In this document: one piece after another, positions 1 to 64,000 of the stretch | How positions within the stretch are numbered: the first letter of the stretch is position 1 | How the letters are laid out: the number at the start of each line of letters is the position of its first letter | DNA from: Rhodovulum robiginosum | Lineage (GTDB): Bacteria; Pseudomonadota; Alphaproteobacteria; Rhodobacterales; Rhodobacteraceae | Assembly (NCBI RefSeq): GCF_003944755.1 | Contig: NZ_RWGU01000050.1 | Location: forward strand, 186,001-250,000 | Length of the DNA: 64,000 bases | Direction of reading: 5' to 3' | Program-made: the position numbers and the translations under genes | The notes under the pieces: model-generated | The model's input: the letters and a program-made list of their open reading frames with translations, nothing else | Told to the model about the DNA's origin: nothing | Databases searched by the model: none

Positions 1-1136
1 GCCTCCAGCCCCTTGGCCAGATTGCCGATCTGCCGCTCCATCCGCAGCGCGCGGGCCGCGCCCACGGTGGCCAGCCAGTAAAGCTGCGCCGGGTGGGGGG
101 CGAAGCCGCGCAGCTGGGCGATCTCGTAGGCCGCCGCCATGGTGCGCAGCATGGAAAAGGACGAGCCACCGCCGGTATCGGTGGCCAGCCCAACCCGCTG
201 GCCCTCGGCGATCAGCCCTTCCAGGTCGAACAGGCCCGACCCGATAAAGCTGTTCGAGGTCGGGCAATGGGCGATGGCCGCGCCGCTCTCTTTCAGCCTA
301 AGCCGTTCGCGCCCGGCCAGGTGGATCGCGTGACCGAACACCGCGCCGGGGCCCAGGAGGCCCGCGCGCTCGTAGGTGTCGAGGTAGTCGCGCGCCTCGG
401 GGTAGAGGTCGTGCACCCATTCGACCTCGTCCTCCTGCTCGCTCAGGTGGGTCTGCACCAGGCAGGTGGGGTGCTCGGCCCAGAGCGCGCCCAGCGCGTC
501 GAGCTGTTCCGGCGTCGAGGTGGGCGCAAACCGCGGCGAGATGGCATAGACCGCGCGGCCCCGCCCGTGCCACCGCGCGATCAGCGCGGCGCTTTCGTCA
601 TGGGCGCGCTGCGCGGTGTCACAGAGTGCCTCGGGCGCGTTGCGGTCCATGCAGGTCTTGCCGCCTGCAACGCGCATGCCGCGCGCCACGGCGGCCTCGA
701 AGAAGGCATCGACGCTTTCGGGGTGGCTGGTGCAAAAGCTGGCCACCGTGGTGGTGCCATGGCCGATCAGCAGATCCAGGTACCGCCCGGCCGCCCCGGC
801 CGCATAAGCGGCGTCGCCGAAGCGGGCCTCTTCGGGGAAGGTATAGCCGTTCAGCCAGTCGATCAGCCGCTTGCCCCAGCTCGCGATGATGCCGGTCTGG
901 GGGTAATGCGCGTGGGCGTCGATGAAGCCTGCCGTCAACAGCGCTTCGCCCATCTCGGTGACCCGCGCCGCCGGGTGCGCGGCGCGCAACGCGTCGGCCG
1001 GGCCGGTCGCGGCGATGCGCCCGCCCTCGACCAGCACCGCGCCGCGGCGCTCGTACCTGGCCGCGGCGGGCCCCTTTGTGAAAGGGTCGCCGGCAAAGGC
1101 CAGTGTCTGCCCGAGGATCAGTTCTGCCGCGCCCAT
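1..1136 (-). CDS. guaD: Guanine deaminase, 3' end cut by window edge
   Basis: Amidohydrolase that deaminates guanine to xanthine in purine salvage; cytosolic zinc enzyme. I translated the minus strand from the ATG at 1136. The reading frame stays open to base 1, giving about 378 residues of a family usually near 430-440, so the C-terminus lies outside the window. Visible family signatures are FIDAHAHYPQ with metal ligands H75 and H77, the segment GIIASWGKRLIDWLNGYTFP that follows it, MDRNAPEAL, a QTHLSEQ metal histidine, GHAIHL, CPTSNSFIGSG and ATDTGGGSS. These blocks are typical of guanine deaminase rather than chlorohydrolases of the same superfamily. It is transcribed divergently from mgtE across about 126 bases. 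Identity is secure; only the end is missing. Confidence 0.9.
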   Translation of the reverse strand, partial: MGAAELILGQTLAFAGDPFTKGPAAARYERRGAVLVEGGRIAATGPADALRAAHPAARVTEMGEALLTAGFIDAHAHYPQTGIIASWGKRLIDWLNGYTFPEEARFGDAAYAAGAAGRYLDLLIGHGTTTVASFCTSHPESVDAFFEAAVARGMRVAGGKTCMDRNAPEALCDTAQRAHDESAALIARWHGRGRAVYAISPRFAPTSTPEQLDALGALWAEHPTCLVQTHLSEQEDEVEWVHDLYPEARDYLDTYERAGLLGPGAVFGHAIHLAGRERLRLKESGAAIAHCPTSNSFIGSGLFDLEGLIAEGQRVGLATDTGGGSSFSMLRTMAAAYEIAQLRGFAPHPAQLYWLATVGAARALRMERQIGNLAKGLE

Positions 1137-1262
1137 GTCCTGCCCCTGTAGCTGCCGCCGGTCGAGCCTAGGTGGCGCATTGCGCAAGGTAAATCGCGCA
1201 TGGGCCTGTCGCTCTATTTTACCATTCGCTATGGTGCGCTCGATGCCGGCGCGAGGGGAGCG

Positions 1263-2648
1263 ATGAGCGAAGAGGGCACCGAGACGCTCGAACGCGAGGA
1301 CGAGGGATATGCCCTCGACGCCCGCACCGTTGCGGCCATCCGCCTGGCGGTCGCTGCGGGCGACAGCGCGCGGCTGGGCGAGCTGCTGGAGCCGCTGCAC
1401 CCCGCCGACGTCGCCGACCTTCTGGAACAGGTCGATAGTGCCCATCGCCGCGAAATCCTGCTGTTGGGCGCCAGTTTTCTGACCGGCGACATTTTGTCGG
1501 AAATCGACGAGAGCATCCGAGAGGAGGTCATCGAGTTCCTGCCCCAGGACGTGCTGGCCGACGCCGTGCGCGACCTGGAATCGGACGACGTGGTCGACCT
1601 GCTGGAAGACCTCGATCCGCCGCAGCAGGAATTCATCCTCGACGCGCTGGAAGATGCCGACCGCGTCGCCGTCGAACGCGCGCTGAGCTATCCCGAGTTC
1701 TCGGCCGGCCGCCTGATGCAGCGCGAGGTCGTGATGGCGCCCGAGCACTGGACGGTGGGCGAGACCATCGACCACTTGCGCGCCAACAAGAAGACGCTGC
1801 CCGACCAGTTCTACCACGTGATCGTGGTCGATCCGCGGCTCCGGCCTGTGGCCTATGTCACCCTTGGCAAGATCCTGTCGACCAAGCGGTCGGTCAAGCT
1901 GGCCAGGATCCAGGAGGACAGCTTCCGCACCATTCCCGTGGACCAGGCCGAATCCGAGGTCGCCTACGCGTTCAACCAGTACCACCTGATCTCTGCCCCG
2001 GTGGTTGACGACGACGGCCGGCTGGTGGGTGTGATCACGATCGACGACGCCATGACCGTGCTGGACGAAGAGCACGAAGAGGACATCCTGCGTCTGGCCG
2101 GCGTCGGCGAGGGCAGCCTCTCGGACCGCGTGGTCGAGACCACGCGCCAGCGGTTTCCGTGGCTTTTCGTCAATCTGATCACGGCGATCATCGCGTCTGT
2201 CGTCATCGCCCAGTTCGAAGCGGCGATCACGCAGGTCGTGGCGCTGGCGGTGCTGATGCCGATCATCGCCTCGATGGGGGGCAATGCGGGCACCCAGTCG
2301 CTGACAGTGGCGGTGCGGGCGCTGGCGACGAAAGACCTGACCGGGTCGAACGTCTGGCGCGTTGTCCGCCGCGAGGTGACCGTCGGGCTGATAAACGGCG
2401 CAATCTTTGCGCTGGTGATGGGCGCGGTGGGCCTGGTCTGGTTCGGATCGATCGATCTCGGCCTTGTCATCGCGGTGGCGATGGTCCTGAACCTCGCCGT
2501 GGCGGCGCTGGCGGGCATCCTGATCCCGGTGACGCTCGACAAGCTGGGGGTGGACCCCGCGCTGGCCTCGGGCACATTCGTGACAACGGTGACCGATGTG
2601 GTGGGCTTTTTCGCCTTCCTCGGTCTGGCCAGTGCGGTCCTGCTTTAG
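1263..2648 (+). CDS. mgtE: Magnesium transporter MgtE
   Basis: Inner-membrane Mg2+ channel/transporter, 461 aa from the ATG at 1263. An upstream start at 1200 is in frame, but the ATG at 1263 has a GAGGGGAG ribosome site and gives the usual N-terminus. Domain order is complete: MgtE_N helical domain (about 35-135), two CBS domains (about 140-260), then five membrane segments. The pore motif GGNAGTQS is present, and the last segments carry PALASG and TVTDVVG with the conserved aspartate. The cytoplasmic MgtE_N and CBS domains normally bind Mg2+ and close the pore. It is followed after 9 bases by the folate cyclo-ligase gene, so they may share a transcript. I see no Mg2+ riboswitch in the short upstream gap. 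A second, shorter MgtE lies at 54316. Confidence 0.95.
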   Translation: MSEEGTETLEREDEGYALDARTVAAIRLAVAAGDSARLGELLEPLHPADVADLLEQVDSAHRREILLLGASFLTGDILSEIDESIREEVIEFLPQDVLADAVRDLESDDVVDLLEDLDPPQQEFILDALEDADRVAVERALSYPEFSAGRLMQREVVMAPEHWTVGETIDHLRANKKTLPDQFYHVIVVDPRLRPVAYVTLGKILSTKRSVKLARIQEDSFRTIPVDQAESEVAYAFNQYHLISAPVVDDDGRLVGVITIDDAMTVLDEEHEEDILRLAGVGEGSLSDRVVETTRQRFPWLFVNLITAIIASVVIAQFEAAITQVVALAVLMPIIASMGGNAGTQSLTVAVRALATKDLTGSNVWRVVRREVTVGLINGAIFALVMGAVGLVWFGSIDLGLVIAVAMVLNLAVAALAGILIPVTLDKLGVDPALASGTFVTTVTDVVGFFAFLGLASAVLL

Positions 2649-2657
2649 GAGACAGCC

Positions 2658-3248
2658 ATGGACGAGCAAACCGCCCTTCGTGACCTGAGCGAACAGAAGG
2701 CCGCCATCCGCAAGGTGGTCTGCGCGCGCCGCCGTGAGGCCCATCAACAGAGGCTCGACGCGATGGCCGCGGCGCATCTGCTGGAGATGCTGCGCGCCCA
2801 TGCCGGCAAGATCCTCGCCGGCTACATGCCGATCCGCAGCGAGACCGACCCGCGCGCGGCGCTGCGCGCGATGGCCGCGCGCGGGCCGGTCGTGGTGCCG
2901 GTGATCCAGGGCGACGGGCTGCCGCTGATCTTTCGGCAATGGTCGCCGGGCTGCGAAATGATCGACGGGCCCTTCGGTGCGCTGGTGCCCGCCGAGGGGG
3001 ATTTCCTTGAGCCGCAGGTGCTGGTGGTGCCGCTGGTGGCCTTTGACCGGCGCGGCAACCGTCTGGGCTATGGCGGCGGCTTTTACGACCGGACGCTTGC
3101 CGCGTTGCGGTCACGCAAGCCGGTCAAGGCCATCGGCTTTGCCTATGCCGCGCAGGAGGAAGAGACCCTGCCCGAAGAGCCCACCGACCAGAAGCTCGAC
3201 CTGATCGTCACCGAAGAGGGCGTGATCGACCCCGCCGCGGGCGCGTGA
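2658..3248 (+). CDS. 5-formyltetrahydrofolate cyclo-ligase
   Basis: 196 aa cytosolic enzyme of the YgfA/MTHFS family. It converts 5-formyl-THF to 5,10-methenyl-THF with ATP. The C-terminal nucleotide-binding signature GYGGGFYDRTLA is intact at about residues 135-146, and the N-terminal basic stretch KVVCARRREAHQQ fits the family's ATP/substrate site. The ending KLDLIVTEEGVI is also typical. It lies 9 bases after mgtE and 46 bases before the YmdB-type gene, all on the plus strand, as commonly seen in Rhodobacteraceae. Length is normal and no defects are visible. Confidence 0.93.
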   Translation: MDEQTALRDLSEQKAAIRKVVCARRREAHQQRLDAMAAAHLLEMLRAHAGKILAGYMPIRSETDPRAALRAMAARGPVVVPVIQGDGLPLIFRQWSPGCEMIDGPFGALVPAEGDFLEPQVLVVPLVAFDRRGNRLGYGGGFYDRTLAALRSRKPVKAIGFAYAAQEEETLPEEPTDQKLDLIVTEEGVIDPAAGA

Positions 3249-3294
3249 GGCCGCCCTTGCCCTCGGGCCCGGGCTTGCCTAAGGGCTGGGCCCC

Positions 3295-4107
3295 ATGAAG
3301 CTGATGTTCCTCGGAGACGTGATGGGCCGCGCCGGGCGCGCCGCCATCGCCGACACCCTGCCGCGGCTGAAGGCCGAGTGGCGGCTCGATTTCGTCGTGG
3401 TCAACGGCGAGAACGCGACCTCGGGTGCGGGGCTGTCGCCCGAGCACGCCAAGGGGTTGCTCGACGCGGGGGCCGATTGCGTGACGCTGGGCGATCATGC
3501 CTTCGACCGGAAAGAGATGCTCTCGTTCATCGAGACCGAGCCGCGCATCCTGCGGCCGCTCAATTTCGCCAAGGGTGCGCCGGGGCACGGCGCGCGGCTG
3601 TTCAACGCGCCGGGCGGGCGCAAGGTGCTGGTGGCGCAGGTGCTGGGCCAGGTGTTCATGAAGCGGCCCTTCGACGACCCGTTTTCCGCCGTCGAACCGG
3701 TGCTGAAGGCCCACCCGCTGGGCGGGCTGGCGCAGGCCGCGGTGATCGACATGCATTGCGAGGCGACGTCGGAAAAGATGGCGATGGGCCACTATTGCGA
3801 CGGCCGCGCGTCGGTGGTCGTGGGCACCCACACCCACGTGCCCACCGGCGACGCGCAGATCCTGCCCGGCGGCACCGGGTACCTGTCCGATGCGGGCATG
3901 TGCGGCGACTACAACTCGATCATCGGCATGGACAAGGCCGAGCCGATGCGCCGCTTCATCACCGGCATGGCCAAGGGCCGCTTTACCCCCGCAGAGGGCG
4001 AGGCCACGCTTTCGGGCCTTTATGTCGAAACCGACGACCGCACCGGGCGCGCCACCCGCGTGGCGATGGTGCGCCAGGGCGGCCGGCTGGAGCAGGCCGG
4101 GCCGTGA
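3295..4107 (+). CDS. YmdB-type metallophosphoesterase (TIGR00282 family)
   Basis: 270 aa cytosolic calcineurin-like phosphoesterase. Members of this family are dimetal phosphodiesterases; Bacillus YmdB hydrolyses 2',3'-cyclic nucleotides in vitro. The metal-binding blocks are all present in order: FLGDVMGRAGR (residues 4-14), VVNGENAT, LGDHAFD, DMHCEATSEK and GTHTHVPTGD, followed by the family's GYLSDAGMCG. Length matches the family. Its stop overlaps a possible 50-residue GTG-start reading frame. The true substrate in this organism cannot be told from sequence. Confidence 0.9.
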   Translation: MKLMFLGDVMGRAGRAAIADTLPRLKAEWRLDFVVVNGENATSGAGLSPEHAKGLLDAGADCVTLGDHAFDRKEMLSFIETEPRILRPLNFAKGAPGHGARLFNAPGGRKVLVAQVLGQVFMKRPFDDPFSAVEPVLKAHPLGGLAQAAVIDMHCEATSEKMAMGHYCDGRASVVVGTHTHVPTGDAQILPGGTGYLSDAGMCGDYNSIIGMDKAEPMRRFITGMAKGRFTPAEGEATLSGLYVETDDRTGRATRVAMVRQGGRLEQAGP

Positions 4108-4256
4108 CGCCGCCGCGTCTGATGCTCTTTGCGCTGCTGGCGGCCGCCCGGCTGACGGGGCTTGCGCCGGTGCATCCGCGACATCAATCGACGCTTGTGC
4201 CGGCGGACGTCGCCGCTAAAGTGGCCGGCGGACCGGGAAACAGGCCACATTCATGA
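4104..4256 (+). CDS. Possible small membrane peptide (doubtful)
   Basis: A 50-codon frame opens with GTG overlapping the preceding stop (GTGA) and ends within the start of the next gene (ATGA overlap). Its N-terminal part, LMLFALLAAARLTGLAPV, is hydrophobic and could be a signal or membrane segment, but the remainder has no recognisable features. The double stop/start overlaps are compatible with a translated spacer in an operon. In such GC-rich sequence an open frame of this length is easily chance. Confidence 0.2.
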   Translation: MTPPRLMLFALLAAARLTGLAPVHPRHQSTLVPADVAAKVAGGPGNRPHS

Positions 4257-6031
4257 TCGCTCTGTCCTTGCCGCCGACCGCCGCCGCCCTTGTCGCGCTG
4301 ACCGTGGTCATTGTGATGTTCGTGCTGTTCATAAAGGAAATTTACCCGACCGAGGTGATCGCCATCGCCGGTGCGGTGCTGATGCTCGTGCTGGGCATCC
4401 TGCCCTATGACGTGGCGCTGGGCGTTTTGTCGAACCCCGCGCCCTGGACCATCGCGGCGATGTTTCTGGTGATGGGCGCATTGGTGCGGACCGGCGCGCT
4501 CGACTGGTTTACCTCGGCGGCCGAGCGCAACGTGCGCCGCAAGCCGCGCCGGTCCATCGTGTCGATGTTCGCCTTCGTCGTAGGTGCCTCGGCGGTGGTG
4601 TCGAACACGCCGGTCGTGGTGGTGATGATCCCGGTCTTCGTGCAGCTTGCGCGGGTGATGGATATCTCGGCATCCAAGCTTTTGATCCCGCTGTCCTATG
4701 CGGCGATCATGGGGGGAACCCTGACGCTGATCGGCACCTCGACCAACCTTTTGGTCGATGGCGTGGCACGGGCCCACGGCATGACGCCGTTCTCCATCTT
4801 CGAGGTCACGCCGCTGGCCGCGATCCTGATCGCCTGGGGCATGGTCTATCTGCGTTTCGTCGCGCCGCGGCTGCTGCCCGACCGCGACAGCATGGCGAAC
4901 CTCTTGTCCGACAAGTCGAAGATGAAGTTCTTCACCGAGGCGGTGATCCCCCCCGACAGCAACCTGATCGGGCGCGAGGTCACCGGCGTGCAACTCTTCA
5001 AGCGCGAGGGCGTGCGGCTGATCGACGTGATCCGCGGCGATGAATCGCTCAGGCGCAACCTAAAGGGGGTCGAACTGCAGGTGGGCGATCGGGTGATCCT
5101 GCGTACCGCGGTGACCGAGCTTTTGTCGCTGCAGCGCAACAAGAGCCTGCGCCGGGTCGACCAGCTGTCGGCGGTGGAAACCTCGACGGTGGAGGTGCTG
5201 ATCTCGCCCGGATGCCGGATGATCGGCCGCTCGCTGGGCTCGATGCGGCTGAGGCGGCGCTACGGCGTTTATGTGCTGGCGGTGCACCGCCGCAACCAGA
5301 ATATCGGCCGTCAGATCGACGAACTGGTGGTGCGCGTGGGCGACACGCTGCTTCTGGAGGGGGCGGCCCCGGACATCAAGCGGCTGGCCGACGACATGGG
5401 GCTGGTCGACATCTCGCACCCCTCGGGCCGGGCCTACCGGCGGACCAAGGCGCCGGTGGCCATCGGCGCGCTTTTCGGCATCGTGGGGCTGGCCGCGCTG
5501 GGCGTGGCGCCGATCCTGCTGCTGGCGCTAGCGGCGGTGGCCGTGGTGCTGCTGGCCCGCTGCATCGACGCGGAAGAGGCGTTTTCCTTCGTCGACGGGC
5601 GGCTTTTGGCGCTGATCTTCTCGATGCTGGCGGTGGGCGCCGCGCTGGAGGCCTCGGGCGCGGTCCGCCTGCTGGTCGACGCGGTGTCGCCCGCGCTGAT
5701 GAACCTGCCGCCGTTCATGATCGTCTGGGCGATCTACCTCTTGACCTCGGTGCTGACCGAACTGGTGTCGAACAACGCGGTGGCCGTGGTCGTCACGCCC
5801 ATCGCCATCGGGCTGGCGGGCGCGCTGGGGGTCGATGCGCGGCCGCTGGTGGTGGCGGTGATGATTGCCGCATCGGCAAGCTTTGCCACGCCCATCGGGT
5901 ACCAGACCAACATGATGGTCTACGGCCCCGGCGGCTATCGCTTTACCGACTTTCTGCGCGTGGGCATTCCGCTGAACCTCAGCATGGGGCTGTTGTCCTC
6001 GGCGCTGATCCCGCTGCTCTGGCCCCTTTAG
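4253..6031 (+). CDS. SLC13-family permease with two RCK_C (TrkA_C) domains
   Basis: 592 aa inner-membrane transporter of the divalent anion:Na+ symporter / ArsB-NhaD superfamily (sulfate or dicarboxylate-type substrates). N-terminal membrane helices carry TLIGTSTNLLVDG, the first substrate/Na+ motif. The middle (about 215-390) is a soluble region with two TrkA_C modules (VIPPDSNLIGREV..., LISPGCRMIGRSL...). C-terminal helices carry the second repeat motif ATPIGYQTNMMVYGPGGYRF. This layout matches the family in length. A convergent second permease of exactly the same length lies at 6165-7943. The substrate cannot be assigned; sulfate, sulfonates and C4-dicarboxylates are all found in this group. 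Confidence 0.88.
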   Translation: MIALSLPPTAAALVALTVVIVMFVLFIKEIYPTEVIAIAGAVLMLVLGILPYDVALGVLSNPAPWTIAAMFLVMGALVRTGALDWFTSAAERNVRRKPRRSIVSMFAFVVGASAVVSNTPVVVVMIPVFVQLARVMDISASKLLIPLSYAAIMGGTLTLIGTSTNLLVDGVARAHGMTPFSIFEVTPLAAILIAWGMVYLRFVAPRLLPDRDSMANLLSDKSKMKFFTEAVIPPDSNLIGREVTGVQLFKREGVRLIDVIRGDESLRRNLKGVELQVGDRVILRTAVTELLSLQRNKSLRRVDQLSAVETSTVEVLISPGCRMIGRSLGSMRLRRRYGVYVLAVHRRNQNIGRQIDELVVRVGDTLLLEGAAPDIKRLADDMGLVDISHPSGRAYRRTKAPVAIGALFGIVGLAALGVAPILLLALAAVAVVLLARCIDAEEAFSFVDGRLLALIFSMLAVGAALEASGAVRLLVDAVSPALMNLPPFMIVWAIYLLTSVLTELVSNNAVAVVVTPIAIGLAGALGVDARPLVVAVMIAASASFATPIGYQTNMMVYGPGGYRFTDFLRVGIPLNLSMGLLSSALIPLLWPL

Positions 6032-6078
6032 GCCGCGCGCCGGCCCGGGCGCGGCGCGGATTGTGCCGTCGTGCCATT

Positions 6079-6100
6079 GGGTATTTGGACCAAGAAGAAG
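6079..6100 (+). repeat. Intergenic repeat copy 1 (TATTT...CCAAGAAGAAG)
   Basis: A 22-base unit of the form GGG-TATTT-n-G-n-CCAAGAAGAAG sits in the 133-base gap between the two convergent SLC13 genes. Near-identical copies occur at 10237 and 16978, with a diverged one at 28871. All are outside genes and in the same orientation. Confidence 0.7.
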
Positions 6101-6164
6101 GGCAGGCAGGCGCCCTTGCCCCGATTGCCGGGCGCAAGGAGGCGCGCTGCGCGGCGCGCGCCTG

Positions 6165-7943
6165 TCACAGCGGCCAGACCACCAGGATCGTCGGGATCGA
6201 CACGGCAAGGACCAGCAACTCCAGCGGCAGGCCCATGCGCCAGTAATCGCCGAAGCGATAGCCGCCGGGACCGAGGATCAGCGTGTTGTTCTTGTGCCCG
6301 ATGGGCGTGAGGAACGCGCAGGACGCGGCAACCGCGACGGCCATCAGGAACGGGTCGGGATTGACCCCGAGCCGGTTGGCCATCTCGATGCCCACCGGCG
6401 CGGCGACAACGGTGGTGGCGGTGTTGTTGAGCACGTCCGACAGGGTCATCGTCACCGCCATCAGCGCGGCGAGGATCGCCCAGGGCGGCAGGCCCTCGGT
6501 CACACCCACCAGCGCGCCGGCGATGAGCGCGGTGCCGCCGGCCTCATGCAGCGCGGTGCCGAGCGGGATCATCGCGCCCAGCAGCACCACGACGGGCCAT
6601 TCGACGTGGTCGTAGATCTCGGCCAGCGGCAGGATGCGGGACAGGACGTAGCCGACGACCACCACGCCCAGCGCGATGGGCAGGTCGATCATCCCGATGC
6701 TGGCGGCCAGCACCGCGCCCGCGAAGACCGCGATGGCAAGCCATGTCTTGCGGTGGTTGGTGACGGCAAGCCCGCGGTCGGCCAGCGTCAGCCCGCCCAG
6801 CCAGTCGGCCACGTCCTGGGACGTGTCCTGCGGCGCGAGCAGCAGCAGGATGTCGCCCGGCCGCACGGTGGTCTTGCGGATCTGGCTGCGGATCGGCCGG
6901 CCCTGACGCGAGATGCCCAAGAGGACGGTTCCGCGCCGCCAGGCGAGCCCGACCGAGCGCGCGCTCTTGCCGGCGATGCGCGCACCCTCGGGCACGACGA
7001 TTTCGACGAGGTTAAGCCCGGCGCCCGCGGCGCTCAGCGCCTCTTGCCGCGGGCTTTCGGCAAAATCGAGCCCCAGCGAGGTGCGCAGCGCGTCGAGCGC
7101 CGCAGGCGTGGCATCGAGCACCAGCGCGTCGCCGGCGGCGAGGGCGGTGGCGCGCTGGGTGCCGTAGCGGCGCCTGCCGTCGCGCACCAGCCCGAGGATG
7201 GCGACGTCGTTCTCCTCGGCCTGGGGCCACAGATCGCCCAGCCGCTGCCCGATGAGCGGCGATTCTTCGGGCACCGTCAGTTCGGCGATATAGGGCGAGA
7301 AGGCGGCGAGCGTGCCGTCCGTGGCAGACGCGTCGGGCCGCGGGATAAGCCGCCAGCCGATCAGCGCGACGAAAGCGAGCCCGGCAAGCGCGGTCACCGC
7401 GCCCACCGGGGCGAAATCGAACATTCTGAACGGCTCTCCCAGGCTGTCGGCGCGGATCGTGGCGATGATGATGTTGGGGGGCGTGCCGATCAGCGTGGCC
7501 ATGCCGCCGAGGATCGTGGCAAACGACAGCGCCATGAGGCTGAGGCCCGGCGCCCGGCCCGCCTTGCGCGCGGTGGCGATGTCGACGGGCATCAGGAGCG
7601 CCAGCGCGGCAACGTTGTTCATGAAGGCCGAGAGCGCCGCGCCGACAGCGCCCATGATCGCGATATGGGCGCCGATGGGCCGCGCACTGTCGATCATCGT
7701 GCGGGTGATCAACTGCACCGCGCCCGACCGCACGAGGCCCGCCGAGACGATCAGCACCAGCGCCACGACCATCGTGGCCGGGTGGCCGAACCCGGCGAAG
7801 GCCTCGTCTGTCGGCACGACGCCGGCGAGCACCGCGACCAGCAGCGCGCAGAACGCCACCAGGTCGTAGCGCCAGCGCCCCCAGAGCAGACCCGCGAAGA
7901 CCGCGGCGAAAATTGCAAACAGGATGATCTGGTCCTGGGTCAT
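6165..7943 (-). CDS. SLC13-family permease with two RCK_C (TrkA_C) domains
   Basis: 592 aa inner-membrane permease of the same family as the gene at 4253. The frame is open upstream to 8294, but that extension runs antisense into yebC. The ATG at 7943 (MTQDQIILFAIFAAVFAGLL) begins directly with the first membrane helix. Visible features are TLIGTPPNIIIATI (first anion/Na+ motif), two TrkA_C segments around residues 210-385 (VPEESPLIGQRLGDL and VPEGARIAGKSARSVG), and the second motif LTPIGHKNNTLILGPGGYRFGDY. It is convergent with its paralogue and divergent from yebC across 130 bases. Substrate unknown. Confidence 0.88.
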   Translation of the reverse strand: MTQDQIILFAIFAAVFAGLLWGRWRYDLVAFCALLVAVLAGVVPTDEAFAGFGHPATMVVALVLIVSAGLVRSGAVQLITRTMIDSARPIGAHIAIMGAVGAALSAFMNNVAALALLMPVDIATARKAGRAPGLSLMALSFATILGGMATLIGTPPNIIIATIRADSLGEPFRMFDFAPVGAVTALAGLAFVALIGWRLIPRPDASATDGTLAAFSPYIAELTVPEESPLIGQRLGDLWPQAEENDVAILGLVRDGRRRYGTQRATALAAGDALVLDATPAALDALRTSLGLDFAESPRQEALSAAGAGLNLVEIVVPEGARIAGKSARSVGLAWRRGTVLLGISRQGRPIRSQIRKTTVRPGDILLLLAPQDTSQDVADWLGGLTLADRGLAVTNHRKTWLAIAVFAGAVLAASIGMIDLPIALGVVVVGYVLSRILPLAEIYDHVEWPVVVLLGAMIPLGTALHEAGGTALIAGALVGVTEGLPPWAILAALMAVTMTLSDVLNNTATTVVAAPVGIEMANRLGVNPDPFLMAVAVAASCAFLTPIGHKNNTLILGPGGYRFGDYWRMGLPLELLVLAVSIPTILVVWPL

Positions 7944-8073
7944 GGCCGGCCCTCCGCCCCGCCAGCCAAGCCTATCGGGGCCGGCTTTGCAACGGGGGCG
8001 CGGGCTTGCGAGGCGGGCCGGGGCTGACATATAGAGACGCAAACTTGCACTCAGACGCCGCAAAGAGGGTTCC

Positions 8074-8814
8074 ATGGCAGGCCATTCCAAATGGGCGAAC
8101 ATCCAGCACCGCAAGAACCGCCAGGACTCGGCGCGCTCCAAACTGTTCTCGAAGCTTTCCAAGGAGATCACCGTCGCCGCCAAGATGGGCGACCCCGACC
8201 CCGAGAAAAACCCGCGCCTGCGGCTGGCCGTGAAGGAGGCCAAGTCGAGCTCGGTGCCCAAGGACGTGATCGAGCGCGCCATCAAGAAGGCCACCGGCGG
8301 CGAGAGCGAGGATTACGAGGAAATCCGCTATGAGGGCTACGGGCCGGGCGGCGTGGCCGTCATCGTCGAGGCGATGACCGACAATCGCAACCGCACCGCG
8401 TCGAACGTGCGGTCGACCTTTACCAAGAGCGGCGGAAACCTGGGCGAGACAGGATCGGTCGGGTTCATGTTCGAGCGCAAGGGCGAGGTGACCTATCCCG
8501 CCGAGGTGGGCGATGCCGACACGGTGATGATGGCCGCGATCGAGGCCGGGGCGGAAGATGCGGAAAGCACCGAGGACGGGCACGTCATCATCTGCGCCGA
8601 TACCGACCTCAACGAGGTGGCCACGGCGCTGGAGGCGGAACTGGGCGAGAGCGAGTCGACCAAGCTGATCTGGAAGCCAACGACCACGACCGAGCTGGAC
8701 CTCGAAGGGATGCAGAAGCTGATGAAGCTGGTGGACGCGCTCGAAGACGACGACGACGTGCAGCGCGTGACGACAAATTTCGAGGCCACCGACGAGGTCT
8801 TGGCCCAACTCTGA
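8074..8814 (+). CDS. YebC/PmpR-family (DUF28) protein
   Basis: 246 aa, start [14 protein letters not shown], the hallmark of the DUF28 family. Members act as DNA-binding regulators (PmpR) or, more recently, as ribosome-associated factors that help translate proline-rich stretches. All three domains appear present: the helical N-terminus, the ferredoxin-like second domain ([23 protein letters not shown], shown in two parts as [12 protein letters not shown] and AMTDNRNRT), and the C-terminal [23 protein letters not shown]. The gene stands alone: upstream is a divergent permease, downstream 157 bases of gap. Often ruvC follows in alphaproteobacteria; here it does not. Confidence 0.93.
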
Positions 8815-8971
8815 GCCGGGGCGAAAAATTCCTGAGGTGAGGTGATTTTGGCCGTGAATGTTCGAATTTTCCCGGACCTTGCCGGGGGCCGCGGCACGCA
8901 ACCTGCGGCAGCCCTACTTCTTGGGGGGGCGCGCGCTAGGTTGATGCCGGCAGTCGCGGGGAGACGCCGCC

Positions 8972-10204
8972 ATGGCCGAGAGTGACAGCCTGAGCATCGG
9001 GCGCTTCGACAAGTCGTTCCTGATCCACATGATCAAGGACTTCTTTCTCGTCTTGCTCGCCGTCACGGTGCTGGAATTCGCCCTCAAGGCCTCGCTCGTC
9101 TATTATAATTTCCGGGTCAATGGCGAGGATGACGCGCGTGTCGTGGCCGAGGACCTGGCCGAGAACGTGCGTGCGATCATGCGCAACGAGGGCGGGCCGG
9201 TGGCGGCGCGCACGATGTACCCGATCCTCAAGCAGAACTGGGACGAACTGGGGTACAAGGTCGAGATCGCCCCGGCCGACGTGACCGTGCGCTCGATCGA
9301 GGCGGGTTTTGGCTTTACCCCCCAGGGGCTGTCGGTCGAGGCCTGGCCCGAGGGGCGGTACAAGGCGGCCGAGGTGCAGGTGGCGGCCGAAAGCTTTTGT
9401 CTGAATTGCCACACCGAGGCGCAGGTGGGCGACGTTCTGGGCACGGTCAACGTGCGCAACTACCTGTCGCGCGATTTCGCGCTCTGGTTCGAGGACGTCA
9501 AGCTGACCGCGGGTCTGGCGGTGGGCAAGATCGTGCTGCATTCGGTGCTGTTGTTCCTGATCCTGCGGGCCCGGATGGAGCCGCTTTTGGGCCTGCGGTC
9601 CACCGTGGGGCGGCTGGCGCGGGCCTATGGCGATCTCAACCACAGGGCCGATGTGCGCACCGCCGACGAGTTCGGGGCGCTGGCCCACGATCTCAACCTC
9701 TTTCTCGACCGGATCAACCGGCTGGTCGGAGAGCTCGACCAGGTGCTCAAGAAGGTGGTCGCGGTAAACGACGACATCGTGTCGGTGCAGGGCGCGCTGC
9801 GCGGGCGGATCGACCGGGTGGTTTCGGGGGCGCGGCGGCTGGAACGCGACGCGATGCTGGGGGCAAAGCGCGAGCCGTTGCTGTCGCAGGCGTGGTTCGA
9901 CGCGATCGAGGGCGCGGTGGCGGATCTCGACGCGCGGCTGGAAAAGGCGGGCGACGACCCGCGCGGGGCGGCGCTGGTCGAGGATCTGCGCGCGGTGATC
10001 GGCAATGCCGAGGCCCAGATCGCGGCCAGCCAGACGCTGTTCGAGGGGCTTGCGGCCTTTGGCGACGACACGGAAGGGCTGAAGGGCGCGATGGCCGAGA
10101 TGACCCGGCTGGAAGAGCGGATGAAGACGATCATGGAGACCGGAGACGTGCTGGTGCAGCGTTTGCGGCCCGATCTGGGCCAGGGCGTCGCGCAGGCGGT
10201 ATGA
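8972..10204 (+). CDS. Membrane haem sensor: Tll0287-like CxxCH domain plus HAMP, no output domain
   Basis: 410 aa. Layout: short cytoplasmic N-terminus, first membrane helix (about 18-45, FFLVLLAVTVLEFALKASL), periplasmic region (about 46-178) ending in a c-type haem motif C143-L-N-C146-H147 with the family's flanking sequence ESF-CLNCH-TEAQVGDVLG, second helix (about 180-201), a HAMP segment (about 202-255), then a long, largely helical, alanine/arginine-rich cytoplasmic tail. The periplasmic part resembles the Tll0287-like (DUF3365) haem domain, which usually precedes chemotaxis or histidine-kinase outputs. No methyl-accepting tip, kinase, cyclase or other catalytic motif is visible here. 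Redox, gas or haem sensing passed on by the coiled-coil tail is an inference. Confidence 0.72.
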   Translation: MAESDSLSIGRFDKSFLIHMIKDFFLVLLAVTVLEFALKASLVYYNFRVNGEDDARVVAEDLAENVRAIMRNEGGPVAARTMYPILKQNWDELGYKVEIAPADVTVRSIEAGFGFTPQGLSVEAWPEGRYKAAEVQVAAESFCLNCHTEAQVGDVLGTVNVRNYLSRDFALWFEDVKLTAGLAVGKIVLHSVLLFLILRARMEPLLGLRSTVGRLARAYGDLNHRADVRTADEFGALAHDLNLFLDRINRLVGELDQVLKKVVAVNDDIVSVQGALRGRIDRVVSGARRLERDAMLGAKREPLLSQAWFDAIEGAVADLDARLEKAGDDPRGAALVEDLRAVIGNAEAQIAASQTLFEGLAAFGDDTEGLKGAMAEMTRLEERMKTIMETGDVLVQRLRPDLGQGVAQAV

Positions 10205-10236
10205 GGCGCGCCGGGGGCCCTGCCCCCGGACCCCCG

Positions 10237-10258
10237 GGGTATTTCGACCAAGAAGAAG
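10237..10258 (+). repeat. Intergenic repeat copy 2, preceded by a GC hairpin
   Basis: Same 22-base unit as at 6079 (TATTTCGACCAAGAAGAAG core). It is preceded by a strong hairpin with arms CCGGGGG (10211-10217) and CCCCCGG (10223-10229). It lies between convergent genes, right after the haem-sensor stop, and may help end transcription although no T-tract follows. Confidence 0.7.
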
Positions 10259-10290
10259 AGGGGGCGGGGCGGCGTCTGGGCCGGGGCGGT

Positions 10291-10632
10291 CTAGCCGTCC
10301 TGGTCGTCGCCGTAGAATGCCTCGATCTGCGCCACGATAACGGCGTTCTCGGCCAGGGCGCGGGCCATCAGCGCGGACTCTTCGGTACCGATCTCGTGCC
10401 CGGCGGCACGGCGTTCGTCGGCGGTGCCGTGGCCGGTGACGTCGAGCGGCGCCAGCCCGGCCTGTTTCAGCACCGCCACGGTTTCGCGCACGGCCTCGGC
10501 CTCGTCGACGCCGGAGGCATAGCAGACCAGCCCCGCACCGGTGGCGCCCTCGGGCAGACCGTCATCGGGTTTGCGGCCGACCTGCACGACCAGGGTGTAG
10601 ACGTGGTGGGGCTTTTTAGGCTTGTCAGTCAC
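10291..10632 (-). CDS. Conserved small protein translationally coupled to dapD
   Basis: 113 aa, acidic, cytosolic by lack of signal or membrane segments. I do not recognise its family. Visible features are [17 protein letters not shown] at the start, [21 protein letters not shown] in the middle and a helical C-terminus ending in a DGDD-like acidic tail. The start is GTG at 10632, chosen because it overlaps the dapD stop by 8 bases (GTGACTGA), a sign of translational coupling. It is last in a two-gene minus-strand unit with dapD. A role linked to lysine/diaminopimelate synthesis is only suggested by position. Confidence 0.75.
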
Positions 10633-11452
10633 GCAAAAGCTCGTTGATGCCGGTTTTCGACCGGGTCTGTTCGTCCACCCGCTTCACGATCACCGCGCAG
10701 TAGAGGTTGACGCCGCCCTTCGACGGCATCGAGCCGGATACCACGACCGAATAGGGTGGCACCTCGCCATACATCACCTCGCCGGTCTCGCGGTCGACGA
10801 TCTTGGTGGACTGGCCGATATAGACGCCCATGCCCAGCACCGAGCCCTCGCGCACGATGCAGCCCTCGACCACCTCGGAGCGCGCGCCGATGAAGCAGTT
10901 GTCCTCGATGATGGTGGGGCCGGCCTGCATCGGCTCCAGCACGCCGCCGATGCCCACGCCGCCCGACAGGTGCACGCCCTTGCCGATCTGCGCGCAGGAG
11001 CCGACGGTCGCCCAGGTGTCGACCATCGTGCCCTCGTCCACGTAGGCACCGAGGTTCACGAAAGAGGGCATCAAGACCACGCCGGGCGCGATGAAGGCCG
11101 ATCTGCGCACGATGCAGTTGGGCACGGCGCGGAAGCCCGCCGCCTTCCACTCGTTGTCGCCCCAGCCCTTGAACTTGCTGTCGACCTTGTCCCACCAGTG
11201 GCCGCCCTGGGGGCCGCCGTCCTGCTGTTCCATGTCCTTCAGCCGGAACCCCAGCAGGACCGCCTTCTTGGCCCACTGGTTGACGTGCCAGTCGCCACCC
11301 TCCTGCCGTTCGGCGACGCGCAGGTCGCCCCGGTCGAGCGCGTTGAGCGTGTCCTCGATGGCCTCGCGGGTCTCGCCGCCGGTCGAGGGCGTGATCGTTT
11401 CGCGCGCCTCCCAGGCGGCTTCGATGGCGGCTTCGAGCTGGGCGTTGGACAT
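10625..11452 (-). CDS. dapD: Tetrahydrodipicolinate N-succinyltransferase
   Basis: 275 aa cytosolic enzyme of the succinylase branch of lysine/meso-diaminopimelate synthesis, transferring succinyl from succinyl-CoA to tetrahydrodipicolinate. The N-terminal helical part ([18 protein letters not shown]) is followed by the left-handed beta-helix of hexapeptide repeats (about 100-240). These include [33 protein letters not shown] and [13 protein letters not shown]. Length matches the family. The start is the ATG at 11452, preceded by GGGAGACCCCC; the longer open frame upstream overlaps the divergent LOG gene. The stop overlaps the next gene. Confidence 0.96.
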
Positions 11453-11543
11453 GGGGGTCTCCCTGAAAACGTGGCTGGCGTCGCTGGGCGTCAGGCTATA
11501 GTGGCAGAAGAACCCGCGCGCAATCGCAGGCGAGGCAGAAGCG

Positions 11544-12362
11544 ATGAAAGAAGACAGAAAACACCCTCTGCGCGATGCCCACCAGGACATCGAAACCGCG
11601 CGCGAGATCCCCGATACGCCGCAGACGCGCTCGGCCTCCTACCGGCTGGCCTATGCCGACCCGGAATTCCTGTGCCGCGACGAGCTGCGCCCGGTGCGGC
11701 TGCAGCTGGAGCTTCTGAAACCCGAACTGGTGATGAGCGAATACGGCGTGGAGTCGACCATCGTGCTGTTCGGCGGCGCGCGCATCCCCGAGCCCGCGAA
11801 AAAGCACGAGGCCGGGACCGCGGCGCTGGCCGAACTGACCCGGTACTACGACGAGGCGCGCCGCTTTGCCCGGCTCATGACCGAGAAGAGCCAGGGCCAT
11901 GAGGGCAGACGGTTCGTCATCGTCACCGGCGGCGGGCCGGGCGTGATGGAGGCCGGCAACCGCGGCGCGGCCGATGCCGGCGGCGTGTCGATCGGGCTGA
12001 ACATCGTGCTGCCGCACGAGCAGGCCCCGAACGAATACGTCACGCCCGAGCTTTGCTTCAACTTTCATTATTTCGGCATCCGCAAGATGCATTTCCTGCT
12101 GCGCGCCGCGGCCATCGCCATCTTTCCCGGCGGCTTCGGCACACTCGACGAGATGTTCGAGGCGCTGACGCTGATCCAGACCAGGCGGATGGAACCGGTG
12201 CCCTTCCTTCTGTTCGGCCGGGAGTTCTGGGAGAAGGTGATCAACCTCGAGGCGCTGGCCGAGGTCGGCACCATCGCGCGCGAGGATCTCGACCTCTTCA
12301 GCTACGTGGAGACTGCCGAAGAGGCGGTGCGGACCATCGAGGAATGGGTGCCGCGGCGGTAG
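11544..12362 (+). CDS. LOG-family Rossmann-fold protein (TIGR00730 type)
   Basis: 272 aa. LOG-family proteins include cytokinin riboside 5'-monophosphate phosphoribohydrolases and bacterial nucleotide 5'-monophosphate nucleosidases. The two signature blocks are present: [14 protein letters not shown] (about 131-144) and [10 protein letters not shown] (about 192-201), which hold the catalytic Arg/Glu pair. The N-terminal 65 residues are an extension typical of the longer proteobacterial form, ending before [14 protein letters not shown]. Divergent from dapD across 91 bases, with a TATAGT-like -10 at 11497-11502. Nucleosidase activity is likely; the physiological role is uncertain. Confidence 0.87.
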
Positions 12363-12450
12363 GCGGTGAAGGGGCCGCCCTTGCTGCGCTGGTGCTTTGG
12401 GGCCGGGCCTGCCGGCCGCGTGCATCGGCGCAGCCCCAAGGCCGCGCGCC

Positions 12451-13002
12451 TCAGGGGTGTATGTCCCGTGGGCAGCGCGACATGAAATAGATCGCCAGCC
12501 AGTCGAACCCCGATGCGATGCCGCGTTCGGCGAGCCAGCGGTCCTGCAGCTTGTAGGCCTCCCACTCGGGCGCCTGCAGGCACTCCCAATCGCGGTTGAG
12601 CAGCTGCACGTGGTGCACCAGTTCGTGCAGCAGGACAGAGACGTCGCGCGGCGCGTCCGCGTGCCATGGCCGCACGATCAGCACCCGACGTCGGGGCCAG
12701 TCGTAGACCGCGCGCAGTTGGTCGTCGACCAGTACCCGGGCGTCTTCGTAATCGACCCACTCGCCTTTGCTGCAAAAGTCGATCTCGGGCGGTCGGGCCA
12801 GGCTCTCGGCCACGTCATAGCCGGTGGCCCGGCCGATCCAGACCAGCAACTCCTGGACCAGCGCGCCGGGCACCTCGGGCTCGGCCGCGGGCGCGGGGCA
12901 GTCGGCCGGCGGCACCTCGGCGCCCAGCACATGGGCCGCGGCCGGCGAAAGCGCCAGCGCGGCCAGCAGCGCGAGAGGTGTCAGGGCTGAGAGGTGGGGC
13001 AC
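12451..13002 (-). CDS. Secreted protein with HELVHH metalloprotease-like motif
   Basis: 183 aa with a clear signal peptide (PHLSALTPLALLAALALSPAAAHVLG, cleavage after AAA or AHV; shown here in part as LALLAALALSPAAA). The mature part contains VSVLLHELVHHVQLLN, an HExxH-type zinc motif, so a periplasmic zinc peptidase-like fold is plausible. A second block CLQAPEWEAYKLQDRWL carries a glutamate that could be the third ligand. Similar uncharacterised secreted proteins occur in Rhodobacteraceae, possibly DUF6647. It is convergent with the LOG gene and divergent from the DMT exporter. Proteolytic activity is not shown by sequence alone. Confidence 0.75.
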   Translation of the reverse strand: MPHLSALTPLALLAALALSPAAAHVLGAEVPPADCPAPAAEPEVPGALVQELLVWIGRATGYDVAESLARPPEIDFCSKGEWVDYEDARVLVDDQLRAVYDWPRRRVLIVRPWHADAPRDVSVLLHELVHHVQLLNRDWECLQAPEWEAYKLQDRWLAERGIASGFDWLAIYFMSRCPRDIHP

Positions 13003-13075
13003 ATGCGCTCCGTTCGTCGGGCGGGGCGCGCGGCGCCCCTTGCCGAGGGTTGCGCGATGCTATCAAGTCGGCGCC

Positions 13076-13987
13076 ATGGCGGACAAGGGTGACACTCCGG
13101 ATGCGCATCGACCTGTCGCCGGTATCCTGTGGATGCTGGCTACGGGGCTCAATTTCGTCGGCGTTACCGCGGTGGTCAAACATGTGGGCGGCGACATGCC
13201 CGCGGCCGAGGCGGCGTTTTTGCGTTACTTCCTGGGGCTGATATTTCTGATCCCGATGCTCGGGCCGCTGTTTCGTTCGGCGATGACCCGGTCGGACCTG
13301 AAGCTATACGCCTGGCGCGGCGCGGCGCACACGGCCGGCGTGATCTGCTGGTTCTACGCGATGACGAAGATCCCGATCGCCGAGGTCACGGCGATGAACT
13401 ATCTCAACCCGGTCTATGTCACGATCGGCGCGGCGCTGATCTTTGGTGAGCAGCTGGCGACGCGGCGCATCGCGGCCATCGCGGTGGCGTTCGTCGGGGT
13501 TCTGATCATCCTGCGTCCGGGGTTTCGCGAGGTGTCGCCGGGCCATGTGGCGATGCTGTTCACCGCGCTCTTTTTCGCCGCCTCCTACCTTTTGGCCAGC
13601 CGCCTCAGCGGCAAGGGCGCGGCGGCGGTGGTGGCGATGCTGTCGATCACAGTCACGATCGGGCTGGCCCCTTTCGCCGCGGCGGTCTGGGTCACGCCGA
13701 CGCTGAGCCAGCTGTTCTGGCTGTTATTGGTCGCGGCCTTCGCCACGGCGGGGCATTTTTCCATGACCATGGCGTTTCGCGCCGCGCCGCTGGCAGTGAC
13801 CCAGCCGGTGTCCTTCCTGCAACTGGTCTGGGCCACGGCGCTGGGGTGGTTTGCCTTCGGCGAAGCGGTGGACGGCTGGGTGGTGCTGGGCGGTGCGTTG
13901 ATCGTCGGGGCGGTCAGCTTCATCACCTGGCGCGAGGCCGTGCTGAAGCGGCAGGCGACCCCGCCGACCGACGCCGCCAAGCTGTGA
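13076..13987 (+). CDS. DMT-superfamily (EamA) exporter
   Basis: 303 aa inner-membrane protein with about ten hydrophobic segments arranged as two EamA repeats. The first runs from IAGILWMLATGLNFVG-type sequence to about residue 145, and the second starts at about GHVAMLFTALFFAASYLLA. The ATG at 13076 is chosen because the open frame upstream of it runs antisense through the metalloprotease-like gene and lacks hydrophobic pattern. The family exports metabolites such as amino acids or nucleosides; the substrate is unknown. It is divergent from the HELVHH gene and 46 bases upstream of the hemerythrin gene. Confidence 0.88.
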   Translation: MADKGDTPDAHRPVAGILWMLATGLNFVGVTAVVKHVGGDMPAAEAAFLRYFLGLIFLIPMLGPLFRSAMTRSDLKLYAWRGAAHTAGVICWFYAMTKIPIAEVTAMNYLNPVYVTIGAALIFGEQLATRRIAAIAVAFVGVLIILRPGFREVSPGHVAMLFTALFFAASYLLASRLSGKGAAAVVAMLSITVTIGLAPFAAAVWVTPTLSQLFWLLLVAAFATAGHFSMTMAFRAAPLAVTQPVSFLQLVWATALGWFAFGEAVDGWVVLGGALIVGAVSFITWREAVLKRQATPPTDAAKL

Positions 13988-14033
13988 TCAGGGCCTGCTT
14001 GCCCGGCCACGGCGGGCCGCTATGTGCAGCAGC

Positions 14034-14612
14034 ATGAAAGACACGATGACCCTCGACCGACGCTCCGGCCTGCCCGACGCCCTGAAGGTGCTGCTTGACG
14101 AGCATCCCCGCGATTTGTGGGAGAGTGACGCCAATTTCGACGGGCTGACCCGGTTCTGGCTGAGCCGGCACATGCTGTTTCGCGACCTGCTGGCGCGGAT
14201 GACCGAGGATGCCGCGGCGCTGGCCGACCAACGCACCGAAGCGGCGCCGCGCAATCTGGGCTTTGTCGGGCGGCTGGGGCAGGCGCTGGTGACCGAGCTG
14301 CACGGCCATCACAGGATCGAGGATCTGCATTATTTCCCGCGCCTCGCGGGGCTTGAGCCGCGGCTGGAGCGGGGCTTTGACATCCTCGATGCCGACCATC
14401 AGGCGCTCGACGGGCAGCTGCATGAACTGGCGACGGCGACCAACCGGGTGCTCAGGGCCGAGCCCATCGCGCTGGCGGGCAAGGCCGCGGCGCTGCACGA
14501 CAACCTGACCGGATTCGCGGGCTTTCTAGACCGGCACCTGATCGACGAAGAAGACCTCGTCGTGCCGGTGATCCTGACGCATGGGGCGGCGCTGGAGGGC
14601 GGGCCGGTTTGA
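14034..14612 (+). CDS. Hemerythrin-like (HHE) domain protein
   Basis: 192 aa, cytosolic, predicted four-helix bundle binding a di-iron centre. Candidate ligands sit in RHMLFRDLL, LHGHHRIEDLHYFPRL, LDADHQALDGQLHEL and LDRHLIDEEDLVVPVIL, matching the H...HxxxE...H...HxxxD pattern of the family. The start at 14034 (MKDTMTL) is chosen; ATG 14022 adds four residues and cannot be excluded. Family members bind O2 or NO or protect against nitrosative stress. Its stop codon lies inside an FNR-type box at 14609, which serves the next gene. Confidence 0.85.
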   Translation: MKDTMTLDRRSGLPDALKVLLDEHPRDLWESDANFDGLTRFWLSRHMLFRDLLARMTEDAAALADQRTEAAPRNLGFVGRLGQALVTELHGHHRIEDLHYFPRLAGLEPRLERGFDILDADHQALDGQLHELATATNRVLRAEPIALAGKAAALHDNLTGFAGFLDRHLIDEEDLVVPVILTHGAALEGGPV

Positions 14613-14650
14613 TCGGGGTCAAGGTGGCCCGCCGTCGAGCGGTCTAGGCT
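14609..14650 (+). promoter_or_regulatory. FNR-type promoter upstream of the DUF465 gene
   Basis: TTGATCGGGGTCAA (14609-14622) matches the FNR/Dnr half-site pair TTGAT-N4-ATCAA with one change. TAGGCT lies at 14645-14650, exactly 22 bases after the box, which places the box near -41.5 relative to a start around 14657. The same box and spacing recur at 45071. Confidence 0.65.
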
Positions 14651-14681
14651 CGTCCGGCAATTCCGGGAGAAGGACACCGCA

Positions 14682-14930
14682 ATGACGAACACGCCGCACG
14701 AACTGGCCGAGGATTTCCCCGACAAGGCAGAGGCGATCCACGATCTCAAGGCGCGCGACGCGCATTTCGCCAAGCTTGTCGAAGACTATCACGAGATCAA
14801 TGGCCAGGTGCACCGGGCCGAGACCGATATCGAGCCCACCGACGATTTGCACCTCACCGAGATGCGCAAGCAGCGCATGGTGTTAAAGGACGAGATCGCC
14901 CGGATGCTGGCCGCCGCTGCGGTGAACTGA
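14682..14930 (+). CDS. DUF465 (YdcH-family) small protein
   Basis: 82 aa helical, charged protein. The DUF465 pattern is clear: HDLKARDAHFAKLVEDYHEIN, then a second helix EMRKQRMVLKDEIARML; the two helices likely form a coiled-coil hairpin. Function is unknown across the family. Ribosome site GGGAGAAGG lies 12 bases upstream. An FNR-type box at 14609 with correct -10 spacing suggests induction at low oxygen or by NO. The neighbouring hemerythrin would fit that theme, but the box lies after it. Confidence 0.88.
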   Translation: MTNTPHELAEDFPDKAEAIHDLKARDAHFAKLVEDYHEINGQVHRAETDIEPTDDLHLTEMRKQRMVLKDEIARMLAAAAVN

Positions 14931-14935
14931 GCGCC

Positions 14936-15421
14936 TCAGCCCGCCCGGGTGCTGCCGGCCGCGTCGTCGGTGTCCTCGGGCGGGCCCTCGACCATTTCCT
15001 GAAAGCGGTCGAAGAACTGATCGGCCAGCCGTCGGGCCGTGCCATGGATCAGCCGCGAGCCGAGCTGCGCCAGCTTGCCGCCCACCTCGGCATGGACGTC
15101 GTAGCTCAGCTCGGTGCCCTCCTCGACATCCGCCAGCCGCACGTCGGCCCGCCCCTTGGCAAAGCCCGCGACGCCCCCCTTGCCCTCGCCGGCGATCCGG
15201 TAGCTTTCGGTTTCGACGATGTCGGAGATCGTGACCCCGCCTTTGAACGTGGCCCTGACCGGGCCGACCTTCTGCTTGACCACCGCCGTGAACCCGTCCT
15301 CCAGGCTGCCCTCCAGTTCCTGGCAGCCGGGGATCGCCTCGCGCAGCGTGTCCGGGTCGGTGAGGTGGGACCAGACCGTCGCCCGGTCCGCCGCGATCAC
15401 GCGGGTTCCGTTCAGTTCCAT
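14936..15421 (-). CDS. CoxG/SRPBCC-family protein (CO dehydrogenase subunit G type)
   Basis: 161 aa. It begins MELNGTRVIAADRATVWSHL, typical of the CoxG branch of the SRPBCC/START fold; further markers are IPGCQELEGS, GPVRATFKGGVTISD and LGSRLIHGTARRLADQFF. In carboxydotrophs CoxG helps attach the Cox enzyme to the membrane, but many alphaproteobacteria carry solitary members of unknown role. No coxMSL genes lie in this window. The C-terminal tail (after about 147) is acidic and disordered. Start ATG at 15421; an extension to 15523 has no family match. Confidence 0.85.
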   Translation of the reverse strand: MELNGTRVIAADRATVWSHLTDPDTLREAIPGCQELEGSLEDGFTAVVKQKVGPVRATFKGGVTISDIVETESYRIAGEGKGGVAGFAKGRADVRLADVEEGTELSYDVHAEVGGKLAQLGSRLIHGTARRLADQFFDRFQEMVEGPPEDTDDAAGSTRAG

Positions 15422-15479
15422 TGCTGCGTTCCCTCCCTTTTCGGTGAAGGGTAGGGCGCAAGTCGGCTTTGCGTCAAAA

Positions 15480-16883
15480 CTATTCCGCGATCTCGTAGGG
15501 CAGCACGCCGCGCCGGTCGGCATCGACGCTGAGCCGCCGTTCCAGCGGCGGCACCGACCGCTGGTGGCACTCGCGCCGTTCGCAGATGCGGCAGGAAATG
15601 CCGATCGGTTCGAAGGCGGCCGATTTGGTCAGGTCGAGGTCGTCGGCATAGACCAGGTTCGCGGCATGGCTTATCTCGCAGCCCAGCGCGATGGCGAAGC
15701 GGCGCACCGGCGCGCCCCATGCGCCGCCGGGCTTGGACACGTCACGGGCGATGTTGAGGTAGCGTACACCGTCAGGCGTCTCGGCCAGCTGCCGCAGGAA
15801 GCGGCCGGGCGTCTCGAACGCGCGGTGCACGTTCCAAAGCGGGCAGGCGCCGCCGAAACGCGCGAATTGCAGCCGCGTGGCCGAGTGGCGCTTGGTGATC
15901 GTGCCGGCCTGATCGACCCGGACGAAAAAGAACGGCACGCCCTTGGCGCCGGGGCGTTGCAGGGTCGACAGCCGGTGGGCGACCTGTTCGACCGAGGCGC
16001 CGAACCGGTCCGACAGCAATTCCAGGTCGTGACGGGTCTCGCGGGCGGCGTCCAGAATGGCGCCGTAGGGCAGCAGGGCGGCCCCCGCGAAATAGTTGGC
16101 CAGCCCGATCCGGGCGATGGCGCGCGCCTCGTCGGACTGGAACCGGGCAAGGTCGAGCGTGGCCTGCAAAAGCTTGTCGCGGGTCAGCAGCGCCACCTGG
16201 TGGAGCATCTGAAAGCGCTGGGTGGCCGGCGCGCTGCGGGCGTTGAGCGTCAGCAGGCGCGCCCTGGCATCATAGGCCCTGAGCCCCGGCCCGTCGCGGT
16301 ATTCCACGCCGACGCCGACCTCGGCCAGGGCTGCGCGGGCGCGCTCTACCGGGTCGGCGCGCACCCCGCCGGGGCAGGCGAAGCGTTCGGCGGCGCGGTC
16401 GACCGCGTCGATGTAGTTGTCGCAATAGTGGAAGAAGTCGCGCACCTCCTCCCACGGCGAGGGGCTGAGCGCGGCATCCTCGCGCCCCAGCGCCTCGTCG
16501 AGCGAGGCGAGGCGTTCGTGGCTTTGCCGGTAGGCGCGGTGAAGATCGAGAAAGGCGCGCGCGAGTGCCGGCGCGTTCGATGCGGCGAGCCGCAGATCGG
16601 CCAGCGGCGGGGCGGAGTCGGCGAAGACCGGATCGGCCAGCGCCTCGCGCATATCCGAGACCAGCCGTTCGGCATCGCCGGTGGACAGTTCGGTGACATC
16701 GAAGCCGAATTCCTGCGCCAGCGCCAGCACCACGCCGGTCGAGACCGGGCGGTGGTTGTTTTCCATCTGGTTGAGGTAGGGCAGCGAGACGCCCAGCCGC
16801 GCGGCGAAATCCTTTTGCGTGAGCCCCAGCCGCGTGCGGGTCTCGCGCAGCTTGACGCCGGCATAGAGTTTCTGGGTCGCCAT
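15480..16883 (-). CDS. pccR: Short-chain fatty acyl-CoA regulator, PccR type (ScfR family)
   Basis: 467 aa transcription factor. N-terminal XRE helix-turn-helix (about 10-65, LRETRTRLGLTQKDFAARLG and PYLNQMENNHRPV), a middle domain related to the IrrE/ImmA-peptidase region (about 150-290), and the ScfR C-terminal domain with a cysteine cluster SCRICERRECH. In Rhodobacter sphaeroides PccR binds TTTGCAAA-type sites and controls propionyl-CoA carboxylase. Here such half-sites lie 10 bases upstream of its own start and upstream of pccB, about 1.5 kb away. The start is ATG 16883; the frame is open to 16940 but that would swallow the operator. Direct sensing of an acyl-CoA is family knowledge. Confidence 0.88.
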   Translation of the reverse strand: MATQKLYAGVKLRETRTRLGLTQKDFAARLGVSLPYLNQMENNHRPVSTGVVLALAQEFGFDVTELSTGDAERLVSDMREALADPVFADSAPPLADLRLAASNAPALARAFLDLHRAYRQSHERLASLDEALGREDAALSPSPWEEVRDFFHYCDNYIDAVDRAAERFACPGGVRADPVERARAALAEVGVGVEYRDGPGLRAYDARARLLTLNARSAPATQRFQMLHQVALLTRDKLLQATLDLARFQSDEARAIARIGLANYFAGAALLPYGAILDAARETRHDLELLSDRFGASVEQVAHRLSTLQRPGAKGVPFFFVRVDQAGTITKRHSATRLQFARFGGACPLWNVHRAFETPGRFLRQLAETPDGVRYLNIARDVSKPGGAWGAPVRRFAIALGCEISHAANLVYADDLDLTKSAAFEPIGISCRICERRECHQRSVPPLERRLSVDADRRGVLPYEIAE

Positions 16884-16892
16884 GTCGGGGCC

Positions 16893-16930
16893 TTTGCAGA
16901 TTTGCTTTGTGAGGGGATAGCCTTTGCAAA
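16893..16930 (-). promoter_or_regulatory. Putative PccR operator upstream of pccR
   Basis: Two adjacent half-sites TTTGCAGA and TTTGCTTT (16893-16908, read on the plus strand) are followed by a perfect TTTGCAAA palindrome at 16923-16930. The pair overlaps the ribosome-site region of pccR, whose ATG is at 16883, so binding would fit negative autoregulation. The same pair pattern occurs upstream of pccB. Confidence 0.65.
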
Positions 16931-16977
16931 CCTCGCGCACAAGCCGGGGCGCAACGCCCGTGGCACCGGCGCGCCGT

Positions 16978-16999
16978 GGGTATTTTGGCCAAGAAGAAG
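16978..16999 (+). repeat. Intergenic repeat copy 3
   Basis: The unit GGG-TATTTTGGCCAAGAAGAAG lies between the stop of the Bcr/CflA gene (17008) and the pccR promoter. It matches copies at 6079 and 10237 at nearly every base. Confidence 0.7.
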
Positions 17000-17007
17000 C
17001 CCCTGGG

Positions 17008-18264
17008 TCAGGCGCGGGGCGGGCGGGCCCTGGGCGGCGGTGTGGTGTCGATGGGCCCGGCGATACGGTTGATGTGCAGCACGTAGAGCGTGGCCAGGAT
17101 CGAGGCCAACGAGGTCGCCAGCATGATCAGGAGCAGCGGGTAAGGGCCGCGCCCGGGCACCAGCAGCGCGCCCGCCAGCGCCGAAAGCCCGGCGCCGCCG
17201 CCGATCATGATCGCGCCGCCCAGCCCGCTGGCGGTGCCGGCCAGCCGCGGGCGCACCGACAGCATGCCGGCGGTGGCGTTGGGCAGGACCATGCCGTTGC
17301 CCAGGCCCATCGCGGCCATGAACCCGAAGAAGGCCAGCGGGTGGGTGGCGCCCAGCAAGAACAGAAGGATCGACAGCAAAATCCCGGCGGTGACCGTCAG
17401 CGTGCCGGTCAGGATCATCCGGTTGACGCCGAGGCGCACCGAAAAGCGGCCCGAGACGAAATTGCCCGCCATGTAGCCGAGCGCGGTGAGCGCGAAATAA
17501 AGGCCCAGCGCCGAGGGCGAGAGGCCGAAGACCTCGCTGCCCACGAAGGGCGCGCCGCCGAGATAGGCGAAGAACGCGCCCGAGGCGAAGGCGGCGGCCA
17601 GCGCATAGCCCCAGAACCGGCGCGACCCGAAAAGCTCGGGGTATTCGCGGAACTGGGCGACAAGGCTCGTGCTGCCGCCGCGCGCGGTTTCGCCCATGTC
17701 GGCCCAGGCCAGCGCGAGGATCGCTGCGCCCGCCGCGAACAGCATCGTGAAATTGGCCTTCCAGCCGAACGCCTCGTCAAGAAAACCGCCCAGCGCCGGG
17801 CCCAGCATCGGCACCAGCGCCATGCCCATCGTGACATAGCCGATCATCGAGGCGGCCTGGGCGTCGGGCACCATGTCGCGCACCACCGCGCGGCTGAGCA
17901 CCATGCCCGTGACGACGATCGCCTGGGCCATGCGGAACAGCAGGAAGATCTCGACGCTGGGCGCCAGCAGGCAGCCCAGCGTGGCCAGGAGAAAGAGCGC
18001 GATCGAGCCCAGCATGACCGGGCGGCGGCCGTAGCGGTCGGAGATCGGGCCGATCAGGATCTGCAGCACCGCGTTCACCGCGAGGTAGAGCGCCACCGAG
18101 AGCTGCATCAGCCGGTAATCGGTGCCGAAATATTCGGTCATGTTGGGCAGTGACGGCAGGAAGATGTTCATCGACAGTGCCGAGATGCCGGCCAGCAGCA
18201 CCAGTGTGACGATATGCGGAGGGGTCGTGCGGTCGAAAAGCCGCACGTCTGGCCGGGCGCTCAT
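17008..18264 (-). CDS. Bcr/CflA-family MFS drug exporter
   Basis: 418 aa, 12-helix major facilitator. N-terminal helix THIVTLVLLAGISALSMNIFLP and the motif ISDRYGRRPVMLGSI (loop 2-3 motif A) are typical of the Bcr/CflA drug:H+ antiporter group, as are RAVVRDMVPDAQAASMIGYV and LGPALGGFLDEAFGWKANF. It lies between pccR and pccB, on the pccR strand, divergent from pccB across 177 bases. Whether PccR sites in that gap also regulate it is open: the sites lie at 18323-18370, about 60-100 bases upstream of its start. Confidence 0.9.
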   Translation of the reverse strand: MSARPDVRLFDRTTPPHIVTLVLLAGISALSMNIFLPSLPNMTEYFGTDYRLMQLSVALYLAVNAVLQILIGPISDRYGRRPVMLGSIALFLLATLGCLLAPSVEIFLLFRMAQAIVVTGMVLSRAVVRDMVPDAQAASMIGYVTMGMALVPMLGPALGGFLDEAFGWKANFTMLFAAGAAILALAWADMGETARGGSTSLVAQFREYPELFGSRRFWGYALAAAFASGAFFAYLGGAPFVGSEVFGLSPSALGLYFALTALGYMAGNFVSGRFSVRLGVNRMILTGTLTVTAGILLSILLFLLGATHPLAFFGFMAAMGLGNGMVLPNATAGMLSVRPRLAGTASGLGGAIMIGGGAGLSALAGALLVPGRGPYPLLLIMLATSLASILATLYVLHINRIAGPIDTTPPPRARPPRA

Positions 18265-18322
18265 AAGCGTCAGTTAGAACCAAGCGGGCGGCTTGTCCAT
18301 TGGACAGTGCCCGGGCCGCAAT

Positions 18323-18370
18323 TTTGCTGATTTGCAATTCGCCAAGGGCGGCCTGTCAAAAATTTGCAAA
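18323..18370 (+). promoter_or_regulatory. Putative PccR operator upstream of pccB
   Basis: Half-sites TTTGCTGA and TTTGCAAT (18323-18338) are followed by a perfect TTTGCAAA at 18363-18370. A plausible promoter (TTGAGC, 16-base spacer, TAGGGT) follows just downstream. The pattern mirrors that at pccR (16893-16930) and matches the TTTGCAAA sites reported for PccR in Rhodobacter. Confidence 0.7.
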
Positions 18371-18441
18371 TTTACCGAATTCTCCTTTGAGCCCGCGCTC
18401 TGCACCGATAGGGTGCCGCAAACTTGAACGGGGCGAACCAC

Positions 18442-19974
18442 ATGAAAGATATCCTGCAAGAGCTGGAACGGCGCCGCGAGAACGCGCGCATGGGCGGCGG
18501 CGAGCGGCGGATCGAAAGCCAGCACGCCAAGGGCAAGCTGACCGCGCGCGAACGCATCGACCTGTTGCTGGACGAAGGGTCGTTCGAGGAATTCGACATG
18601 TTCGTCGCCCATCGCTGCACCGATTTCGGGATGGAAGAGAGCCGCCCCTATGGCGACGGGGTGGTCACCGGATGGGGCACGATCAACGGCCGCATGGTTT
18701 ACGTGTTCAGCCAGGATTTCACCGTTTTCGGCGGGTCGCTCAGCGAGACCCACGCCCAGAAGATCTGCAAGATCATGGACATGGCGGTGCAGAACGGGGC
18801 ACCGGTGATCGGGCTGAACGACTCGGGCGGCGCGCGGATCCAGGAAGGCGTGGCCTCGCTGGCCGGCTACGCCGAGGTGTTCCAGCGCAATATCGAGGCG
18901 TCGGGCGTGATCCCGCAGATTTCCGTGATCATGGGGCCCTGCGCGGGCGGCGCGGTCTATTCGCCGGCGATGACCGACTTCATCTTCATGGTGCGCGACA
19001 GCTCTTACATGTTCGTGACCGGCCCCGACGTGGTCAAGACCGTGACCAACGAGGTCGTGACCGCCGAGCAATTGGGCGGCGCGTCGACCCACACCAGGAA
19101 AAGCTCGGTCGCCGATGGCGCCTTCGACAACGATGTCGAGGCCTTGTACGAGGTGCGCCGGCTGGTCGACCTGCTGCCGCTCAACAACCGCGAAAAGCCG
19201 CCCGTCCGGCCGTTCTTCGATGACCCCGAGCGGGTCGAGATCAGCCTCGATACCCTGATCCCGGACAACCCGAACATGCCCTACGACATGAAGGAGCTGA
19301 TCCTGAAGGTCGCGGACGAAGGCGATTTCTACGAGATCCAGGAGGATTTCGCCAAGAACATCATCACCGGCTTCATCCGTCTGGAAGGCCGCACGGTGGG
19401 CGTGGTGGCGAACCAGCCGATGGTGCTGGCCGGGTGTCTCGACATCGACAGCTCGCGCAAGGCGGCGCGTTTCGTGCGGTTCTGCGACTGTTTCGAGATC
19501 CCGATCCTGACCTTCGTGGACGTGCCCGGTTTCCTGCCGGGGACGGGCCAGGAATACGGCGGCGTCATCAAGCACGGTGCCAAGCTGCTTTATGCCTTTG
19601 GCGAGGCGACGGTACCGAAGGTGACCGTGATCACACGCAAGGCCTATGGCGGGGCCTATGACGTGATGTCGTCCAAGCATTTGCGCGGCGATTTCAACTA
19701 TGCCTGGCCGACCGCGCAGATCGCGGTCATGGGGGCCAAGGGGGCGGCCGAGATCCTCTACCGATCGGAGCTGGGCGACCCCGCAAGGATCGCCATGCGC
19801 ACAAAGGAATACGAGGACCGCTTTGCCAACCCGTTCGTGGCGGCCGAGCGCGGCTTTATCGACGAGGTGATCCAGCCGCGGTCGACCCGGCGGCGGGTCA
19901 GCCGGGCCTTTGCGGCGTTGCGCAACAAGAAGCTGCAGAAGCCGTGGAAAAAGCACGACAACATCCCGCTCTGA
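18442..19974 (+). CDS. pccB: Propionyl-CoA carboxylase beta subunit
   Basis: 510 aa carboxyltransferase subunit. It moves the carboxyl group from carboxybiotin (on PccA) to propionyl-CoA, giving methylmalonyl-CoA. Family blocks include [46 protein letters not shown] (acyl-CoA oxyanion region), [30 protein letters not shown] and the C-terminal [18 protein letters not shown]. Start ATG 18442 ([14 protein letters not shown]); an in-frame TTG at 18424 is unlikely. PccR-type sites lie 70-120 bases upstream. The alpha subunit is 2.5 kb downstream, separated by small genes. Length and motifs are complete. Confidence 0.97.
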
Positions 19975-19976
19975 CC

Positions 19977-20327
19977 ATGGCGCAGGGGGGCTGGCATATC
20001 CTGCGCGAGGAGGGTGCGCTGACGCTGGCGCGGCACCTGCCGGCGCGGTTCGACCTGTCGGTTCGGGCCGGGTTTCCGGCCGCGCGCAAGCGGCGGCTGG
20101 CGCAGCAGATACGCCAGGACCTGTGGCGAGAGTTGCAGCAGATCCGGGGGTTTTCCCCCGTCATACGGGTGGAGGCGGAGGGCGCCGGGCTTGTCGTGAC
20201 CGCAGGCGGTCGCGCGGCCCGGCCGTTTCCCAAGGCCCGGGCCGAGACGCGCATCGCGGCGTTGTTGGCCAGCCCCGCCCATCGCGCGCGCTGGCTGGCC
20301 CACGCGCAGGAAAGGCAGCCCGCATGA
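19977..20327 (+). CDS. Conserved hypothetical protein in the pcc cluster
   Basis: 116 aa, strongly basic, cytosolic. I do not recognise a named family. The sequence looks like a compact alpha/beta protein with an arginine-rich centre (FPAARKRRLAQQIRQDLWREL) and a conserved-looking strand FSPVIRVEAEGAGLVVTAGG. The start ATG is 2 bases after the pccB stop and its own stop overlaps the RidA start (ATGA), so it is in the pccB transcript and probably translated. Function unknown; location suggests an accessory to propionate metabolism only by association. Confidence 0.7.
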   Translation: MAQGGWHILREEGALTLARHLPARFDLSVRAGFPAARKRRLAQQIRQDLWRELQQIRGFSPVIRVEAEGAGLVVTAGGRAARPFPKARAETRIAALLASPAHRARWLAHAQERQPA

Positions 20328-20722
20328 GCCCGGTTTTCCACATGATCGCCGGCGGCCCGCGGCCCGTCGCACCGTTTTCCCACGCGGTCGAGGCCGATGG
20401 CTGGGTGATGCTGACAGGCCAGATGCCGACCGACCCGGACGCCCCCGACGCGCCGCTGCCCGAGGGCATCGCGGCGCAGACGCGCCGGGTGATGGAAAAC
20501 CTCGACATCGTGCTCAGGGGCGTGGGCCTCGATCTGTCCCATGTCGTGCAGTGCCGCTGTTACCTGACGGATTTCGAGCGTGACTACGCGGCGTTCAACG
20601 ACACCTACCAGTCGTTCTTCCCGCCCGCCCGGCGCCCGGCGCGCACGACCATCGGCGTGACCGCGCTGGCGGTCGGCGCTTTGGTCGAGATCGACTGTCT
20701 CGCGCGGCGTCCGGAGGGCTAG
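20324..20722 (+). CDS. RidA-family protein (YjgF/YER057c/UK114)
   Basis: 132 aa. RidA proteins hydrolyse reactive enamine/imine intermediates from PLP enzymes, protecting other enzymes; the family has several subgroups. Visible hallmarks: MLTGQMPTDP, GIAAQTRRVMENLDIVLRGVG, VVQCRCYLTDF, FNDTYQSFFPPARRPARTT and VGALVEIDCLA, including the conserved Arg that binds the substrate carboxylate (PARTTIGV). Trimeric in known structures. It overlaps the preceding stop by 4 bases. The exact subgroup is unclear, but the Arg suggests an active deaminase. Confidence 0.92.
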   Translation: MSPVFHMIAGGPRPVAPFSHAVEADGWVMLTGQMPTDPDAPDAPLPEGIAAQTRRVMENLDIVLRGVGLDLSHVVQCRCYLTDFERDYAAFNDTYQSFFPPARRPARTTIGVTALAVGALVEIDCLARRPEG

Positions 20723-20726
20723 GACG

Positions 20727-21122
20727 GTGGTGCGCGCGGTCCTTCTCGGTGTGGCGGTTGCCGCCGGCCCGGTCCTCGGGCAGGCGACGATCGACGTGCC
20801 GTCGGGCCAGCCCGTCAGCCTGATCGAAACCGTTTGGGGGGAACCCGGGCCCACAGGGCTGACCCTGCGCTTTCGCTTTCTGGCACCCGAGATCGCACGC
20901 GACGGCGGCGCGGTGGATTTCGAGACAGCCGCCGAAGACATGGCTTATCTGTGCGAGGCTTACGCGCTGCCGCGGCTCAGCGAGTTGGGTGCCCGCCCGT
21001 CCCAGATCGTGATCTCGCTGTCGGACCGGCCGTTGCCCTTCGGCACCGCAGATCCAGAGGCCACCCAGTTTTTCGAGGCCTACAGCCCCGAGGGCGACCG
21101 CTGCATCTGGGAGGGCTTCTGA
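20727..21122 (+). CDS. Secreted small protein (possibly DUF6497)
   Basis: 131 aa with an N-terminal signal peptide (VRAVLLGVAVAAGPVLGQ, cleavage near GQA). The mature domain has two cysteines in YLCEAYAL and DRCIWEGF that could form a disulfide. The pattern DVPSGQPVSLIETVWGEPG and SQIVISLSDRPLPFG is conserved in uncharacterised Rhodobacteraceae proteins, to my recollection DUF6497. The start is GTG (20727 or the adjacent GTG 20730), 4 bases after the RidA stop, so it belongs to the pccB transcript. Periplasmic location is inferred; function unknown. Confidence 0.7.
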   Translation: MVRAVLLGVAVAAGPVLGQATIDVPSGQPVSLIETVWGEPGPTGLTLRFRFLAPEIARDGGAVDFETAAEDMAYLCEAYALPRLSELGARPSQIVISLSDRPLPFGTADPEATQFFEAYSPEGDRCIWEGF

Positions 21123-21309
21123 GCATGCCGACCTTGGCGATCGTTTCCTTGACGGCGGCGCATTGCGTGCCTGCGTCTTTGCCATGTGCAAGCGCGCGTC
21201 GATGGTCTATGCTCGACACGGGCCGCCTGCGGGCGGGCTCGAGTGGAAAAGAGGCAGGCTTCGCAGGGCATTGCGAGTTGCCGGCCTTGTCAAACAACAG
21301 GAGACCCGG

Positions 21310-21447
21310 ATGTCCAAGAGCATTAAGACCCTTCTCGCCATTTCGCTGGTGGCCTTCGTCGCGGCCTGCGCACAGCAGGAAGAAGAGGTCGTCTATGTCG
21401 AGCCTGTCGCTACCGTCGAGCCGGAGCCGACCTACAACAAATACTGA
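21310..21447 (+). CDS. Small lipoprotein, 45 aa
   Basis: MSKSIKTLLAISLVAFVAAC ends in a lipobox (FVAAC), so a lipid-anchored peptide of only about 26 residues remains: acidic QQEEEVVYVEPV followed by a EPEPTYNKY tail. A good ribosome site (AGGAGACCC) lies just upstream. Comparable tiny lipoproteins with an EEEVVYVEP tail occur in Rhodobacteraceae. A strong hairpin follows directly after its stop. Function unknown. Confidence 0.75.
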   Translation: MSKSIKTLLAISLVAFVAACAQQEEEVVYVEPVATVEPEPTYNKY

Positions 21448-21453
21448 TCGCAA

Positions 21454-21483
21454 GCCGGCACGGGCGATCGCGCCCGCGCCGGC
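21454..21483 (+). terminator. Strong hairpin after small lipoprotein gene
   Basis: Arms of 13 bases (GCCGGCACGGGCG and CGCCCGCGCCGGC) with one mismatch enclose an ATCG loop, 6 bases after the stop at 21447. No T-tract follows, so it may terminate poorly or protect mRNA 3' ends. Confidence 0.5.
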
Positions 21484-21513
21484 ACCTCGCGCCCACGGCC
21501 GGGGGAGGGCGCG

Positions 21514-21873
21514 ATGCTGAAACACCGGGGCTTTCCCAGCCGCCTGCCCGGCACAGATTTCCAGTTCACCATCCGCCGCGGAAACAAGAAGGGCGCCACG
21601 CCTCTTGTTGCGCGTGAACGCTATGCTGATCGGCGCCCGGCGGATCGTCGCGCCGATGCCGGCTTTCTCCTGGCGCTGTGGGACCATTTCGGCGAGGCGC
21701 CGTTCGAACGCGGCAATCTCGATGCCGGGCGCTTGTCATGGTTCTTCGGCCGCGAGGTGGTGCCCGCGGAAGAGCCCTTTGACCCGGAAAGCTACGAAGC
21801 GCTCCTCAGGATCGACCTCGACTGCGCCAGGTCGAGTTTTCCCGATCTGTTCGACGGGGAGGTTTCGGCATGA
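21514..21873 (+). CDS. Hypothetical protein, 119 aa
   Basis: 119 aa, basic N-terminal half (HRGFPSRLPGTDFQFTIRRG) and acidic C-terminal half (EVVPAEEPFDPESYEALLRI). There is no signal peptide or membrane segment and I do not recognise a family. The start ATG follows a GGGGGAGGG ribosome site. It sits between two small lipoprotein genes in the pccB-pccA gap. Codon pattern (G/C third positions) looks coding, which is the main reason to keep it. Confidence 0.5.
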   Translation: MLKHRGFPSRLPGTDFQFTIRRGNKKGATPLVARERYADRRPADRRADAGFLLALWDHFGEAPFERGNLDAGRLSWFFGREVVPAEEPFDPESYEALLRIDLDCARSSFPDLFDGEVSA

Positions 21874-22177
21874 TCTCGCTTGCAGGGGCGCGGATCTGGC
21901 GGGAAACGGCCCATGTCGGGCCGCGCCGCACGGCGGGCTTTGACCGGCGGGCGGAATCGGTCACGGTTTTCATGGCTTCGGCGGGTCTTCCCCCAAGTCC
22001 CGATCCGGATCCAAGGCGTTACCCTTCCCCATTTCTTCGGCCTCGCCCACGCGTGGGCAGGCCGAATTTTTTGCGTTCGCCGGGCCGGCGATCTGCCGCC
22101 GGTGCCGGGGCCGGCCCCTGTTGCGTGCCGCGTGCTGCGCGTAGGTTTGCGCCATGTGCAATACGGAGGGGTCCGAC
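21874..22177. other. 304-base gap without a convincing gene
   Basis: A frame opens with ATG at 21870, overlapping the previous stop, but it becomes a proline/arginine-rich string with no family likeness. I see no RNA gene or repeat here. The last 40 bases hold the ribosome site (ACGGAGGGG) for the next lipoprotein gene. Confidence 0.5.
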
Positions 22178-22375
22178 ATGGACAAGGCGATTTTCGCGGC
22201 ACTTGCCGCCGCTCTTCTCACGGGCTGCGGCCTGTCGAATGACCGCGACCGGGCGATTGCCGGCGCGGCGACCGGGGCCATCGTGGCCGACCTGCTGGAC
22301 GAAAACGTGGCCGCCGGTGCGGCCGGCGGCGCGGCCGCCGGTGCGCTGTGCGACGACGCAGGCCTCTGCTACTGA
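22178..22375 (+). CDS. Small glycine-zipper lipoprotein, 65 aa
   Basis: Starts MDKAIFAALAAALLTGCG, a lipoprotein signal with lipobox LTGC. The mature 48 residues hold alternating Gly/Ala runs (AIAGAATGAIVADLL and AAGAAGGAAAGALC), a glycine-zipper pattern typical of small envelope lipoproteins, and two further cysteines near the end. An in-frame ATG at 22154 exists but the ATG at 22178 has the ribosome site and the lipoprotein signal. A perfect terminator follows. Outer-membrane or inner-membrane anchoring cannot be decided. Confidence 0.7.
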   Translation: MDKAIFAALAAALLTGCGLSNDRDRAIAGAATGAIVADLLDENVAAGAAGGAAAGALCDDAGLCY

Positions 22376-22421
22376 CATCACGCTTGTCCGGGGCGTCTCG
22401 TCGCCCCACCGACATCACGCG

Positions 22422-22461
22422 ACACCCACCGCCGCGCGGCCCGCGGCCGGTGGGTGTTTTT
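22422..22461 (+). terminator. Rho-independent terminator before pccA
   Basis: Perfect 10-base stem ACACCCACCG (22422-22431) and CGGTGGGTGT (22448-22457), with further GC pairing inside, ends in a T-run. It closes the small-gene group, so pccA probably has its own promoter in the 50 bases that follow or relies on readthrough. Confidence 0.85.
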
Positions 22462-22512
22462 CTATGGCGGCCGGCGCCAAGGCGACCCGGCCCAAGGCTG
22501 GAAGGGACAGAA

Positions 22513-24513
22513 ATGTTTAACAAGATCCTGATCGCGAACCGGGGCGAGATCGCCTGCCGAGTCATCAAGACCGCCCGCAAGATGGGGATTGCCACGGTCG
22601 CCGTCTATTCGGACGCGGACCGCAACGCGCTGCATGTGGAAATGGCCGACGAGGCGATCCATATCGGCCCGCCGCCGGCCAATCAGTCCTATATCGTGAT
22701 CGACAAGGTCATGGAGGCGATCAAGGCAAGCGGTGCCGAGGCGGTGCATCCGGGCTATGGTTTCCTGTCCGAAAACAAGCGTTTTGCCGAGGCGCTGGAA
22801 AAAGCCGGCGTCGCGTTCATCGGCCCGCCCGCGAATGCCATCGAGGCGATGGGCGACAAGATCACCTCTAAAAAGATCGCCCAGGAGGCCGGAGTGTCGA
22901 CCGTGCCCGGCTACATGGGCCTGATCGAGGACGCCGACGAGGCGGTCAAGATTTCCAAGGAAATCGGCTATCCGGTGATGATCAAGGCGTCCGCGGGCGG
23001 CGGCGGCAAGGGGATGCGCATCGCCTGGACCGACGAAGAGGCGCGCGAGGGCTTTCAGTCGTCCAAGAACGAGGCGGCCAGTTCCTTCGGCGACGACCGC
23101 ATCTTCATCGAGAAATTCGTCACCCAGCCGCGCCATATCGAGATCCAGGTGCTGGCCGACACGCACGGCAACTGCATCTACCTGGGCGAACGGGAATGTT
23201 CGATCCAGCGCCGCAACCAGAAGGTCATCGAAGAGGCGCCCTCGCCCTTCCTCGACCCCGCGACGCGCAAGGCGATGGGCGAACAGGCGGTCGCGCTGGC
23301 CCAGGCGGTGGGCTATGCCAGCGCCGGCACGGTGGAATTCATCGTCGACGGCGACAAGAACTTCTACTTCCTGGAAATGAACACCCGCCTCCAGGTGGAG
23401 CACCCGGTCACAGAGCTGATCACCGGCATCGACCTGGTCGAGCAGATGATCCGCGTTGCGGCCGGTGAAAAGCTGAAGATCGCGCAGAAGGACGTCAAGC
23501 TGCACGGCTGGGCCATGGAAAGCCGGCTTTACGCCGAAGATCCGTATCGCGGTTTCCTGCCCTCTATCGGGCGGCTGACGCGCTACCGCCCGCCCGCCGA
23601 ATCCTCCCACGACTCGGCCGTCGTGCGCAACGACACCGGCGTCTACGAGGGTGGCGAGATCTCGATGTATTATGACCCGATGATCGCCAAGCTTTGCACC
23701 TGGGGGCCGACCCGCGACCAGGCCATCGAGGAGATGCGCACCGCGCTCGATGCGTTCGAGGTCGAGGGCATCGGCCACAACCTGCCGTTTCTTGCGGCGG
23801 TGATGGAGCATCCGCGATTCTGCTCGGGCGATATCACAACCGCCTTCATCGCCGAGGAGTATCCCGAGGGGTTCGAGGGCGTAGACCTGCCCGCGCCGGA
23901 ACTGCGCAAGGTTGCGGCGGCCGCGGCGGCGATGTTCCGCGTCGCCGAGATCCGACGCGCCCGTATCTCCGGGACGATGGACAATCACGAACGCCATGTG
24001 GGTGACAACTGGGTGGTCTGCGCCCAGGGCGTCTGGTTCGCGGTCAGGATCGAGGCCGATCACGAGGGCTCGACCGTGCATTTCGACGAGGGCGATCACC
24101 ATCGCGTCACCTCCGCCTGGACGCCGGGCCAGCCGCTGGCGCGGCTCACTATCGACGGCGAACCGTTGGTGCTGAAGGTCGGCAAGGCACCGAACGGGTT
24201 CCGCGTCCGCCATCGCGGCGCGGATATGCGGGTGTCGGTCTACACGCCGCGCCAGGCGGAACTCGCCGCGCTGATGCCCGAAAAGCTTCCGCCCGACACC
24301 TCCAAGATGCTGCTCTGCCCGATGCCGGGGCTGATCGTGAAGGTCGACGTGGAAGAGGGCCAAGAAGTGCAGGAAGGCCAGGCGCTCTGCACCGTCGAGG
24401 CGATGAAGATGGAAAACATCCTGCGCGCCGAGCGCAAGGCCATCGTGACCAAGATCAATGCCGGTGCGGGCGACAGCCTGGCGGTGGATGACGTGATCAT
24501 GGAGTTCGAATGA
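22513..24513 (+). CDS. pccA: Propionyl-CoA carboxylase alpha subunit (biotin carboxylase + BCCP)
   Basis: 666 aa. Carboxylates its own biotin with ATP and bicarbonate and hands it to PccB. Domains: biotin carboxylase N-domain (KILIANRGEIACRVIKTA, residues 4-21), ATP-grasp (about 115-310, KASAGGGGKGMRI glycine loop, VQ-LADTHGN, FLEMNTRLQVEHPVTE), biotin carboxylase C-domain, a BT domain linking to PccB (about 500-590), and the biotinyl domain with EAMKMEN near residue 635. The start ATG 22513 follows GGAAGGGACAG. The gene starts after a strong terminator and its stop overlaps the next gene's start (ATGA). Confidence 0.97.
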   Translation: MFNKILIANRGEIACRVIKTARKMGIATVAVYSDADRNALHVEMADEAIHIGPPPANQSYIVIDKVMEAIKASGAEAVHPGYGFLSENKRFAEALEKAGVAFIGPPANAIEAMGDKITSKKIAQEAGVSTVPGYMGLIEDADEAVKISKEIGYPVMIKASAGGGGKGMRIAWTDEEAREGFQSSKNEAASSFGDDRIFIEKFVTQPRHIEIQVLADTHGNCIYLGERECSIQRRNQKVIEEAPSPFLDPATRKAMGEQAVALAQAVGYASAGTVEFIVDGDKNFYFLEMNTRLQVEHPVTELITGIDLVEQMIRVAAGEKLKIAQKDVKLHGWAMESRLYAEDPYRGFLPSIGRLTRYRPPAESSHDSAVVRNDTGVYEGGEISMYYDPMIAKLCTWGPTRDQAIEEMRTALDAFEVEGIGHNLPFLAAVMEHPRFCSGDITTAFIAEEYPEGFEGVDLPAPELRKVAAAAAAMFRVAEIRRARISGTMDNHERHVGDNWVVCAQGVWFAVRIEADHEGSTVHFDEGDHHRVTSAWTPGQPLARLTIDGEPLVLKVGKAPNGFRVRHRGADMRVSVYTPRQAELAALMPEKLPPDTSKMLLCPMPGLIVKVDVEEGQEVQEGQALCTVEAMKMENILRAERKAIVTKINAGAGDSLAVDDVIMEFE

Positions 24514-26108
24514 GCGATACGGCACAACCTGCAACGCCAGACCGCGCCACGTGGCGCCCGGCGCTGCCGCTTTGGGCGGCGCTGGCGGGGCTGGTGCATT
24601 ACATCGTCCTTCAGGTGCTGGCCCTGATCCAGACCGGCGGGGTGTTCGAATACCCGCTGGACGACGTCTATATCCACCTCGAAATGGCCCGCTCGATCGC
24701 CGGCGGCGGCTATGGGGTGAATCCGGGCGAGTTCGCCTCGGCCGATTCATCGGTTCTCTACCCGCTGTTGCTGACACCGATGGCGGGGACGGAGGTGCAG
24801 CGCTACCTGCCCGCGCTCGTCAACATGCTTGCGCTACTGGGCTGCGGCTGGGCCTGGGGCAAGCTGATCGCATGGTCGGAATTCGGCCGCTTTCCCGGCA
24901 TGGCCCTGGCGCTGGCCGCGATCGGGCCGGTCGCGCTGAACATGGCCGGCGTGGCCTTTCTGGGGATGGAGCACAGCCTGCATGCGCTGGTCAGCCTTAT
25001 GGTCCTGCTGGGCCTCATCGTGCTGGCACGTGACAATCGGGTGGGCTGGCTCTTGTCGCTGGGGATCGTGCTGGGCCCGCTGCTGCGGCCCGAGGGGCTG
25101 GCGATCTCGCTGACGGTCTGTGCCTACCTGCTGCTGTCGGGGGCGCGCCGGGCGGGGCTGTTGCTGACGGCGGGCGCGGTGCTGCCCTTTGCCGGGTTCG
25201 TGGCGTTTCTCACCGCGCTTGGCATCGGGCCCTTGCCCAGTTCGGTGATGGCCAAGCTTTCGTCGATGGAGTTTCCGGGCGTCTCTGGCATGCAGGCCAT
25301 GGTGTACAGGGTTCTGATCAACCTGTTCGGCCCCATGGGGGTGGCGACGGTTCTGATCGTGCTGGCCGTGGGGCTGGGCCTGTTATTCGCGCGCCCGCTG
25401 ACGCGCAAGCGCACCGCCCCCATCGTGCTGATCGCCATGGTGGTGGCGCCGGCGCATCTGATCCTCGGCAAGATGGGCTGGAGCTATCGCTACGAGCATT
25501 ACATGCTGGTCTTCCTGATCGGCGCGGCGGTCTACGCCTTCGGCTATTGGGCGCTGGCCGGGCGCGACCGGATGCCGGCCCTCGCGCCGGTGATGCCGGC
25601 CATCGTCCTGGCGCTGCCGCTGTCGACCTACCTGCCGCTTGTGCTGGCCGAGGGGCCGGCCTCGGCGCGCGCGGTCTACCTCCAGCAGCGCCAGTTGGGC
25701 CGGATCGCGAAAGAGGTGATCGCGGCGCCGGTGGCGGTCAACGACATCGGCTGGGTGGCCTACCGCAACCCCGATTACGTGGTCGACCTGTGGGGCTTGG
25801 CCTCGTCCGAGGCGCTGGCGGCGCGGCAGGCCGGCATGGGGCCCGGCTGGGCCGACGGGCTGCCCCAGCGGCACGGCGCCGACCTGGCGATGGTCTACGA
25901 GCGGTGGCTGGGCCCGGGCGCCGGGCCGGACTGGGTGCGCCTGGGCGAACTCGAACTGACCGGTCCGCAGGGCTTTGTCGCGGCGCCGGTCGTGATCTTC
26001 TACGCCACCCGGCCCGAGGCGGCGGCGGGGCTGCGCGACAAGCTGGCGGGGTTCGTGCCCAGCCTGCCCGAGGGCGCGCGCTTCAGCTTTGCGGAGGGTC
26101 TGGAGTGA
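24510..26108 (+). CDS. Multi-pass membrane protein, possible GT-C fold glycosyltransferase
   Basis: 532 aa with about 11-12 hydrophobic helices. The early loop YPLDDVYIHLEMARSIAGGG carries a DD pair in the position typical of GT-C glycosyltransferases that use lipid-linked sugars, and the C-terminal domain (about 400-532, VAVNDIGWVAYRNPDYVVDLWG) looks like the soluble part of such enzymes. It starts overlapping the pccA stop by 4 bases, so it is in the pccA transcript. I do not recognise a characterised relative. Assignment to GT-C is inference; a plain membrane protein is the alternative. Confidence 0.6.
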   Translation: MSDTAQPATPDRATWRPALPLWAALAGLVHYIVLQVLALIQTGGVFEYPLDDVYIHLEMARSIAGGGYGVNPGEFASADSSVLYPLLLTPMAGTEVQRYLPALVNMLALLGCGWAWGKLIAWSEFGRFPGMALALAAIGPVALNMAGVAFLGMEHSLHALVSLMVLLGLIVLARDNRVGWLLSLGIVLGPLLRPEGLAISLTVCAYLLLSGARRAGLLLTAGAVLPFAGFVAFLTALGIGPLPSSVMAKLSSMEFPGVSGMQAMVYRVLINLFGPMGVATVLIVLAVGLGLLFARPLTRKRTAPIVLIAMVVAPAHLILGKMGWSYRYEHYMLVFLIGAAVYAFGYWALAGRDRMPALAPVMPAIVLALPLSTYLPLVLAEGPASARAVYLQQRQLGRIAKEVIAAPVAVNDIGWVAYRNPDYVVDLWGLASSEALAARQAGMGPGWADGLPQRHGADLAMVYERWLGPGAGPDWVRLGELELTGPQGFVAAPVVIFYATRPEAAAGLRDKLAGFVPSLPEGARFSFAEGLE

Positions 26109-26112
26109 CCCT

Positions 26113-26577
26113 TTACCCGCCCCCCCCGGCCCGGTCGCGGATCTCCTGCTGGCGCAGGGGCGTCTTGTCGATCGAGCGGGTGATCTCGCGTACGTCCCAG
26201 GGGAAGGGCTTGCGCAGCTTGACGCCGCCATCCTTGCCGATCAGCACCAGCATGAAGCCGCGCGGGCGCAACTTCTGGCGCAGCGGTGAACGCGCCTGGG
26301 GGTCGGTATCGGTGATTATGACCACGTCGCGGTCCGCCAGTTCGTCCAGCCGCGCGGTCAGCAATTGCATCTGCTCGCGGTATCGCGGGTCGGCCGGGCT
26401 GTCGGCGAACACGACCACCGGCCGGGCGAGCCAATGGAACGCCTCGATCTCCAGGTCATCGGCCTCCAGCACCAAGGACGGGTCAGCCTGCCAGCGCGCA
26501 AGCGCGCCGGGGTCTTCGGCGGCGATGGCTGCCGCGGGCAACATGGCAACAAGGCCGAGGACGAGACGGATTTTCAT
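26113..26577 (-). CDS. Secreted DUF4174 protein
   Basis: 154 aa with a signal peptide (KIRLVLGLVAMLPAAAIA). The mature part shows the DUF4174 pattern: RPVVVFADSPADPRYREQ, VIITDTDP, LRQKLRPRGFMLVLIGKDGG, KLRKPFPWDVREITRSID, ending with a glycine tail. The fold is thioredoxin-like in appearance (strand-helix-strand with VKLRKPFPWDV), but no CxxC is present, so redox activity is not expected. It is convergent with the membrane-protein gene (4-base gap) and divergent from mcm. Periplasmic; function unknown. Confidence 0.82.
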   Translation of the reverse strand: MKIRLVLGLVAMLPAAAIAAEDPGALARWQADPSLVLEADDLEIEAFHWLARPVVVFADSPADPRYREQMQLLTARLDELADRDVVIITDTDPQARSPLRQKLRPRGFMLVLIGKDGGVKLRKPFPWDVREITRSIDKTPLRQQEIRDRAGGGG

Positions 26578-26669
26578 ACAACCTCCTGTCCCGCCTCATA
26601 TAGGCGCGCTGGACAGGAAAGCGAAGAACGAACCCGCGACTGAGCGGGGCTGAGGAAAGGACTCTGCCG

Positions 26670-28805
<2,136 letters not shown>

Positions 28806-29109
28806 GAGGGCGTCACGGGGGGCTGTCTGCCCCCCGCCGCGCCCGGGCCGGGGCCCGGGCACGCCCCCCGAGGATATTTCCCGCCAGAAGAACCGGAAAG
28901 GGCATCCGGGACCGTTCGGCCGGGCGGCGGCGGCGCGACCATGCGCAGCAGAGCCTTTCATTCAGGGAGGTTGAAAAACCGTCCTGGGCGCGCGAGAGCA
29001 TGGAGGGGCCTGGCGGCCGGTCCTGCCGGGAGGACGGCGACAGGCAATGCATGGGCGTCGACGCATGCGCCCGGCGGGCAGGTGCGGGAGCGAGGGAAAG
29101 GACAAGGCG
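28806..29109. other. 304-base gap after mcm: hairpins and repeat only
   Basis: It begins with two strong hairpins: GGGGGGC/GCCCCCC (28817-28835) and a GGGCC-rich palindrome at 28841-28860. A diverged copy of the intergenic repeat follows at 28871. The rest (28893-29109) has no convincing gene, only the ribosome site GAGGGAAAGG of the VOC gene. Confidence 0.6.
28871..28892 (+). repeat. Intergenic repeat copy 4 (diverged)
   Basis: AGGATATTTCCCGCCAGAAGAA shares the TATTT core and the AGAAGAA tail with the copies at 6079, 10237 and 16978. Like copy 2 it is preceded by GC hairpins and a CCCCCG run, suggesting the full unit is hairpin plus tail. Confidence 0.5.
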
Positions 29110-29733
29110 ATGGTGCGTCTCGATCATCTGGCGGTTGCCGCAGAGAACCTGGAGGCGGGCGTGGCGGCCGTCGAGGCCGCTCTGGGCGTCGGCCTGGCGC
29201 CCGGCGGGGCGCATGCGGCGATGGGCACCCATAACCGGCTGCTGCACCTTGGCCCGGGGCTGTATCTGGAGGTGATCGCCATCGACCCGGCGGCGCCCGC
29301 GCCGGGGCGCGCGCGCTGGTTCGACCTCGATCGGTTCGCGGGCCCGCCGCGGCTGAGCAACTGGATCGCGCGCTGCGAGGAGAATGGCCTGGAGGCCGCG
29401 CTGGCGGCGGCACCGGCGGGGACGGGCCGGCCGATGGCGCTGAGCCGGGGAGAGCTGAACTGGCGCATGGCCGTGCCCGAAGATGGGCGGCTGCCCTTTG
29501 ACGGCGCGTTTCCGGCGTTTATCGAATGGCAGGGCGTGGCGCATCCGGCGGCGCGCCTGCCCGATGCGGGCTGTCGGCTGGTGGCGCTCGACATCCACCA
29601 CCCCGAGGCCGTGGCGCTGGGCGAGGCGCTGAGGGGCGTGATCGACGAGCCGATGGTGGCGTTGCACGAAGGGCCGGAAAAGGCGCTGAGGGCGGTGATC
29701 GACACGCCCTCGGGCCGGCGCGTGCTGGAATGA
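29110..29733 (+). CDS. VOC/glyoxalase-like domain protein
   Basis: 207 aa. The N-terminus VRLDHLAVAAENLEAGVAAVEAALG is the classic start of a glyoxalase-like (PF13468-type) VOC module, with His5 as first metal ligand; LHLGPGLYLEVIAIDP supplies a further candidate glutamate. The second half carries the other beta-alpha-beta units (GCRLVALDIHHPEAVALG). The ATG at 29110 follows a good ribosome site; the earlier frame opening lacks likeness. Its stop overlaps the GNAT start by 4 bases. Substrate unknown; an epimerase role for methylmalonyl-CoA is unlikely, because the sequence lacks the typical epimerase blocks. Confidence 0.8.
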   Translation: MVRLDHLAVAAENLEAGVAAVEAALGVGLAPGGAHAAMGTHNRLLHLGPGLYLEVIAIDPAAPAPGRARWFDLDRFAGPPRLSNWIARCEENGLEAALAAAPAGTGRPMALSRGELNWRMAVPEDGRLPFDGAFPAFIEWQGVAHPAARLPDAGCRLVALDIHHPEAVALGEALRGVIDEPMVALHEGPEKALRAVIDTPSGRRVLE

Positions 29734-30251
29734 GGGTGCGGGCAGCCGGCCCCGGCGATGCTGCCGCCGTGGCGGCGATCTGGAACCAGGTCATCCGCGA
29801 CACGCTGATCACCTTCAATTCTGTGGAAAAGCACGTGGCCGAGGTGGCCGGGCTGATCGCGGCGCGCCAGGCGGCGGGGCAGGGATTTTTCGTGGGAGAG
29901 CGTGAGGGCGCCGTGGCGGGGTTTGCCACCTACGGACAGTTTCGCGCCGGCGCGGGCTATGTCCATGCGATGGAGCACACGGTGCTGCTGGCGCCGGCGG
30001 CGCGGGGGCGGGGGCTGGGCCGGGCGCTGATGGCCGCGCTCGAGGCCCATGCCGCGGCGGCCGGCGCGCATGTGATGGTTGCCGGCATCAGCGCCGCCAA
30101 TCCCGGCGCCGTCGCCTTTCACGCCGCGCTGGGCTATGCCGAGGCAGGGCGGATGGCCGAGGTCGGGCGCAAGGCCGGGCGGTGGCTGGACCTGGTGCTG
30201 ATGCAGAAGGTGCTGCAAACCCCACCTGACACAGCGCGCGTGCAGGTCTAG
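29730..30251 (+). CDS. GNAT-family N-acetyltransferase
   Basis: 173 aa. Sequence follows the phosphinothricin acetyltransferase-like GNAT pattern: MRVRAAGPGDAAAVAAIWNQ, GFATYGQFRAG, YVHAMEHTVLLAPAARGRGLGRALMAAL (acetyl-CoA loop RGRGLG), then MVAGISAANPGAVAFHAALGY and the terminal WLDLVLMQKVL. These blocks (AGISAANPGAVAFHAALGF-like) are shared with amino-acid N-acetyltransferases of the PAT/MddA type. Overlaps the VOC stop (ATGA), so co-translated. Acceptor substrate cannot be told. Confidence 0.87.
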   Translation: MRVRAAGPGDAAAVAAIWNQVIRDTLITFNSVEKHVAEVAGLIAARQAAGQGFFVGEREGAVAGFATYGQFRAGAGYVHAMEHTVLLAPAARGRGLGRALMAALEAHAAAAGAHVMVAGISAANPGAVAFHAALGYAEAGRMAEVGRKAGRWLDLVLMQKVLQTPPDTARVQV

Positions 30252-30261
30252 GCTCGCGCCC

Positions 30262-30945
30262 ATGTCGATCTGGACACGCATCGCCACGGCCCTGGCCGCC
30301 CTGTCACAGGGCGAGGCGTTGTCGCGCGTCTTCGACCGGTTGCGCACCCCGCCAGAGCGCAGCGTGGCCTTCACCATCGCGGTGATCGCGCTGGGGGCGA
30401 AGATGGCCAAGGCCGACGGGCGGGTGACCCGCGACGAGGTGACGGCGTTCCGCGAGGTGTTCACCATCCCGCCGGGCGAAGAGGCCAACGCGGCGCGCGT
30501 CTTCGACCTTGCCCGGCAGGACGTGGCCGGGTTCGAGGATTACGCGACGCGAATACGGCGGATGTTCGACGAGGGGGCCGACACGCTGTGCGACCTGATG
30601 GAGGGGCTGTTCTTCATCGCCGTGGCGGATGGGGCCTATCACCCCCACGAAGACGCGTTTCTGACGCGGGTGGCCGAGATATTTGGCATGAGCGACCGTC
30701 AGTTCCGCACCCTGCGCGCGCGGTTCGTGCCCGATGCCGTGCCGGACCCCTACGCGGTGCTGGGCGTCGAGCCCGACGACGACCTGCAAACGATCCGCCG
30801 GGTCTGGCGCAACGAGGTGCGCGAGGCCCATCCCGACCGGATGCTCGCGCGCGGTGTGCCGCAAGAGGCGGTCAAGCTTGCCGAGCGGCGGCTGGTCGCC
30901 ATCAACAGGGCATGGGAGACGATCCGGCAGGAGCGCGGCGCATGA
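30262..30945 (+). CDS. TerB plus J-domain protein (DjlA-like)
   Basis: 227 aa. N-terminal TerB-like helical domain (about 30-150: FTIAVIALGAKMAKADGRVTRDEV, then LFFIAVADGAYHPHEDAFL), followed by a C-terminal J domain (about 165-227) with PYAVLGVEPDDDLQTIRRVWR and the HPD motif in REAHPDRML. It would stimulate a DnaK-type chaperone. Unlike Escherichia DjlA there is no obvious N-terminal membrane anchor, only a weakly hydrophobic start. The stop overlaps the next gene by 4 bases. Confidence 0.87.
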   Translation: MSIWTRIATALAALSQGEALSRVFDRLRTPPERSVAFTIAVIALGAKMAKADGRVTRDEVTAFREVFTIPPGEEANAARVFDLARQDVAGFEDYATRIRRMFDEGADTLCDLMEGLFFIAVADGAYHPHEDAFLTRVAEIFGMSDRQFRTLRARFVPDAVPDPYAVLGVEPDDDLQTIRRVWRNEVREAHPDRMLARGVPQEAVKLAERRLVAINRAWETIRQERGA

Positions 30946-31973
30946 GGATCGCCACCTACAACGTGGAGTGGTTCGATCAGCTTTTCGACGATGACGGGCG
31001 CTTGCTGGACGATCAGGCCTGGTCGGGGCGGCACGACGTGCGCCGCGCCGACCAGATCGCGGCGCTGGGCATCGTGTTCACCGCGATGGATGCCGACGCG
31101 GTGATGATCATCGAGGCGCCCGACCATAACGGGCGCCGCGCCACGGTGCCCGCGCTGGAAGGGTTCGCCGCGGCGATGGATCTGCGGGCGTGCCGCGCGA
31201 TCACCGGGTTCGAAAACGACACCCAGCAGGAAATCGCGCTGCTTTACGACCCCGACACCCTGTCGGTACGCCACGATCCGCAAGGCGCGCCCACCGGCAA
31301 GAAGGGGTCGGCCGATGCGCCGCGGTTCGACGGGGTGTTTCGCCGGGATGTGGATGTCGACGCCGAGCCCGAGCTGATCCGGTTTTCAAAGCCGCCGCTG
31401 GAACTGGCGGTAGAGACCGCCAGCGGCACCGCGTTCCGCATGATCGGGGTTCATGCCAAATCGAAGGCTCCGCATGGCGCGCGCACACCCGAAGAGGTGA
31501 CGCGCCTCTCGATAGAGAACCGGCGCAAGCAACTGGCCCAATGCATCTGGCTGCGCCAGCGGGTGGTGGGACATCTGAGCGCCGGCGACCCGCTGGTGGT
31601 GCTCGGCGATTTCAACGACGGTCCGGGCCTCGACGAATACGAAAAGCTTTTCGGCCGCTCCGGGGTCGAGATCGTGCTCGGCAACGAAGAGCGGCCCGGT
31701 CTGCGCCTCTTCGACCCCCATGCCAGGCAGGCATTGCAGGGACGTCTGGCCGCACAGCCCATCACCGCGCGGTTCTTTATTGCCAGCGAGGGGCGCTATC
31801 TCTCGGCGCTGCTGGACTACATCATGGTCTCGCCCGACCTGCGCGCCCGCGCGCGGCGCTGGCGCATCTGGCACCCGTTCGACGACCCGGCGCTTTACCG
31901 CGTGCCCGAACTGCGCGACGCGCTGCTGACGGCGTCGGACCATTTCCCGGTGACGCTCGATCTTGATCTCTGA
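30942..31973 (+). CDS. Endonuclease/exonuclease/phosphatase-fold protein
   Basis: 343 aa. The fold's metal and catalytic residues are visible: RIATYNVEWFD (Asn), VMIIEAPDHNGR (Glu), VHAKSKAPHG, VVLGDFNDGPG (Asp/Asn) and TASDHFPVTLDLDL (Asp-His). The block RKQLAQCIWLRQRV is a typical helix before the GDFND strand. It lacks a signal peptide. Members cleave DNA, RNA, phosphoinositides or sphingomyelin; the target here is unknown. It starts overlapping the DjlA-like stop (ATGA). Confidence 0.82.
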   Translation: MRIATYNVEWFDQLFDDDGRLLDDQAWSGRHDVRRADQIAALGIVFTAMDADAVMIIEAPDHNGRRATVPALEGFAAAMDLRACRAITGFENDTQQEIALLYDPDTLSVRHDPQGAPTGKKGSADAPRFDGVFRRDVDVDAEPELIRFSKPPLELAVETASGTAFRMIGVHAKSKAPHGARTPEEVTRLSIENRRKQLAQCIWLRQRVVGHLSAGDPLVVLGDFNDGPGLDEYEKLFGRSGVEIVLGNEERPGLRLFDPHARQALQGRLAAQPITARFFIASEGRYLSALLDYIMVSPDLRARARRWRIWHPFDDPALYRVPELRDALLTASDHFPVTLDLDL

Positions 31974-32012
31974 GGCTTCTCCTGCTGGGTGTACTCGCCT
32001 ATATTCCATGAC

Positions 32013-32348
32013 ATGAGACTGCCTGCCGCCCTCACGCTTGCCGCTTTCGTATCGCTCGGCCCGGCCGCCGCGCAGGAGACACCGGCGCCGAGGGACGACA
32101 TGCGCGAAGGGCTTGAGCTGTTGGAGCGCGGCATGCGCCAGTTCTTCGAGGGGTTGGGCGACGAGATGGAGCCCGCCCTGCGCGAACTCGCCGAGAACAT
32201 GGAGCCGGCACTGCGCGAGTTGCTGGGGCTTATCGAGGATTTCGACGCCTACCACATGCCCGAGATGCTGCCCAACGGCGACATCATCATCCGCCGCAAG
32301 ACCCCGCTGGTGCCCGAAGAGGCCCCCCAGGGCGAGATCGAGATTTGA
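32013..32348 (+). CDS. Small secreted helical protein
   Basis: 111 aa with a signal peptide (MRLPAALTLAAFVSLGPAAA, cleavage after AAAQ). The mature part is an acidic amphipathic helix with repeated heptads of the form EGLELLERGMRQFFEGLGDE and MEPALRELAENMEPALREL, in which MEPALREL appears twice; it ends with a PNGDIIIRRK strand. Homologues in Rhodobacteraceae are uncharacterised and sometimes mislabelled as AAA+ ATPases, but no nucleotide-binding motif is present. Start ATG 32013; a GTG at 31989 is in frame. Convergent with ppx. Confidence 0.75.
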   Translation: MRLPAALTLAAFVSLGPAAAQETPAPRDDMREGLELLERGMRQFFEGLGDEMEPALRELAENMEPALRELLGLIEDFDAYHMPEMLPNGDIIIRRKTPLVPEEAPQGEIEI

Positions 32349-32355
32349 ACGCGGC

Positions 32356-33903
32356 TCAACCGTCCGCCGTTTTTACCTCGGTCTCCACCCCCAGCGATTT
32401 CGCCAGCGACGCAAAGCGTGATTCTGCGACCTCGCCAAAAAGCGGCGCTGCCCCGTGGGCGAGGATGAGGTCCAGCTTGTTCTTCTTGGCCGAATAGCGC
32501 AGCTCGGCCGCGCGGTCGGGGGCTTGCGACTCGAACATCGAGCCAAAGCGCATGGCCTTGCCCAGCACCTCGGCCGCGGTGATCTCTTCTTCGCTCAACA
32601 GCTCGAACAGCGGTTCGAACCGGCTGCCCGAGCGGTTGTTCTTGTAGCGGTGCAAGAGGGCGAGACCCAAGAACACGCGGCCCGGATGGTCGAGCCCGCC
32701 CAGGTTGGCACGGGTGGCGTTGTCGAAGCAGACCTCGTGCCGGTAATCGGGATGGGCGCGCCAGGCGGTGTCGTGCAGGAGGCAGGCGGCCTTGACGAGG
32801 CGCCGCCGCTCGGGGTCGGCGCCCTCGAAGAGCGGCTTGACGAAGCTGTAGAGCCGCCGGCCAAAGCCCGGGATGCGGGCGCTGCTGACCTCGGCGAAGC
32901 GGCACGCCTCGATCATCGGGTCGGTCTCGCGCAGCGATTGGGGCATATGCTCGTAAAGCAGCCCCTCGCGGATGCCGTAGCTGGAAATCGCGATCTCGCT
33001 GGGTTTGAACGTGGAAACCAGCTGTCGCAGCACCTCCGAGGCGAGCGGCACCAGCGACATCCGGTCCGACGAGGTGCCGGTCATCGAGCGCAGCTCGTCC
33101 GGGTCGTTCTCGGCGATCCATTTCAGCGTCGCGGTCAGCGATTTGCGCGTCATCCGGTACTCGTGCAGCACCTTCATGGGATAGTCGCGCCGGGCCATGT
33201 CGAGCTTGGCGATCGCCCGCCACGAGCCGCCGACCAGGTAAAGCCGTTCATGATCGGTGCCCATGTCGGTGGCCAGCCGGTCGATGTGATCGGAGATATA
33301 ACCGGCGAGCGCCTTTTTATCCTTGGCGATGTCGCGCAGCTTCAGGGGGCCCAGCGGAGAGGTCGCGCATTTTCCCACGCTACCGGCCTTGAGCTCGGCC
33401 AGTTCCATCGACGAGCCGCCGATATCCGACACGATCCCCTCGGCCTCGGGCCAGCCCAGCAGCACGCCCTGCGCCGACAGGCGCGCCTCTTCGGTGCCGT
33501 CGACGACCCAGAGCTTGAGCCCGGTCTCGCGCTCGATGATCTCCTGAAACTCGGGGCCGTCCTCGGCTTCGCGCATCGCTGCGGTGGCCACCGCGGTCAG
33601 CGGCGTGGCGTCCATCCCCTCGGCCAGAAGGGCAAATCGTTTCAGCGCGGACAGCGCCCGGCGGCGCCCGTCGGGCGACAGGCGCCCGGTTTCGCTCATC
33701 CCGGCGCCGAGGCCGCACATGACCTTTTCGTTGAAGAAATAGGCGGGGCTGCGGGCGGCGCCGTCGAACACGACAAGGCGCACCGAGTTCGAGCCTATAT
33801 CGACGACGCCGACGCGGCTGAGCGCCCGCGCCTCGGGGTCGTTGAACAAAGGCCGTCCGAATGGCCCCCAGTCGTCCGAGGGCTGATCCGAGATGCCATC
33901 CAT
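32356..33903 (-). CDS. ppx: Exopolyphosphatase/pppGpp phosphatase (Ppx/GppA)
   Basis: 515 aa. Removes terminal phosphates from polyphosphate (and possibly pppGpp). N-terminal ASKHA module with VGVVDIGSNSVRLVVFDG (phosphate loop, about 38-55), AVATAAMREAEDG, WVVDGTEEARLSAQGVLL and VSDIGGSSMELAEL. The C-terminal HD-like helical domain has ACLLHDTAWRAHPDYRHE. Last gene of a minus-strand run permease, hdaA, ppk1, ppx, which pairs synthesis and degradation of polyphosphate. The start MDGISDQPSDDWG at 33903 is chosen; the frame is open to 33987 without likeness. 52 bases separate it from the ppk1 stop. Confidence 0.92.
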   Translation of the reverse strand: MDGISDQPSDDWGPFGRPLFNDPEARALSRVGVVDIGSNSVRLVVFDGAARSPAYFFNEKVMCGLGAGMSETGRLSPDGRRRALSALKRFALLAEGMDATPLTAVATAAMREAEDGPEFQEIIERETGLKLWVVDGTEEARLSAQGVLLGWPEAEGIVSDIGGSSMELAELKAGSVGKCATSPLGPLKLRDIAKDKKALAGYISDHIDRLATDMGTDHERLYLVGGSWRAIAKLDMARRDYPMKVLHEYRMTRKSLTATLKWIAENDPDELRSMTGTSSDRMSLVPLASEVLRQLVSTFKPSEIAISSYGIREGLLYEHMPQSLRETDPMIEACRFAEVSSARIPGFGRRLYSFVKPLFEGADPERRRLVKAACLLHDTAWRAHPDYRHEVCFDNATRANLGGLDHPGRVFLGLALLHRYKNNRSGSRFEPLFELLSEEEITAAEVLGKAMRFGSMFESQAPDRAAELRYSAKKNKLDLILAHGAAPLFGEVAESRFASLAKSLGVETEVKTADG

Positions 33904-33955
33904 GCCTAAGCTCCCCAAAGCCTTGTACGACAGTGCCAAACCCGACCGGGCGGCG

Positions 33956-36124
33956 TCAATCTTTCGGCGTCGCCAGTTTCGGCACATCCGCCGCGCCGGC
34001 GGTGCCGCGGCCCGAGAGCGAGGGATATTTCATGAAGAAGTCGTGGCAGTTGAACGCATCCTCGGCAAAAGGGAAACGGTCGAATCTGCCATCGGGCTGC
34101 ATCACCCAGCTTCGCGTCTCGTCGGCCATGTTCGCGGCCATGATCTGGTCGACGATCTGCGCCTTGACGGTGTCGTTGGTAATCTCCACCAGCGTCTCGA
34201 CCCGCCGGTTGAGGTTGCGCCCCATCCAGTCGGCCGACGAGATATAGACCCGCGCGGACCTCGACGGCAGGCCCTGGCCGTTGCCGAAACAGGCGATGCG
34301 CGAATGTTCGAGAAACCGGCCGACGATGGATTTCACCCGGATGTTCTCGCTCAGGTCCTTGATGCCGGGGCGCAGCCCGCAGATGCCGCGCACCACCAGG
34401 CTGATCTTTACCCCGGCCTGGCTGGCGGCGTAGAGCGCATCGATCACGTCGGGCTCGATCAGCGAGTTCATCTTGGCCCAAATCTCGGCCGGGCGGCCGG
34501 CCTTGGCGTGCTCGGCCTCTTCGGCGATGCGCTTCAAGAGCGTGGGCTTCAGCGTGATCGGCGAGATCGAGAGGTTTTCCATCTCTTCCGGCTCGGCATA
34601 GCCGCCGACGTAGTTGAACACCTTCGTCGCGTCGCGGCCCAGCGCCGGATTACAGGTAAAGAGGCTGAGGTCGGTGTATATCTTCGCCGTGATCGGGTGA
34701 TAGTTGCCCGTGCCGTAATGGGTATAGGTCACCAGTTGGTCGCCCTCGCGCCGGACCACGGCGCTGATCTTGGCGTGTGTCTTGTAGTTGATGAAACCAT
34801 AGATCACGTGCGCGCCGGAACGCTCCAGCCGGCGCGATTGCTGGATGTTGGCGGCCTCGTCGAAACGGGCCTTCAGCTCGACCAGCGCCGTGACCGACTT
34901 GCCGTCCTCGGCGGCCTCGCACAGCGCGCTGACGATGGGGCTGTCTTTCGAGGTGCGGTAGAGCGTCTGCTTGATCGCCAGAACGTTGGGGTCGCGCGCG
35001 GCCTGCTGCAGAAAGCGCACCACCATGTCGAACGTCTCGTAGGGGTGATGCAGCAGCATGTCTTTCTGGCGGATCGCCGAGAACATGTCGCCCTCGTGGT
35101 CCTGTACGCGCTCGGGGACGCGCGGCGTGAACGAGGGCCACAGCAGGTCGCGGCGGTCATCGACGACCAGTTCCTTGAGGTCGGCCACGCCGATCAGGCC
35201 GCGCACTTCGATGACCTCTTCCTCGCCGATTTGCAGCTCGCGCATGATCACGCTGCGCAGCTCTTCGGGCGCGCCGGCCGACAGTTTCATGCGCACCACC
35301 TCGCCGCGGCGGCGGCGCTTGAGCGCGGTCTCGAACTCGCGCACCAGGTCTTCGGCCTCTTCCTCGAGTTCCAGATCGCTGTCGCGCAGCACCCGGAAGG
35401 TGCAGCTTCCCACGGCGGTATAGCCCGGAAAGAGCGAGCCGAGATGGATCAGAAGCAATTCCTCCAGCGGCAGGAAGCGGTGCGCGCCCTCCTTCGAGGG
35501 CAGCGGAATGAACCGGTCGATCTGCGCGGGGATCGGCAAGAGCGCCTGCAGCGGCCGGCGGTCGGAATCGCGTTCAAGCTGAAGCGCGAGGCAGAAGCCC
35601 GTGTTGGGGATGAACGGGAACGGGTGCGCCGGGTCGATTGCCAGCGGCGAGAGCACCGGGAAGACCTTGTGCAGGAAATAGTGCTTCATTTCGGCCTTGT
35701 CCTCGGCGGCCAGCTTGGACCGCGTGAGGATATGGATACCCTCGTCCTCCATCTCGCGCTTGAGCTGGTTCCAGGCGGTCTGCTGCGATTGCAGCAGCTT
35801 GCGCGCGTCCTTGTCGATCAGCACCAGTTGCTCGGCCGGGGTCAGGCCGTCGGCGGCGGGCGTTGTGTTGCCCTCTTTCGCAAGTTCGCGCAGGCCCGCG
35901 ACGCGTACCGTGTAGAATTCATCGAGATTGGTGGCCGAGATCGACACGAAGCGCAGCCGTTCCAGCAGGGGGACGCGTGGGTTTCTGGCCTCGTCGAGAA
36001 CGCGCCAGTTGAAGCCCAGCCAACTGAGTTCGCGGTTGAAGAACCGCTTGGGGCCGGTGCGGTGGGTCTCGGGGATCTCCACCGGCTCGGGCAGCGTGGC
36101 GGTCAGGAAATTGGCTTCGGTCAT
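33956..36124 (-). CDS. ppk1: Polyphosphate kinase 1
   Basis: 722 aa. Polymerises ATP gamma-phosphate into polyphosphate, reversible. All four domains are apparent: N-terminal ([20 protein letters not shown]), head, and two catalytic phospholipase-D-like domains. The autophosphorylated His is in [13 protein letters not shown], followed by [20 protein letters not shown]; the second motif is in [15 protein letters not shown] and [17 protein letters not shown]. Length is normal. Gap of 39 bases to hdaA upstream. A separate PPK2 lies at 50231, so this genome has both synthesis types. Confidence 0.96.
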
Positions 36125-36163
36125 GGGGGGCTTATGCGTATGCTCTGTGACAATTGGGTGACG

Positions 36164-36850
36164 TTATGGGGCCGGGCCCTGGGCCTTGTCCAGCACCTCG
36201 GCCGCCAGACGGATACCCGGCTTGCGGCCGGTGGCCAGCGCCTCGTGGTCAAGAGCCTCTACCAGCGCCTGCGCGGCGGCGAAAGAGCGGTCCATCCGGT
36301 CGACCAGATAGGCCACGAGCCCCGGATCGACGGCAAGCTGGCGGTCGGCGAAGAGCTTGACCAGCAGCGCCGCCAGCAACGCATCGTCGGGGCCCTGAAG
36401 ATGGGCGGTGGCGGTGGCCTCCATCCGGCTTTTCAGATCGGGCAGCGTCAGCGGCCAGTCGCGCGGCGCGTGCCGCGCCGTCACCAAAAGCGCGCCGCCC
36501 TCGGCCAAAAGCAGGTTGTGCAGGTGGAAAAGCGCGCGCTCGGCCGCGGCATCGCCCGCCGCGCGGTCGGCATCCTCGACAGCGACCGCGCCCTCGGCGG
36601 CCAGTTCGGGCAGGCCGGTGCCGGCCAGCGCGCCGGCCGCGACGACACGCGCCCCGCTTTGCGCCGCCCAGACATGGGTCAGATGGGTCTTGCCGCTGCC
36701 CTCGGGGCCGACCAGCACGAGCTTTCCCTGCGGCCAGTCGCGCCAATCCTCGACCTGGGCCAGCGCGGTTTGGTTGGCGGGCGTGACAAAGAATGCCTCG
36801 CGCCCCCGCGCCGGGCGCACCGGCAGGTCGAAGGTCAGTTGGCGGGCCAT
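36164..36850 (-). CDS. hdaA: DnaA-regulatory inactivator homologue (HdaA)
   Basis: 228 aa AAA+ protein related to the DnaA ATPase domain. With the sliding clamp it promotes hydrolysis of DnaA-bound ATP to prevent re-initiation. N-terminal clamp-binding-like segment RQLTFDLPVRP (QLxFDL, residues 3-8), Walker A GPEGSGKTHLTHVWAA (about 48-63), Walker B-like region VAVEDADRA, sensor segment LLVTARHAPRDWPLTLPDLKSRM. The gene start ATG 36850 is 2 bases after the permease stop. Gene order with ppk1 and ppx is common in alphaproteobacteria. Confidence 0.9.
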   Translation of the reverse strand: MARQLTFDLPVRPARGREAFFVTPANQTALAQVEDWRDWPQGKLVLVGPEGSGKTHLTHVWAAQSGARVVAAGALAGTGLPELAAEGAVAVEDADRAAGDAAAERALFHLHNLLLAEGGALLVTARHAPRDWPLTLPDLKSRMEATATAHLQGPDDALLAALLVKLFADRQLAVDPGLVAYLVDRMDRSFAAAQALVEALDHEALATGRKPGIRLAAEVLDKAQGPAP

Positions 36851-36852
36851 GT

Positions 36853-37935
36853 TCACTCGCCGCCGGGCTCGCCATCGCGCCGTTCGGCGAGGCCGCGATA
36901 GAGCCGGCTGTCGAGATACTGCGCGATGCCGAAGCGCGCCAGCACCCCCAGCGCCGCGGCCACCGGCACCGCGACCAGAAGGCCGGCAAAACCGAACACC
37001 GCGCCGAAGGCCGACAGCGCGAAGATGACCCAGACAGGGTGCAATCCCACCGACGAGCCCACCAGCTTGGGCGTGAGGAAATTGCCCTCCAGCATCTGAC
37101 CGCCGACATAAACGACGGCCACCAGCGCGATCATCAGCCACTCGCCCCAGAACTGGAAGACGGCCAGACCGATGGCAACCACACCGCCCAGGATCGAGCT
37201 GACAAAGGGGATAAAGGCCAACAGCCCCGACAGGATGCCGACGACCAGCCCGAATTGCAGGCCCACCGCCATTAGCGTGATGCCGTAAAACACCGCCATG
37301 ATCAGGCAGACCGACCCCTGGCCGCGTACGAAAGAGGCCAGCGCGGTGTCGATCTCGCGCGCCAGACGGCGCACCACCGGGGCATGGTCGCGCGGCAACA
37401 TCTTGTCGATCTCGGCGACGATCAAGTCCCAGTCGAGCAGCAGGTAAAAGGTGACCACCGGCACGATGAACAGCAACAGCAGCACGTTGATTACGCTCAT
37501 CGCCGAGGTCAGGGCGCTGTTCAGCAACTCGCCGCCGCGCGCCTGCACCGCCTCGCTGATGCTTTGCAGCGATTTGCGCAGCACCGACTCGGAGTTCATC
37601 AGGTCGGGGTAACGCTCGGTCAGCCAGGTCGTGAGCTGGGTGAACATCGCCGGCGCGGTGCGCACCAGCTGGGTGCCCTGTTCCGCCACCAGTGGCACGA
37701 TCAGCAGGACCAGCGCCGTACCGAACAGCACCAGCGAGAACATGATGATTACGGTCGCCAGCGTGCGGCTGGTGCCCAAGCGCTCCAGCCGGTCGGCCAC
37801 GGGATCGAGGAAATAGGCGATAGCCGCGCCGATCAGGAAGGGCACGATCACGTCGCCCAGAAACCACAGAAGCGCAAAGAAGATCGCGGCCGCGATGCCC
37901 CAGTATTTCAGTTGTTTCCGAACCGGCAGCGCCAT
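36853..37935 (-). CDS. AI-2E/PerM-family membrane protein
   Basis: 360 aa with seven to eight hydrophobic segments. Family marks: FLGDVIVPFLIGAAIAYFLDPVADRLERLG, VPLVAEQGTQL, and the C-terminal GLLAFIPFVSSILGGVVAIG, VGGQMLEGNFLTPKLVGSSVGLHPVWVIFAL. Homologues include AI-2 exporters, Na+/H+ antiporters and proteins of unknown transport role. Start ATG 37935 (MALPVRKQ) with an AAAAAGGGGG ribosome site; a TTG 36 bases upstream is in frame. It is the first gene of the hdaA-ppk1-ppx unit and divergent from proS. Confidence 0.88.
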   Translation of the reverse strand: MALPVRKQLKYWGIAAAIFFALLWFLGDVIVPFLIGAAIAYFLDPVADRLERLGTSRTLATVIIMFSLVLFGTALVLLIVPLVAEQGTQLVRTAPAMFTQLTTWLTERYPDLMNSESVLRKSLQSISEAVQARGGELLNSALTSAMSVINVLLLLFIVPVVTFYLLLDWDLIVAEIDKMLPRDHAPVVRRLAREIDTALASFVRGQGSVCLIMAVFYGITLMAVGLQFGLVVGILSGLLAFIPFVSSILGGVVAIGLAVFQFWGEWLMIALVAVVYVGGQMLEGNFLTPKLVGSSVGLHPVWVIFALSAFGAVFGFAGLLVAVPVAAALGVLARFGIAQYLDSRLYRGLAERRDGEPGGE

Positions 37936-38066
37936 GGCGGCCCCCTTTTTGTCCTTGCTGTCATCGCCCAAGCCCGGCGCCGTTGCAAGGCCCAGCCGCG
38001 GCGCTTGTCTGGCCGCGCCTTATGGCCTAGATGGGGCCAGACGCGAAACCGAGAGGCCGAGGACCC

Positions 38067-39467
38067 ATGCGCCTGTCCCGCTATTTTCTGCCCGTTCTCA
38101 AGGAAACCCCCGCCGAAGCGCAGATCGCCAGCCACCGGCTCATGCTGCGCGCGGGCATGATAAAGCAGGCCTCGGCCGGCATCTATTCCTGGCTGCCGCT
38201 GGGCTTTCGGGTGCTCAAGAAGATCGAGCAGATCGTCCACGAGGAACAGATCCGCGCGGGCCATATTCCGATGCTGATGCCGACGATCCAGCCCGCCGAC
38301 CTCTGGCAGGAATCGGGCCGCTACAACGCCTACGGGCCGGAAATGCTGCGCATCCGCGACCGGCACGACCGCGACATGCTGTATGGGCCCACCAACGAGG
38401 AGATGATCACCGACATCTTCCGCACCCATGTGTCCAGCTACAAGGACCTGCCGCTGACGCTCTACCACATCCAGTGGAAGTTCCGCGACGAGATCCGCCC
38501 GCGCTTCGGGGTGATGCGGGGCCGCGAGTTCTACATGAAGGACGGCTACAACTTCGATCTCGATTACGACAGTGCGATCCACGCCTATAACCGGCACATG
38601 GTCAGCTACCTGCGCACCTACGAACGCATGGGGCTGCAGGCGATCCCGATGCGCGCCGACTCGGGGCCGATCGGCGGCGAGGACACGCACGAGTTTCTCG
38701 TGCTGGCGGAAACGGGCGAGTCCGAGGTGTTTTACGACAGCGCGATCACCGATCTGAAACTGGGCAGCCGCGACGTCGATTTCGACGACCGCGACGCCTG
38801 CGCCGAGATCGTGCGGGAATGGACCACGCCCTATGCCCGCACCGACGAGACCCACGACCCGCACCGCTTTGCCGAGGTGCCCGAAGAACGCCGGCGCACG
38901 AGCCGGGGCATCGAGGTCGGCCAGATCTTCTATTTCGGCACCAAGTATTCCGAGCCGATGGGTGCGATGGTCAACACCGCCGACGGCCAGCGGGTGCCGG
39001 TCCACATGGGCAGCCACGGCATCGGCGTGTCGCGCCTGCTGGGCGCGATCATCGAGGCCAGCCATGACGAGGCCGGCATCATCTGGCCCGAGGGAGTCAC
39101 GCCCTTCCATTGCGGCATCGTCAACCTCAAGCAGGGCGACGGAGAGGCCGACGGGGCCTGCGCAAAGCTGTACCAGGCGCTCTGCGATCGCGGCCTCGAT
39201 CCGCTTTACGATGACCGCGCGGAGCGGGCGGGGGCGAAATTCGCCACGATGGACCTGATCGGCCTGCCCTGGCGCCTCACCGTGGGCCCGCGGGGCCTGA
39301 AGAACGGGGTGGTCGAGCTGACCTCGCGCCGCACCGGCGAAAGCGAGGAACTGAGCCCCGAGGCCGCCATCGACCGGGTGGCCCAGATCTACGACCCCCA
39401 CCTCAAGGCGGCCAACGTGCAGCATTGGGAACCCATGGCCCACCGGAGCTCTCACACCTGGCTGTGA
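38067..39467 (+). CDS. proS: Prolyl-tRNA synthetase
   Basis: 466 aa class II synthetase of the short alphaproteobacterial type, without the editing insertion. Motif 1 region [19 protein letters not shown], motif 2 [26 protein letters not shown] (in part [17 protein letters not shown]), motif 3 [18 protein letters not shown], then the anticodon-binding domain (about 345-445). The last 20 or so residues ([20 protein letters not shown]) go beyond the usual end of the domain. Start ATG 38067 with GAGGACCC upstream. Essential, cytosolic. Confidence 0.96.
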
Positions 39468-39643
39468 GGGGGCAGGCGCCCGCCGCGGATAACCTGCGCG
39501 GCGCGTCCGGCTCTGCCTTTTGGATGCGCAGCGAATTCGCTGGACCGGGAAATCCGGTGCCTCGCCGCACGGCGCAAGTTTGCGCCCTGCACGATGCGCG
39601 CTAGGTTGACGCCAGGCTGCAGCAGCGAAAGGGCCTCTTGGAC

Positions 39644-40969
39644 ATGCGCATCTCGCTTCGTGTTCTTTGCTTCGCCTTGTCGTTCTGTGCGGCCGTGCCG
39701 GCCATTGCCGAACCCCCAGCCTTTTCGGCGACGTCGTTGCCCAAAGGGGTGGCGCCGACCGCCAGCGAGCGAAACGCCTGTTTCGCAAAGGGGGAAAAGG
39801 CGCTGATCGCCCGGACGATCGACCGCGACCGGATTGCGGTAACGGGCTGTGACACGGGCGTGGTCGCGCCTCGGAAAACGCTTTCGACCTACCCTGTCTA
39901 CCTCAGTGGCAGCGGGCAGCGCGGCGACGTGTTCGACTGCCGAAAGGTCCGCCTGAACGAGCTTTCCAGCGGGTATCTCGACAGGTATCTGGAAGAGGTC
40001 GTCGCGGCCACCGATGCCGCTGGCGGCGATCCCGATGCGCGCGCGGCGCTTTGTGCTGCGAACATGCTCTACACCTGGGCCAAGCACGATGGCATGGAGG
40101 TGATCGGCGAGAATGGCTCGCGCAACCAGGCGCGGTCCGAGCGCAGTTGGACCTTGGGCTCCCTGTCGGCCGCCTACCTGAAAAGCCGCGGCACCCGCGC
40201 GCGCGCCGCCCGCATGCCGGTTGGCGCCACCAGCGACAAGAACGAGGTCATCCTCGACTGGTTCTCGACGCTCTCTTACGGGACGCTCGACTATATCGGC
40301 GACCGGCGCCGGCAGGGGCTCGACCACACCAACATCCAGTACTGGAACGGCTATGCCATGCTTCCGACCGCGATCCTGACCGGGGACGGAACGCTGTTTC
40401 GGGCCAGCGAGGCGATCTTCGAAAGCGCAATCGATCAGATCACCGAAGACCCGCGCCCAGAGCGGGACGGGTTCCTGCCGAGAGAGTTGATGCGCGGAAG
40501 CAAGGCGCAGGGCTATCACGTCTTCGCGCTCAAGCCCATTCTCGGCATGGCGATCCTGTCCACGGCGCATGATTGCGATTTCGTCGATACGGGCTGGGAA
40601 GCCGGGCAGATCGAGAGCCTCGCCCGAACGGTGTTCGAGGGGTATTTCTTCGAGGACAAGTTCGCCAGGGCGATCCCGCGATTCACAGACAACCCGCCGG
40701 TCAAGCAGAACGTGTGGAACCCTGCGGGTCTGGGCTATCTGGTCGCTCAACTCGATCCGCAGATGTATCTCGACCTGGAAAGGCACCTGCAAGAAATCCT
40801 GTCGCTCAGCGGTCCCGATGCAGCCGATCGCAAGGCGCGTTGGCTATTCAAGGACGGCGAGCATGGGGCCGACGAGGTCGACCTCAAGCTTGGGGGCAAG
40901 CGGCGCCAGATCGTGGAGGGCGTCAGCCAGTTGCGGGGCGAGTGCCCGTTCCCGCGTGAGGTGCGGTGA
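39644..40969 (+). CDS. Secreted alginate-lyase-family (PL5/AlgL-like) protein lacking the catalytic His
   Basis: 441 aa with a signal peptide (MRISLRVLCFALSFCAAVPA, cleavage near AIA-EPP). The rest follows the alpha/alpha-barrel of AlgL: LYTWAKHD, RSWTLGSLSAAYLKSR, then NIQYWNGYAMLPTAILTGDG, FLPRELMRGSKAQGYHVFAL. Compared with Pseudomonas AlgL (NNHSYW and RRQRALAYH), the Arg and Tyr seven residues apart are kept (R284, Y291), but the His of NNHSYW is Ile231. So it may bind or cleave a different acidic polysaccharide or be non-catalytic. Start ATG 39644; the TTG two codons upstream adds nothing. It stands alone downstream of proS. There are no alg genes nearby. Confidence 0.7.
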   Translation: MRISLRVLCFALSFCAAVPAIAEPPAFSATSLPKGVAPTASERNACFAKGEKALIARTIDRDRIAVTGCDTGVVAPRKTLSTYPVYLSGSGQRGDVFDCRKVRLNELSSGYLDRYLEEVVAATDAAGGDPDARAALCAANMLYTWAKHDGMEVIGENGSRNQARSERSWTLGSLSAAYLKSRGTRARAARMPVGATSDKNEVILDWFSTLSYGTLDYIGDRRRQGLDHTNIQYWNGYAMLPTAILTGDGTLFRASEAIFESAIDQITEDPRPERDGFLPRELMRGSKAQGYHVFALKPILGMAILSTAHDCDFVDTGWEAGQIESLARTVFEGYFFEDKFARAIPRFTDNPPVKQNVWNPAGLGYLVAQLDPQMYLDLERHLQEILSLSGPDAADRKARWLFKDGEHGADEVDLKLGGKRRQIVEGVSQLRGECPFPREVR

Positions 40970-41161
40970 TCCCGGGTGGACCGTGTCCACAGCGTTTGCG
41001 ATTTGGGTCACCACCGAAGCTTTCGCCGCGCCTGAAAGGCACGATACCCAGGTCAACGTGGTACCTCGCGCCGGTGGCGTCCCTCGATTTCAGACCGGCC
41101 ACGGACATCGCAAACCGCAGCTTTCAGATATGGCTTTGACCGGGCAACGCCCGCGTCGCCT

Positions 41162-41785
41162 TTACGACGCGGCGCGGGGACGGCGCTCGGTGCGGGCAAG
41201 GCGGGCCTCGCCCGTCTCCTCGCCGAAGCACATCTCGACATCGGTGCAGGCCGCGCAACTGGGCGCGGTGCACAGCACGAACCCCTCGGCCTCGCAGAGC
41301 TTGCGGTAGAAGAACCGCTTCCACTTCATGCCTTCGGTATTCTGCCGGGCGAGCGGCGCGAAATGCCGGTCGAGCAGGGACGAAAGCTCGTCGCGGTTGC
41401 GCAGCCCGAGGTCCTGCCACAGATGGTCGGGCTCCATCGCGCGCCGCGCGACCATCGCGGCGAAAAGCGGGGCGAGACGGCTGTCGGGGCTGGCGTTCAG
41501 GCTGAGAAGCTCGCGCAGCGCGGTTTGCTCGTCTGCGTATTCGTCGGCTGCGGGGCCCAAGGGCTGCGCTGCGAGATCGGCCCGCCGCGCCGGAAAAATC
41601 GCAGCGGCCAGCGCGTCGAGACCAGCGCGGCCCAGTCCGCAACGCGCGCCGGCCGATCCTCCGTCCGCCCATGCCTCGGCCATCGCCAGCGCCAGAATAG
41701 ATGCGGCCGCGTGGCGGTCGGCGGGCGCGGTGCCCGCAGGGGCAGGGCCGCTTAGCAGCCAGTCATAGGTCTCTTCGGCGGTCAT
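41162..41785 (-). CDS. nifQ: NifQ-family protein
   Basis: 207 aa. The C-terminus matches NifQ closely: MKWKRFFYRKLCEAEGFVLC, then C-x4-C-x2-C-x5-C (cysteine codons between 41228 and 41272), ending CFGEETG. In diazotrophs NifQ is an Fe-S protein that donates molybdenum for FeMo-cofactor. The N-terminal half (about 1-110) is alanine-rich and weakly conserved, as in the family. No nitrogenase, molybdate-transport or Mo-cofactor gene lies in the window. The orphan context suggests either a remote nif cluster or a different Mo/Fe-S role. Divergent from the lolC/E gene. Confidence 0.82.
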   Translation of the reverse strand: MTAEETYDWLLSGPAPAGTAPADRHAAASILALAMAEAWADGGSAGARCGLGRAGLDALAAAIFPARRADLAAQPLGPAADEYADEQTALRELLSLNASPDSRLAPLFAAMVARRAMEPDHLWQDLGLRNRDELSSLLDRHFAPLARQNTEGMKWKRFFYRKLCEAEGFVLCTAPSCAACTDVEMCFGEETGEARLARTERRPRAAS

Positions 41786-42101
41786 GGTCCGTTGTCGTCC
41801 TGCGGGTTACATCGGCACCGCGGGCAGTGGCGCCGCCCGTCTGCGTCGCGCCCGAAGTGTCAGCCCGACCAGCCGGCCTGGTCAATCCGGGTAACGGCGG
41901 CGTCGGTCCCCGGCCTGCGATTGCCCGGTTTTCGGGCAGGCACGGCGCGACATGCCTGCCGCTGCGGCGGCCGGGCACGCAGCCGGGGGCCGGGCGGGGT
42001 GCCGCCGTCCACGCCGTCTGCACATCCCCGGCATTGACGTGCCGCCCGGCCCGGGAACCGCTTGACGCCGCCCGCCGGCGCCCCCAAGGTCCGCCGCGCC
42101 C
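41786..42101. other. 316-base divergent intergenic region, nifQ / lolC-E
   Basis: Very GC-rich with several inverted repeats, for example GGCAGG (41937-41942) pairing with CCTGCC (41957-41962). It should hold the promoters of both divergent genes, but I cannot pick convincing -35/-10 pairs. No gene or RNA recognised. Confidence 0.5.
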
Positions 42102-43409
42102 ATGACTGACAGGACACGCCCCTTGGCCAACCGCACCGTTCCTTTCGCCGGTTTCGAATGGATGATCGCCTGGCGCTACCTGCGCGCGCGCCGCGCCGAG
42201 GGGGGCGTGAGCGTGATGACCTGGATCAGCCTGATCGGTATCACGCTGGCGGTCTTCGCGCTGATCGCCACGCTTTCGGTGCGGGCGGGGTTCCGCGCCG
42301 AGTTCGTCGATACGATCCTAGGGGCCAATGCCCATGTCACGGCCTATTCCTCGGTCTACGTGACCGATGCCGGCGTCACGACGCGGGCGATTGCCGATTA
42401 CGCCGAGATGGCCGACCGCATCCGCACCGTGCCCGGCGTCACGCGGGTGGCGCCGCTGGTGCGCGGACAGGTGATGGCCTCGGCGAACGGGCGCAACGCA
42501 GGGGTCGAGATCTACGGCATCGCCAAGGACGATCTTTTGACCATCCCGCGCGTGGCCGACCCCGAAGAGGCGCGCGGCGACATCGACGGGTTCGGCCCCG
42601 GCCTCGCCATCGGCTCGGGCGTGGCGCGCGAATTGGGGGTGCGCGTGGGCGACAAGGTCAGGCTTATCTCGCCCGACGGTGTGAAAACCGCCTTCGGCAC
42701 CTCCGTGCGGGTGAACGCCTACGAGGTGGCCTATATCTTCACCGCCGGACGCTACGACATCGACCGCACCCGCATCTACATGCCGTTTTCAGAGGCGCAG
42801 AGCTTTTTCGACCGCGAGGGCGCGGCGGACGAACTGGAAGTGATGGTAAGAGACCCCGAACGGGTGGACGCCCTCAAGCCCGCGCTGTTCGACGCCGGGG
42901 GCGAGCTGACGCTCTTGTGGACCTGGCGCGACGCCTCGGGGTCGTTCCTGCGCGCGCTCGACATCGAGGACAACGTGATGTTCGTCATCCTGTCGATCCT
43001 TGTGCTGATCGCCACGATGAACATCGTTTCCGGGCTGATCATGCTGGTCAAGAACAAGGGCCGCGACATCGGCATCCTGCGCACGATGGGGCTGAGCGAG
43101 GGCTCGGTGATGCGCGTCTTTTTCATCTGCGGCGCCTCTGTGGGCACGCTGGGCACGGTGCTGGGCGTGGCTCTGGGCTGTCTCTTCGCGGTCTATATCG
43201 ACCCGATCTTTTCGTTCGTGAACTACGTCTCGGGCGGGGGCGTGTGGGACCCCTCGATCAGGGGCATCTACGCGCTGCCGGCCAAGCTGCAAACGGTCGA
43301 CGTGGCCGCCGCGGTCGCGCTGTCTCTGGGGCTGAGCTTTGTCATCACGCTTTTCCCCGCGCGGCGCGCGGCGCGGATGAACCCGGTCGAGGCGCTGCGC
43401 TATGAGTGA
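42102..43409 (+). CDS. Lipoprotein-releasing ABC transporter permease (LolC/LolE type)
   Basis: 435 aa inner-membrane protein of the Lol system that extracts outer-membrane lipoproteins and hands them to LolA. Pattern: [24 protein letters not shown], first membrane helix (about 38-60), large periplasmic domain (about 65-280), then three helices with [46 protein letters not shown] and the ending [18 protein letters not shown]. In alphaproteobacteria a single fused-role permease usually pairs with LolD. The stop overlaps lolD by 8 bases. Confidence 0.93.
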
Positions 43410-44079
43410 GCCGGTGCTGGTGCTCGACGCGATCGAGAAGACCTACAACCGCGGCAAGCCGGGCGCGGTGGAGGTGCTGAAAGGTGCCGCACTCAGCCTT
43501 GCGCCGGGCGAGGTCGTGGCGCTGGTCGCGCCCTCGGGCGCGGGCAAGTCCACGCTCTTGCACATCGCGGGGCTGCTCGACACACCCGATGCGGGCACGG
43601 TGCGCATCGCCGGGCACGAGATGACGCGCCAGTCCGACCGGCGGCGCACCGCCGCGCGGCGCGCCGAGATTGGTTTCGTCTACCAGTTTCACCACCTGCT
43701 GCCCGAGTTCTCCGCCGTTGAAAACGTCGCGCTGCCGCAACTGGCCGCCGGCACGCCGAAAGTCGATGCACTGGCCCGGGCGCAGGATTTGCTTGCCCAT
43801 GTGGGCATTGGCGACCGCGCCGATCACCGCCCCGCCGCGCTGTCCGGCGGCGAGCAGCAGCGCGTGGCCTTTTGCCGGGCGCTGGCCAACCGGCCGCGCC
43901 TGTTGCTCGCGGACGAGCCGACGGGCAATCTCGACCCCGCGACTGCCGGGACGGTATTCGACATGCTGATGGCGCTGGTGCGCGACACCGGGCTTTCGGC
44001 GCTGATCGCCACCCACAACCCCGAACTGGCCGCGCGGATGGACCGCGTGGTGCATCTCGACGGCGGGCGGTTGGTCTAG
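43402..44079 (+). CDS. lolD: Lipoprotein-releasing ABC transporter ATP-binding protein
   Basis: 225 aa ATPase. Walker [10 protein letters not shown] (about 45-53), Q-loop [11 protein letters not shown], signature [15 protein letters not shown], Walker [15 protein letters not shown]-loop [12 protein letters not shown]. The Q-loop [12 protein letters not shown] is diagnostic for LolD among ABC ATPases. It overlaps the permease gene by 8 bases and ends in a CTAG shared with the stop of the convergent downstream gene. Confidence 0.94.
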
Positions 44080-45020
44080 CGGGCGGCGAGGTAGCGCCCG
44101 GCCGCGGCCTGGATCTGGGGGCGTGACTCGGGATGGGCGCGTTCGTTCACCAGCCGGTCGATCAACTCGACGCCGATGAAAAAGGGCAATAGCGCCTCGG
44201 GCGTCATCGCCGCGGCCAACTCTGGCGTGCCCAGCAGCGCGGCGCGATCGGCCGTGGCCAGCCCGTCCTGCCAGGGGCCGTCCGGCGCGGGCGCTGTCAT
44301 TTCTGCGCAGACCAGAAAACGCGCCACGTCCTTGGCCAGCGACAACCGGTGGCTGTTCTGGATGTCGAGCCCGTACAGCACCGCACCGTCGACATGCAGG
44401 TTGAGGGCGCAGAAATCGCCATGGCTGCGCGCCTTGACGACCGGACGGTGGTCGAGCGCGGGGGCCAGCGCCCGGAGCCGCGCCTCCAGCTGGCTGGCGG
44501 TGCGCCGCACGGCGCTGCCTGTCGAAAGCTGGTCGATCAGGCGCTGGCTGCGCGTCAGCCAGAAACCGGGGCGGAGCGGCGACGCGCCCCGGCGCGGGGC
44601 GGCGTAATGGGCCAGCCATCCACCGGCCTGGGCGATCAGCGCGGCCCGGCCCGCCGCGGGGGCCCCGGCCAGCGCCTTGTCCAGCCGCGTGCCAGGAACG
44701 ACCGCCATGATCGCCACCCCCTCGCCGGGGTAAAAGGCCAGAGGCTCGGGCACGCGGAACTGCCCCTCGCGCATGCGCGGATACTGGTAGGTCAACTCGT
44801 CCCGCGCGGCGCGGGTGCGCGCCTTGGCCCCCCTGCCGAGGGCAAGTTTCAGCACCGCCGGGCGCCCCTCCAGGTGGCCGCGGAACAGCGCGTTCTGGGA
44901 CCCGGCCTTGAGCGCCTCTTCGGGTTCGAAACGGGCAATGGCCGGGCGGCGGGCCTGGATCTCGGCCAGCCGTTCGGTGGCGTCCAGGAGTTGGCTGAGA
45001 CCGGGGGCGCGACGGGGCAT
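44076..45020 (-). CDS. Phosphotransferase-like (APH-fold) protein
   Basis: 314 aa. Pattern of aminoglycoside/choline-kinase-like folds: [22 protein letters not shown] (Lys of the nucleotide site), then the catalytic-loop-like [14 protein letters not shown] (H-G-D-x4-N) and [22 protein letters not shown], where the usual DFxD is GLDIQ. The catalytic Asp and Asn are therefore present, and the Mg-binding Asp is in LDIQN. Start ATG 45020; a TTG two codons upstream is in frame. Its stop shares CTAG with lolD. Substrate unknown; a sugar, lipid-head or protein kinase role is possible. Confidence 0.72.
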
Positions 45021-45070
45021 GGGCAAAGTGTCCGGCTGCCCCGACGACGGGTCAAGCGCGATCTCGCGCC

Positions 45071-45112
45071 TTGATCAACGTCAAGGTGGGCCGCGCCGCG
45101 CCGGCCTAGCCT
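45071..45112 (+). promoter_or_regulatory. FNR-type promoter upstream of cytochrome c gene
   Basis: TTGATCAACGTCAA (45071-45084) matches TTGAT-N4-ATCAA with one change, and TAGCCT (45107-45112) follows after exactly 22 bases, as expected for a class II FNR/Dnr promoter with a start near 45119. The preceding phosphotransferase gene points the other way. Confidence 0.72.
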
Positions 45113-45136
45113 TGGGCAATGAAGGGAGGGACGGCC

Positions 45137-45529
45137 ATGAAACGTCTTCTTGCAGCCATTGCGGCCTTTGGCGCGGCACTTCCCGTGGCGGCCGAGCCGG
45201 TCTCGGGCGTCACGCTTTTCCGGCAGAATTGCGCCACCTGTCACGGGCTCGATGCGCGCGGCAACGGGCCGATGGCCGGGGTGTTGAGCGTGGCGGTGCC
45301 CGATCTCACCGGGCTGGCGGCGGCCGCCGGCGGCGCCTTTCCGATGGCCGAGGTCGTGGCGGTGATCGACGGGCGCCGGGCCTTTCCCGCCCATGGCGGC
45401 CCGATGCCGATTTTCGGGTTCACGCTGAGCGGCGAAATGGTGGTGCTGACGCCGCCCGCGGGTGGCGAGATCGCCACCTCGCAAGAAATTGCGGCGCTGG
45501 CGCAATGGCTGGAAAGCGTGCAGGAGTGA
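45137..45529 (+). CDS. Periplasmic c-type cytochrome
   Basis: 130 aa with signal peptide (MKRLLAAIAAFGAALPVAA) and one haem motif in FRQNCATCHGLDARGNGPMA. A distal Met ligand is likely in HGGPMPIFGF. The ATG at 45137 follows GAAGGGAGGG; an earlier ATG at 45119 overlaps that ribosome site. The ending ALAQWLESVQE and the GGAFPMAEVVAVIDG block match the lipoprotein cytochrome at 46340, so the two are paralogues. The FNR-type box upstream suggests expression at low oxygen. Electron-transfer partner unknown. Confidence 0.88.
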   Translation: MKRLLAAIAAFGAALPVAAEPVSGVTLFRQNCATCHGLDARGNGPMAGVLSVAVPDLTGLAAAAGGAFPMAEVVAVIDGRRAFPAHGGPMPIFGFTLSGEMVVLTPPAGGEIATSQEIAALAQWLESVQE

Positions 45530-45556
45530 CGCCCGCCGCGGCCCTGTTGCGCGGCC

Positions 45557-46267
45557 TCAATCCGCCACGGCCACCTTTTCGCCGGGCATCTGGCCGGAAA
45601 TTTCGAGGATCAGCTTGCGCCGGACCGCGTCGGCAAAGCTTTCCTCGCTGTCGGCGGTCACCACGAAGGCGCCCATGCCGCCGATGATCCGCTCGCTGTA
45701 GAGCCGCTCCAGATCGGCGCCCGAGGGCCGGCCGTTGCAGAACCTGCAAAGGATCGGTAGCCCGTTGATGGTGATCCCCGCGGCCAGCACTTCGGCGCGG
45801 GCCTCTTCGATGGACGGCCCGTTCCAGTTGTTCGCGCTGTCGCCGGAAAAGTCGATCACCTTGCGCCAGCCCTCGATCTCGTTGCCCTCGATCAGCGCCT
45901 TGCCGGTCAGCAGGGCCGAACCGATGGCGTTGCGCCCGAAGGCCATGCGCGGCGGCGGGATCAGCGCCGCGGCAAAGGCCGCCGCGTCGGCCTCGCCCGC
46001 GATCACCGTCCAGGGCACCACGACGTCCTCTTCGCCGGCGCTGGCCCATTCGACATAGGTCACCGCGATCTTGCCGTAGGCGGTGTTTGCGATGGCCGCC
46101 AGCACCGCGGGGTCGGTGATCGCCTCGGCATAGCCCTCGCGCTGAAACCGGATCTCGTCCATGTCGATCGAGCCCGACGCATCGGCCAAGAGGACCAGCT
46201 CCAGTTCCACGTCCTGGGCGCAAAGCGGCGTTGCGGCCAGCAAAAGGGCCGCGAGAAGGCGCATCAT
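45557..46267 (-). CDS. Secreted DUF1194 (VWA-like) protein
   Basis: 236 aa with a signal peptide (MMRLLAALLLAATPLCA). The von Willebrand A-like fold is shown by the MIDAS-type LVLLADASGSIDMDEIRFQ, the FGRNAIGSALLTGKALIE helix and VIDFSGDSANN. A CxxC pair occurs in LPILCRFCNG, absent in the two other DUF1194 genes of this window. Located between two paralogous cytochromes c but on the opposite strand. VWA modules bind proteins in a metal-dependent way; the partner is unknown. Starts at 46267 or the adjacent ATG. Confidence 0.85.
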   Translation of the reverse strand: MMRLLAALLLAATPLCAQDVELELVLLADASGSIDMDEIRFQREGYAEAITDPAVLAAIANTAYGKIAVTYVEWASAGEEDVVVPWTVIAGEADAAAFAAALIPPPRMAFGRNAIGSALLTGKALIEGNEIEGWRKVIDFSGDSANNWNGPSIEEARAEVLAAGITINGLPILCRFCNGRPSGADLERLYSERIIGGMGAFVVTADSEESFADAVRRKLILEISGQMPGEKVAVAD

Positions 46268-46339
46268 CGGCGGGCTCCCATCCTTGTCGCTGCCATGGTA
46301 GATAGCGGGAACGGGCATCAGGGCCAGAGGGGGAGTGGA

Positions 46340-46729
46340 ATGCAGCGTGTGACGATTCTGGCGGGGATGTTGGCATTGGCGGGCTGCGCCCCGCCCGAGC
46401 CCTCGGGGCGCGAGCTTTACATGCAGCTTTGCGCGGGCTGCCACGGCGCGACGGGCAAGGGCGACGGCCCGGCGGTGGCGACCATGGAATACGAGCCCGC
46501 CGACCTGACGACCATCCGCCAGCGCAACGGCGGGCGGTTCCCCTTCGTCGAGGTGATGGCCACCATCGACGGCTACGGCCGCGGCACGCGGGTCTATGGC
46601 CCGATGCCGGAATTCTGGCCGCTGCTGGAGGGCAAGATGGTGCTGGCCGAAACCGACCTCGGCGTCTACACGCCCACGCCCGCCCGGCTGGTGGCGCTGG
46701 CGGACTACGTGGAGAGCATTCAGGAGTAG
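46340..46729 (+). CDS. Lipoprotein c-type cytochrome
   Basis: 129 aa. MQRVTILAGMLALAGC has a lipobox (LAGC), so this cytochrome is lipid-anchored. Haem motif in LYMQLCAGCHGATGKGDGPAV; the likely axial Met is in VYGPMPEFWP. The blocks DLTTIRQRNGGRFPFVEVMATIDG and ALADYVESIQE align with the soluble cytochrome at 45137. ATG 46340 is preceded by GAGGGGGAGTGG. Its TAG stop is the first part of a GTAGGGTGGG palindromic repeat. Confidence 0.85.
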   Translation: MQRVTILAGMLALAGCAPPEPSGRELYMQLCAGCHGATGKGDGPAVATMEYEPADLTTIRQRNGGRFPFVEVMATIDGYGRGTRVYGPMPEFWPLLEGKMVLAETDLGVYTPTPARLVALADYVESIQE

Positions 46730-46781
46730 GGTGGGGGAGAGCCCACCATTGGGCGTCGCGGGGGGTTGGCACTCACCCTAC
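46726..46781. repeat. GTAGGGTGGG palindromic repeat, copy 1
   Basis: A 56-base imperfect palindrome begins GTAGGGTGGG and ends CACCCTAC, with inner arms AGCCCACC and GGTTGGCA. It supplies the stop codon of the cytochrome at 46340. A near relative lies at 47133-47187 and a partial CCACCCTAC at 46979-46987. Confidence 0.65.
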
Positions 46782-47132
46782 GGATGCCGGGCCGCCGGCG
46801 CCTCGGTCAGACCTAAACTCCTGCAACCAAACGAAAGAGGTCCATCCCGCCCGGGCCACTTGTGGCCAGGGCCGCGCCCTCTTGATCGAACGGGTCAGGC
46901 GCCTTAGTTTCAGGGCACGGCAGGGCCGCGGGAGACGAGCCCTCGGGGCGATTGGCGTACATCCCGGTAGTATGTGCGCCACCCTACCGCTTCGCGTAAG
47001 CCGACAATAGCCAAGTTTTCTCCGCGCCGTGGCTCTGTTGCACAAATCGTTTGATGGCCGGGCTTCCCCTTTCCCCGGACAGACCTACACCTACGGCCCC
47101 TGTGATAGGGATCCCGAGAGCGGTGTAGGAGG
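46782..47132. mobile_element. Gene-free accessory patch with lone IS5/IS903-type terminal repeat
   Basis: GGCTCTGTTGCACAAATC at 47031-47048 looks like the terminal inverted repeat of IS5-family (IS903-like) elements. No transposase and no second copy of the repeat is visible. The rest of the stretch has no convincing gene. This is best read as the scar of a lost or rearranged insertion. Confidence 0.5.
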
Positions 47133-47187
47133 GTAGGGTGGGTGGCAACCCACCGTTGGCCGGGTGGTGGGTTGCCACCCACTCTAC
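47133..47187. repeat. GTAGGGTGGG palindromic repeat, copy 2
   Basis: Near-perfect 55-base palindrome: GTAGGGTGGGTGGCAACC at the left pairs with GGTTGCCACCCACTCTAC at the right around a short GC loop. It provides the stop codon (CTA, read on the minus strand) of the AT-rich gene at 47184. It could also act as a bidirectional terminator. Confidence 0.75.
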
Positions 47188-47993
47188 GCTTGCTTCCAAA
47201 GCAAAAATGCCTGCAGGGCAGTGGCTATGGCTATGACCAATGTCAGCAAGGAAACTCTTGAGTTTTGTTTTGTCTGGTCTCTGTGGCGTCGCCTGCTATC
47301 CTCATATCTCGAAAGCGTTTCCAAAGCTTTGGCTTCAAGGTGGTACCTACCGTCACGATAGCTCAATTCTCCAGAGGCAACCAGCGAGTCCAGAACAAAT
47401 TTCAATTCTTCGAGATAAATGTGTCTATCATCAAGCCCCCAGGCCCTTATTGAATAGAGGAGTGAAAAGAAATCAAAGTGCGAAAAACGTCCTCTACTAA
47501 GCGATCCTTCCGCACCTTCCTTAAGCAGCTGCCTTCGCCAGTCAACTAGCTTCTCCAATATATCCATTCTTTCAGCGGAAAAGCGGAAGGATCGGTTAAA
47601 AACTCGCTGTGCGAGGCGCTCTTTCCAATACTCACGCTTATGCTTTAGGGTGGTTTCACCGAAAATATAAGATGCTAGTGTGTTGTATTTAATCTCGATG
47701 GGCCCATAAATTCGACGAATGTCATACTCTGGGTCGACTATGATTTTGAATGGGATTGATACGTTCACCCCTTTTGAAGCATCAGCGGGCCAGCCCAAGC
47801 CTGTGAGGCCCTCCTTTCTTGGCTTCTCAAGCAATAAGAAGCGGGAGTAATTCACGCCTTTTTCTTCAAAGCCGAGATAGGTAAAGTTATATTTTACTTC
47901 ATATCCGGCGCTTAGCGAGTAGCGCTCCGGAATTGGTTTATTTGTTGCAAGCCAAGCAGAAAGTCTAAGTAAAGAAAGGTGAAATGAATTCAT
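47184..47993 (-). CDS. AT-rich gene of unknown function, single C-terminal membrane helix
   Basis: 269 aa from the ATG at 47993 (a GTG at 47996 is adjacent). I do not recognise the family. No N-terminal signal; the middle is charged and helical (LKHKREYWKERLAQRVFNRSFRF, quoted in part), with a winged-helix-like stretch KFVLDSLVASGELSYRDGRY, and one C-terminal hydrophobic segment VSLLTLVIAIATALQAFLLW just before the stop, as in tail-anchored proteins. Its base composition is clearly AT-richer than all neighbours, including AT-ending codons. It begins 3 bases after the parE stop and ends inside a palindromic repeat next to an IS scar. Horizontal acquisition is likely; a defence or phage-related role is only a guess. 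Confidence 0.65.
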   Translation of the reverse strand: MNSFHLSLLRLSAWLATNKPIPERYSLSAGYEVKYNFTYLGFEEKGVNYSRFLLLEKPRKEGLTGLGWPADASKGVNVSIPFKIIVDPEYDIRRIYGPIEIKYNTLASYIFGETTLKHKREYWKERLAQRVFNRSFRFSAERMDILEKLVDWRRQLLKEGAEGSLSRGRFSHFDFFSLLYSIRAWGLDDRHIYLEELKFVLDSLVASGELSYRDGRYHLEAKALETLSRYEDSRRRHRDQTKQNSRVSLLTLVIAIATALQAFLLWKQA

Positions 47994-47996
47994 CAC

Positions 47997-49961
47997 TCAA
48001 ACATCCACCTCTTCAACAAACCTCGCATTCTCCTGGATATACTGGAACCGCAATTCCGGCTTCTTGCCCATCAGCCGTTCCACCAGGTCGCCGGTCTCGC
48101 CCGGTTCGTCCTCGTCGATGGTCACACGGATGAGTTTCCGCGACGCGGGGTCCATTGTCGTTTCCTTCAAATCCTTAGCGTCCATCTCGCCCAGGCCCTT
48201 GAAGCGCGAGACGTCGATCTTGCCCTTGCCGCCCAGCCCCTTGTCCAGCCACATCGCCTTTTCCGCCTCGTCCAGCGCGTAGACCCGTTTCGCCCCTTGG
48301 GTCAGGCGGAAGAGCGGCGGGCAGGCCAGGTAGAGGTGCCCCTGGTCGATCAGGGGCCGCATCTGGGTGAAGAAGAAGGTCATCAGGAGCGAGGCGATAT
48401 GCGCGCCGTCCACGTCGGCGTCGGTCATGATGATGACCTTGTCATAGCGCAGATCGTCGATGTTGAACCGCGTGCCGAGGCCGCAACCCAGCGCCTGGGT
48501 CAGGTCGCTGATCTCGGCATTGCTGCCCAGTTTCGACGAGGCCGCCCCCAGCACGTTGAGGATCTTGCCCCTCAGCGGCAGCAAAGCCTGGGTTTTCCGC
48601 TCGCGCGCCATCTTGGCCGACCCGCCCGCCGAGTCGCCCTCGACGATGAAAAGCTCGGTGCCCTCGCGCGACGTGGCCGTGCAATCGACCAGCTTGCCCG
48701 GCAGGCGCAGCCGCTTGGTGGCCGATTTGCGCTGGGTTTCCTTTTCGGCGCGGCGGCGCAGCCGTTCCTCGGCCCGGAGCACGAGAAAATCGAGGATCGC
48801 ACCGGCCGATTTGGTGTCTGACGCAAGCCAGTGGTCGAAATGGTCCCTGACCGCGCCCTCGACCATGCGGGCGGCCTCGGTCGTGGCGAGGCGATCCTTG
48901 GTCTGGCCGACGAATTCGGGCTCTCGGATGAAGGTCGACACCATGGCGCAACCTCCGGTGATCAGGTCGTCGCGGCTGATCTGCGCGGCCTTGCGGTTGT
49001 TCGACAGCTCGCCATAGGCGCGGATGCCCTTGAGGATCGCGGCCCAGAACCCGGCCTCGTGCGTGCCGCCCTCGGGCGTGGGCACGGTGTTGCAGTACGA
49101 GTTGATGAAGCCATCGCGCGCGGGCGTCCAGTTGATCGCCCATTCCACGCTGCCCGGCTGGCCGAACTTTTCCTGGAAACGCACCTTGCCGGCGAAGGGA
49201 CGCTGGGCATAGGTGGCGGCATTGCCCAGGGTCTCGTTCAGGTAATCGGCAAGACCTCCGGGGAAGTGGAACACGGCCTCTTGCGGGGTATCGTCGTCCG
49301 CAATCGCCGATTTCCAGCGGATCTCGACGCCGGAAAAGAGATAGGCCTTCGACCGCGCCATTTTCAAAAGGCGCGCGGGCTTGAACCGGAGATGGCCGAA
49401 GATCTCGGCATCGGGGTGAAAGGTGACGGTGGTGCCGCGGCGGTTGGGGGCGGCGCCGACGGCCTGAATGGGGCCCTGCGGTATGCCGCGGGAAAATTCC
49501 TGCGCGAACAGTTCCCGGTTGCGGGCGACCTCGACGCGCAGATGGTCGGACAGCGCGTTGACCACCGAGACACCCACGCCGTGCAGGCCGCCCGATGTCT
49601 CGTAAGCCTTGCCCGAGAACTTGCCGCCCGCGTGCAACGTGCACAGGATCACCTCCAGCGCCGACTTGTCGGGAAATTTCGGGTGCGGGTCGATCGGGAT
49701 GCCGCGGCCGTTGTCACGCACGGTGACGGAGTGATCCTCGTGCAACTCTACCTCGATGCGGGTGGCGTGCCCCGCGACGGCCTCGTCCATCGCGTTGTCC
49801 AGCACCTCGGCGACCAGGTGGTGCAGCGCGCGTTCGTCGGTGCCGCCGATATACATGCCGGGGCGCTTGCGCACGGGTTCCAGCCCCTCGAGCACCTCGA
49901 TGGACGAGGCGTCATAGGCGTCGGGGCTGGCGGCCCCGGAAAGCAGATCGTCGGCTGGCAT
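47997..49961 (-). CDS. parE: DNA topoisomerase IV subunit B
   Basis: 654 aa ATPase subunit that decatenates chromosomes with ParC. GHKL ATPase domain: VLEGLEPVRKRPGMYIGGTD, EVLDNAMDEAVAGHAT (Mg-binding Asn), DNGRGIPIDPHPK, SGGLHGVGVSVVNALS. TOPRIM domain: FIVEGDSAGGSAKMARERKTQALLPLRGKILN (in part), then IIMTDADVDGAHI. C-terminus RFKGLGEMDAKDLKETTMDP. The EGDSAGGSAKMARER and QALLPLRGK blocks plus length distinguish ParE from GyrB. Start ATG 49961 (MPADDLLSG) is preferred over ATG 49997, which lacks a ribosome site. The AT-rich gene follows directly. Confidence 0.95.
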   Translation of the reverse strand: MPADDLLSGAASPDAYDASSIEVLEGLEPVRKRPGMYIGGTDERALHHLVAEVLDNAMDEAVAGHATRIEVELHEDHSVTVRDNGRGIPIDPHPKFPDKSALEVILCTLHAGGKFSGKAYETSGGLHGVGVSVVNALSDHLRVEVARNRELFAQEFSRGIPQGPIQAVGAAPNRRGTTVTFHPDAEIFGHLRFKPARLLKMARSKAYLFSGVEIRWKSAIADDDTPQEAVFHFPGGLADYLNETLGNAATYAQRPFAGKVRFQEKFGQPGSVEWAINWTPARDGFINSYCNTVPTPEGGTHEAGFWAAILKGIRAYGELSNNRKAAQISRDDLITGGCAMVSTFIREPEFVGQTKDRLATTEAARMVEGAVRDHFDHWLASDTKSAGAILDFLVLRAEERLRRRAEKETQRKSATKRLRLPGKLVDCTATSREGTELFIVEGDSAGGSAKMARERKTQALLPLRGKILNVLGAASSKLGSNAEISDLTQALGCGLGTRFNIDDLRYDKVIIMTDADVDGAHIASLLMTFFFTQMRPLIDQGHLYLACPPLFRLTQGAKRVYALDEAEKAMWLDKGLGGKGKIDVSRFKGLGEMDAKDLKETTMDPASRKLIRVTIDEDEPGETGDLVERLMGKKPELRFQYIQENARFVEEVDV

Positions 49962-50161
49962 GTGCTGCTCGTTTCTTGGTGGTTGGTTTGCACGCATTAG
50001 AGCAGATATCGGTGGTCGGGGGCAATGGCCCACAAGGGTTGGGTTCTTGTCGGGGCCGCGCGACATGCGCCCGAGGTGCGTAAAACCGCCGGCCCGGTGG
50101 GCGGCCGGGCCGGGCAGCGGGCAGGGCCGGACCGCCGTCGGCCAGCATTTATGACGCTTTC

Positions 50162-50203
50162 TTGACATTCCTCAAGGCCGGTTCCCCGGAAATCATCTAG
50201 AAT
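50162..50203 (+). promoter_or_regulatory. Weaker FNR-type promoter upstream of ppk2
   Basis: TTGACATTCCTCAA (50162-50175) departs from TTGAT-N4-ATCAA at two positions, but TAGAAT (50198-50203) follows after exactly 22 bases, the same spacing as at 14609 and 45071. As a plain -35, TTGACA is 30 bases from the -10 and would not work, so activator-dependent use is the better reading. Confidence 0.5.
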
Positions 50204-50230
50204 CCTTCCAATCTGAGCAAGGAGACCCGG

Positions 50231-51178
50231 ATGGCCGAACCCACCCAAAGCGCCGAGTCCGTCACGCCCGCCACTGCCTCGCATGCACGCCCCAACGGCA
50301 AGGACACCGGGCCCGTCGCCTCGCCCGCGAATATCGCCCATGCCTTCGAAAGCGGCGAATACCCCTACGACACCAGGATTTCGCGGCGGTCCTACGAAAG
50401 CCAGAAGGCCAAGCTGCAGGCGGAGCTTCTCAAGGTGCAGATCTGGGCGCAGGAGACCGAGCAGAAATTCGTGATCCTGTTCGAAGGGCGCGACGCGGCT
50501 GGCAAGGGCGGCACGATCAAGCGATTCATGGAGCATCTCAACCCCCGCTCGGCCCGCGTCGTGGCGCTGAACAAGCCCACCTGGGAAGAGAAGGGCCAGT
50601 GGTTCTTCCAGCGGTACATCAAGGAATTGCCGACCGTCGGCGAGATGGTTTTCTACGACCGCTCCTGGTACAACCGCGCCGGCGTCGAGCGGGTGATGGG
50701 GTTTTGCACGCCCAACGACTATCTCGAATTCATGCGCCAGACGCCCGAGCTGGAGCGGATGCTGGTGAACTCGGGCATTCGGCTTTACAAATATTGGTTT
50801 TCGGTCACCCAGGACGAGCAGCGGAACCGTTTCAACGCGCGCGAGACCGACCCGCTGAAGCGCTGGAAGCTGTCGCCGATCGACAAGGCCAGCCTCGACA
50901 AGTGGGACGACTACACCGAGGCGAAGGAGGCGATGTTCTTTTACACCGACACCGCCGACGCACCCTGGACGATCATCAAGTCCAACGACAAGAAGCGCGC
51001 GCGGCTCAACTGCATGCGCCATTTCCTGCACTCGCTCGACTACCCGGGCAAGAACGAAAAAGTGGTGCGCGAGCCCGACCCGCTGATCGTGGGCCGCGCC
51101 GAGCACGTGATCCACAAGGCCGACCATATCCTCGGCACGTCGCTGCACCCCGACCTGCGGCGCGGGCGCGAGGCATAG
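50231..51178 (+). CDS. ppk2: Polyphosphate kinase 2
   Basis: 315 aa P-loop kinase that uses polyphosphate to phosphorylate nucleoside diphosphates (or the reverse). Walker A FEGRDAAGKGGTIKRFMEHL (about 88-107), Walker B-like GEMVFYDRSWYNRAGVERVMG, lid arginines in QRNRFNARETDPLKRWKLSP. A 45-residue N-terminal tail is low in structure. Ribosome site CAAGGAGACC lies just upstream of ATG 50231. Divergent from parE. Together with ppk1 and ppx at 32-36 kb it completes a polyphosphate toolkit, but this one has a putative FNR-type promoter. Confidence 0.94.
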   Translation: MAEPTQSAESVTPATASHARPNGKDTGPVASPANIAHAFESGEYPYDTRISRRSYESQKAKLQAELLKVQIWAQETEQKFVILFEGRDAAGKGGTIKRFMEHLNPRSARVVALNKPTWEEKGQWFFQRYIKELPTVGEMVFYDRSWYNRAGVERVMGFCTPNDYLEFMRQTPELERMLVNSGIRLYKYWFSVTQDEQRNRFNARETDPLKRWKLSPIDKASLDKWDDYTEAKEAMFFYTDTADAPWTIIKSNDKKRARLNCMRHFLHSLDYPGKNEKVVREPDPLIVGRAEHVIHKADHILGTSLHPDLRRGREA

Positions 51179-51333
51179 GCGCTCCGCGCGGGCGCGGTTG
51201 TTGCGGGTGCCTGCCTACCTGCGCGTATGGGCCGTTCGGGGCGGTGCCACGCGATGTCCGCAGCTCTGCGGCCGACATGCGCCTTGTGCCCGTGATGCCG
51301 CGCGCCTAGCTCTCACGCCAGGAGGGCGCGCAG

Positions 51334-51930
51334 ATGTGGAACGACCGTTTTGCCGGCGAAGACTATGTCTACGGCACCGAGCCGGCCGATTTCCTGAGGC
51401 GCGAGGCCGGGCGACTGGCCCCGGGCGCGCGGGTCTTGTCGGTGGCCGAGGGTGAGGGGCGCAACGCCGTGTGGCTGGCCGGGCAGGGGATGGACGTGAC
51501 CGCGATCGACGCCGCGCCGAACGCGGTGGCAAAGGCGCGAAGGCTGGCCCGGGCGCGGGGGGTCGAGGTGACGTTCCACTTGGCGGACGTGACGGCCTGG
51601 GACTGGGAGGCCGGGGTTTTTGACGCCGTGCTAGGTATCTTCATCCAGTTCGCGCCGCCCGAGGTGCAGGCAGAGGTGATCGAGGGGATGAAGCGGTCAA
51701 CCCGGCCGGGCGGGCTGGTGCTGCTGCATGGGTTCGCCGAGCGTCAGGCAGGCTATGGCAGCGGTGGGCCGCCTAACCCGGCACAGCTTTATACGCCCGA
51801 TCTGTTGCGCGCCCGCTTTGACGGGTTCGACCTTCTGGTGCTGCGCGACTACGACGCCGAGATCGACGAGGGCCGTGGCCATTCGGGCCGGGCCGGCCTG
51901 GTCGATCTTGTGGCGCGCCGCCCCGCCTAG
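51334..51930 (+). CDS. Class I SAM-dependent methyltransferase
   Basis: 198 aa. Motif I variant VLSVAEGEGRNAVWLAGQG (E-x-G-x-G-R-N), motif II VTAIDAAPNAVAKARRLA, motif IV DAVLGIFIQFAPPEVQAEVI and the C-terminal STRPGGLVLLHGF. It starts MWNDRFAGEDYVYGTEPADFL, a segment shared with TehB-like/thiopurine-type methyltransferases that detoxify small molecules. Good ribosome site CAGGAGGGCG. Its TAG stop is shared, as CTAG, with the stop of the convergent peroxiredoxin gene. Substrate unknown. Confidence 0.87.
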   Translation: MWNDRFAGEDYVYGTEPADFLRREAGRLAPGARVLSVAEGEGRNAVWLAGQGMDVTAIDAAPNAVAKARRLARARGVEVTFHLADVTAWDWEAGVFDAVLGIFIQFAPPEVQAEVIEGMKRSTRPGGLVLLHGFAERQAGYGSGGPPNPAQLYTPDLLRARFDGFDLLVLRDYDAEIDEGRGHSGRAGLVDLVARRPA

Positions 51931-52694
51931 AGGGAGCCGCCGCCGGTTTTCCCCTCGATCACCTCGCGGTGCCTGAAAAGGCCGGTCGAGTCGATCAAGC
52001 GCAGATAGTCGTTCACCGCGCGCCAGCTTTGGCCGAAACAGGCATCGGCGTCCCTGTTCGACATGGCCGAGGGGACCAGGTAGTCGTTGCCCGGCTTCCA
52101 GTCGGAGGGCGTCGCAACATCGAGCACGTCGTGGTGCTGCAACGCGTCGAGGCTGCGGAGAAGTTCCGCCGTGTTGCGCCCGATCCGCGACGGGTATTCA
52201 AAGATCATGCGGATGCGCAGCCCGGGGTCGATGATGAATGTCTTGCGGATCGCCGTCAGGGTGCTTTCCTTCGGGTGCTGCATCCCGCAGAGATTGGTCA
52301 GGATGCCCGTCAGGTCCTCGATCAGCGGAAAGGCGATCGGCGTGTCGTAAAGGATCTCGACCTCGGCGCACCAAGCACTCTGGTCTTCGGTGCTGTCGCG
52401 TGTCAGCCCGATCAGCTTGGTGTTGCGCGCGGTGAATTCGGGCTCTGCCCGCGCCAGGCTTGCCAGTTCGGTAGTGCAGACCGGGGTGAAGGCCCCAGGC
52501 TGGCTGAACAGGACGGTCCAGCTGCCTTCGGCCCAGTCGTAGAAGCGGATCGGACCTTGCGTCGTGGTCGCGTCGAAATCGGGGAAGATGTCGCCGATAT
52601 GCGGGATCCATCTGACGTTTTGCCTGTACGCCCTTGGGAGGCGAACGAATTCGCCATGCCGGCCAAGCCCGGGAAGAAAACGCCGCTGCTCCAT
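51927..52694 (-). CDS. Peroxiredoxin, Prx6/1-Cys-like
   Basis: 255 aa. The peroxidatic cysteine is C73 in SQPGAFTPVCTTEL (the usual PxxxT/S-x2-C pattern), with Arg in GRNTAELLRSLDALQHHD. The C-terminal WKPGNDYLVPSAMSNRDADACF matches the 1-Cys Prx_C domain. A resolving Cys is not at the usual 2-Cys place, though three other Cys exist (WCAEVE, LCGMQ, DACFG). The first 40 residues (QRRFLPGLGRHGEFVRLPRA) are an unusual arginine-rich extension. Start ATG 52694 with GAGG upstream; the longer frame to 52751 is less likely. Removes peroxides in the cytosol. Confidence 0.87.
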   Translation of the reverse strand: MEQRRFLPGLGRHGEFVRLPRAYRQNVRWIPHIGDIFPDFDATTTQGPIRFYDWAEGSWTVLFSQPGAFTPVCTTELASLARAEPEFTARNTKLIGLTRDSTEDQSAWCAEVEILYDTPIAFPLIEDLTGILTNLCGMQHPKESTLTAIRKTFIIDPGLRIRMIFEYPSRIGRNTAELLRSLDALQHHDVLDVATPSDWKPGNDYLVPSAMSNRDADACFGQSWRAVNDYLRLIDSTGLFRHREVIEGKTGGGSL

Positions 52695-52928
52695 CGTTGA
52701 TATGCCTCTACCTTTTTGTTTTTCCCACTTGAAAAACGGTGACCTCGGCACATGCAGCGATCTTGGGGCAGTCTCCCATTAAGGTAAAGAACAATTTACA
52801 ACACAACTATGACGACATTGCGGCCATGCGCTGGCCGCGTGGCTGGATGTTGGCCCGGCGCACATCGCCGGGCCCGGCGCGGCGACTGCGGTCTTGCCGC
52901 GTGACGGGCGGGGGTCTAAGCCCGCGCC

Positions 52929-54293
52929 ATGACCGCCCCAGCCGCCCCCGCCGCCCCCTTGGGCTTTGCCACCCATCTGCGGGCCACGCTGGGGCTGGGC
53001 CTTCCGCTGATCGGCAGCCACCTGGCGCAATTCGCAATCAGCCTGACCGACGCGGCGATGCTGGGCTGGTACGACGTCGCGGCGCTGGCCGCCGAGGTGC
53101 TGGGCGGCTCGCTTTTTTTCGTGCTGTTCATCATGGGCTCGGGCTTTGCCTGGGCGGTGATGCCGATGGTGGCCACGGCCGCCGCCGCGGGCGAGGAAAC
53201 CCAGGTGCGACGCGTCACCCGCATGGGGCTGTGGATCTCGGCGGGCTTCGCCTGCCTGTCGCTGCCGGTCTTCTTCATGGCGGAGCGGCTGTTTCTGGGC
53301 ATCGGGCAGGCGCCAGAGGTCGCGCGCCTTGCCCAGCATTACCTGACGATCAATGGCCTGGCGATGCTGCCCGCCCTGATGGTCATGGTGCTAAAGAGCT
53401 ATCTCGCCGCGCTCGAACGCACGCGTGTCGTGCTGTGGGTCACGCTGATCGCCGTCGCGCTCAACGCCTTGGGCAATTACCTGTTGATCTTCGGCGCCTG
53501 GGGCTTTCCCGAACTGGGCATTCGGGGCGCGGCGCTGTCGTCGATCCTGGTGCACCTGGCCTCGATGGCCGCGCTTGTCGTCTATGCCGCGCGGGCAACC
53601 CCGGAACACGCGCTCTTTCAAAGGCTCTGGCGCCCCGACTGGGAGGCGTTTTGGCGGGTCTTTCGCCTGGGCTGGCCGATCGGGCTGACCAACCTCGCCG
53701 AGGTGGGCCTGTTCGCCGCCTCCTCGGTGATGATGGGCTGGTTGGGCACGCTGCCGCTGGCCGCTCACGGGATCGCGCTGCAGATTGCCTCGGCCGTTTT
53801 CATGGTGCATCTGGGCCTGTCGAACGCCGCCACCATACGCGCCGGGCGGGCGATGGGCCGGCGCGACGCCGACGCGCTGCGCCAGGGTGCGTTGGCCGCG
53901 CTGGTGCTGTCGGGCGCGGCTGTGGCGGCCAGCGTCGTGCTGTTCCTGGCGCTGCCCGAGATGCTGATCGGCCTGTTCGTCGACCCCGCCTCGCCGGACC
54001 GCGATGCCCTGATCGCCATCGGCGTGCCGCTGCTGGCCGCGGCGGCGCTGTTCCAACTGGTCGACGCGGCACAGGTCATGGCGCTGGGGCTGCTCAGGGG
54101 CGTGCAGGATACGCGGGTGCCGATGGTGATGGCCGGGGTCAGCTATTGGGGCGTCGGGTTGCCAGTGGCCTACGGGCTGGGCTTTTCCCTGGGCTGGGGC
54201 GGCATCGGCATCTGGCTGGGGCTGGCCAGCGGGCTGGCGGTGGCTGCCGTTTTGATGATGGCGCGGTTCTGGCGCCGCGGCGTCACGATCTGA
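52929..54293 (+). CDS. MATE-family efflux transporter
   Basis: 454 aa, 12 predicted helices in two six-helix halves. NorM-like DinF/MATE pattern: LGLPLIGSHLAQFAISLTDAAMLGWYD, VMPMVATAAAAGEETQVRRVTR, then in the second half WPIGLTNLAEVGLFAASSVMMGWLGTLPLAAHGIALQIAS (quoted in parts; AAHGIALQIAS is the conserved repeat), NAATIRAGRAMGRRDADALRQGA. Exports cationic drugs or metabolites with Na+ or H+. Preceded by a 234-base AT-richer divergent region with the peroxiredoxin gene; 22 bases before the short MgtE gene. Confidence 0.92.
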   Translation: MTAPAAPAAPLGFATHLRATLGLGLPLIGSHLAQFAISLTDAAMLGWYDVAALAAEVLGGSLFFVLFIMGSGFAWAVMPMVATAAAAGEETQVRRVTRMGLWISAGFACLSLPVFFMAERLFLGIGQAPEVARLAQHYLTINGLAMLPALMVMVLKSYLAALERTRVVLWVTLIAVALNALGNYLLIFGAWGFPELGIRGAALSSILVHLASMAALVVYAARATPEHALFQRLWRPDWEAFWRVFRLGWPIGLTNLAEVGLFAASSVMMGWLGTLPLAAHGIALQIASAVFMVHLGLSNAATIRAGRAMGRRDADALRQGALAALVLSGAAVAASVVLFLALPEMLIGLFVDPASPDRDALIAIGVPLLAAAALFQLVDAAQVMALGLLRGVQDTRVPMVMAGVSYWGVGLPVAYGLGFSLGWGGIGIWLGLASGLAVAAVLMMARFWRRGVTI

Positions 54294-54315
54294 CCGGCAA
54301 AGGAGAGCGAGAGCC

Positions 54316-55293
54316 ATGACCGAACAGAGGCTGAACGACCGGGGCGAGACGGCGGCCACCCATATGGTCGCCTCGATCCCCGTCGCGCGCTACGACACGC
54401 CCGCCGCCGAGGTGATCGAGGCGTTGCGCGGGCAGGTCTTTGCCTGCGCCGACACCGTTTTCGTCACCGATGCCGAGCGCCGGCTGGAAGGCATCGTGCG
54501 GATCAACGACCTGTTCGCCAACGGTGCGGGCCGGATCGGCGAGATCATGGAGCCCGAGCACGAGGCGGTGCGCCCCGAGGCCGATCAGGAGGAAATCGCC
54601 ACGCTGGCAATCCGGCTGAGCATGATCGCCGTGCCGGTGGTCGATGCCGATGGAAGGCTTGTCGGCGCGGTGCCGCCCGAGGCGCTGTTCCGTATCCTGC
54701 GCGACGAACATATGGAGGACTTGCAGCGCCTTGCCGGCATCGCGGCCCACGACCGGGGCCCCGGCGCGGCGCTCGACGCGCCGCTGCGCGACCGGTTTTC
54801 CCGGCGGCTGCCTTGGCTTGTCTTCGGACTCGCCGCGTCGTCGCTGGTAACGCTGGTGATGGTTGGCTTCGAAGACGCGCTGGCCGCCAACGTCACGGTG
54901 GCCTTCTTCGTGCCGGCGCTGGTCTATATCGCGGGCGCGATCGGCACGCAGGCGGTGTCGGTTTCGGTGCGGGCGCTGTCGATGCAGGATGTCTCGATCC
55001 TGCGGCTTTTGAAGGACGAGTTGGCGATCGGGCTGGCCATCGGCACCGCGTTGGGCGTGCTTTCGGCGCTGGGCGTGCTTGCGGTTTTCGGCGACGCGAT
55101 GCTTGCGCTGGCCGTGGGGCTGGCGGTGCTCGCGGGCGGGGCGATCTCGGCCGTGGTAGGGTTCGCGCTGCCCTGGGTTTTCCACCGGATGGGCTCGGAC
55201 CCGGCGATGGGCAGCGGGCCGGTCTGCACCGTGATCCAGGACGCGGCAAGCCTGGCGATCTATTTCGGCGTGGTCAGTGCATTGATCCTTTAG
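54316..55293 (+). CDS. Short MgtE-like Mg2+ transporter lacking the N domain
   Basis: 325 aa. Begins with a CBS pair (about 15-135; VFVTDAERRLEGIVRINDLF, IAVPVVDADGRLVGAVPPEAL) and goes directly into the five-helix MgtE pore domain. The MgtE_N domain of about 100 residues is missing. In the pore the usual GGNAGTQS reads GAIGTQAVS, and the final helix keeps DPAMGSG and VIQDAAS with the conserved Asp. The loss of the N domain and the altered GGNAG suggest relaxed gating or a different divalent ion. Follows the MATE gene by 22 bases, probably co-transcribed. Confidence 0.82.
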   Translation: MTEQRLNDRGETAATHMVASIPVARYDTPAAEVIEALRGQVFACADTVFVTDAERRLEGIVRINDLFANGAGRIGEIMEPEHEAVRPEADQEEIATLAIRLSMIAVPVVDADGRLVGAVPPEALFRILRDEHMEDLQRLAGIAAHDRGPGAALDAPLRDRFSRRLPWLVFGLAASSLVTLVMVGFEDALAANVTVAFFVPALVYIAGAIGTQAVSVSVRALSMQDVSILRLLKDELAIGLAIGTALGVLSALGVLAVFGDAMLALAVGLAVLAGGAISAVVGFALPWVFHRMGSDPAMGSGPVCTVIQDAASLAIYFGVVSALIL

Positions 55294-55306
55294 CGGGCCG
55301 AACGCC

Positions 55307-55717
55307 TCAGCCCTTGTCGTCCTTCATCAGGCGGTCGGCCTTCTTGCGCACCAGGACGCTGCGCAGATCGTGCATCGCCAACAGCAGCGCGTCGGTGACG
55401 GTTTCGAGGTCGTCGTCGCTGGCACGGCTTTGCGCCCATTGGCTGGTCAGGTTGAGGTGATCCACCGTGCGCAGGATGTCGTCGACCTCGCGCGCGGCCA
55501 ACACCGCGCGGCGGTCCGCGATCCACTCCGCGATGACCTGGCGCTCATCCTCGGACAGGACGTGGCTGCCATGCGGCTTGATTTCGCCGTTCTTCACGTT
55601 GGCGACGGCGATCTGGTCCATCTCGATGCGGCGCTGGCGGTTTTCCGTGTCGAGGCGGAAGACCAGTGCGCCGTTCTCGCGGACGCGGAAATAGTATTCG
55701 GGCAGATCGCTGGCCAT
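55307..55717 (-). CDS. Conserved hypothetical protein
   Basis: 136 aa, cytosolic. N-terminal beta-rich part (LPEYYFRVRENGALVFRLDTENRQRRIEMDQIAVANVKNG, quoted in parts) followed by a helical, charged C-terminus (EWIADRRAVLAAREVDDILRTVDHLN). Similar proteins occur in Rhodobacteraceae beside aspC, but I know no function. Start ATG 55717, 11 bases after the aspC stop, which points to one transcript. Convergent with the short mgtE. Confidence 0.75.
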   Translation of the reverse strand: MASDLPEYYFRVRENGALVFRLDTENRQRRIEMDQIAVANVKNGEIKPHGSHVLSEDERQVIAEWIADRRAVLAAREVDDILRTVDHLNLTSQWAQSRASDDDLETVTDALLLAMHDLRSVLVRKKADRLMKDDKG

Positions 55718-55728
55718 GGCCCGCGCCC

Positions 55729-56988
<1,260 letters not shown>

Positions 56989-57016
56989 TCAAGCGGCTTT
57001 GCCCGAAAGGTTCGAC

Positions 57017-57421
57017 ATGAGCACCGACAGCTCCGACGCGGCACAGTGGTATTCCGAAGATGCCGCCACCTTTGGCGACCGGGTGGCCGGTGCGCGCGAG
57101 GCACTGGGCATGACCCAGACCGAACTGGCCAAGCGCCTGGGGGTGAAGCTGAAGACCGTGCGCGGCTGGGAGGAAGACCTGTCCGAGCCCCGCGCCAACA
57201 AGCTGCAGACGCTGGCGGGCGTGCTGAACGTTTCGATCATGTGGCTGCTCAACGGACATGGCGACGGGCTGGAGGCGCCGCCCGAAGAGATCGTGCTGTC
57301 GGCCGATGTGCGCGCGTCGCTGACCGAGATCCGCCAGGTCAAGACCGAGATGGGGCTCTTGACCGAGCGCCTGGGCGTGCTGGAAAAGCGCCTGCGCCAC
57401 GTGCTGAAGGAGCATGGCTGA
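57017..57421 (+). CDS. XRE-family regulator upstream of sdhE
   Basis: 134 aa. Helix-turn-helix at about 20-75: FGDRVAGAREALGMTQTELAKRLGVKLKTVRGWEEDLSEPRANKLQ (parts), then LAGVLNVSIMWLLNGHGDGL. The C-terminal third (about 95-134) is a coiled coil (EIRQVKTEMGLLTERLGVLEKRL) that probably mediates oligomers. Stop overlaps the sdhE start by 1 base (TGATG). Start ATG 57017 (MSTDSSDAAQWYSED). Target genes unknown. Confidence 0.88.
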   Translation: MSTDSSDAAQWYSEDAATFGDRVAGAREALGMTQTELAKRLGVKLKTVRGWEEDLSEPRANKLQTLAGVLNVSIMWLLNGHGDGLEAPPEEIVLSADVRASLTEIRQVKTEMGLLTERLGVLEKRLRHVLKEHG

Positions 57422-57708
57422 TGGACGAGACCACGCAGACCCGCCTGAAGCGTCTGCGCATGCGGGCCTGGCATCGCGGCACCAAGGAGATGGACATCAT
57501 CCTCGGTCATTTCGCCGACGACCGGCTGGACGCGCTCTCGCCGGACGATGTGGAATTGTTCGACGCATTGCTGGCTGAAAACGATCACGACCTCTACCAG
57601 TGGGTCACGCGCCAGATGACGCCGCCCGCGCGCTACGCGGCGATGATCGACACCGTGGCCACCCATGCGCATGCACGGCTGGTCGCCGGGCCGAATCCCG
57701 CGATTTAA
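57421..57708 (+). CDS. sdhE: FAD assembly factor SdhE
   Basis: 95 aa. Helps attach FAD covalently to succinate dehydrogenase (and related flavoproteins). The RGxxE signature is in MRAWHRGTKEMDIILGHFAD, and the C-terminal helices LFDALLAENDHDLYQWVTRQM match the family. ATG overlaps the upstream stop by 1 base. The sdh operon itself is not in the window, so it acts in trans. Confidence 0.93.
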   Translation: MDETTQTRLKRLRMRAWHRGTKEMDIILGHFADDRLDALSPDDVELFDALLAENDHDLYQWVTRQMTPPARYAAMIDTVATHAHARLVAGPNPAI

Positions 57709-57768
57709 CGGAAAATTCGCGACTCACCGCCTATCACCGCTGCAAGGCACATGCTTGCGGAGGACGCG

Positions 57769-58266
57769 ATGAGCGTGGAACGTCCCATCCCCGACGGCCG
57801 GACCACCGGCTTTCTGATCGGCTATCTCGAGATGCTGGCCCTGGTGGAACGGCTGCACCGGTTGATGCTCGACGTCATCAAGGACGAGTTCGAGCGGATC
57901 GGCCTGCCCGAGCTCAACCCGGTGCAGGCGCTGCTGCTCTACAATATCGGCGACAACGAGGTGACGGCGGGCGAGCTGAAAACGCGGGGCTACTACCAGG
58001 GCTCGAACGTGTCCTACAACCTCAAGAAGCTCGTCGAATACGGCTACATGCACCATCAGCGCTGCGCCATCGACCGCCGCGCGGTGCGGGTGCGCCTGAC
58101 GCCCCGCGGCCGGGCGGTGCGCGATACTCTCGCCGCGCTCTTTGCGCGCCACGCAGAGGGCCTCCAGTCCGGCGGGCTGCTGGAGCGCCTGGCGATGGAA
58201 GAAATCACCGGCGGCCTGCGCCGGGTGGAACGCTACTGGGGCGACCAGATCCGGTATATCTACTGA
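57769..58266 (+). CDS. MarR-family regulator, LdtR type
   Basis: 165 aa winged-helix regulator. The sequence TTGFLIGYLEMLALVERLHRL, LNPVQALLLYNIGDNEVTAGEL, GYYQGSNVSYNLKKLVEYGY, DRRAVRVRLTPRG and the ending RRVERYWGDQIRYIY are characteristic of alphaproteobacterial LdtR, which in Liberibacter controls an L,D-transpeptidase and stress tolerance. The ATG at 57769 has the ribosome site GCGGAGG; ATG 57751 is a less likely start. It is preceded by sdhE and followed by a 180-base gap. Confidence 0.88.
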   Translation: MSVERPIPDGRTTGFLIGYLEMLALVERLHRLMLDVIKDEFERIGLPELNPVQALLLYNIGDNEVTAGELKTRGYYQGSNVSYNLKKLVEYGYMHHQRCAIDRRAVRVRLTPRGRAVRDTLAALFARHAEGLQSGGLLERLAMEEITGGLRRVERYWGDQIRYIY

Positions 58267-58446
58267 CCGGCGGGCGCCCCGCCCCGAGCGGTGCAGAGCC
58301 TCGCACCGATGCCATCGCTCATACGGATGAACGTCCTGCCCGAACCGGCGTGCGGGCATCGTGCGCGGGCGGATGGGACGACATTGCGGCGTGCCGGACC
58401 AGATGGCATCATGAAATCTGCCTAGAGAGACCAGCGAAATCCCGCC

Positions 58447-60330
58447 ATGCTCCGCCGCGACCTTTTGAAAGCCGCCACGGCCGCCATGCTTGCCGGTCCA
58501 GCATCCGCCCAAGTGCAGGACCGGCAGATCGCGGGGCCGGTCGCCGCCGTCTACCATGGCTTTGCCGAATTGAAAGCCGGCGTCGAGAAAGGGGAACTCG
58601 CCGCGCTTGCCGATGGTACCGCGGTGCGGGCGGGGATGTGCCTTTACCTTACGGACGCAGCGCGCACCGGCGCGGCGGCGATCGTCCCCGAGCTTCCGGG
58701 GCTGGTGCCGTGGCCAGGTGGCGAGATGGTCGAGCATTGGGGCGCCGTCGGTGACGCAGCAGCCGACGACAGCGCGCCGATCATCCGGGCGCTGGCCTGG
58801 TTCGCCGAGGCGGGCCGGCCCGTGGAATGGGGTGGCGGCACCTACCGGTGCGAAAAGAACCTCGACGGGTTCGCAAGGCTGGTCCATGCGGGCCGCGGGG
58901 TGATCCACCGCGGCGAAGACAGCTATACGATAAGCGATGTCCACGGTGCGAGAAACGTTATCCACTGTGCGCCGCCCGAGAGCGCGGGTGAGAATGACGG
59001 GCTGACGCGCGCGACGCCCACCGATTACGTCACCGCGTTCAATTTCGTCGAGGCCCACGCGGGTATCCGGCCAGCGCAAAGGTGGCGGGTCCAGTACATT
59101 TCGGGAGTCTACGCCTTCAAGGGCGCGCGCCGATTGGAAAATTTCCCGACGACCTTGTATCCGATCGAATTCATGGGACAGGCGGACGAATTCGGTACCC
59201 CGACCGTGATTTTCGATGGTGGGCCTCACGGCGTGCCGGCCTTCAAACGGTTGCGGGGCGGTGCGCCGGTCAACCTGCATTTCGAAAACCTGAAATGCGT
59301 GAATTTCGACCAGTCCCAGGGCGCATTTCAGATCTGGTACGATATCAACGTCACCGCGGTAAACCTGCATGCCGCGGATTGCAGGGGCATGGTCTACGCC
59401 TGGCGCAACGGGGTCGTGGAACAGCACAAGGGGGTTTTCGACAACTGCGAGGGTTGTATCAACTTTCAGGACGTCTACGGCGCTGCCGGCGATCTCAACG
59501 GCACGCCGGGCACGGATGAGATCGTGTTCAACGACTGCACGGGAATTGGCTGTGTGCACTATACCCGTGGTACCAAAGCGTACCTGCGCGGCTGCGAGTT
59601 CAACAATGTCGATGTCGGCATCTTGATATCGCGTCATGCGCGATGCCGCACACAGGGCAATCGTTTCAATTCATGGAAAGCCGCCGCGATCAAGGCCGAG
59701 ATGTTCGCGATCTGGAACTACGACCGCTCCGACCTGGATCGGATGACCGGAGCGACGAACAAGAAGGCCACAGTGCTTTGCGAGCCATTTTGCGTCATCG
59801 ACCGCGTGCACAAGGATACGTCGCGGCCCAACGGGCACATGTATTACTATGACACCCCGATAACGTGGAGCGGCACGTCGCGCACAGCGCTTTCCGAAAA
59901 TCAATATGGCTCGGAAAACCTGACACCATTCAGAATGCCGGCATGGTGGCTCTATCACACCAAGGCGAAAGGCGAGGGCCGTGTCGAGATCACCGTGCCG
60001 AAGGGCGATACGTGCCTGATGGAGATCACCGGCGCCGGGAGCGGGGCGAAGAACGTGCTTTGCGATGTCACGCTGCCCGAGGGACATTGGTTGTGCGAGT
60101 TCGAGTTCACCGGAGAGCGGCCCGACAAGCCGACCAACCGCTTCTTCGTCCGGGCGTTTCGAAGCAACTCGTCGGATGTCGTGACCAATGCGGGCAGCAT
60201 GGCCGCGATGAACAACCGGGCAAACGCCGACGCCTCCAATTCGGATATCGAGTTCAGGCTTTACGGCACGTTGCGTGTCGGCACCTCGGAGGCGTCGATC
60301 ATTCGGATGGAGACCGATGTCATTCTGTGA
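58447..60330 (+). CDS. Tat-exported right-handed beta-helix protein
   Basis: 627 aa. N-terminus MLRRDLLKAATAAMLAG is a twin-arginine (RRDLLK) signal, cleaved near ASA-QVQ. Around residue 98 begins the polysaccharide-lyase/tail-spike start motif EHWGAVGDAAADDSAPIIRAL and WGGGTYRCEKNL. The centre (about 180-440) shows beta-helix coils with repeated N-rich turns (VNLHAADCRGMVYAWRNGVV, FDNCEGCINFQ, LRGCEFNNVDVGILIS, CRTQGNRFNSW). The C-terminal 130 residues look like a separate beta-sandwich (VEITVPKGDTCLMEITGAGS). I see no lyase catalytic triad. Polysaccharide binding or cleavage outside the cytoplasm is inferred; no phage genes surround it. Confidence 0.68.
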   Translation: MLRRDLLKAATAAMLAGPASAQVQDRQIAGPVAAVYHGFAELKAGVEKGELAALADGTAVRAGMCLYLTDAARTGAAAIVPELPGLVPWPGGEMVEHWGAVGDAAADDSAPIIRALAWFAEAGRPVEWGGGTYRCEKNLDGFARLVHAGRGVIHRGEDSYTISDVHGARNVIHCAPPESAGENDGLTRATPTDYVTAFNFVEAHAGIRPAQRWRVQYISGVYAFKGARRLENFPTTLYPIEFMGQADEFGTPTVIFDGGPHGVPAFKRLRGGAPVNLHFENLKCVNFDQSQGAFQIWYDINVTAVNLHAADCRGMVYAWRNGVVEQHKGVFDNCEGCINFQDVYGAAGDLNGTPGTDEIVFNDCTGIGCVHYTRGTKAYLRGCEFNNVDVGILISRHARCRTQGNRFNSWKAAAIKAEMFAIWNYDRSDLDRMTGATNKKATVLCEPFCVIDRVHKDTSRPNGHMYYYDTPITWSGTSRTALSENQYGSENLTPFRMPAWWLYHTKAKGEGRVEITVPKGDTCLMEITGAGSGAKNVLCDVTLPEGHWLCEFEFTGERPDKPTNRFFVRAFRSNSSDVVTNAGSMAAMNNRANADASNSDIEFRLYGTLRVGTSEASIIRMETDVIL

Positions 60331-60483
60331 TCGCCTTGGGTCTTTGGATGCTTTGCATATCGGCCGTTCGGCCCGTTGCGTGATGCATTTCGGGACGCGT
60401 GTCCGGGAATATCGGGGCGGACGATAGCGGTGTTCCAATCCGCCCCCGGTTACACGCATCCTATGGTCTGCGCGCCGCGCGGG

Positions 60484-61203
60484 TTATCGTGCCAGGCCCA
60501 GCACCGGCACCTCGAGTTCTCGCAACAGCTTGCGCACCATCGCGGCCTCGAAATCGGCAAAGCCCATCGCCGTTTCCACAAAGGCGTCCGCCCCGCGGAT
60601 CACCTCGGCGCGGAAATAGGCGGTGAGTTCGCCCAGCCCGACCTCGGCATGGTCGATGCGGTTGGCCGCATCCGTGCCGATCACCAGCGCGTTGACCGTG
60701 ATCCCGGCGAGGGCGGGCGCAGCGCGTACGTCGCGGGGGCGGGGGCCCTCGTTCGACTTGCCGTCGCCGGTGACATCCAGCGTACGCTTCCAGCAGGCCG
60801 CCTGATCGCCCAGCATTCGCCCCCCGGCAATCAGCGCCGCGCCCAGCCCGGTGGTGTGCGTGGTCGCCCGGCGCCGGCTGTCGCGCAGGTGGCCGGCGGC
60901 GGCGGCCAGCGCCGCCGCGCTTTCGATCTCGGCCCAGGGCAGCAGGAGCCGCTGGTCGGTCTGGCCGGCCCATTCGAACACGGCCAGCCGCACCGGGGCG
61001 TTCGGCATCGCCAGCAGCGCCGCTGCGACCTCGGGGTGTTCCAGCGCCGCGGCCAGCCCATCGACCTGAAGCCGGTATTCCAGCGCGTCGACCGAGCCCG
61101 ATACGTCGAGCCCAATGGCCAGCGCCTGCCGGCAGGCGGCTTCGGCGCCGGGGGCCAGCGCCGCCGCGACAAGCGCGGCGTTCATCAGGCGGCGCGCCTT
61201 CAT
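60484..61203 (-). CDS. Secreted DUF1194 (VWA-like) protein
   Basis: 239 aa, signal peptide after MKARRLMNAALVAAALAPGAEA. MIDAS-type LAIGLDVSGSVDALEYRLQ, then FEWAGQTDQRLLLPW, TTHTTGLGAALIAGGRML, LDVTGDGKSNEGPRPRDVR and the ending VRKLLRELEVPVLGLA. Start ATG 61203 overlaps the stop of the preceding DUF1194 gene by 4 bases (ATGA); an internal ATG at 61185 is possible. Paralogue of the gene at 61200 and of that at 45557. Periplasmic, partner unknown. Confidence 0.85.
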   Translation of the reverse strand: MKARRLMNAALVAAALAPGAEAACRQALAIGLDVSGSVDALEYRLQVDGLAAALEHPEVAAALLAMPNAPVRLAVFEWAGQTDQRLLLPWAEIESAAALAAAAGHLRDSRRRATTHTTGLGAALIAGGRMLGDQAACWKRTLDVTGDGKSNEGPRPRDVRAAPALAGITVNALVIGTDAANRIDHAEVGLGELTAYFRAEVIRGADAFVETAMGFADFEAAMVRKLLRELEVPVLGLAR

Positions 61204-61907
61204 CCGCCCGCGGCCGGGCGGGGCAGGGCGCCGATCACCCGGGCCTGCACCTCGCGGAACAGCTTGCGCCGCATCGCGCGGGCGAAATCGTCGAAATCCT
61301 TCGCTTCCTCGACAAAAGCACCGGGGCCGCGGATCACCTCGTCGCGGTAATAGGCAAACACCACGGCGTCGTTCTCTGTTGCTCCGCCGATGGCCAGCCC
61401 GTTCACGGTGATGCCGTCCAGCGGAAAGCTGGAATAGGCGCGGGCCGGGCCGAACCCGTCGTTGTTGATGCCGTCGCCGGAGATGTCGAGCGTGCGGAAC
61501 AGGCACTCCGGCGCGCCGCGGAATACTCGGGCGGCGTAGCCGATGCCATAGCCCATGGCGGTGGGAAACTCGGCATAGCTGCGCTTGGAGCCGGCGATCT
61601 GCGCCGCCGCCCCGGCGATGGCCGCCGGGCTGTCGAGCATGCGCCAGTCGAGCAGCATGTCCTGCTGGTAGCGCCCGCTCCATTCGTAGACGGCCAGCGC
61701 GACGGGGGCCTCGGGCTGGGCCAGCAAGGCCTCGCGCACCTCGGGCGCGGTCAGCGCGGCGGCCAGGCCCGCGCGCTGCAGGCGGTCTTCTTCGGCATCG
61801 ACCGACGAGGAGATGTCCAGCGCCAGCACCAGCGCCAGACGGCAGGCTGCCCCGGCCGGGGCGGCGGCCCCGACCGAGGCCGCCAAAGCCGCCAGAAACC
61901 TTACCAA
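61200..61907 (-). CDS. Secreted DUF1194 (VWA-like) protein, TTG start
   Basis: 235 aa from a TTG at 61907, giving a signal peptide VRFLAALAASVGAAAPAGAA. No ATG or GTG gives a plausible N-terminus, since the frame upstream runs antisense-like through the VOC gene. MIDAS-type LVLALDISSSVDAEEDRLQ, VYEWSGRYQQDMLLDW, FPTAMGYGIGYAARVF, LDISGDGINNDGFGPARAY, ending MRRKLFREVQARVIGALP. Its start overlaps the glyoxalase stop by 7 bases, and its stop overlaps the next DUF1194 start. A tandem duplication with divergence. Confidence 0.82.
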   Translation of the reverse strand: MVRFLAALAASVGAAAPAGAACRLALVLALDISSSVDAEEDRLQRAGLAAALTAPEVREALLAQPEAPVALAVYEWSGRYQQDMLLDWRMLDSPAAIAGAAAQIAGSKRSYAEFPTAMGYGIGYAARVFRGAPECLFRTLDISGDGINNDGFGPARAYSSFPLDGITVNGLAIGGATENDAVVFAYYRDEVIRGPGAFVEEAKDFDDFARAMRRKLFREVQARVIGALPRPAAGG

Positions 61908-62329
61908 TGGCCCGTGTTTTCCATGCTCGCCCAGGGCTCGGCCTTGGGCAGCGGGTCGCCCATCTGCAAAAGCTCGACCGAGATGTTGTCCGGGCTGCGC
62001 ACGAAAGCCATGCGGCCGTCGCGGGGCGGGCGGTTGATGGTCACGCCATTGTCCATAAGGTGCTGGCACATGTCGTAGATATTCTCGACCGCGTAGGCGA
62101 GGTGCCCGAAATGCCGGCTGTCCGAGGGCAGCCCCTCGTCGCCGTCCCAGTTATAGGTCAGCTCGACCGGGCATTCTGCCTGTCCCGGTGGCGCCATGAA
62201 GATCAGGGTGAAGCGCCCGCCTTCGTTTTCGCTGCGGCGCGTCTCTTCCAGCCCCAGCAACTCATAAAAAGCGATGGATTTTTCCAGATCCTTCACGCGG
62301 ACCATGGTGTGCAGATAGCGAATTTGCAT
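61901..62329 (-). CDS. Lactoylglutathione lyase-like VOC protein (glyoxalase I)
   Basis: 142 aa. MQIRYLHTMVRVKDLEKSIAFYELLGL is the classic glyoxalase I start with His7 as metal ligand. Then FTLIFMAPPGQAECPVELTYNWDGD with the metal Glu, HFGHLAYAVENIYDMCQHL with a His, and FVRSPDNISVELLQMGDPLP with the final Glu. All four metal ligands are present. It would detoxify methylglyoxal-glutathione. Start ATG 62329 with GGAGGGAAAC upstream. Head of a three-gene unit with two DUF1194 genes. Confidence 0.9.
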   Translation of the reverse strand: MQIRYLHTMVRVKDLEKSIAFYELLGLEETRRSENEGGRFTLIFMAPPGQAECPVELTYNWDGDEGLPSDSRHFGHLAYAVENIYDMCQHLMDNGVTINRPPRDGRMAFVRSPDNISVELLQMGDPLPKAEPWASMENTGHW

Positions 62330-62388
62330 GTTTCCCTCCGTTTTGCGCCAGACATAGCACATGCACCCGTTGGTGCGAGGGGAGGATG

Positions 62389-63756
62389 TCAGAACGTCGA
62401 GCGGAATCCCACGGTCAGGCCGATCTCTTCGGATTCGTAAAGCGAGATGTTCGATCTGTTCGAGACCGCGTTCAGCCCGATCTCGGGGGCAAAGCCGTAT
62501 TGCGCAAACTCGGGCAAGACAACGCTGACCGCGAGGCGGAACCGGTCGTCCTCTCGCGGGGCGCCGCCATAAAGCGGCTTGTCGTAGTCGCGCCGCTCAT
62601 AGGCCAGCGACGCGCTGAAATAGGCCCCCGCGACGGGTTTGGCGCGGTCGTAGCTCAGCGTCAGGATCTGCGCGTCATGGGCCACGGCGGCGGCCTCCGA
62701 CACAGTGTCGCGCAGGCCAAAGCCGAGGGTCACGCGGTCGCCGCCGTCCAGCCGCCGGCCGAATTCGGCAAGGCCCGTCACGACTGTGGAGTCAAAGATT
62801 GAATTGTCGTCGCGCCACTGGCCTTCGCTGGAAAGCGTCAGCTTGACTCCCATCCGCGGGGTCAGCGCAAAGGATTGCCCCAACTCCGCACGGACGATGT
62901 CGGCCAGCGGGTCGCCACCGTAAAACACCTTGCCGACGCCGAAATCGAAGCTCGTCACCCCGCGCCTACCTTCGCCTGGCCAGCGCACGCCGAAATTCAA
63001 TTCTCCGCTCTGGTAGGCAAGGTCGCCCGCGTCGAGATCGGGCGCCTTCTCTTTGGCATCGGAGGACAGCCGGTAGGCGCGCCCATAGAGGTTGGCGCCC
63101 ACATGCATCAGCGCGCCGTCGCCGGCGCGAAAGCGATAGCGGGTGGCCGCGCCATAGGAGAATTCCAGGCCCGACAGCGCCTGCGCCGATCCGCTGAGAA
63201 GGAAGGGCACGCCGCCGATAATGATCGTATCGGATTCCGCGCCATCGTTGATGTTGGACGACGGCGTTACCGCGAAATGCAGTTGGCTGGACCAAGGGTT
63301 GCGGCTGCGCACATAGCGGTAGTCGCGGGCGGCCATGGCCTCGCGCCGGTCGTCTGGCGCGGTCTGTGCGGCGCGGCGCAGCCAGATCTGGGCCCAGGTC
63401 CGCTGACCCGCCGACGACATCGCCTGCGCCGTGACCATGGCGGCGGCATAGCGGTCGGCATCGGTTTCGGCCACGCGCCAGGCGGCGCGGCCGGCGTCGA
63501 TTGCGGTGTCGTAAAGCCCCAGGTTGCGCGCCGCGCGTGCCTTGACTGTCAACGCGTAACCGTCATCGGGGTCGCGCGCGAGGAGCGCCTCTGCCAGCCG
63601 TAATGCGATCTCGTCCTCGCCGCGGGCCACCGCCGCGGCGGCCGTGGCGCGCATTTCTTCGGGCGACAGGCGGGCCGGTTCGGCAAGACCGGCGCCCGCC
63701 GTGAGGGCGAGCGCCAGGCTGAGTGCGACCTGCCGCAGGACGGAGGGCAGGCGCAT
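62389..63756 (-). CDS. Slam-like outer-membrane protein (TPR + DUF560-type barrel)
   Basis: 455 aa. Signal peptide (VALSLALALTAGAGLA), then a TPR-like helical region (about 30-140: GEDEIALRLAEALLARDPDDGYALTVKARAARNLG in parts), then from about 155 a beta-barrel with alternating strands, ending in VGFRSTF whose terminal Phe is the usual outer-membrane insertion signal. TPR followed by a barrel of about 300 residues is the architecture of Slam, the surface lipoprotein assembly modulator. The gene starts 5 bases after the stop of a TbpB-like gene, as Slam genes sit next to their lipoprotein substrate. A generic TPR-porin is the alternative. Confidence 0.65.
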   Translation of the reverse strand: MRLPSVLRQVALSLALALTAGAGLAEPARLSPEEMRATAAAAVARGEDEIALRLAEALLARDPDDGYALTVKARAARNLGLYDTAIDAGRAAWRVAETDADRYAAAMVTAQAMSSAGQRTWAQIWLRRAAQTAPDDRREAMAARDYRYVRSRNPWSSQLHFAVTPSSNINDGAESDTIIIGGVPFLLSGSAQALSGLEFSYGAATRYRFRAGDGALMHVGANLYGRAYRLSSDAKEKAPDLDAGDLAYQSGELNFGVRWPGEGRRGVTSFDFGVGKVFYGGDPLADIVRAELGQSFALTPRMGVKLTLSSEGQWRDDNSIFDSTVVTGLAEFGRRLDGGDRVTLGFGLRDTVSEAAAVAHDAQILTLSYDRAKPVAGAYFSASLAYERRDYDKPLYGGAPREDDRFRLAVSVVLPEFAQYGFAPEIGLNAVSNRSNISLYESEEIGLTVGFRSTF

Positions 63757-63761
63757 GGCGT

Positions 63762-64000
63762 TTACGGCCGGTAGAGGATGAAGCCGCCGGTTTCGCGCAC
63801 GGTCACGCCCTCGGCGCGCGGGTCTTCGGCGGTGACGGCGATGATGCCCACCACCTCTTCGGCGTTGTCGCCGGAGAGCACCGCGTAGTAGTTGCCGTCT
63901 TCGTAGACTTCAGCCGAGCCGCTGTTGGTCTGCACGAAGCTGCGCACGCTGCCGGTCAGCTCGCCATTGGTGTCCAGCGCGTCGGGCGAGATCACGAAGC
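63762..64000 (-). CDS. C-terminal end of a TbpB-like surface protein (partial)
   Basis: Only the last 78 residues are inside the window; the frame is open through the right edge. The sequence shows beta-hairpins of a small barrel: SAEVYEDGNYYAVLSGDNAEEVVGIIAV (quoted in parts), where GDNAEEVVG resembles the GPNAEEVGG stretch of TbpB/HpuA-type barrel domains. It lies 5 bases upstream of the Slam-like gene. Transport to the cell surface by Slam is inferred. The lipobox and ligand-binding lobes would lie outside the window. Confidence 0.5.
   Translation of the reverse strand, partial: FVISPDALDTNGELTGSVRSFVQTNSGSAEVYEDGNYYAVLSGDNAEEVVGIIAVTAEDPRAEGVTVRETGGFILYRP

Follow-up and report, generated by a model that had tools for sequence, protein, structure and literature searches.

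A probable Slam-type exporter and its cognate lipoprotein covary in divergence at a published Rhodobacteraceae/Roseobacteraceae locus

Introduction

Two adjacent genes at the end of the window (the 64,000-nucleotide stretch of Rhodovulum robiginosum DNA analysed here) raise the question of whether this alphaproteobacterium encodes a Slam exporter together with a surface lipoprotein of its own, and what kind of cargo such a lipoprotein would be. Slam proteins, the exporters of type XI secretion systems (T11SS), combine TPR helices with a 14-stranded barrel; in 2017, Slam-related genes were reported in all clades of Proteobacteria, and relatives in alphaproteobacteria were listed (PMC5449769). 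TbpB, LbpB, HpuA, fHbp and the hemophilins are named as T11SS cargo (PMC12282271, PMC8406197), and Slam1 moves TbpB into liposomes, aided by Skp (PMC9090332). The seven exporters experimentally verified before PMC12282271 (Grossman 2025) all fall in its animal-associated cluster 1. The same study describes a marine cluster 3 T11SS locus in Rhodobacteraceae/Roseobacteraceae that carries thyX, cargo, DUF560 protein, glyoxalase and DUF1194 genes. Our literature search found no title on experiments at this locus.

Results

Organization of the locus

The pair and its neighbours are as follows; L002 positions are those of the same locus continued beyond the window.

62389..63756, minus strand: putative Slam/T11SS-type outer-membrane protein gene (455 aa; PF04575 match, AF2 model), hereafter exporter
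63762..64000, minus strand: 3' part of the putative cargo lipoprotein gene, of which the last 239 bases lie inside the window
L002 5762-6850 (G000:C22 249762-250850), minus strand: the whole cargo gene (362 aa), read from the same contig
61901..62362 (likely start 62329), minus strand: glyoxalase/lactoylglutathione-lyase family gene (PF00903, 64.5 bits)
61200..61907, minus strand: first DUF1194 (vWA-like) protein gene (PF06707, 237.5 bits; signal-like N-terminus, DxSxS motif)
60484..61203, minus strand: second DUF1194 protein gene (PF06707, 218.9 bits; signal-like N-terminus, DxSxS motif)
58447-60330, plus strand: gene of a 627-aa protein (signal-like N-terminus), flanked by the DUF1194 genes on one side and the MarR gene on the other
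57751..58266, plus strand: MarR-type regulator gene (PF13463/PF12802), linked in many relatives
L002 7045-7974, divergent from the cargo gene and on its other side: flavin-dependent thymidylate synthase (thyX)
L002 7977-9446, plus strand, directly after thyX: gene of a 489-aa protein with a sub-threshold ORC-CDC6-like match, which looks like a P-loop NTPase
L002 11208-13064, minus strand: gene of a 618-aa FkbM methyltransferase plus family 2/92-type glycosyltransferase (PF13704, 62.6 bits)

The cargo gene lies upstream of the exporter gene on the same strand, and 5 bases separate the two (L002 5762-6850 and 4389-5756), as the first-pass annotation had noted. The exporter gene is followed downstream by the glyoxalase gene and then by the two DUF1194 genes. 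For the first of these, we infer a likely TTG start within the last bases of the glyoxalase gene (61901-61907), which suggests coupled translation. In many relatives, the DUF1194 and MarR genes are close neighbours; here, the gene of the 627-aa protein, for which no Pfam match was found at E<=0.01, intervenes. Farther out on the window side are genes for an aminotransferase, an MgtE-like protein and a MATE exporter. The glycosyltransferase gene on the other side came to light when eight additional neighbours were scanned with Pfam.

The outer-membrane protein has a predicted Slam architecture

The translation of the exporter frame (62389-63756, minus strand) begins with MRLPSVLRQVALSLALALTAGAGLA and ends with GFRSTF. 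Its 455 residues comprise a signal peptide, TPR-like periplasmic helices and a barrel part, with Phe as the last residue. In an AF2 model calculated from the window sequence and 76 relatives (pLDDT 94.8, pTM 0.83), helices occur between residues 5 and 152, seven of them between 32 and 152, and 14 long strands between residues 155 and 453, with a short hairpin at 177-186. The helical part would form an N-terminal periplasmic TPR domain and the strands presumably a 14-stranded barrel, the strand count being a predicted one. This agrees with the first-pass description of a TPR-plus-barrel outer-membrane protein with a terminal Phe. The C-terminal Phe is found in all 77 exporter homologues whose stop codon lies inside the locus, the remaining 3 of 80 running off the contig.

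Profile searches point to the DUF560 family, a similarity that had been put forward as a check on the barrel. The exporter matches Pfam PF04575 (DUF560/SlipAM) with 26.9 bits, above the curated cut-off of 22, over residues 381-455; the match is modest, as it covers profile positions 210-288 of 288 only, that is, the C-terminal 79. TPR models of Pfam also match the protein, all below cut-off. Among 77 aligned exporters (76 of 80 plus the window's; L072, L090 and L109, which run off the contig, and L086, which was read short, were left out), SlipAM is detected at E<=0.001 in 60 and TPR_16 in 25. A search of the organism's own genome returned one SlipAM protein, the window's exporter, and no second DUF560 protein. 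When solved structures were searched with the exporter sequence alone, one match at chance level was obtained, while the best 60 matches listed for the exporter profile were mainly TPR-type proteins.

Foldseek placed BcsC and PelB at the top of the matches of the exporter model, with porins next and no Slam entry among the best 50. Hence, the protein could be a polysaccharide exporter of the PgaA/BcsC/PelB kind, likewise built of TPR and barrel, with the lipoprotein as an accessory. In the network clusters of PMC8406197, a PgaA cluster was once inside PF04575, and the glycosyltransferase/FkbM-methyltransferase gene lies about 4.4 kb past the cargo gene. However, PgaA has 16 strands as compared to 14 in T11SS proteins (PMC8406197), and the exporter model has 14. 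In addition, the glycosyltransferase gene is found beyond thyX, the P-loop gene and two DUF genes (DUF1810 and DUF2177), the seven scanned genes nearest the pair are without a Pfam glycosyltransferase or synthase match, and a homologue of the partner protein has the predicted fold of a T11SS cargo (see below). We consider a role in polysaccharide export highly improbable.

The partner is a putative lipoprotein with a predicted T11SS cargo fold

The first-pass annotation had likened the C-terminus of the upstream gene product to the small barrels of TbpB and HpuA and proposed to extend the sequence in search of a lipobox. The extension gives a complete protein of 362 aa. Its N-terminus, MAQKYLALALLVPLVAC-GGSGDGSNPIN..., contains a putative lipobox, LVAC, with Cys17 as the lipidation residue by pattern, followed by a linker rich in Thr, Asp and Gly; its C-terminal part contains SGDNAEEVVGII. 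The signal peptide with lipobox appears conserved, the pattern being present in 75 of 75 aligned homologues, for which start codons had been picked with the lipobox in mind; a stricter pattern missed 3 of the 75. This alignment covers 75 of 80 homologues, leaving out L054, L067, L102, L108 and L109 (frames of 443, 27, 150, 523 and 184 aa, respectively); in L067 and L109, the cargo frame meets a stop inside the profile match.

Family profiles hardly recognise the cargo. The sole Pfam hint is FHBP_C, with 21.6 bits against a cut-off of 28.1, and the scan gave no TbpB_B_D match. At E<=0.01, FHBP_C is detected in 19 of the 75 homologues and TbpB_B_D in 1; neither the cargo nor most of its homologues reach the cut-off of either model. 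NCBIfam gave no match above cut-off, and searches of solved structures with cargo profiles gave no convincing match. No second cargo was found in the organism's own genome.

The cargo fold was taken from a homologue of Actibacterium (L032), 61% identical to the window's cargo, and not from the window's protein. The AF2 model of this homologue with 74 relatives (pLDDT 87.6, pTM 0.82), in which confidence is low as far as residue 55-60 or so, consists of a handle and a C-terminal barrel; nine strands are listed from residue 164 on, eight of which would form the predicted barrel. Thirteen PDB matches were returned by Foldseek at E<=0.001, namely TbpB (11), an fHbp chimera and NHBA, all with probability 1.00; their TM-scores, normalised by model length, are low (0.29-0.35), the rmsd is large, and identities range from 10 to 16%. 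NHBA is likewise counted among T11SS cargo. A second structural aligner ranked fHbp first (Z 15.3), together with hemophilin/HphA (13.5), NHBA (12.1) and HpuA (10.9), TbpB and LbpB being also among the matches listed. On superposition, 112 residues matched the fHbp barrel 4ayn at 2.1 A (Z 11.7); an alignment to the NHBA domain was also obtained. The profile match fails for the cargo whereas the predicted fold does not. Hence, the proposed likeness to TbpB and HpuA holds for the fold of L032, which falls among TbpB, fHbp, NHBA, hemophilin and HpuA, but not for the Pfam scan, where FHBP_C appears, below its cut-off, and TbpB is absent. TbpB proper has two handle-barrel lobes and a TbpA partner; the present protein has 362 aa and a single handle-barrel unit in the L032 model.

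With such a fold, the pair could serve nutrient uptake in the way TbpB or a hemophilin does, passing haem or iron to a TonB-dependent receptor, since the L032 model matches both TbpB and hemophilins. However, the only PF00593 match in the genome, this being the one TonB-receptor domain searched for, is on contig C51, away from the locus, and TonB domains are rare at cluster 3 loci according to the available text of PMC12282271. At 90% conservation, the 75 cargo homologues share no His, no Met except Met1 and no Cys except Cys17; conservation at this level does occur at several Tyr, Arg, Asp and Glu positions. In 74 upstream regions, perfect inverted repeats with 7-bp arms occur at 4 loci, as compared to a shuffle mean of 3.05 and maximum of 7, a weak test for an iron operator, and the GAAAAGT-TG-ACTTTTC repeat of the window's own locus is absent from all the others. 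With neither a TonB receptor beside the pair nor a conserved His or Met in the cargo, we favour surface binding or an interface function over uptake of haem or of the transferrin type, and regard a nutrient receptor as unlikely. Among 8-letter words of the 74 upstream regions, the commonest was AAAGTCAA/TTGACTTT, present in 31 (at most 7 after shuffling); we read it as a -35 promoter element.

Cargo and exporter genes occur together

In single-sequence searches of 61 genomes (own included), the cargo was found in 10 and the exporter in 17. A scan with a seven-row cargo alignment, one genome per species, yielded 133 relatives, and 80 of them were retained; we take their genera to be Rhodobacterales, with the exception of L084 ('Proteobacteria bacterium'). 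All 80 loci have an exporter relative on the strand of the cargo match, no more than 250 bases after it, and the adjacency is therefore more than chance. The other neighbours are a glyoxalase relative (74 loci), thyX (65), DUF1194 (55) and MarR (55), some misses falling in loci cut short at contig ends; for DUF1194, loci shorter than 12.8 kb account for 8 of the 25 misses.

As these 80 loci had been picked by the cargo, a second count was started from the exporter, and this one weighs more. Of 295 genomes in the family, 187 contain a match to the exporter profile. From the best 150, with at most 5 first-look candidates scored per genome, we retained 139 exporters in 135 genomes (E<1e-80), the E-value ranking being truncated only beneath this threshold. 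Of these 139 close exporters, 127 are preceded by a cargo-family gene. For 81 of them, the upstream gene matches the cargo profile (type A) within 1.5 kb, some matches being weak, down to E 6e-4; in the other direction, an adjacent exporter row accompanies 87 of the 94 cargo-profile rows, leaving 7 without. Upstream of the other 58 exporters, 46 DNA regions match the model of a diverged cargo relative (type B), 15 of them independently, since 31 of the 46 built that model. The type A model alone detects 32 of the 58 at E<=0.01 (small set), giving 81 + 32. Neither model matches the opposite strand of the upstream regions. In a profile-profile comparison (probability 99.8, E 6e-29), types A and B align over nearly all of their length.

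The peptide xP[FILVM] (x = N, Q, E or S), at most 14 residues from the lipid Cys, occurs in 66 of 75 type A proteins and 36 of 43 proteins of the second set. Among type B cargo, from upstream regions L115-L168, 31 have by pattern a Cys-Gly-type tail past the last predicted strand.

The 12 exporters without a cargo match comprise L113, cut by a contig end, L147, preceded by a short unmatched lipoprotein, and 10 without recognisable cargo. A thyX match lies upstream in 5 of the 12 (L112, L121, L132, L139 and L147); in L112, L121, L132 and L139, where no recognisable cargo stands between, the cargo may have been genuinely lost.

Cargo and exporter divergence covary

Distances were compared in the 54 of 80 loci where cargo, exporter, thyX and glyoxalase genes are all complete. 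Cargo and exporter distances correlate with r 0.67, and the partial Mantel r given thyX and glyoxalase is 0.643, a value reached by 0 of 5000 permutations (maximum 0.275). The rows are related to one another, and the two controls are imperfect because both genes evolve slowly. With exporter and thyX removed, cargo and glyoxalase distances still give 0.352, so that part of the co-divergence may be shared history; cargo and thyX give 0.063. Overall, cargo and exporter divergence covary beyond the neighbour genes.

These counts bear on a further possibility, that the cargo-exporter link is historical only, the exporter handling DUF1194 proteins while the barrel lipoprotein stays periplasmic. PMC12282271 raises DUF1194 proteins as possible cargo, finding them at 102 of 145 cluster 3 loci, and the window's locus has two such genes. 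In contrast, DUF1194 relatives are present in 55 of our 80 loci whereas the exporter stands beside the cargo in 80 of 80, the reverse count gives 127 of 139, and the covariation remains after allowing for thyX and glyoxalase, the only two controls. On these grounds, a DUF1194 substrate in place of the lipoprotein appears very unlikely.

Discussion

A probable Slam exporter with its cognate lipoprotein

Gene order, lipobox pattern, DUF560 match, predicted folds, co-occurrence and co-divergence together argue for a Slam (type XI secretion) exporter and its cognate surface lipoprotein as the identity of the pair, with a probability of roughly 0.87. Lipidation, transport and surface exposure of the cargo are inferred from the published Slam1 work. 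By this analogy, the cargo would initially carry a type II signal peptide and receive its lipid at Cys17, and Lol and a Skp-like holdase would take it across the periplasm, as in Neisseria. The TPR domain would then engage the cargo, which would be passed on unfolded, either through the 14-stranded DUF560 barrel or along it, and whose own C-terminal barrel would fold outside the cell. In the end state, the lipid would sit in the outer leaflet, bearing a flexible acidic linker and a handle-plus-barrel head. On the same analogy, export of the cargo by the window's exporter is likely.

Rhodobacterales Slam proteins could further be separate from host-nutrient piracy, almost all of them with a dedicated, co-diverging lipoprotein of a new substrate class, for instance an adhesin or surface-interface protein. 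The cargo, of which there are two sequence types, would then carry a TbpB/fHbp-like head on a variable linker that follows a conserved post-lipobox peptide (often xPF/xPI); a Cys-Gly...Cys tail is frequent in one of the types. We hold this reading tentatively, at somewhat less than even odds; it is based on the lack of a TonB receptor beside the pair here, on the few reported at such loci in the available text of PMC12282271, and on the aquatic hosts.

If the pairs of ordinary aquatic bacteria are near-obligate and diverge together, this would point to surface display of lipoproteins by Slam as a general trait of Rhodobacterales. Nature would then also supply many matched pairs from which to learn what the exporter recognises in its cargo.

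Comparison with known systems

The predicted cargo fold is shared with fHbp (Z 15.3), the NHBA C-terminal domain (12.1) and hemophilin/HphA (13.5), as judged from the L032 model. The cargo differs from these by an identity of 11-22% among the best 50 matches listed and by the lack of a conserved His or Met.

The Slam1/TbpB and Slam2/HpuA systems of Neisseria resemble the present pair in the TPR domain and 14-stranded DUF560 barrel of the exporter and in the TbpB-like barrel of the cargo, as far as the models predict them, and Slam2 adjoins HpuA as the exporter adjoins the cargo here. In contrast to the two lobes of Neisseria TbpB, the cargo has one handle and barrel. Also unlike in Neisseria, no TonB receptor lies beside the pair and a single SlipAM protein was found in the genome.

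The closest system is the marine cluster 3 locus of PMC12282271. It carries, as here, a flavin-dependent thymidylate synthase, a DUF560 protein, a lactoylglutathione lyase and at least one DUF1194 protein, and its cargo is an SPII lipoprotein of 282-375 aa with a C-terminal barrel, like the protein predicted here. From the available text of that study, the loci show no essential difference. They differ in how regularly a cargo was found. The locus was described in 11 strains, with a hand-curated lipoprotein as predicted cargo in 10, while the automated search gave 0.21 cargo per exporter in cluster 3; our count is 127 of 139 exporters, and the two are not strictly comparable because the exporter sets differ (145 sequences in PMC12282271). 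Nevertheless, the cargo partner gene is more regularly present in our sample than the published automated count suggested. The explanation that we favour for the value of 0.21 is that cargo Pfam scores are weak, and the rarity of barrel-type cargo beside cluster 3 exporters in the automated result looks like a detection limit.

PMC12282271 names Pseudooceanicola marinus LMG 23705 as a strain without cargo. At the syntenic locus of this strain (L053), we observed an uninterrupted 342-aa cargo lipoprotein frame (6001-7026) in the gene order thyX, lipoprotein frame, exporter, glyoxalase, DUF1194.

The first-pass proposal of an alphaproteobacterial Slam pair is thus supported as regards exporter and cargo, the lipobox and the DUF560 similarity whose lack would have refuted it both being present, but such a pair had already been published (PMC12282271; relatives in PMC5449769). 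What is added here is the count of 127 of 139, the covariation with a partial r of 0.64 and the uninterrupted cargo frame of P. marinus LMG 23705. Since the same syntenic locus is described in PMC12282271, the window pair is not a new system but a further member of the published Rhodobacteraceae/Roseobacteraceae locus.
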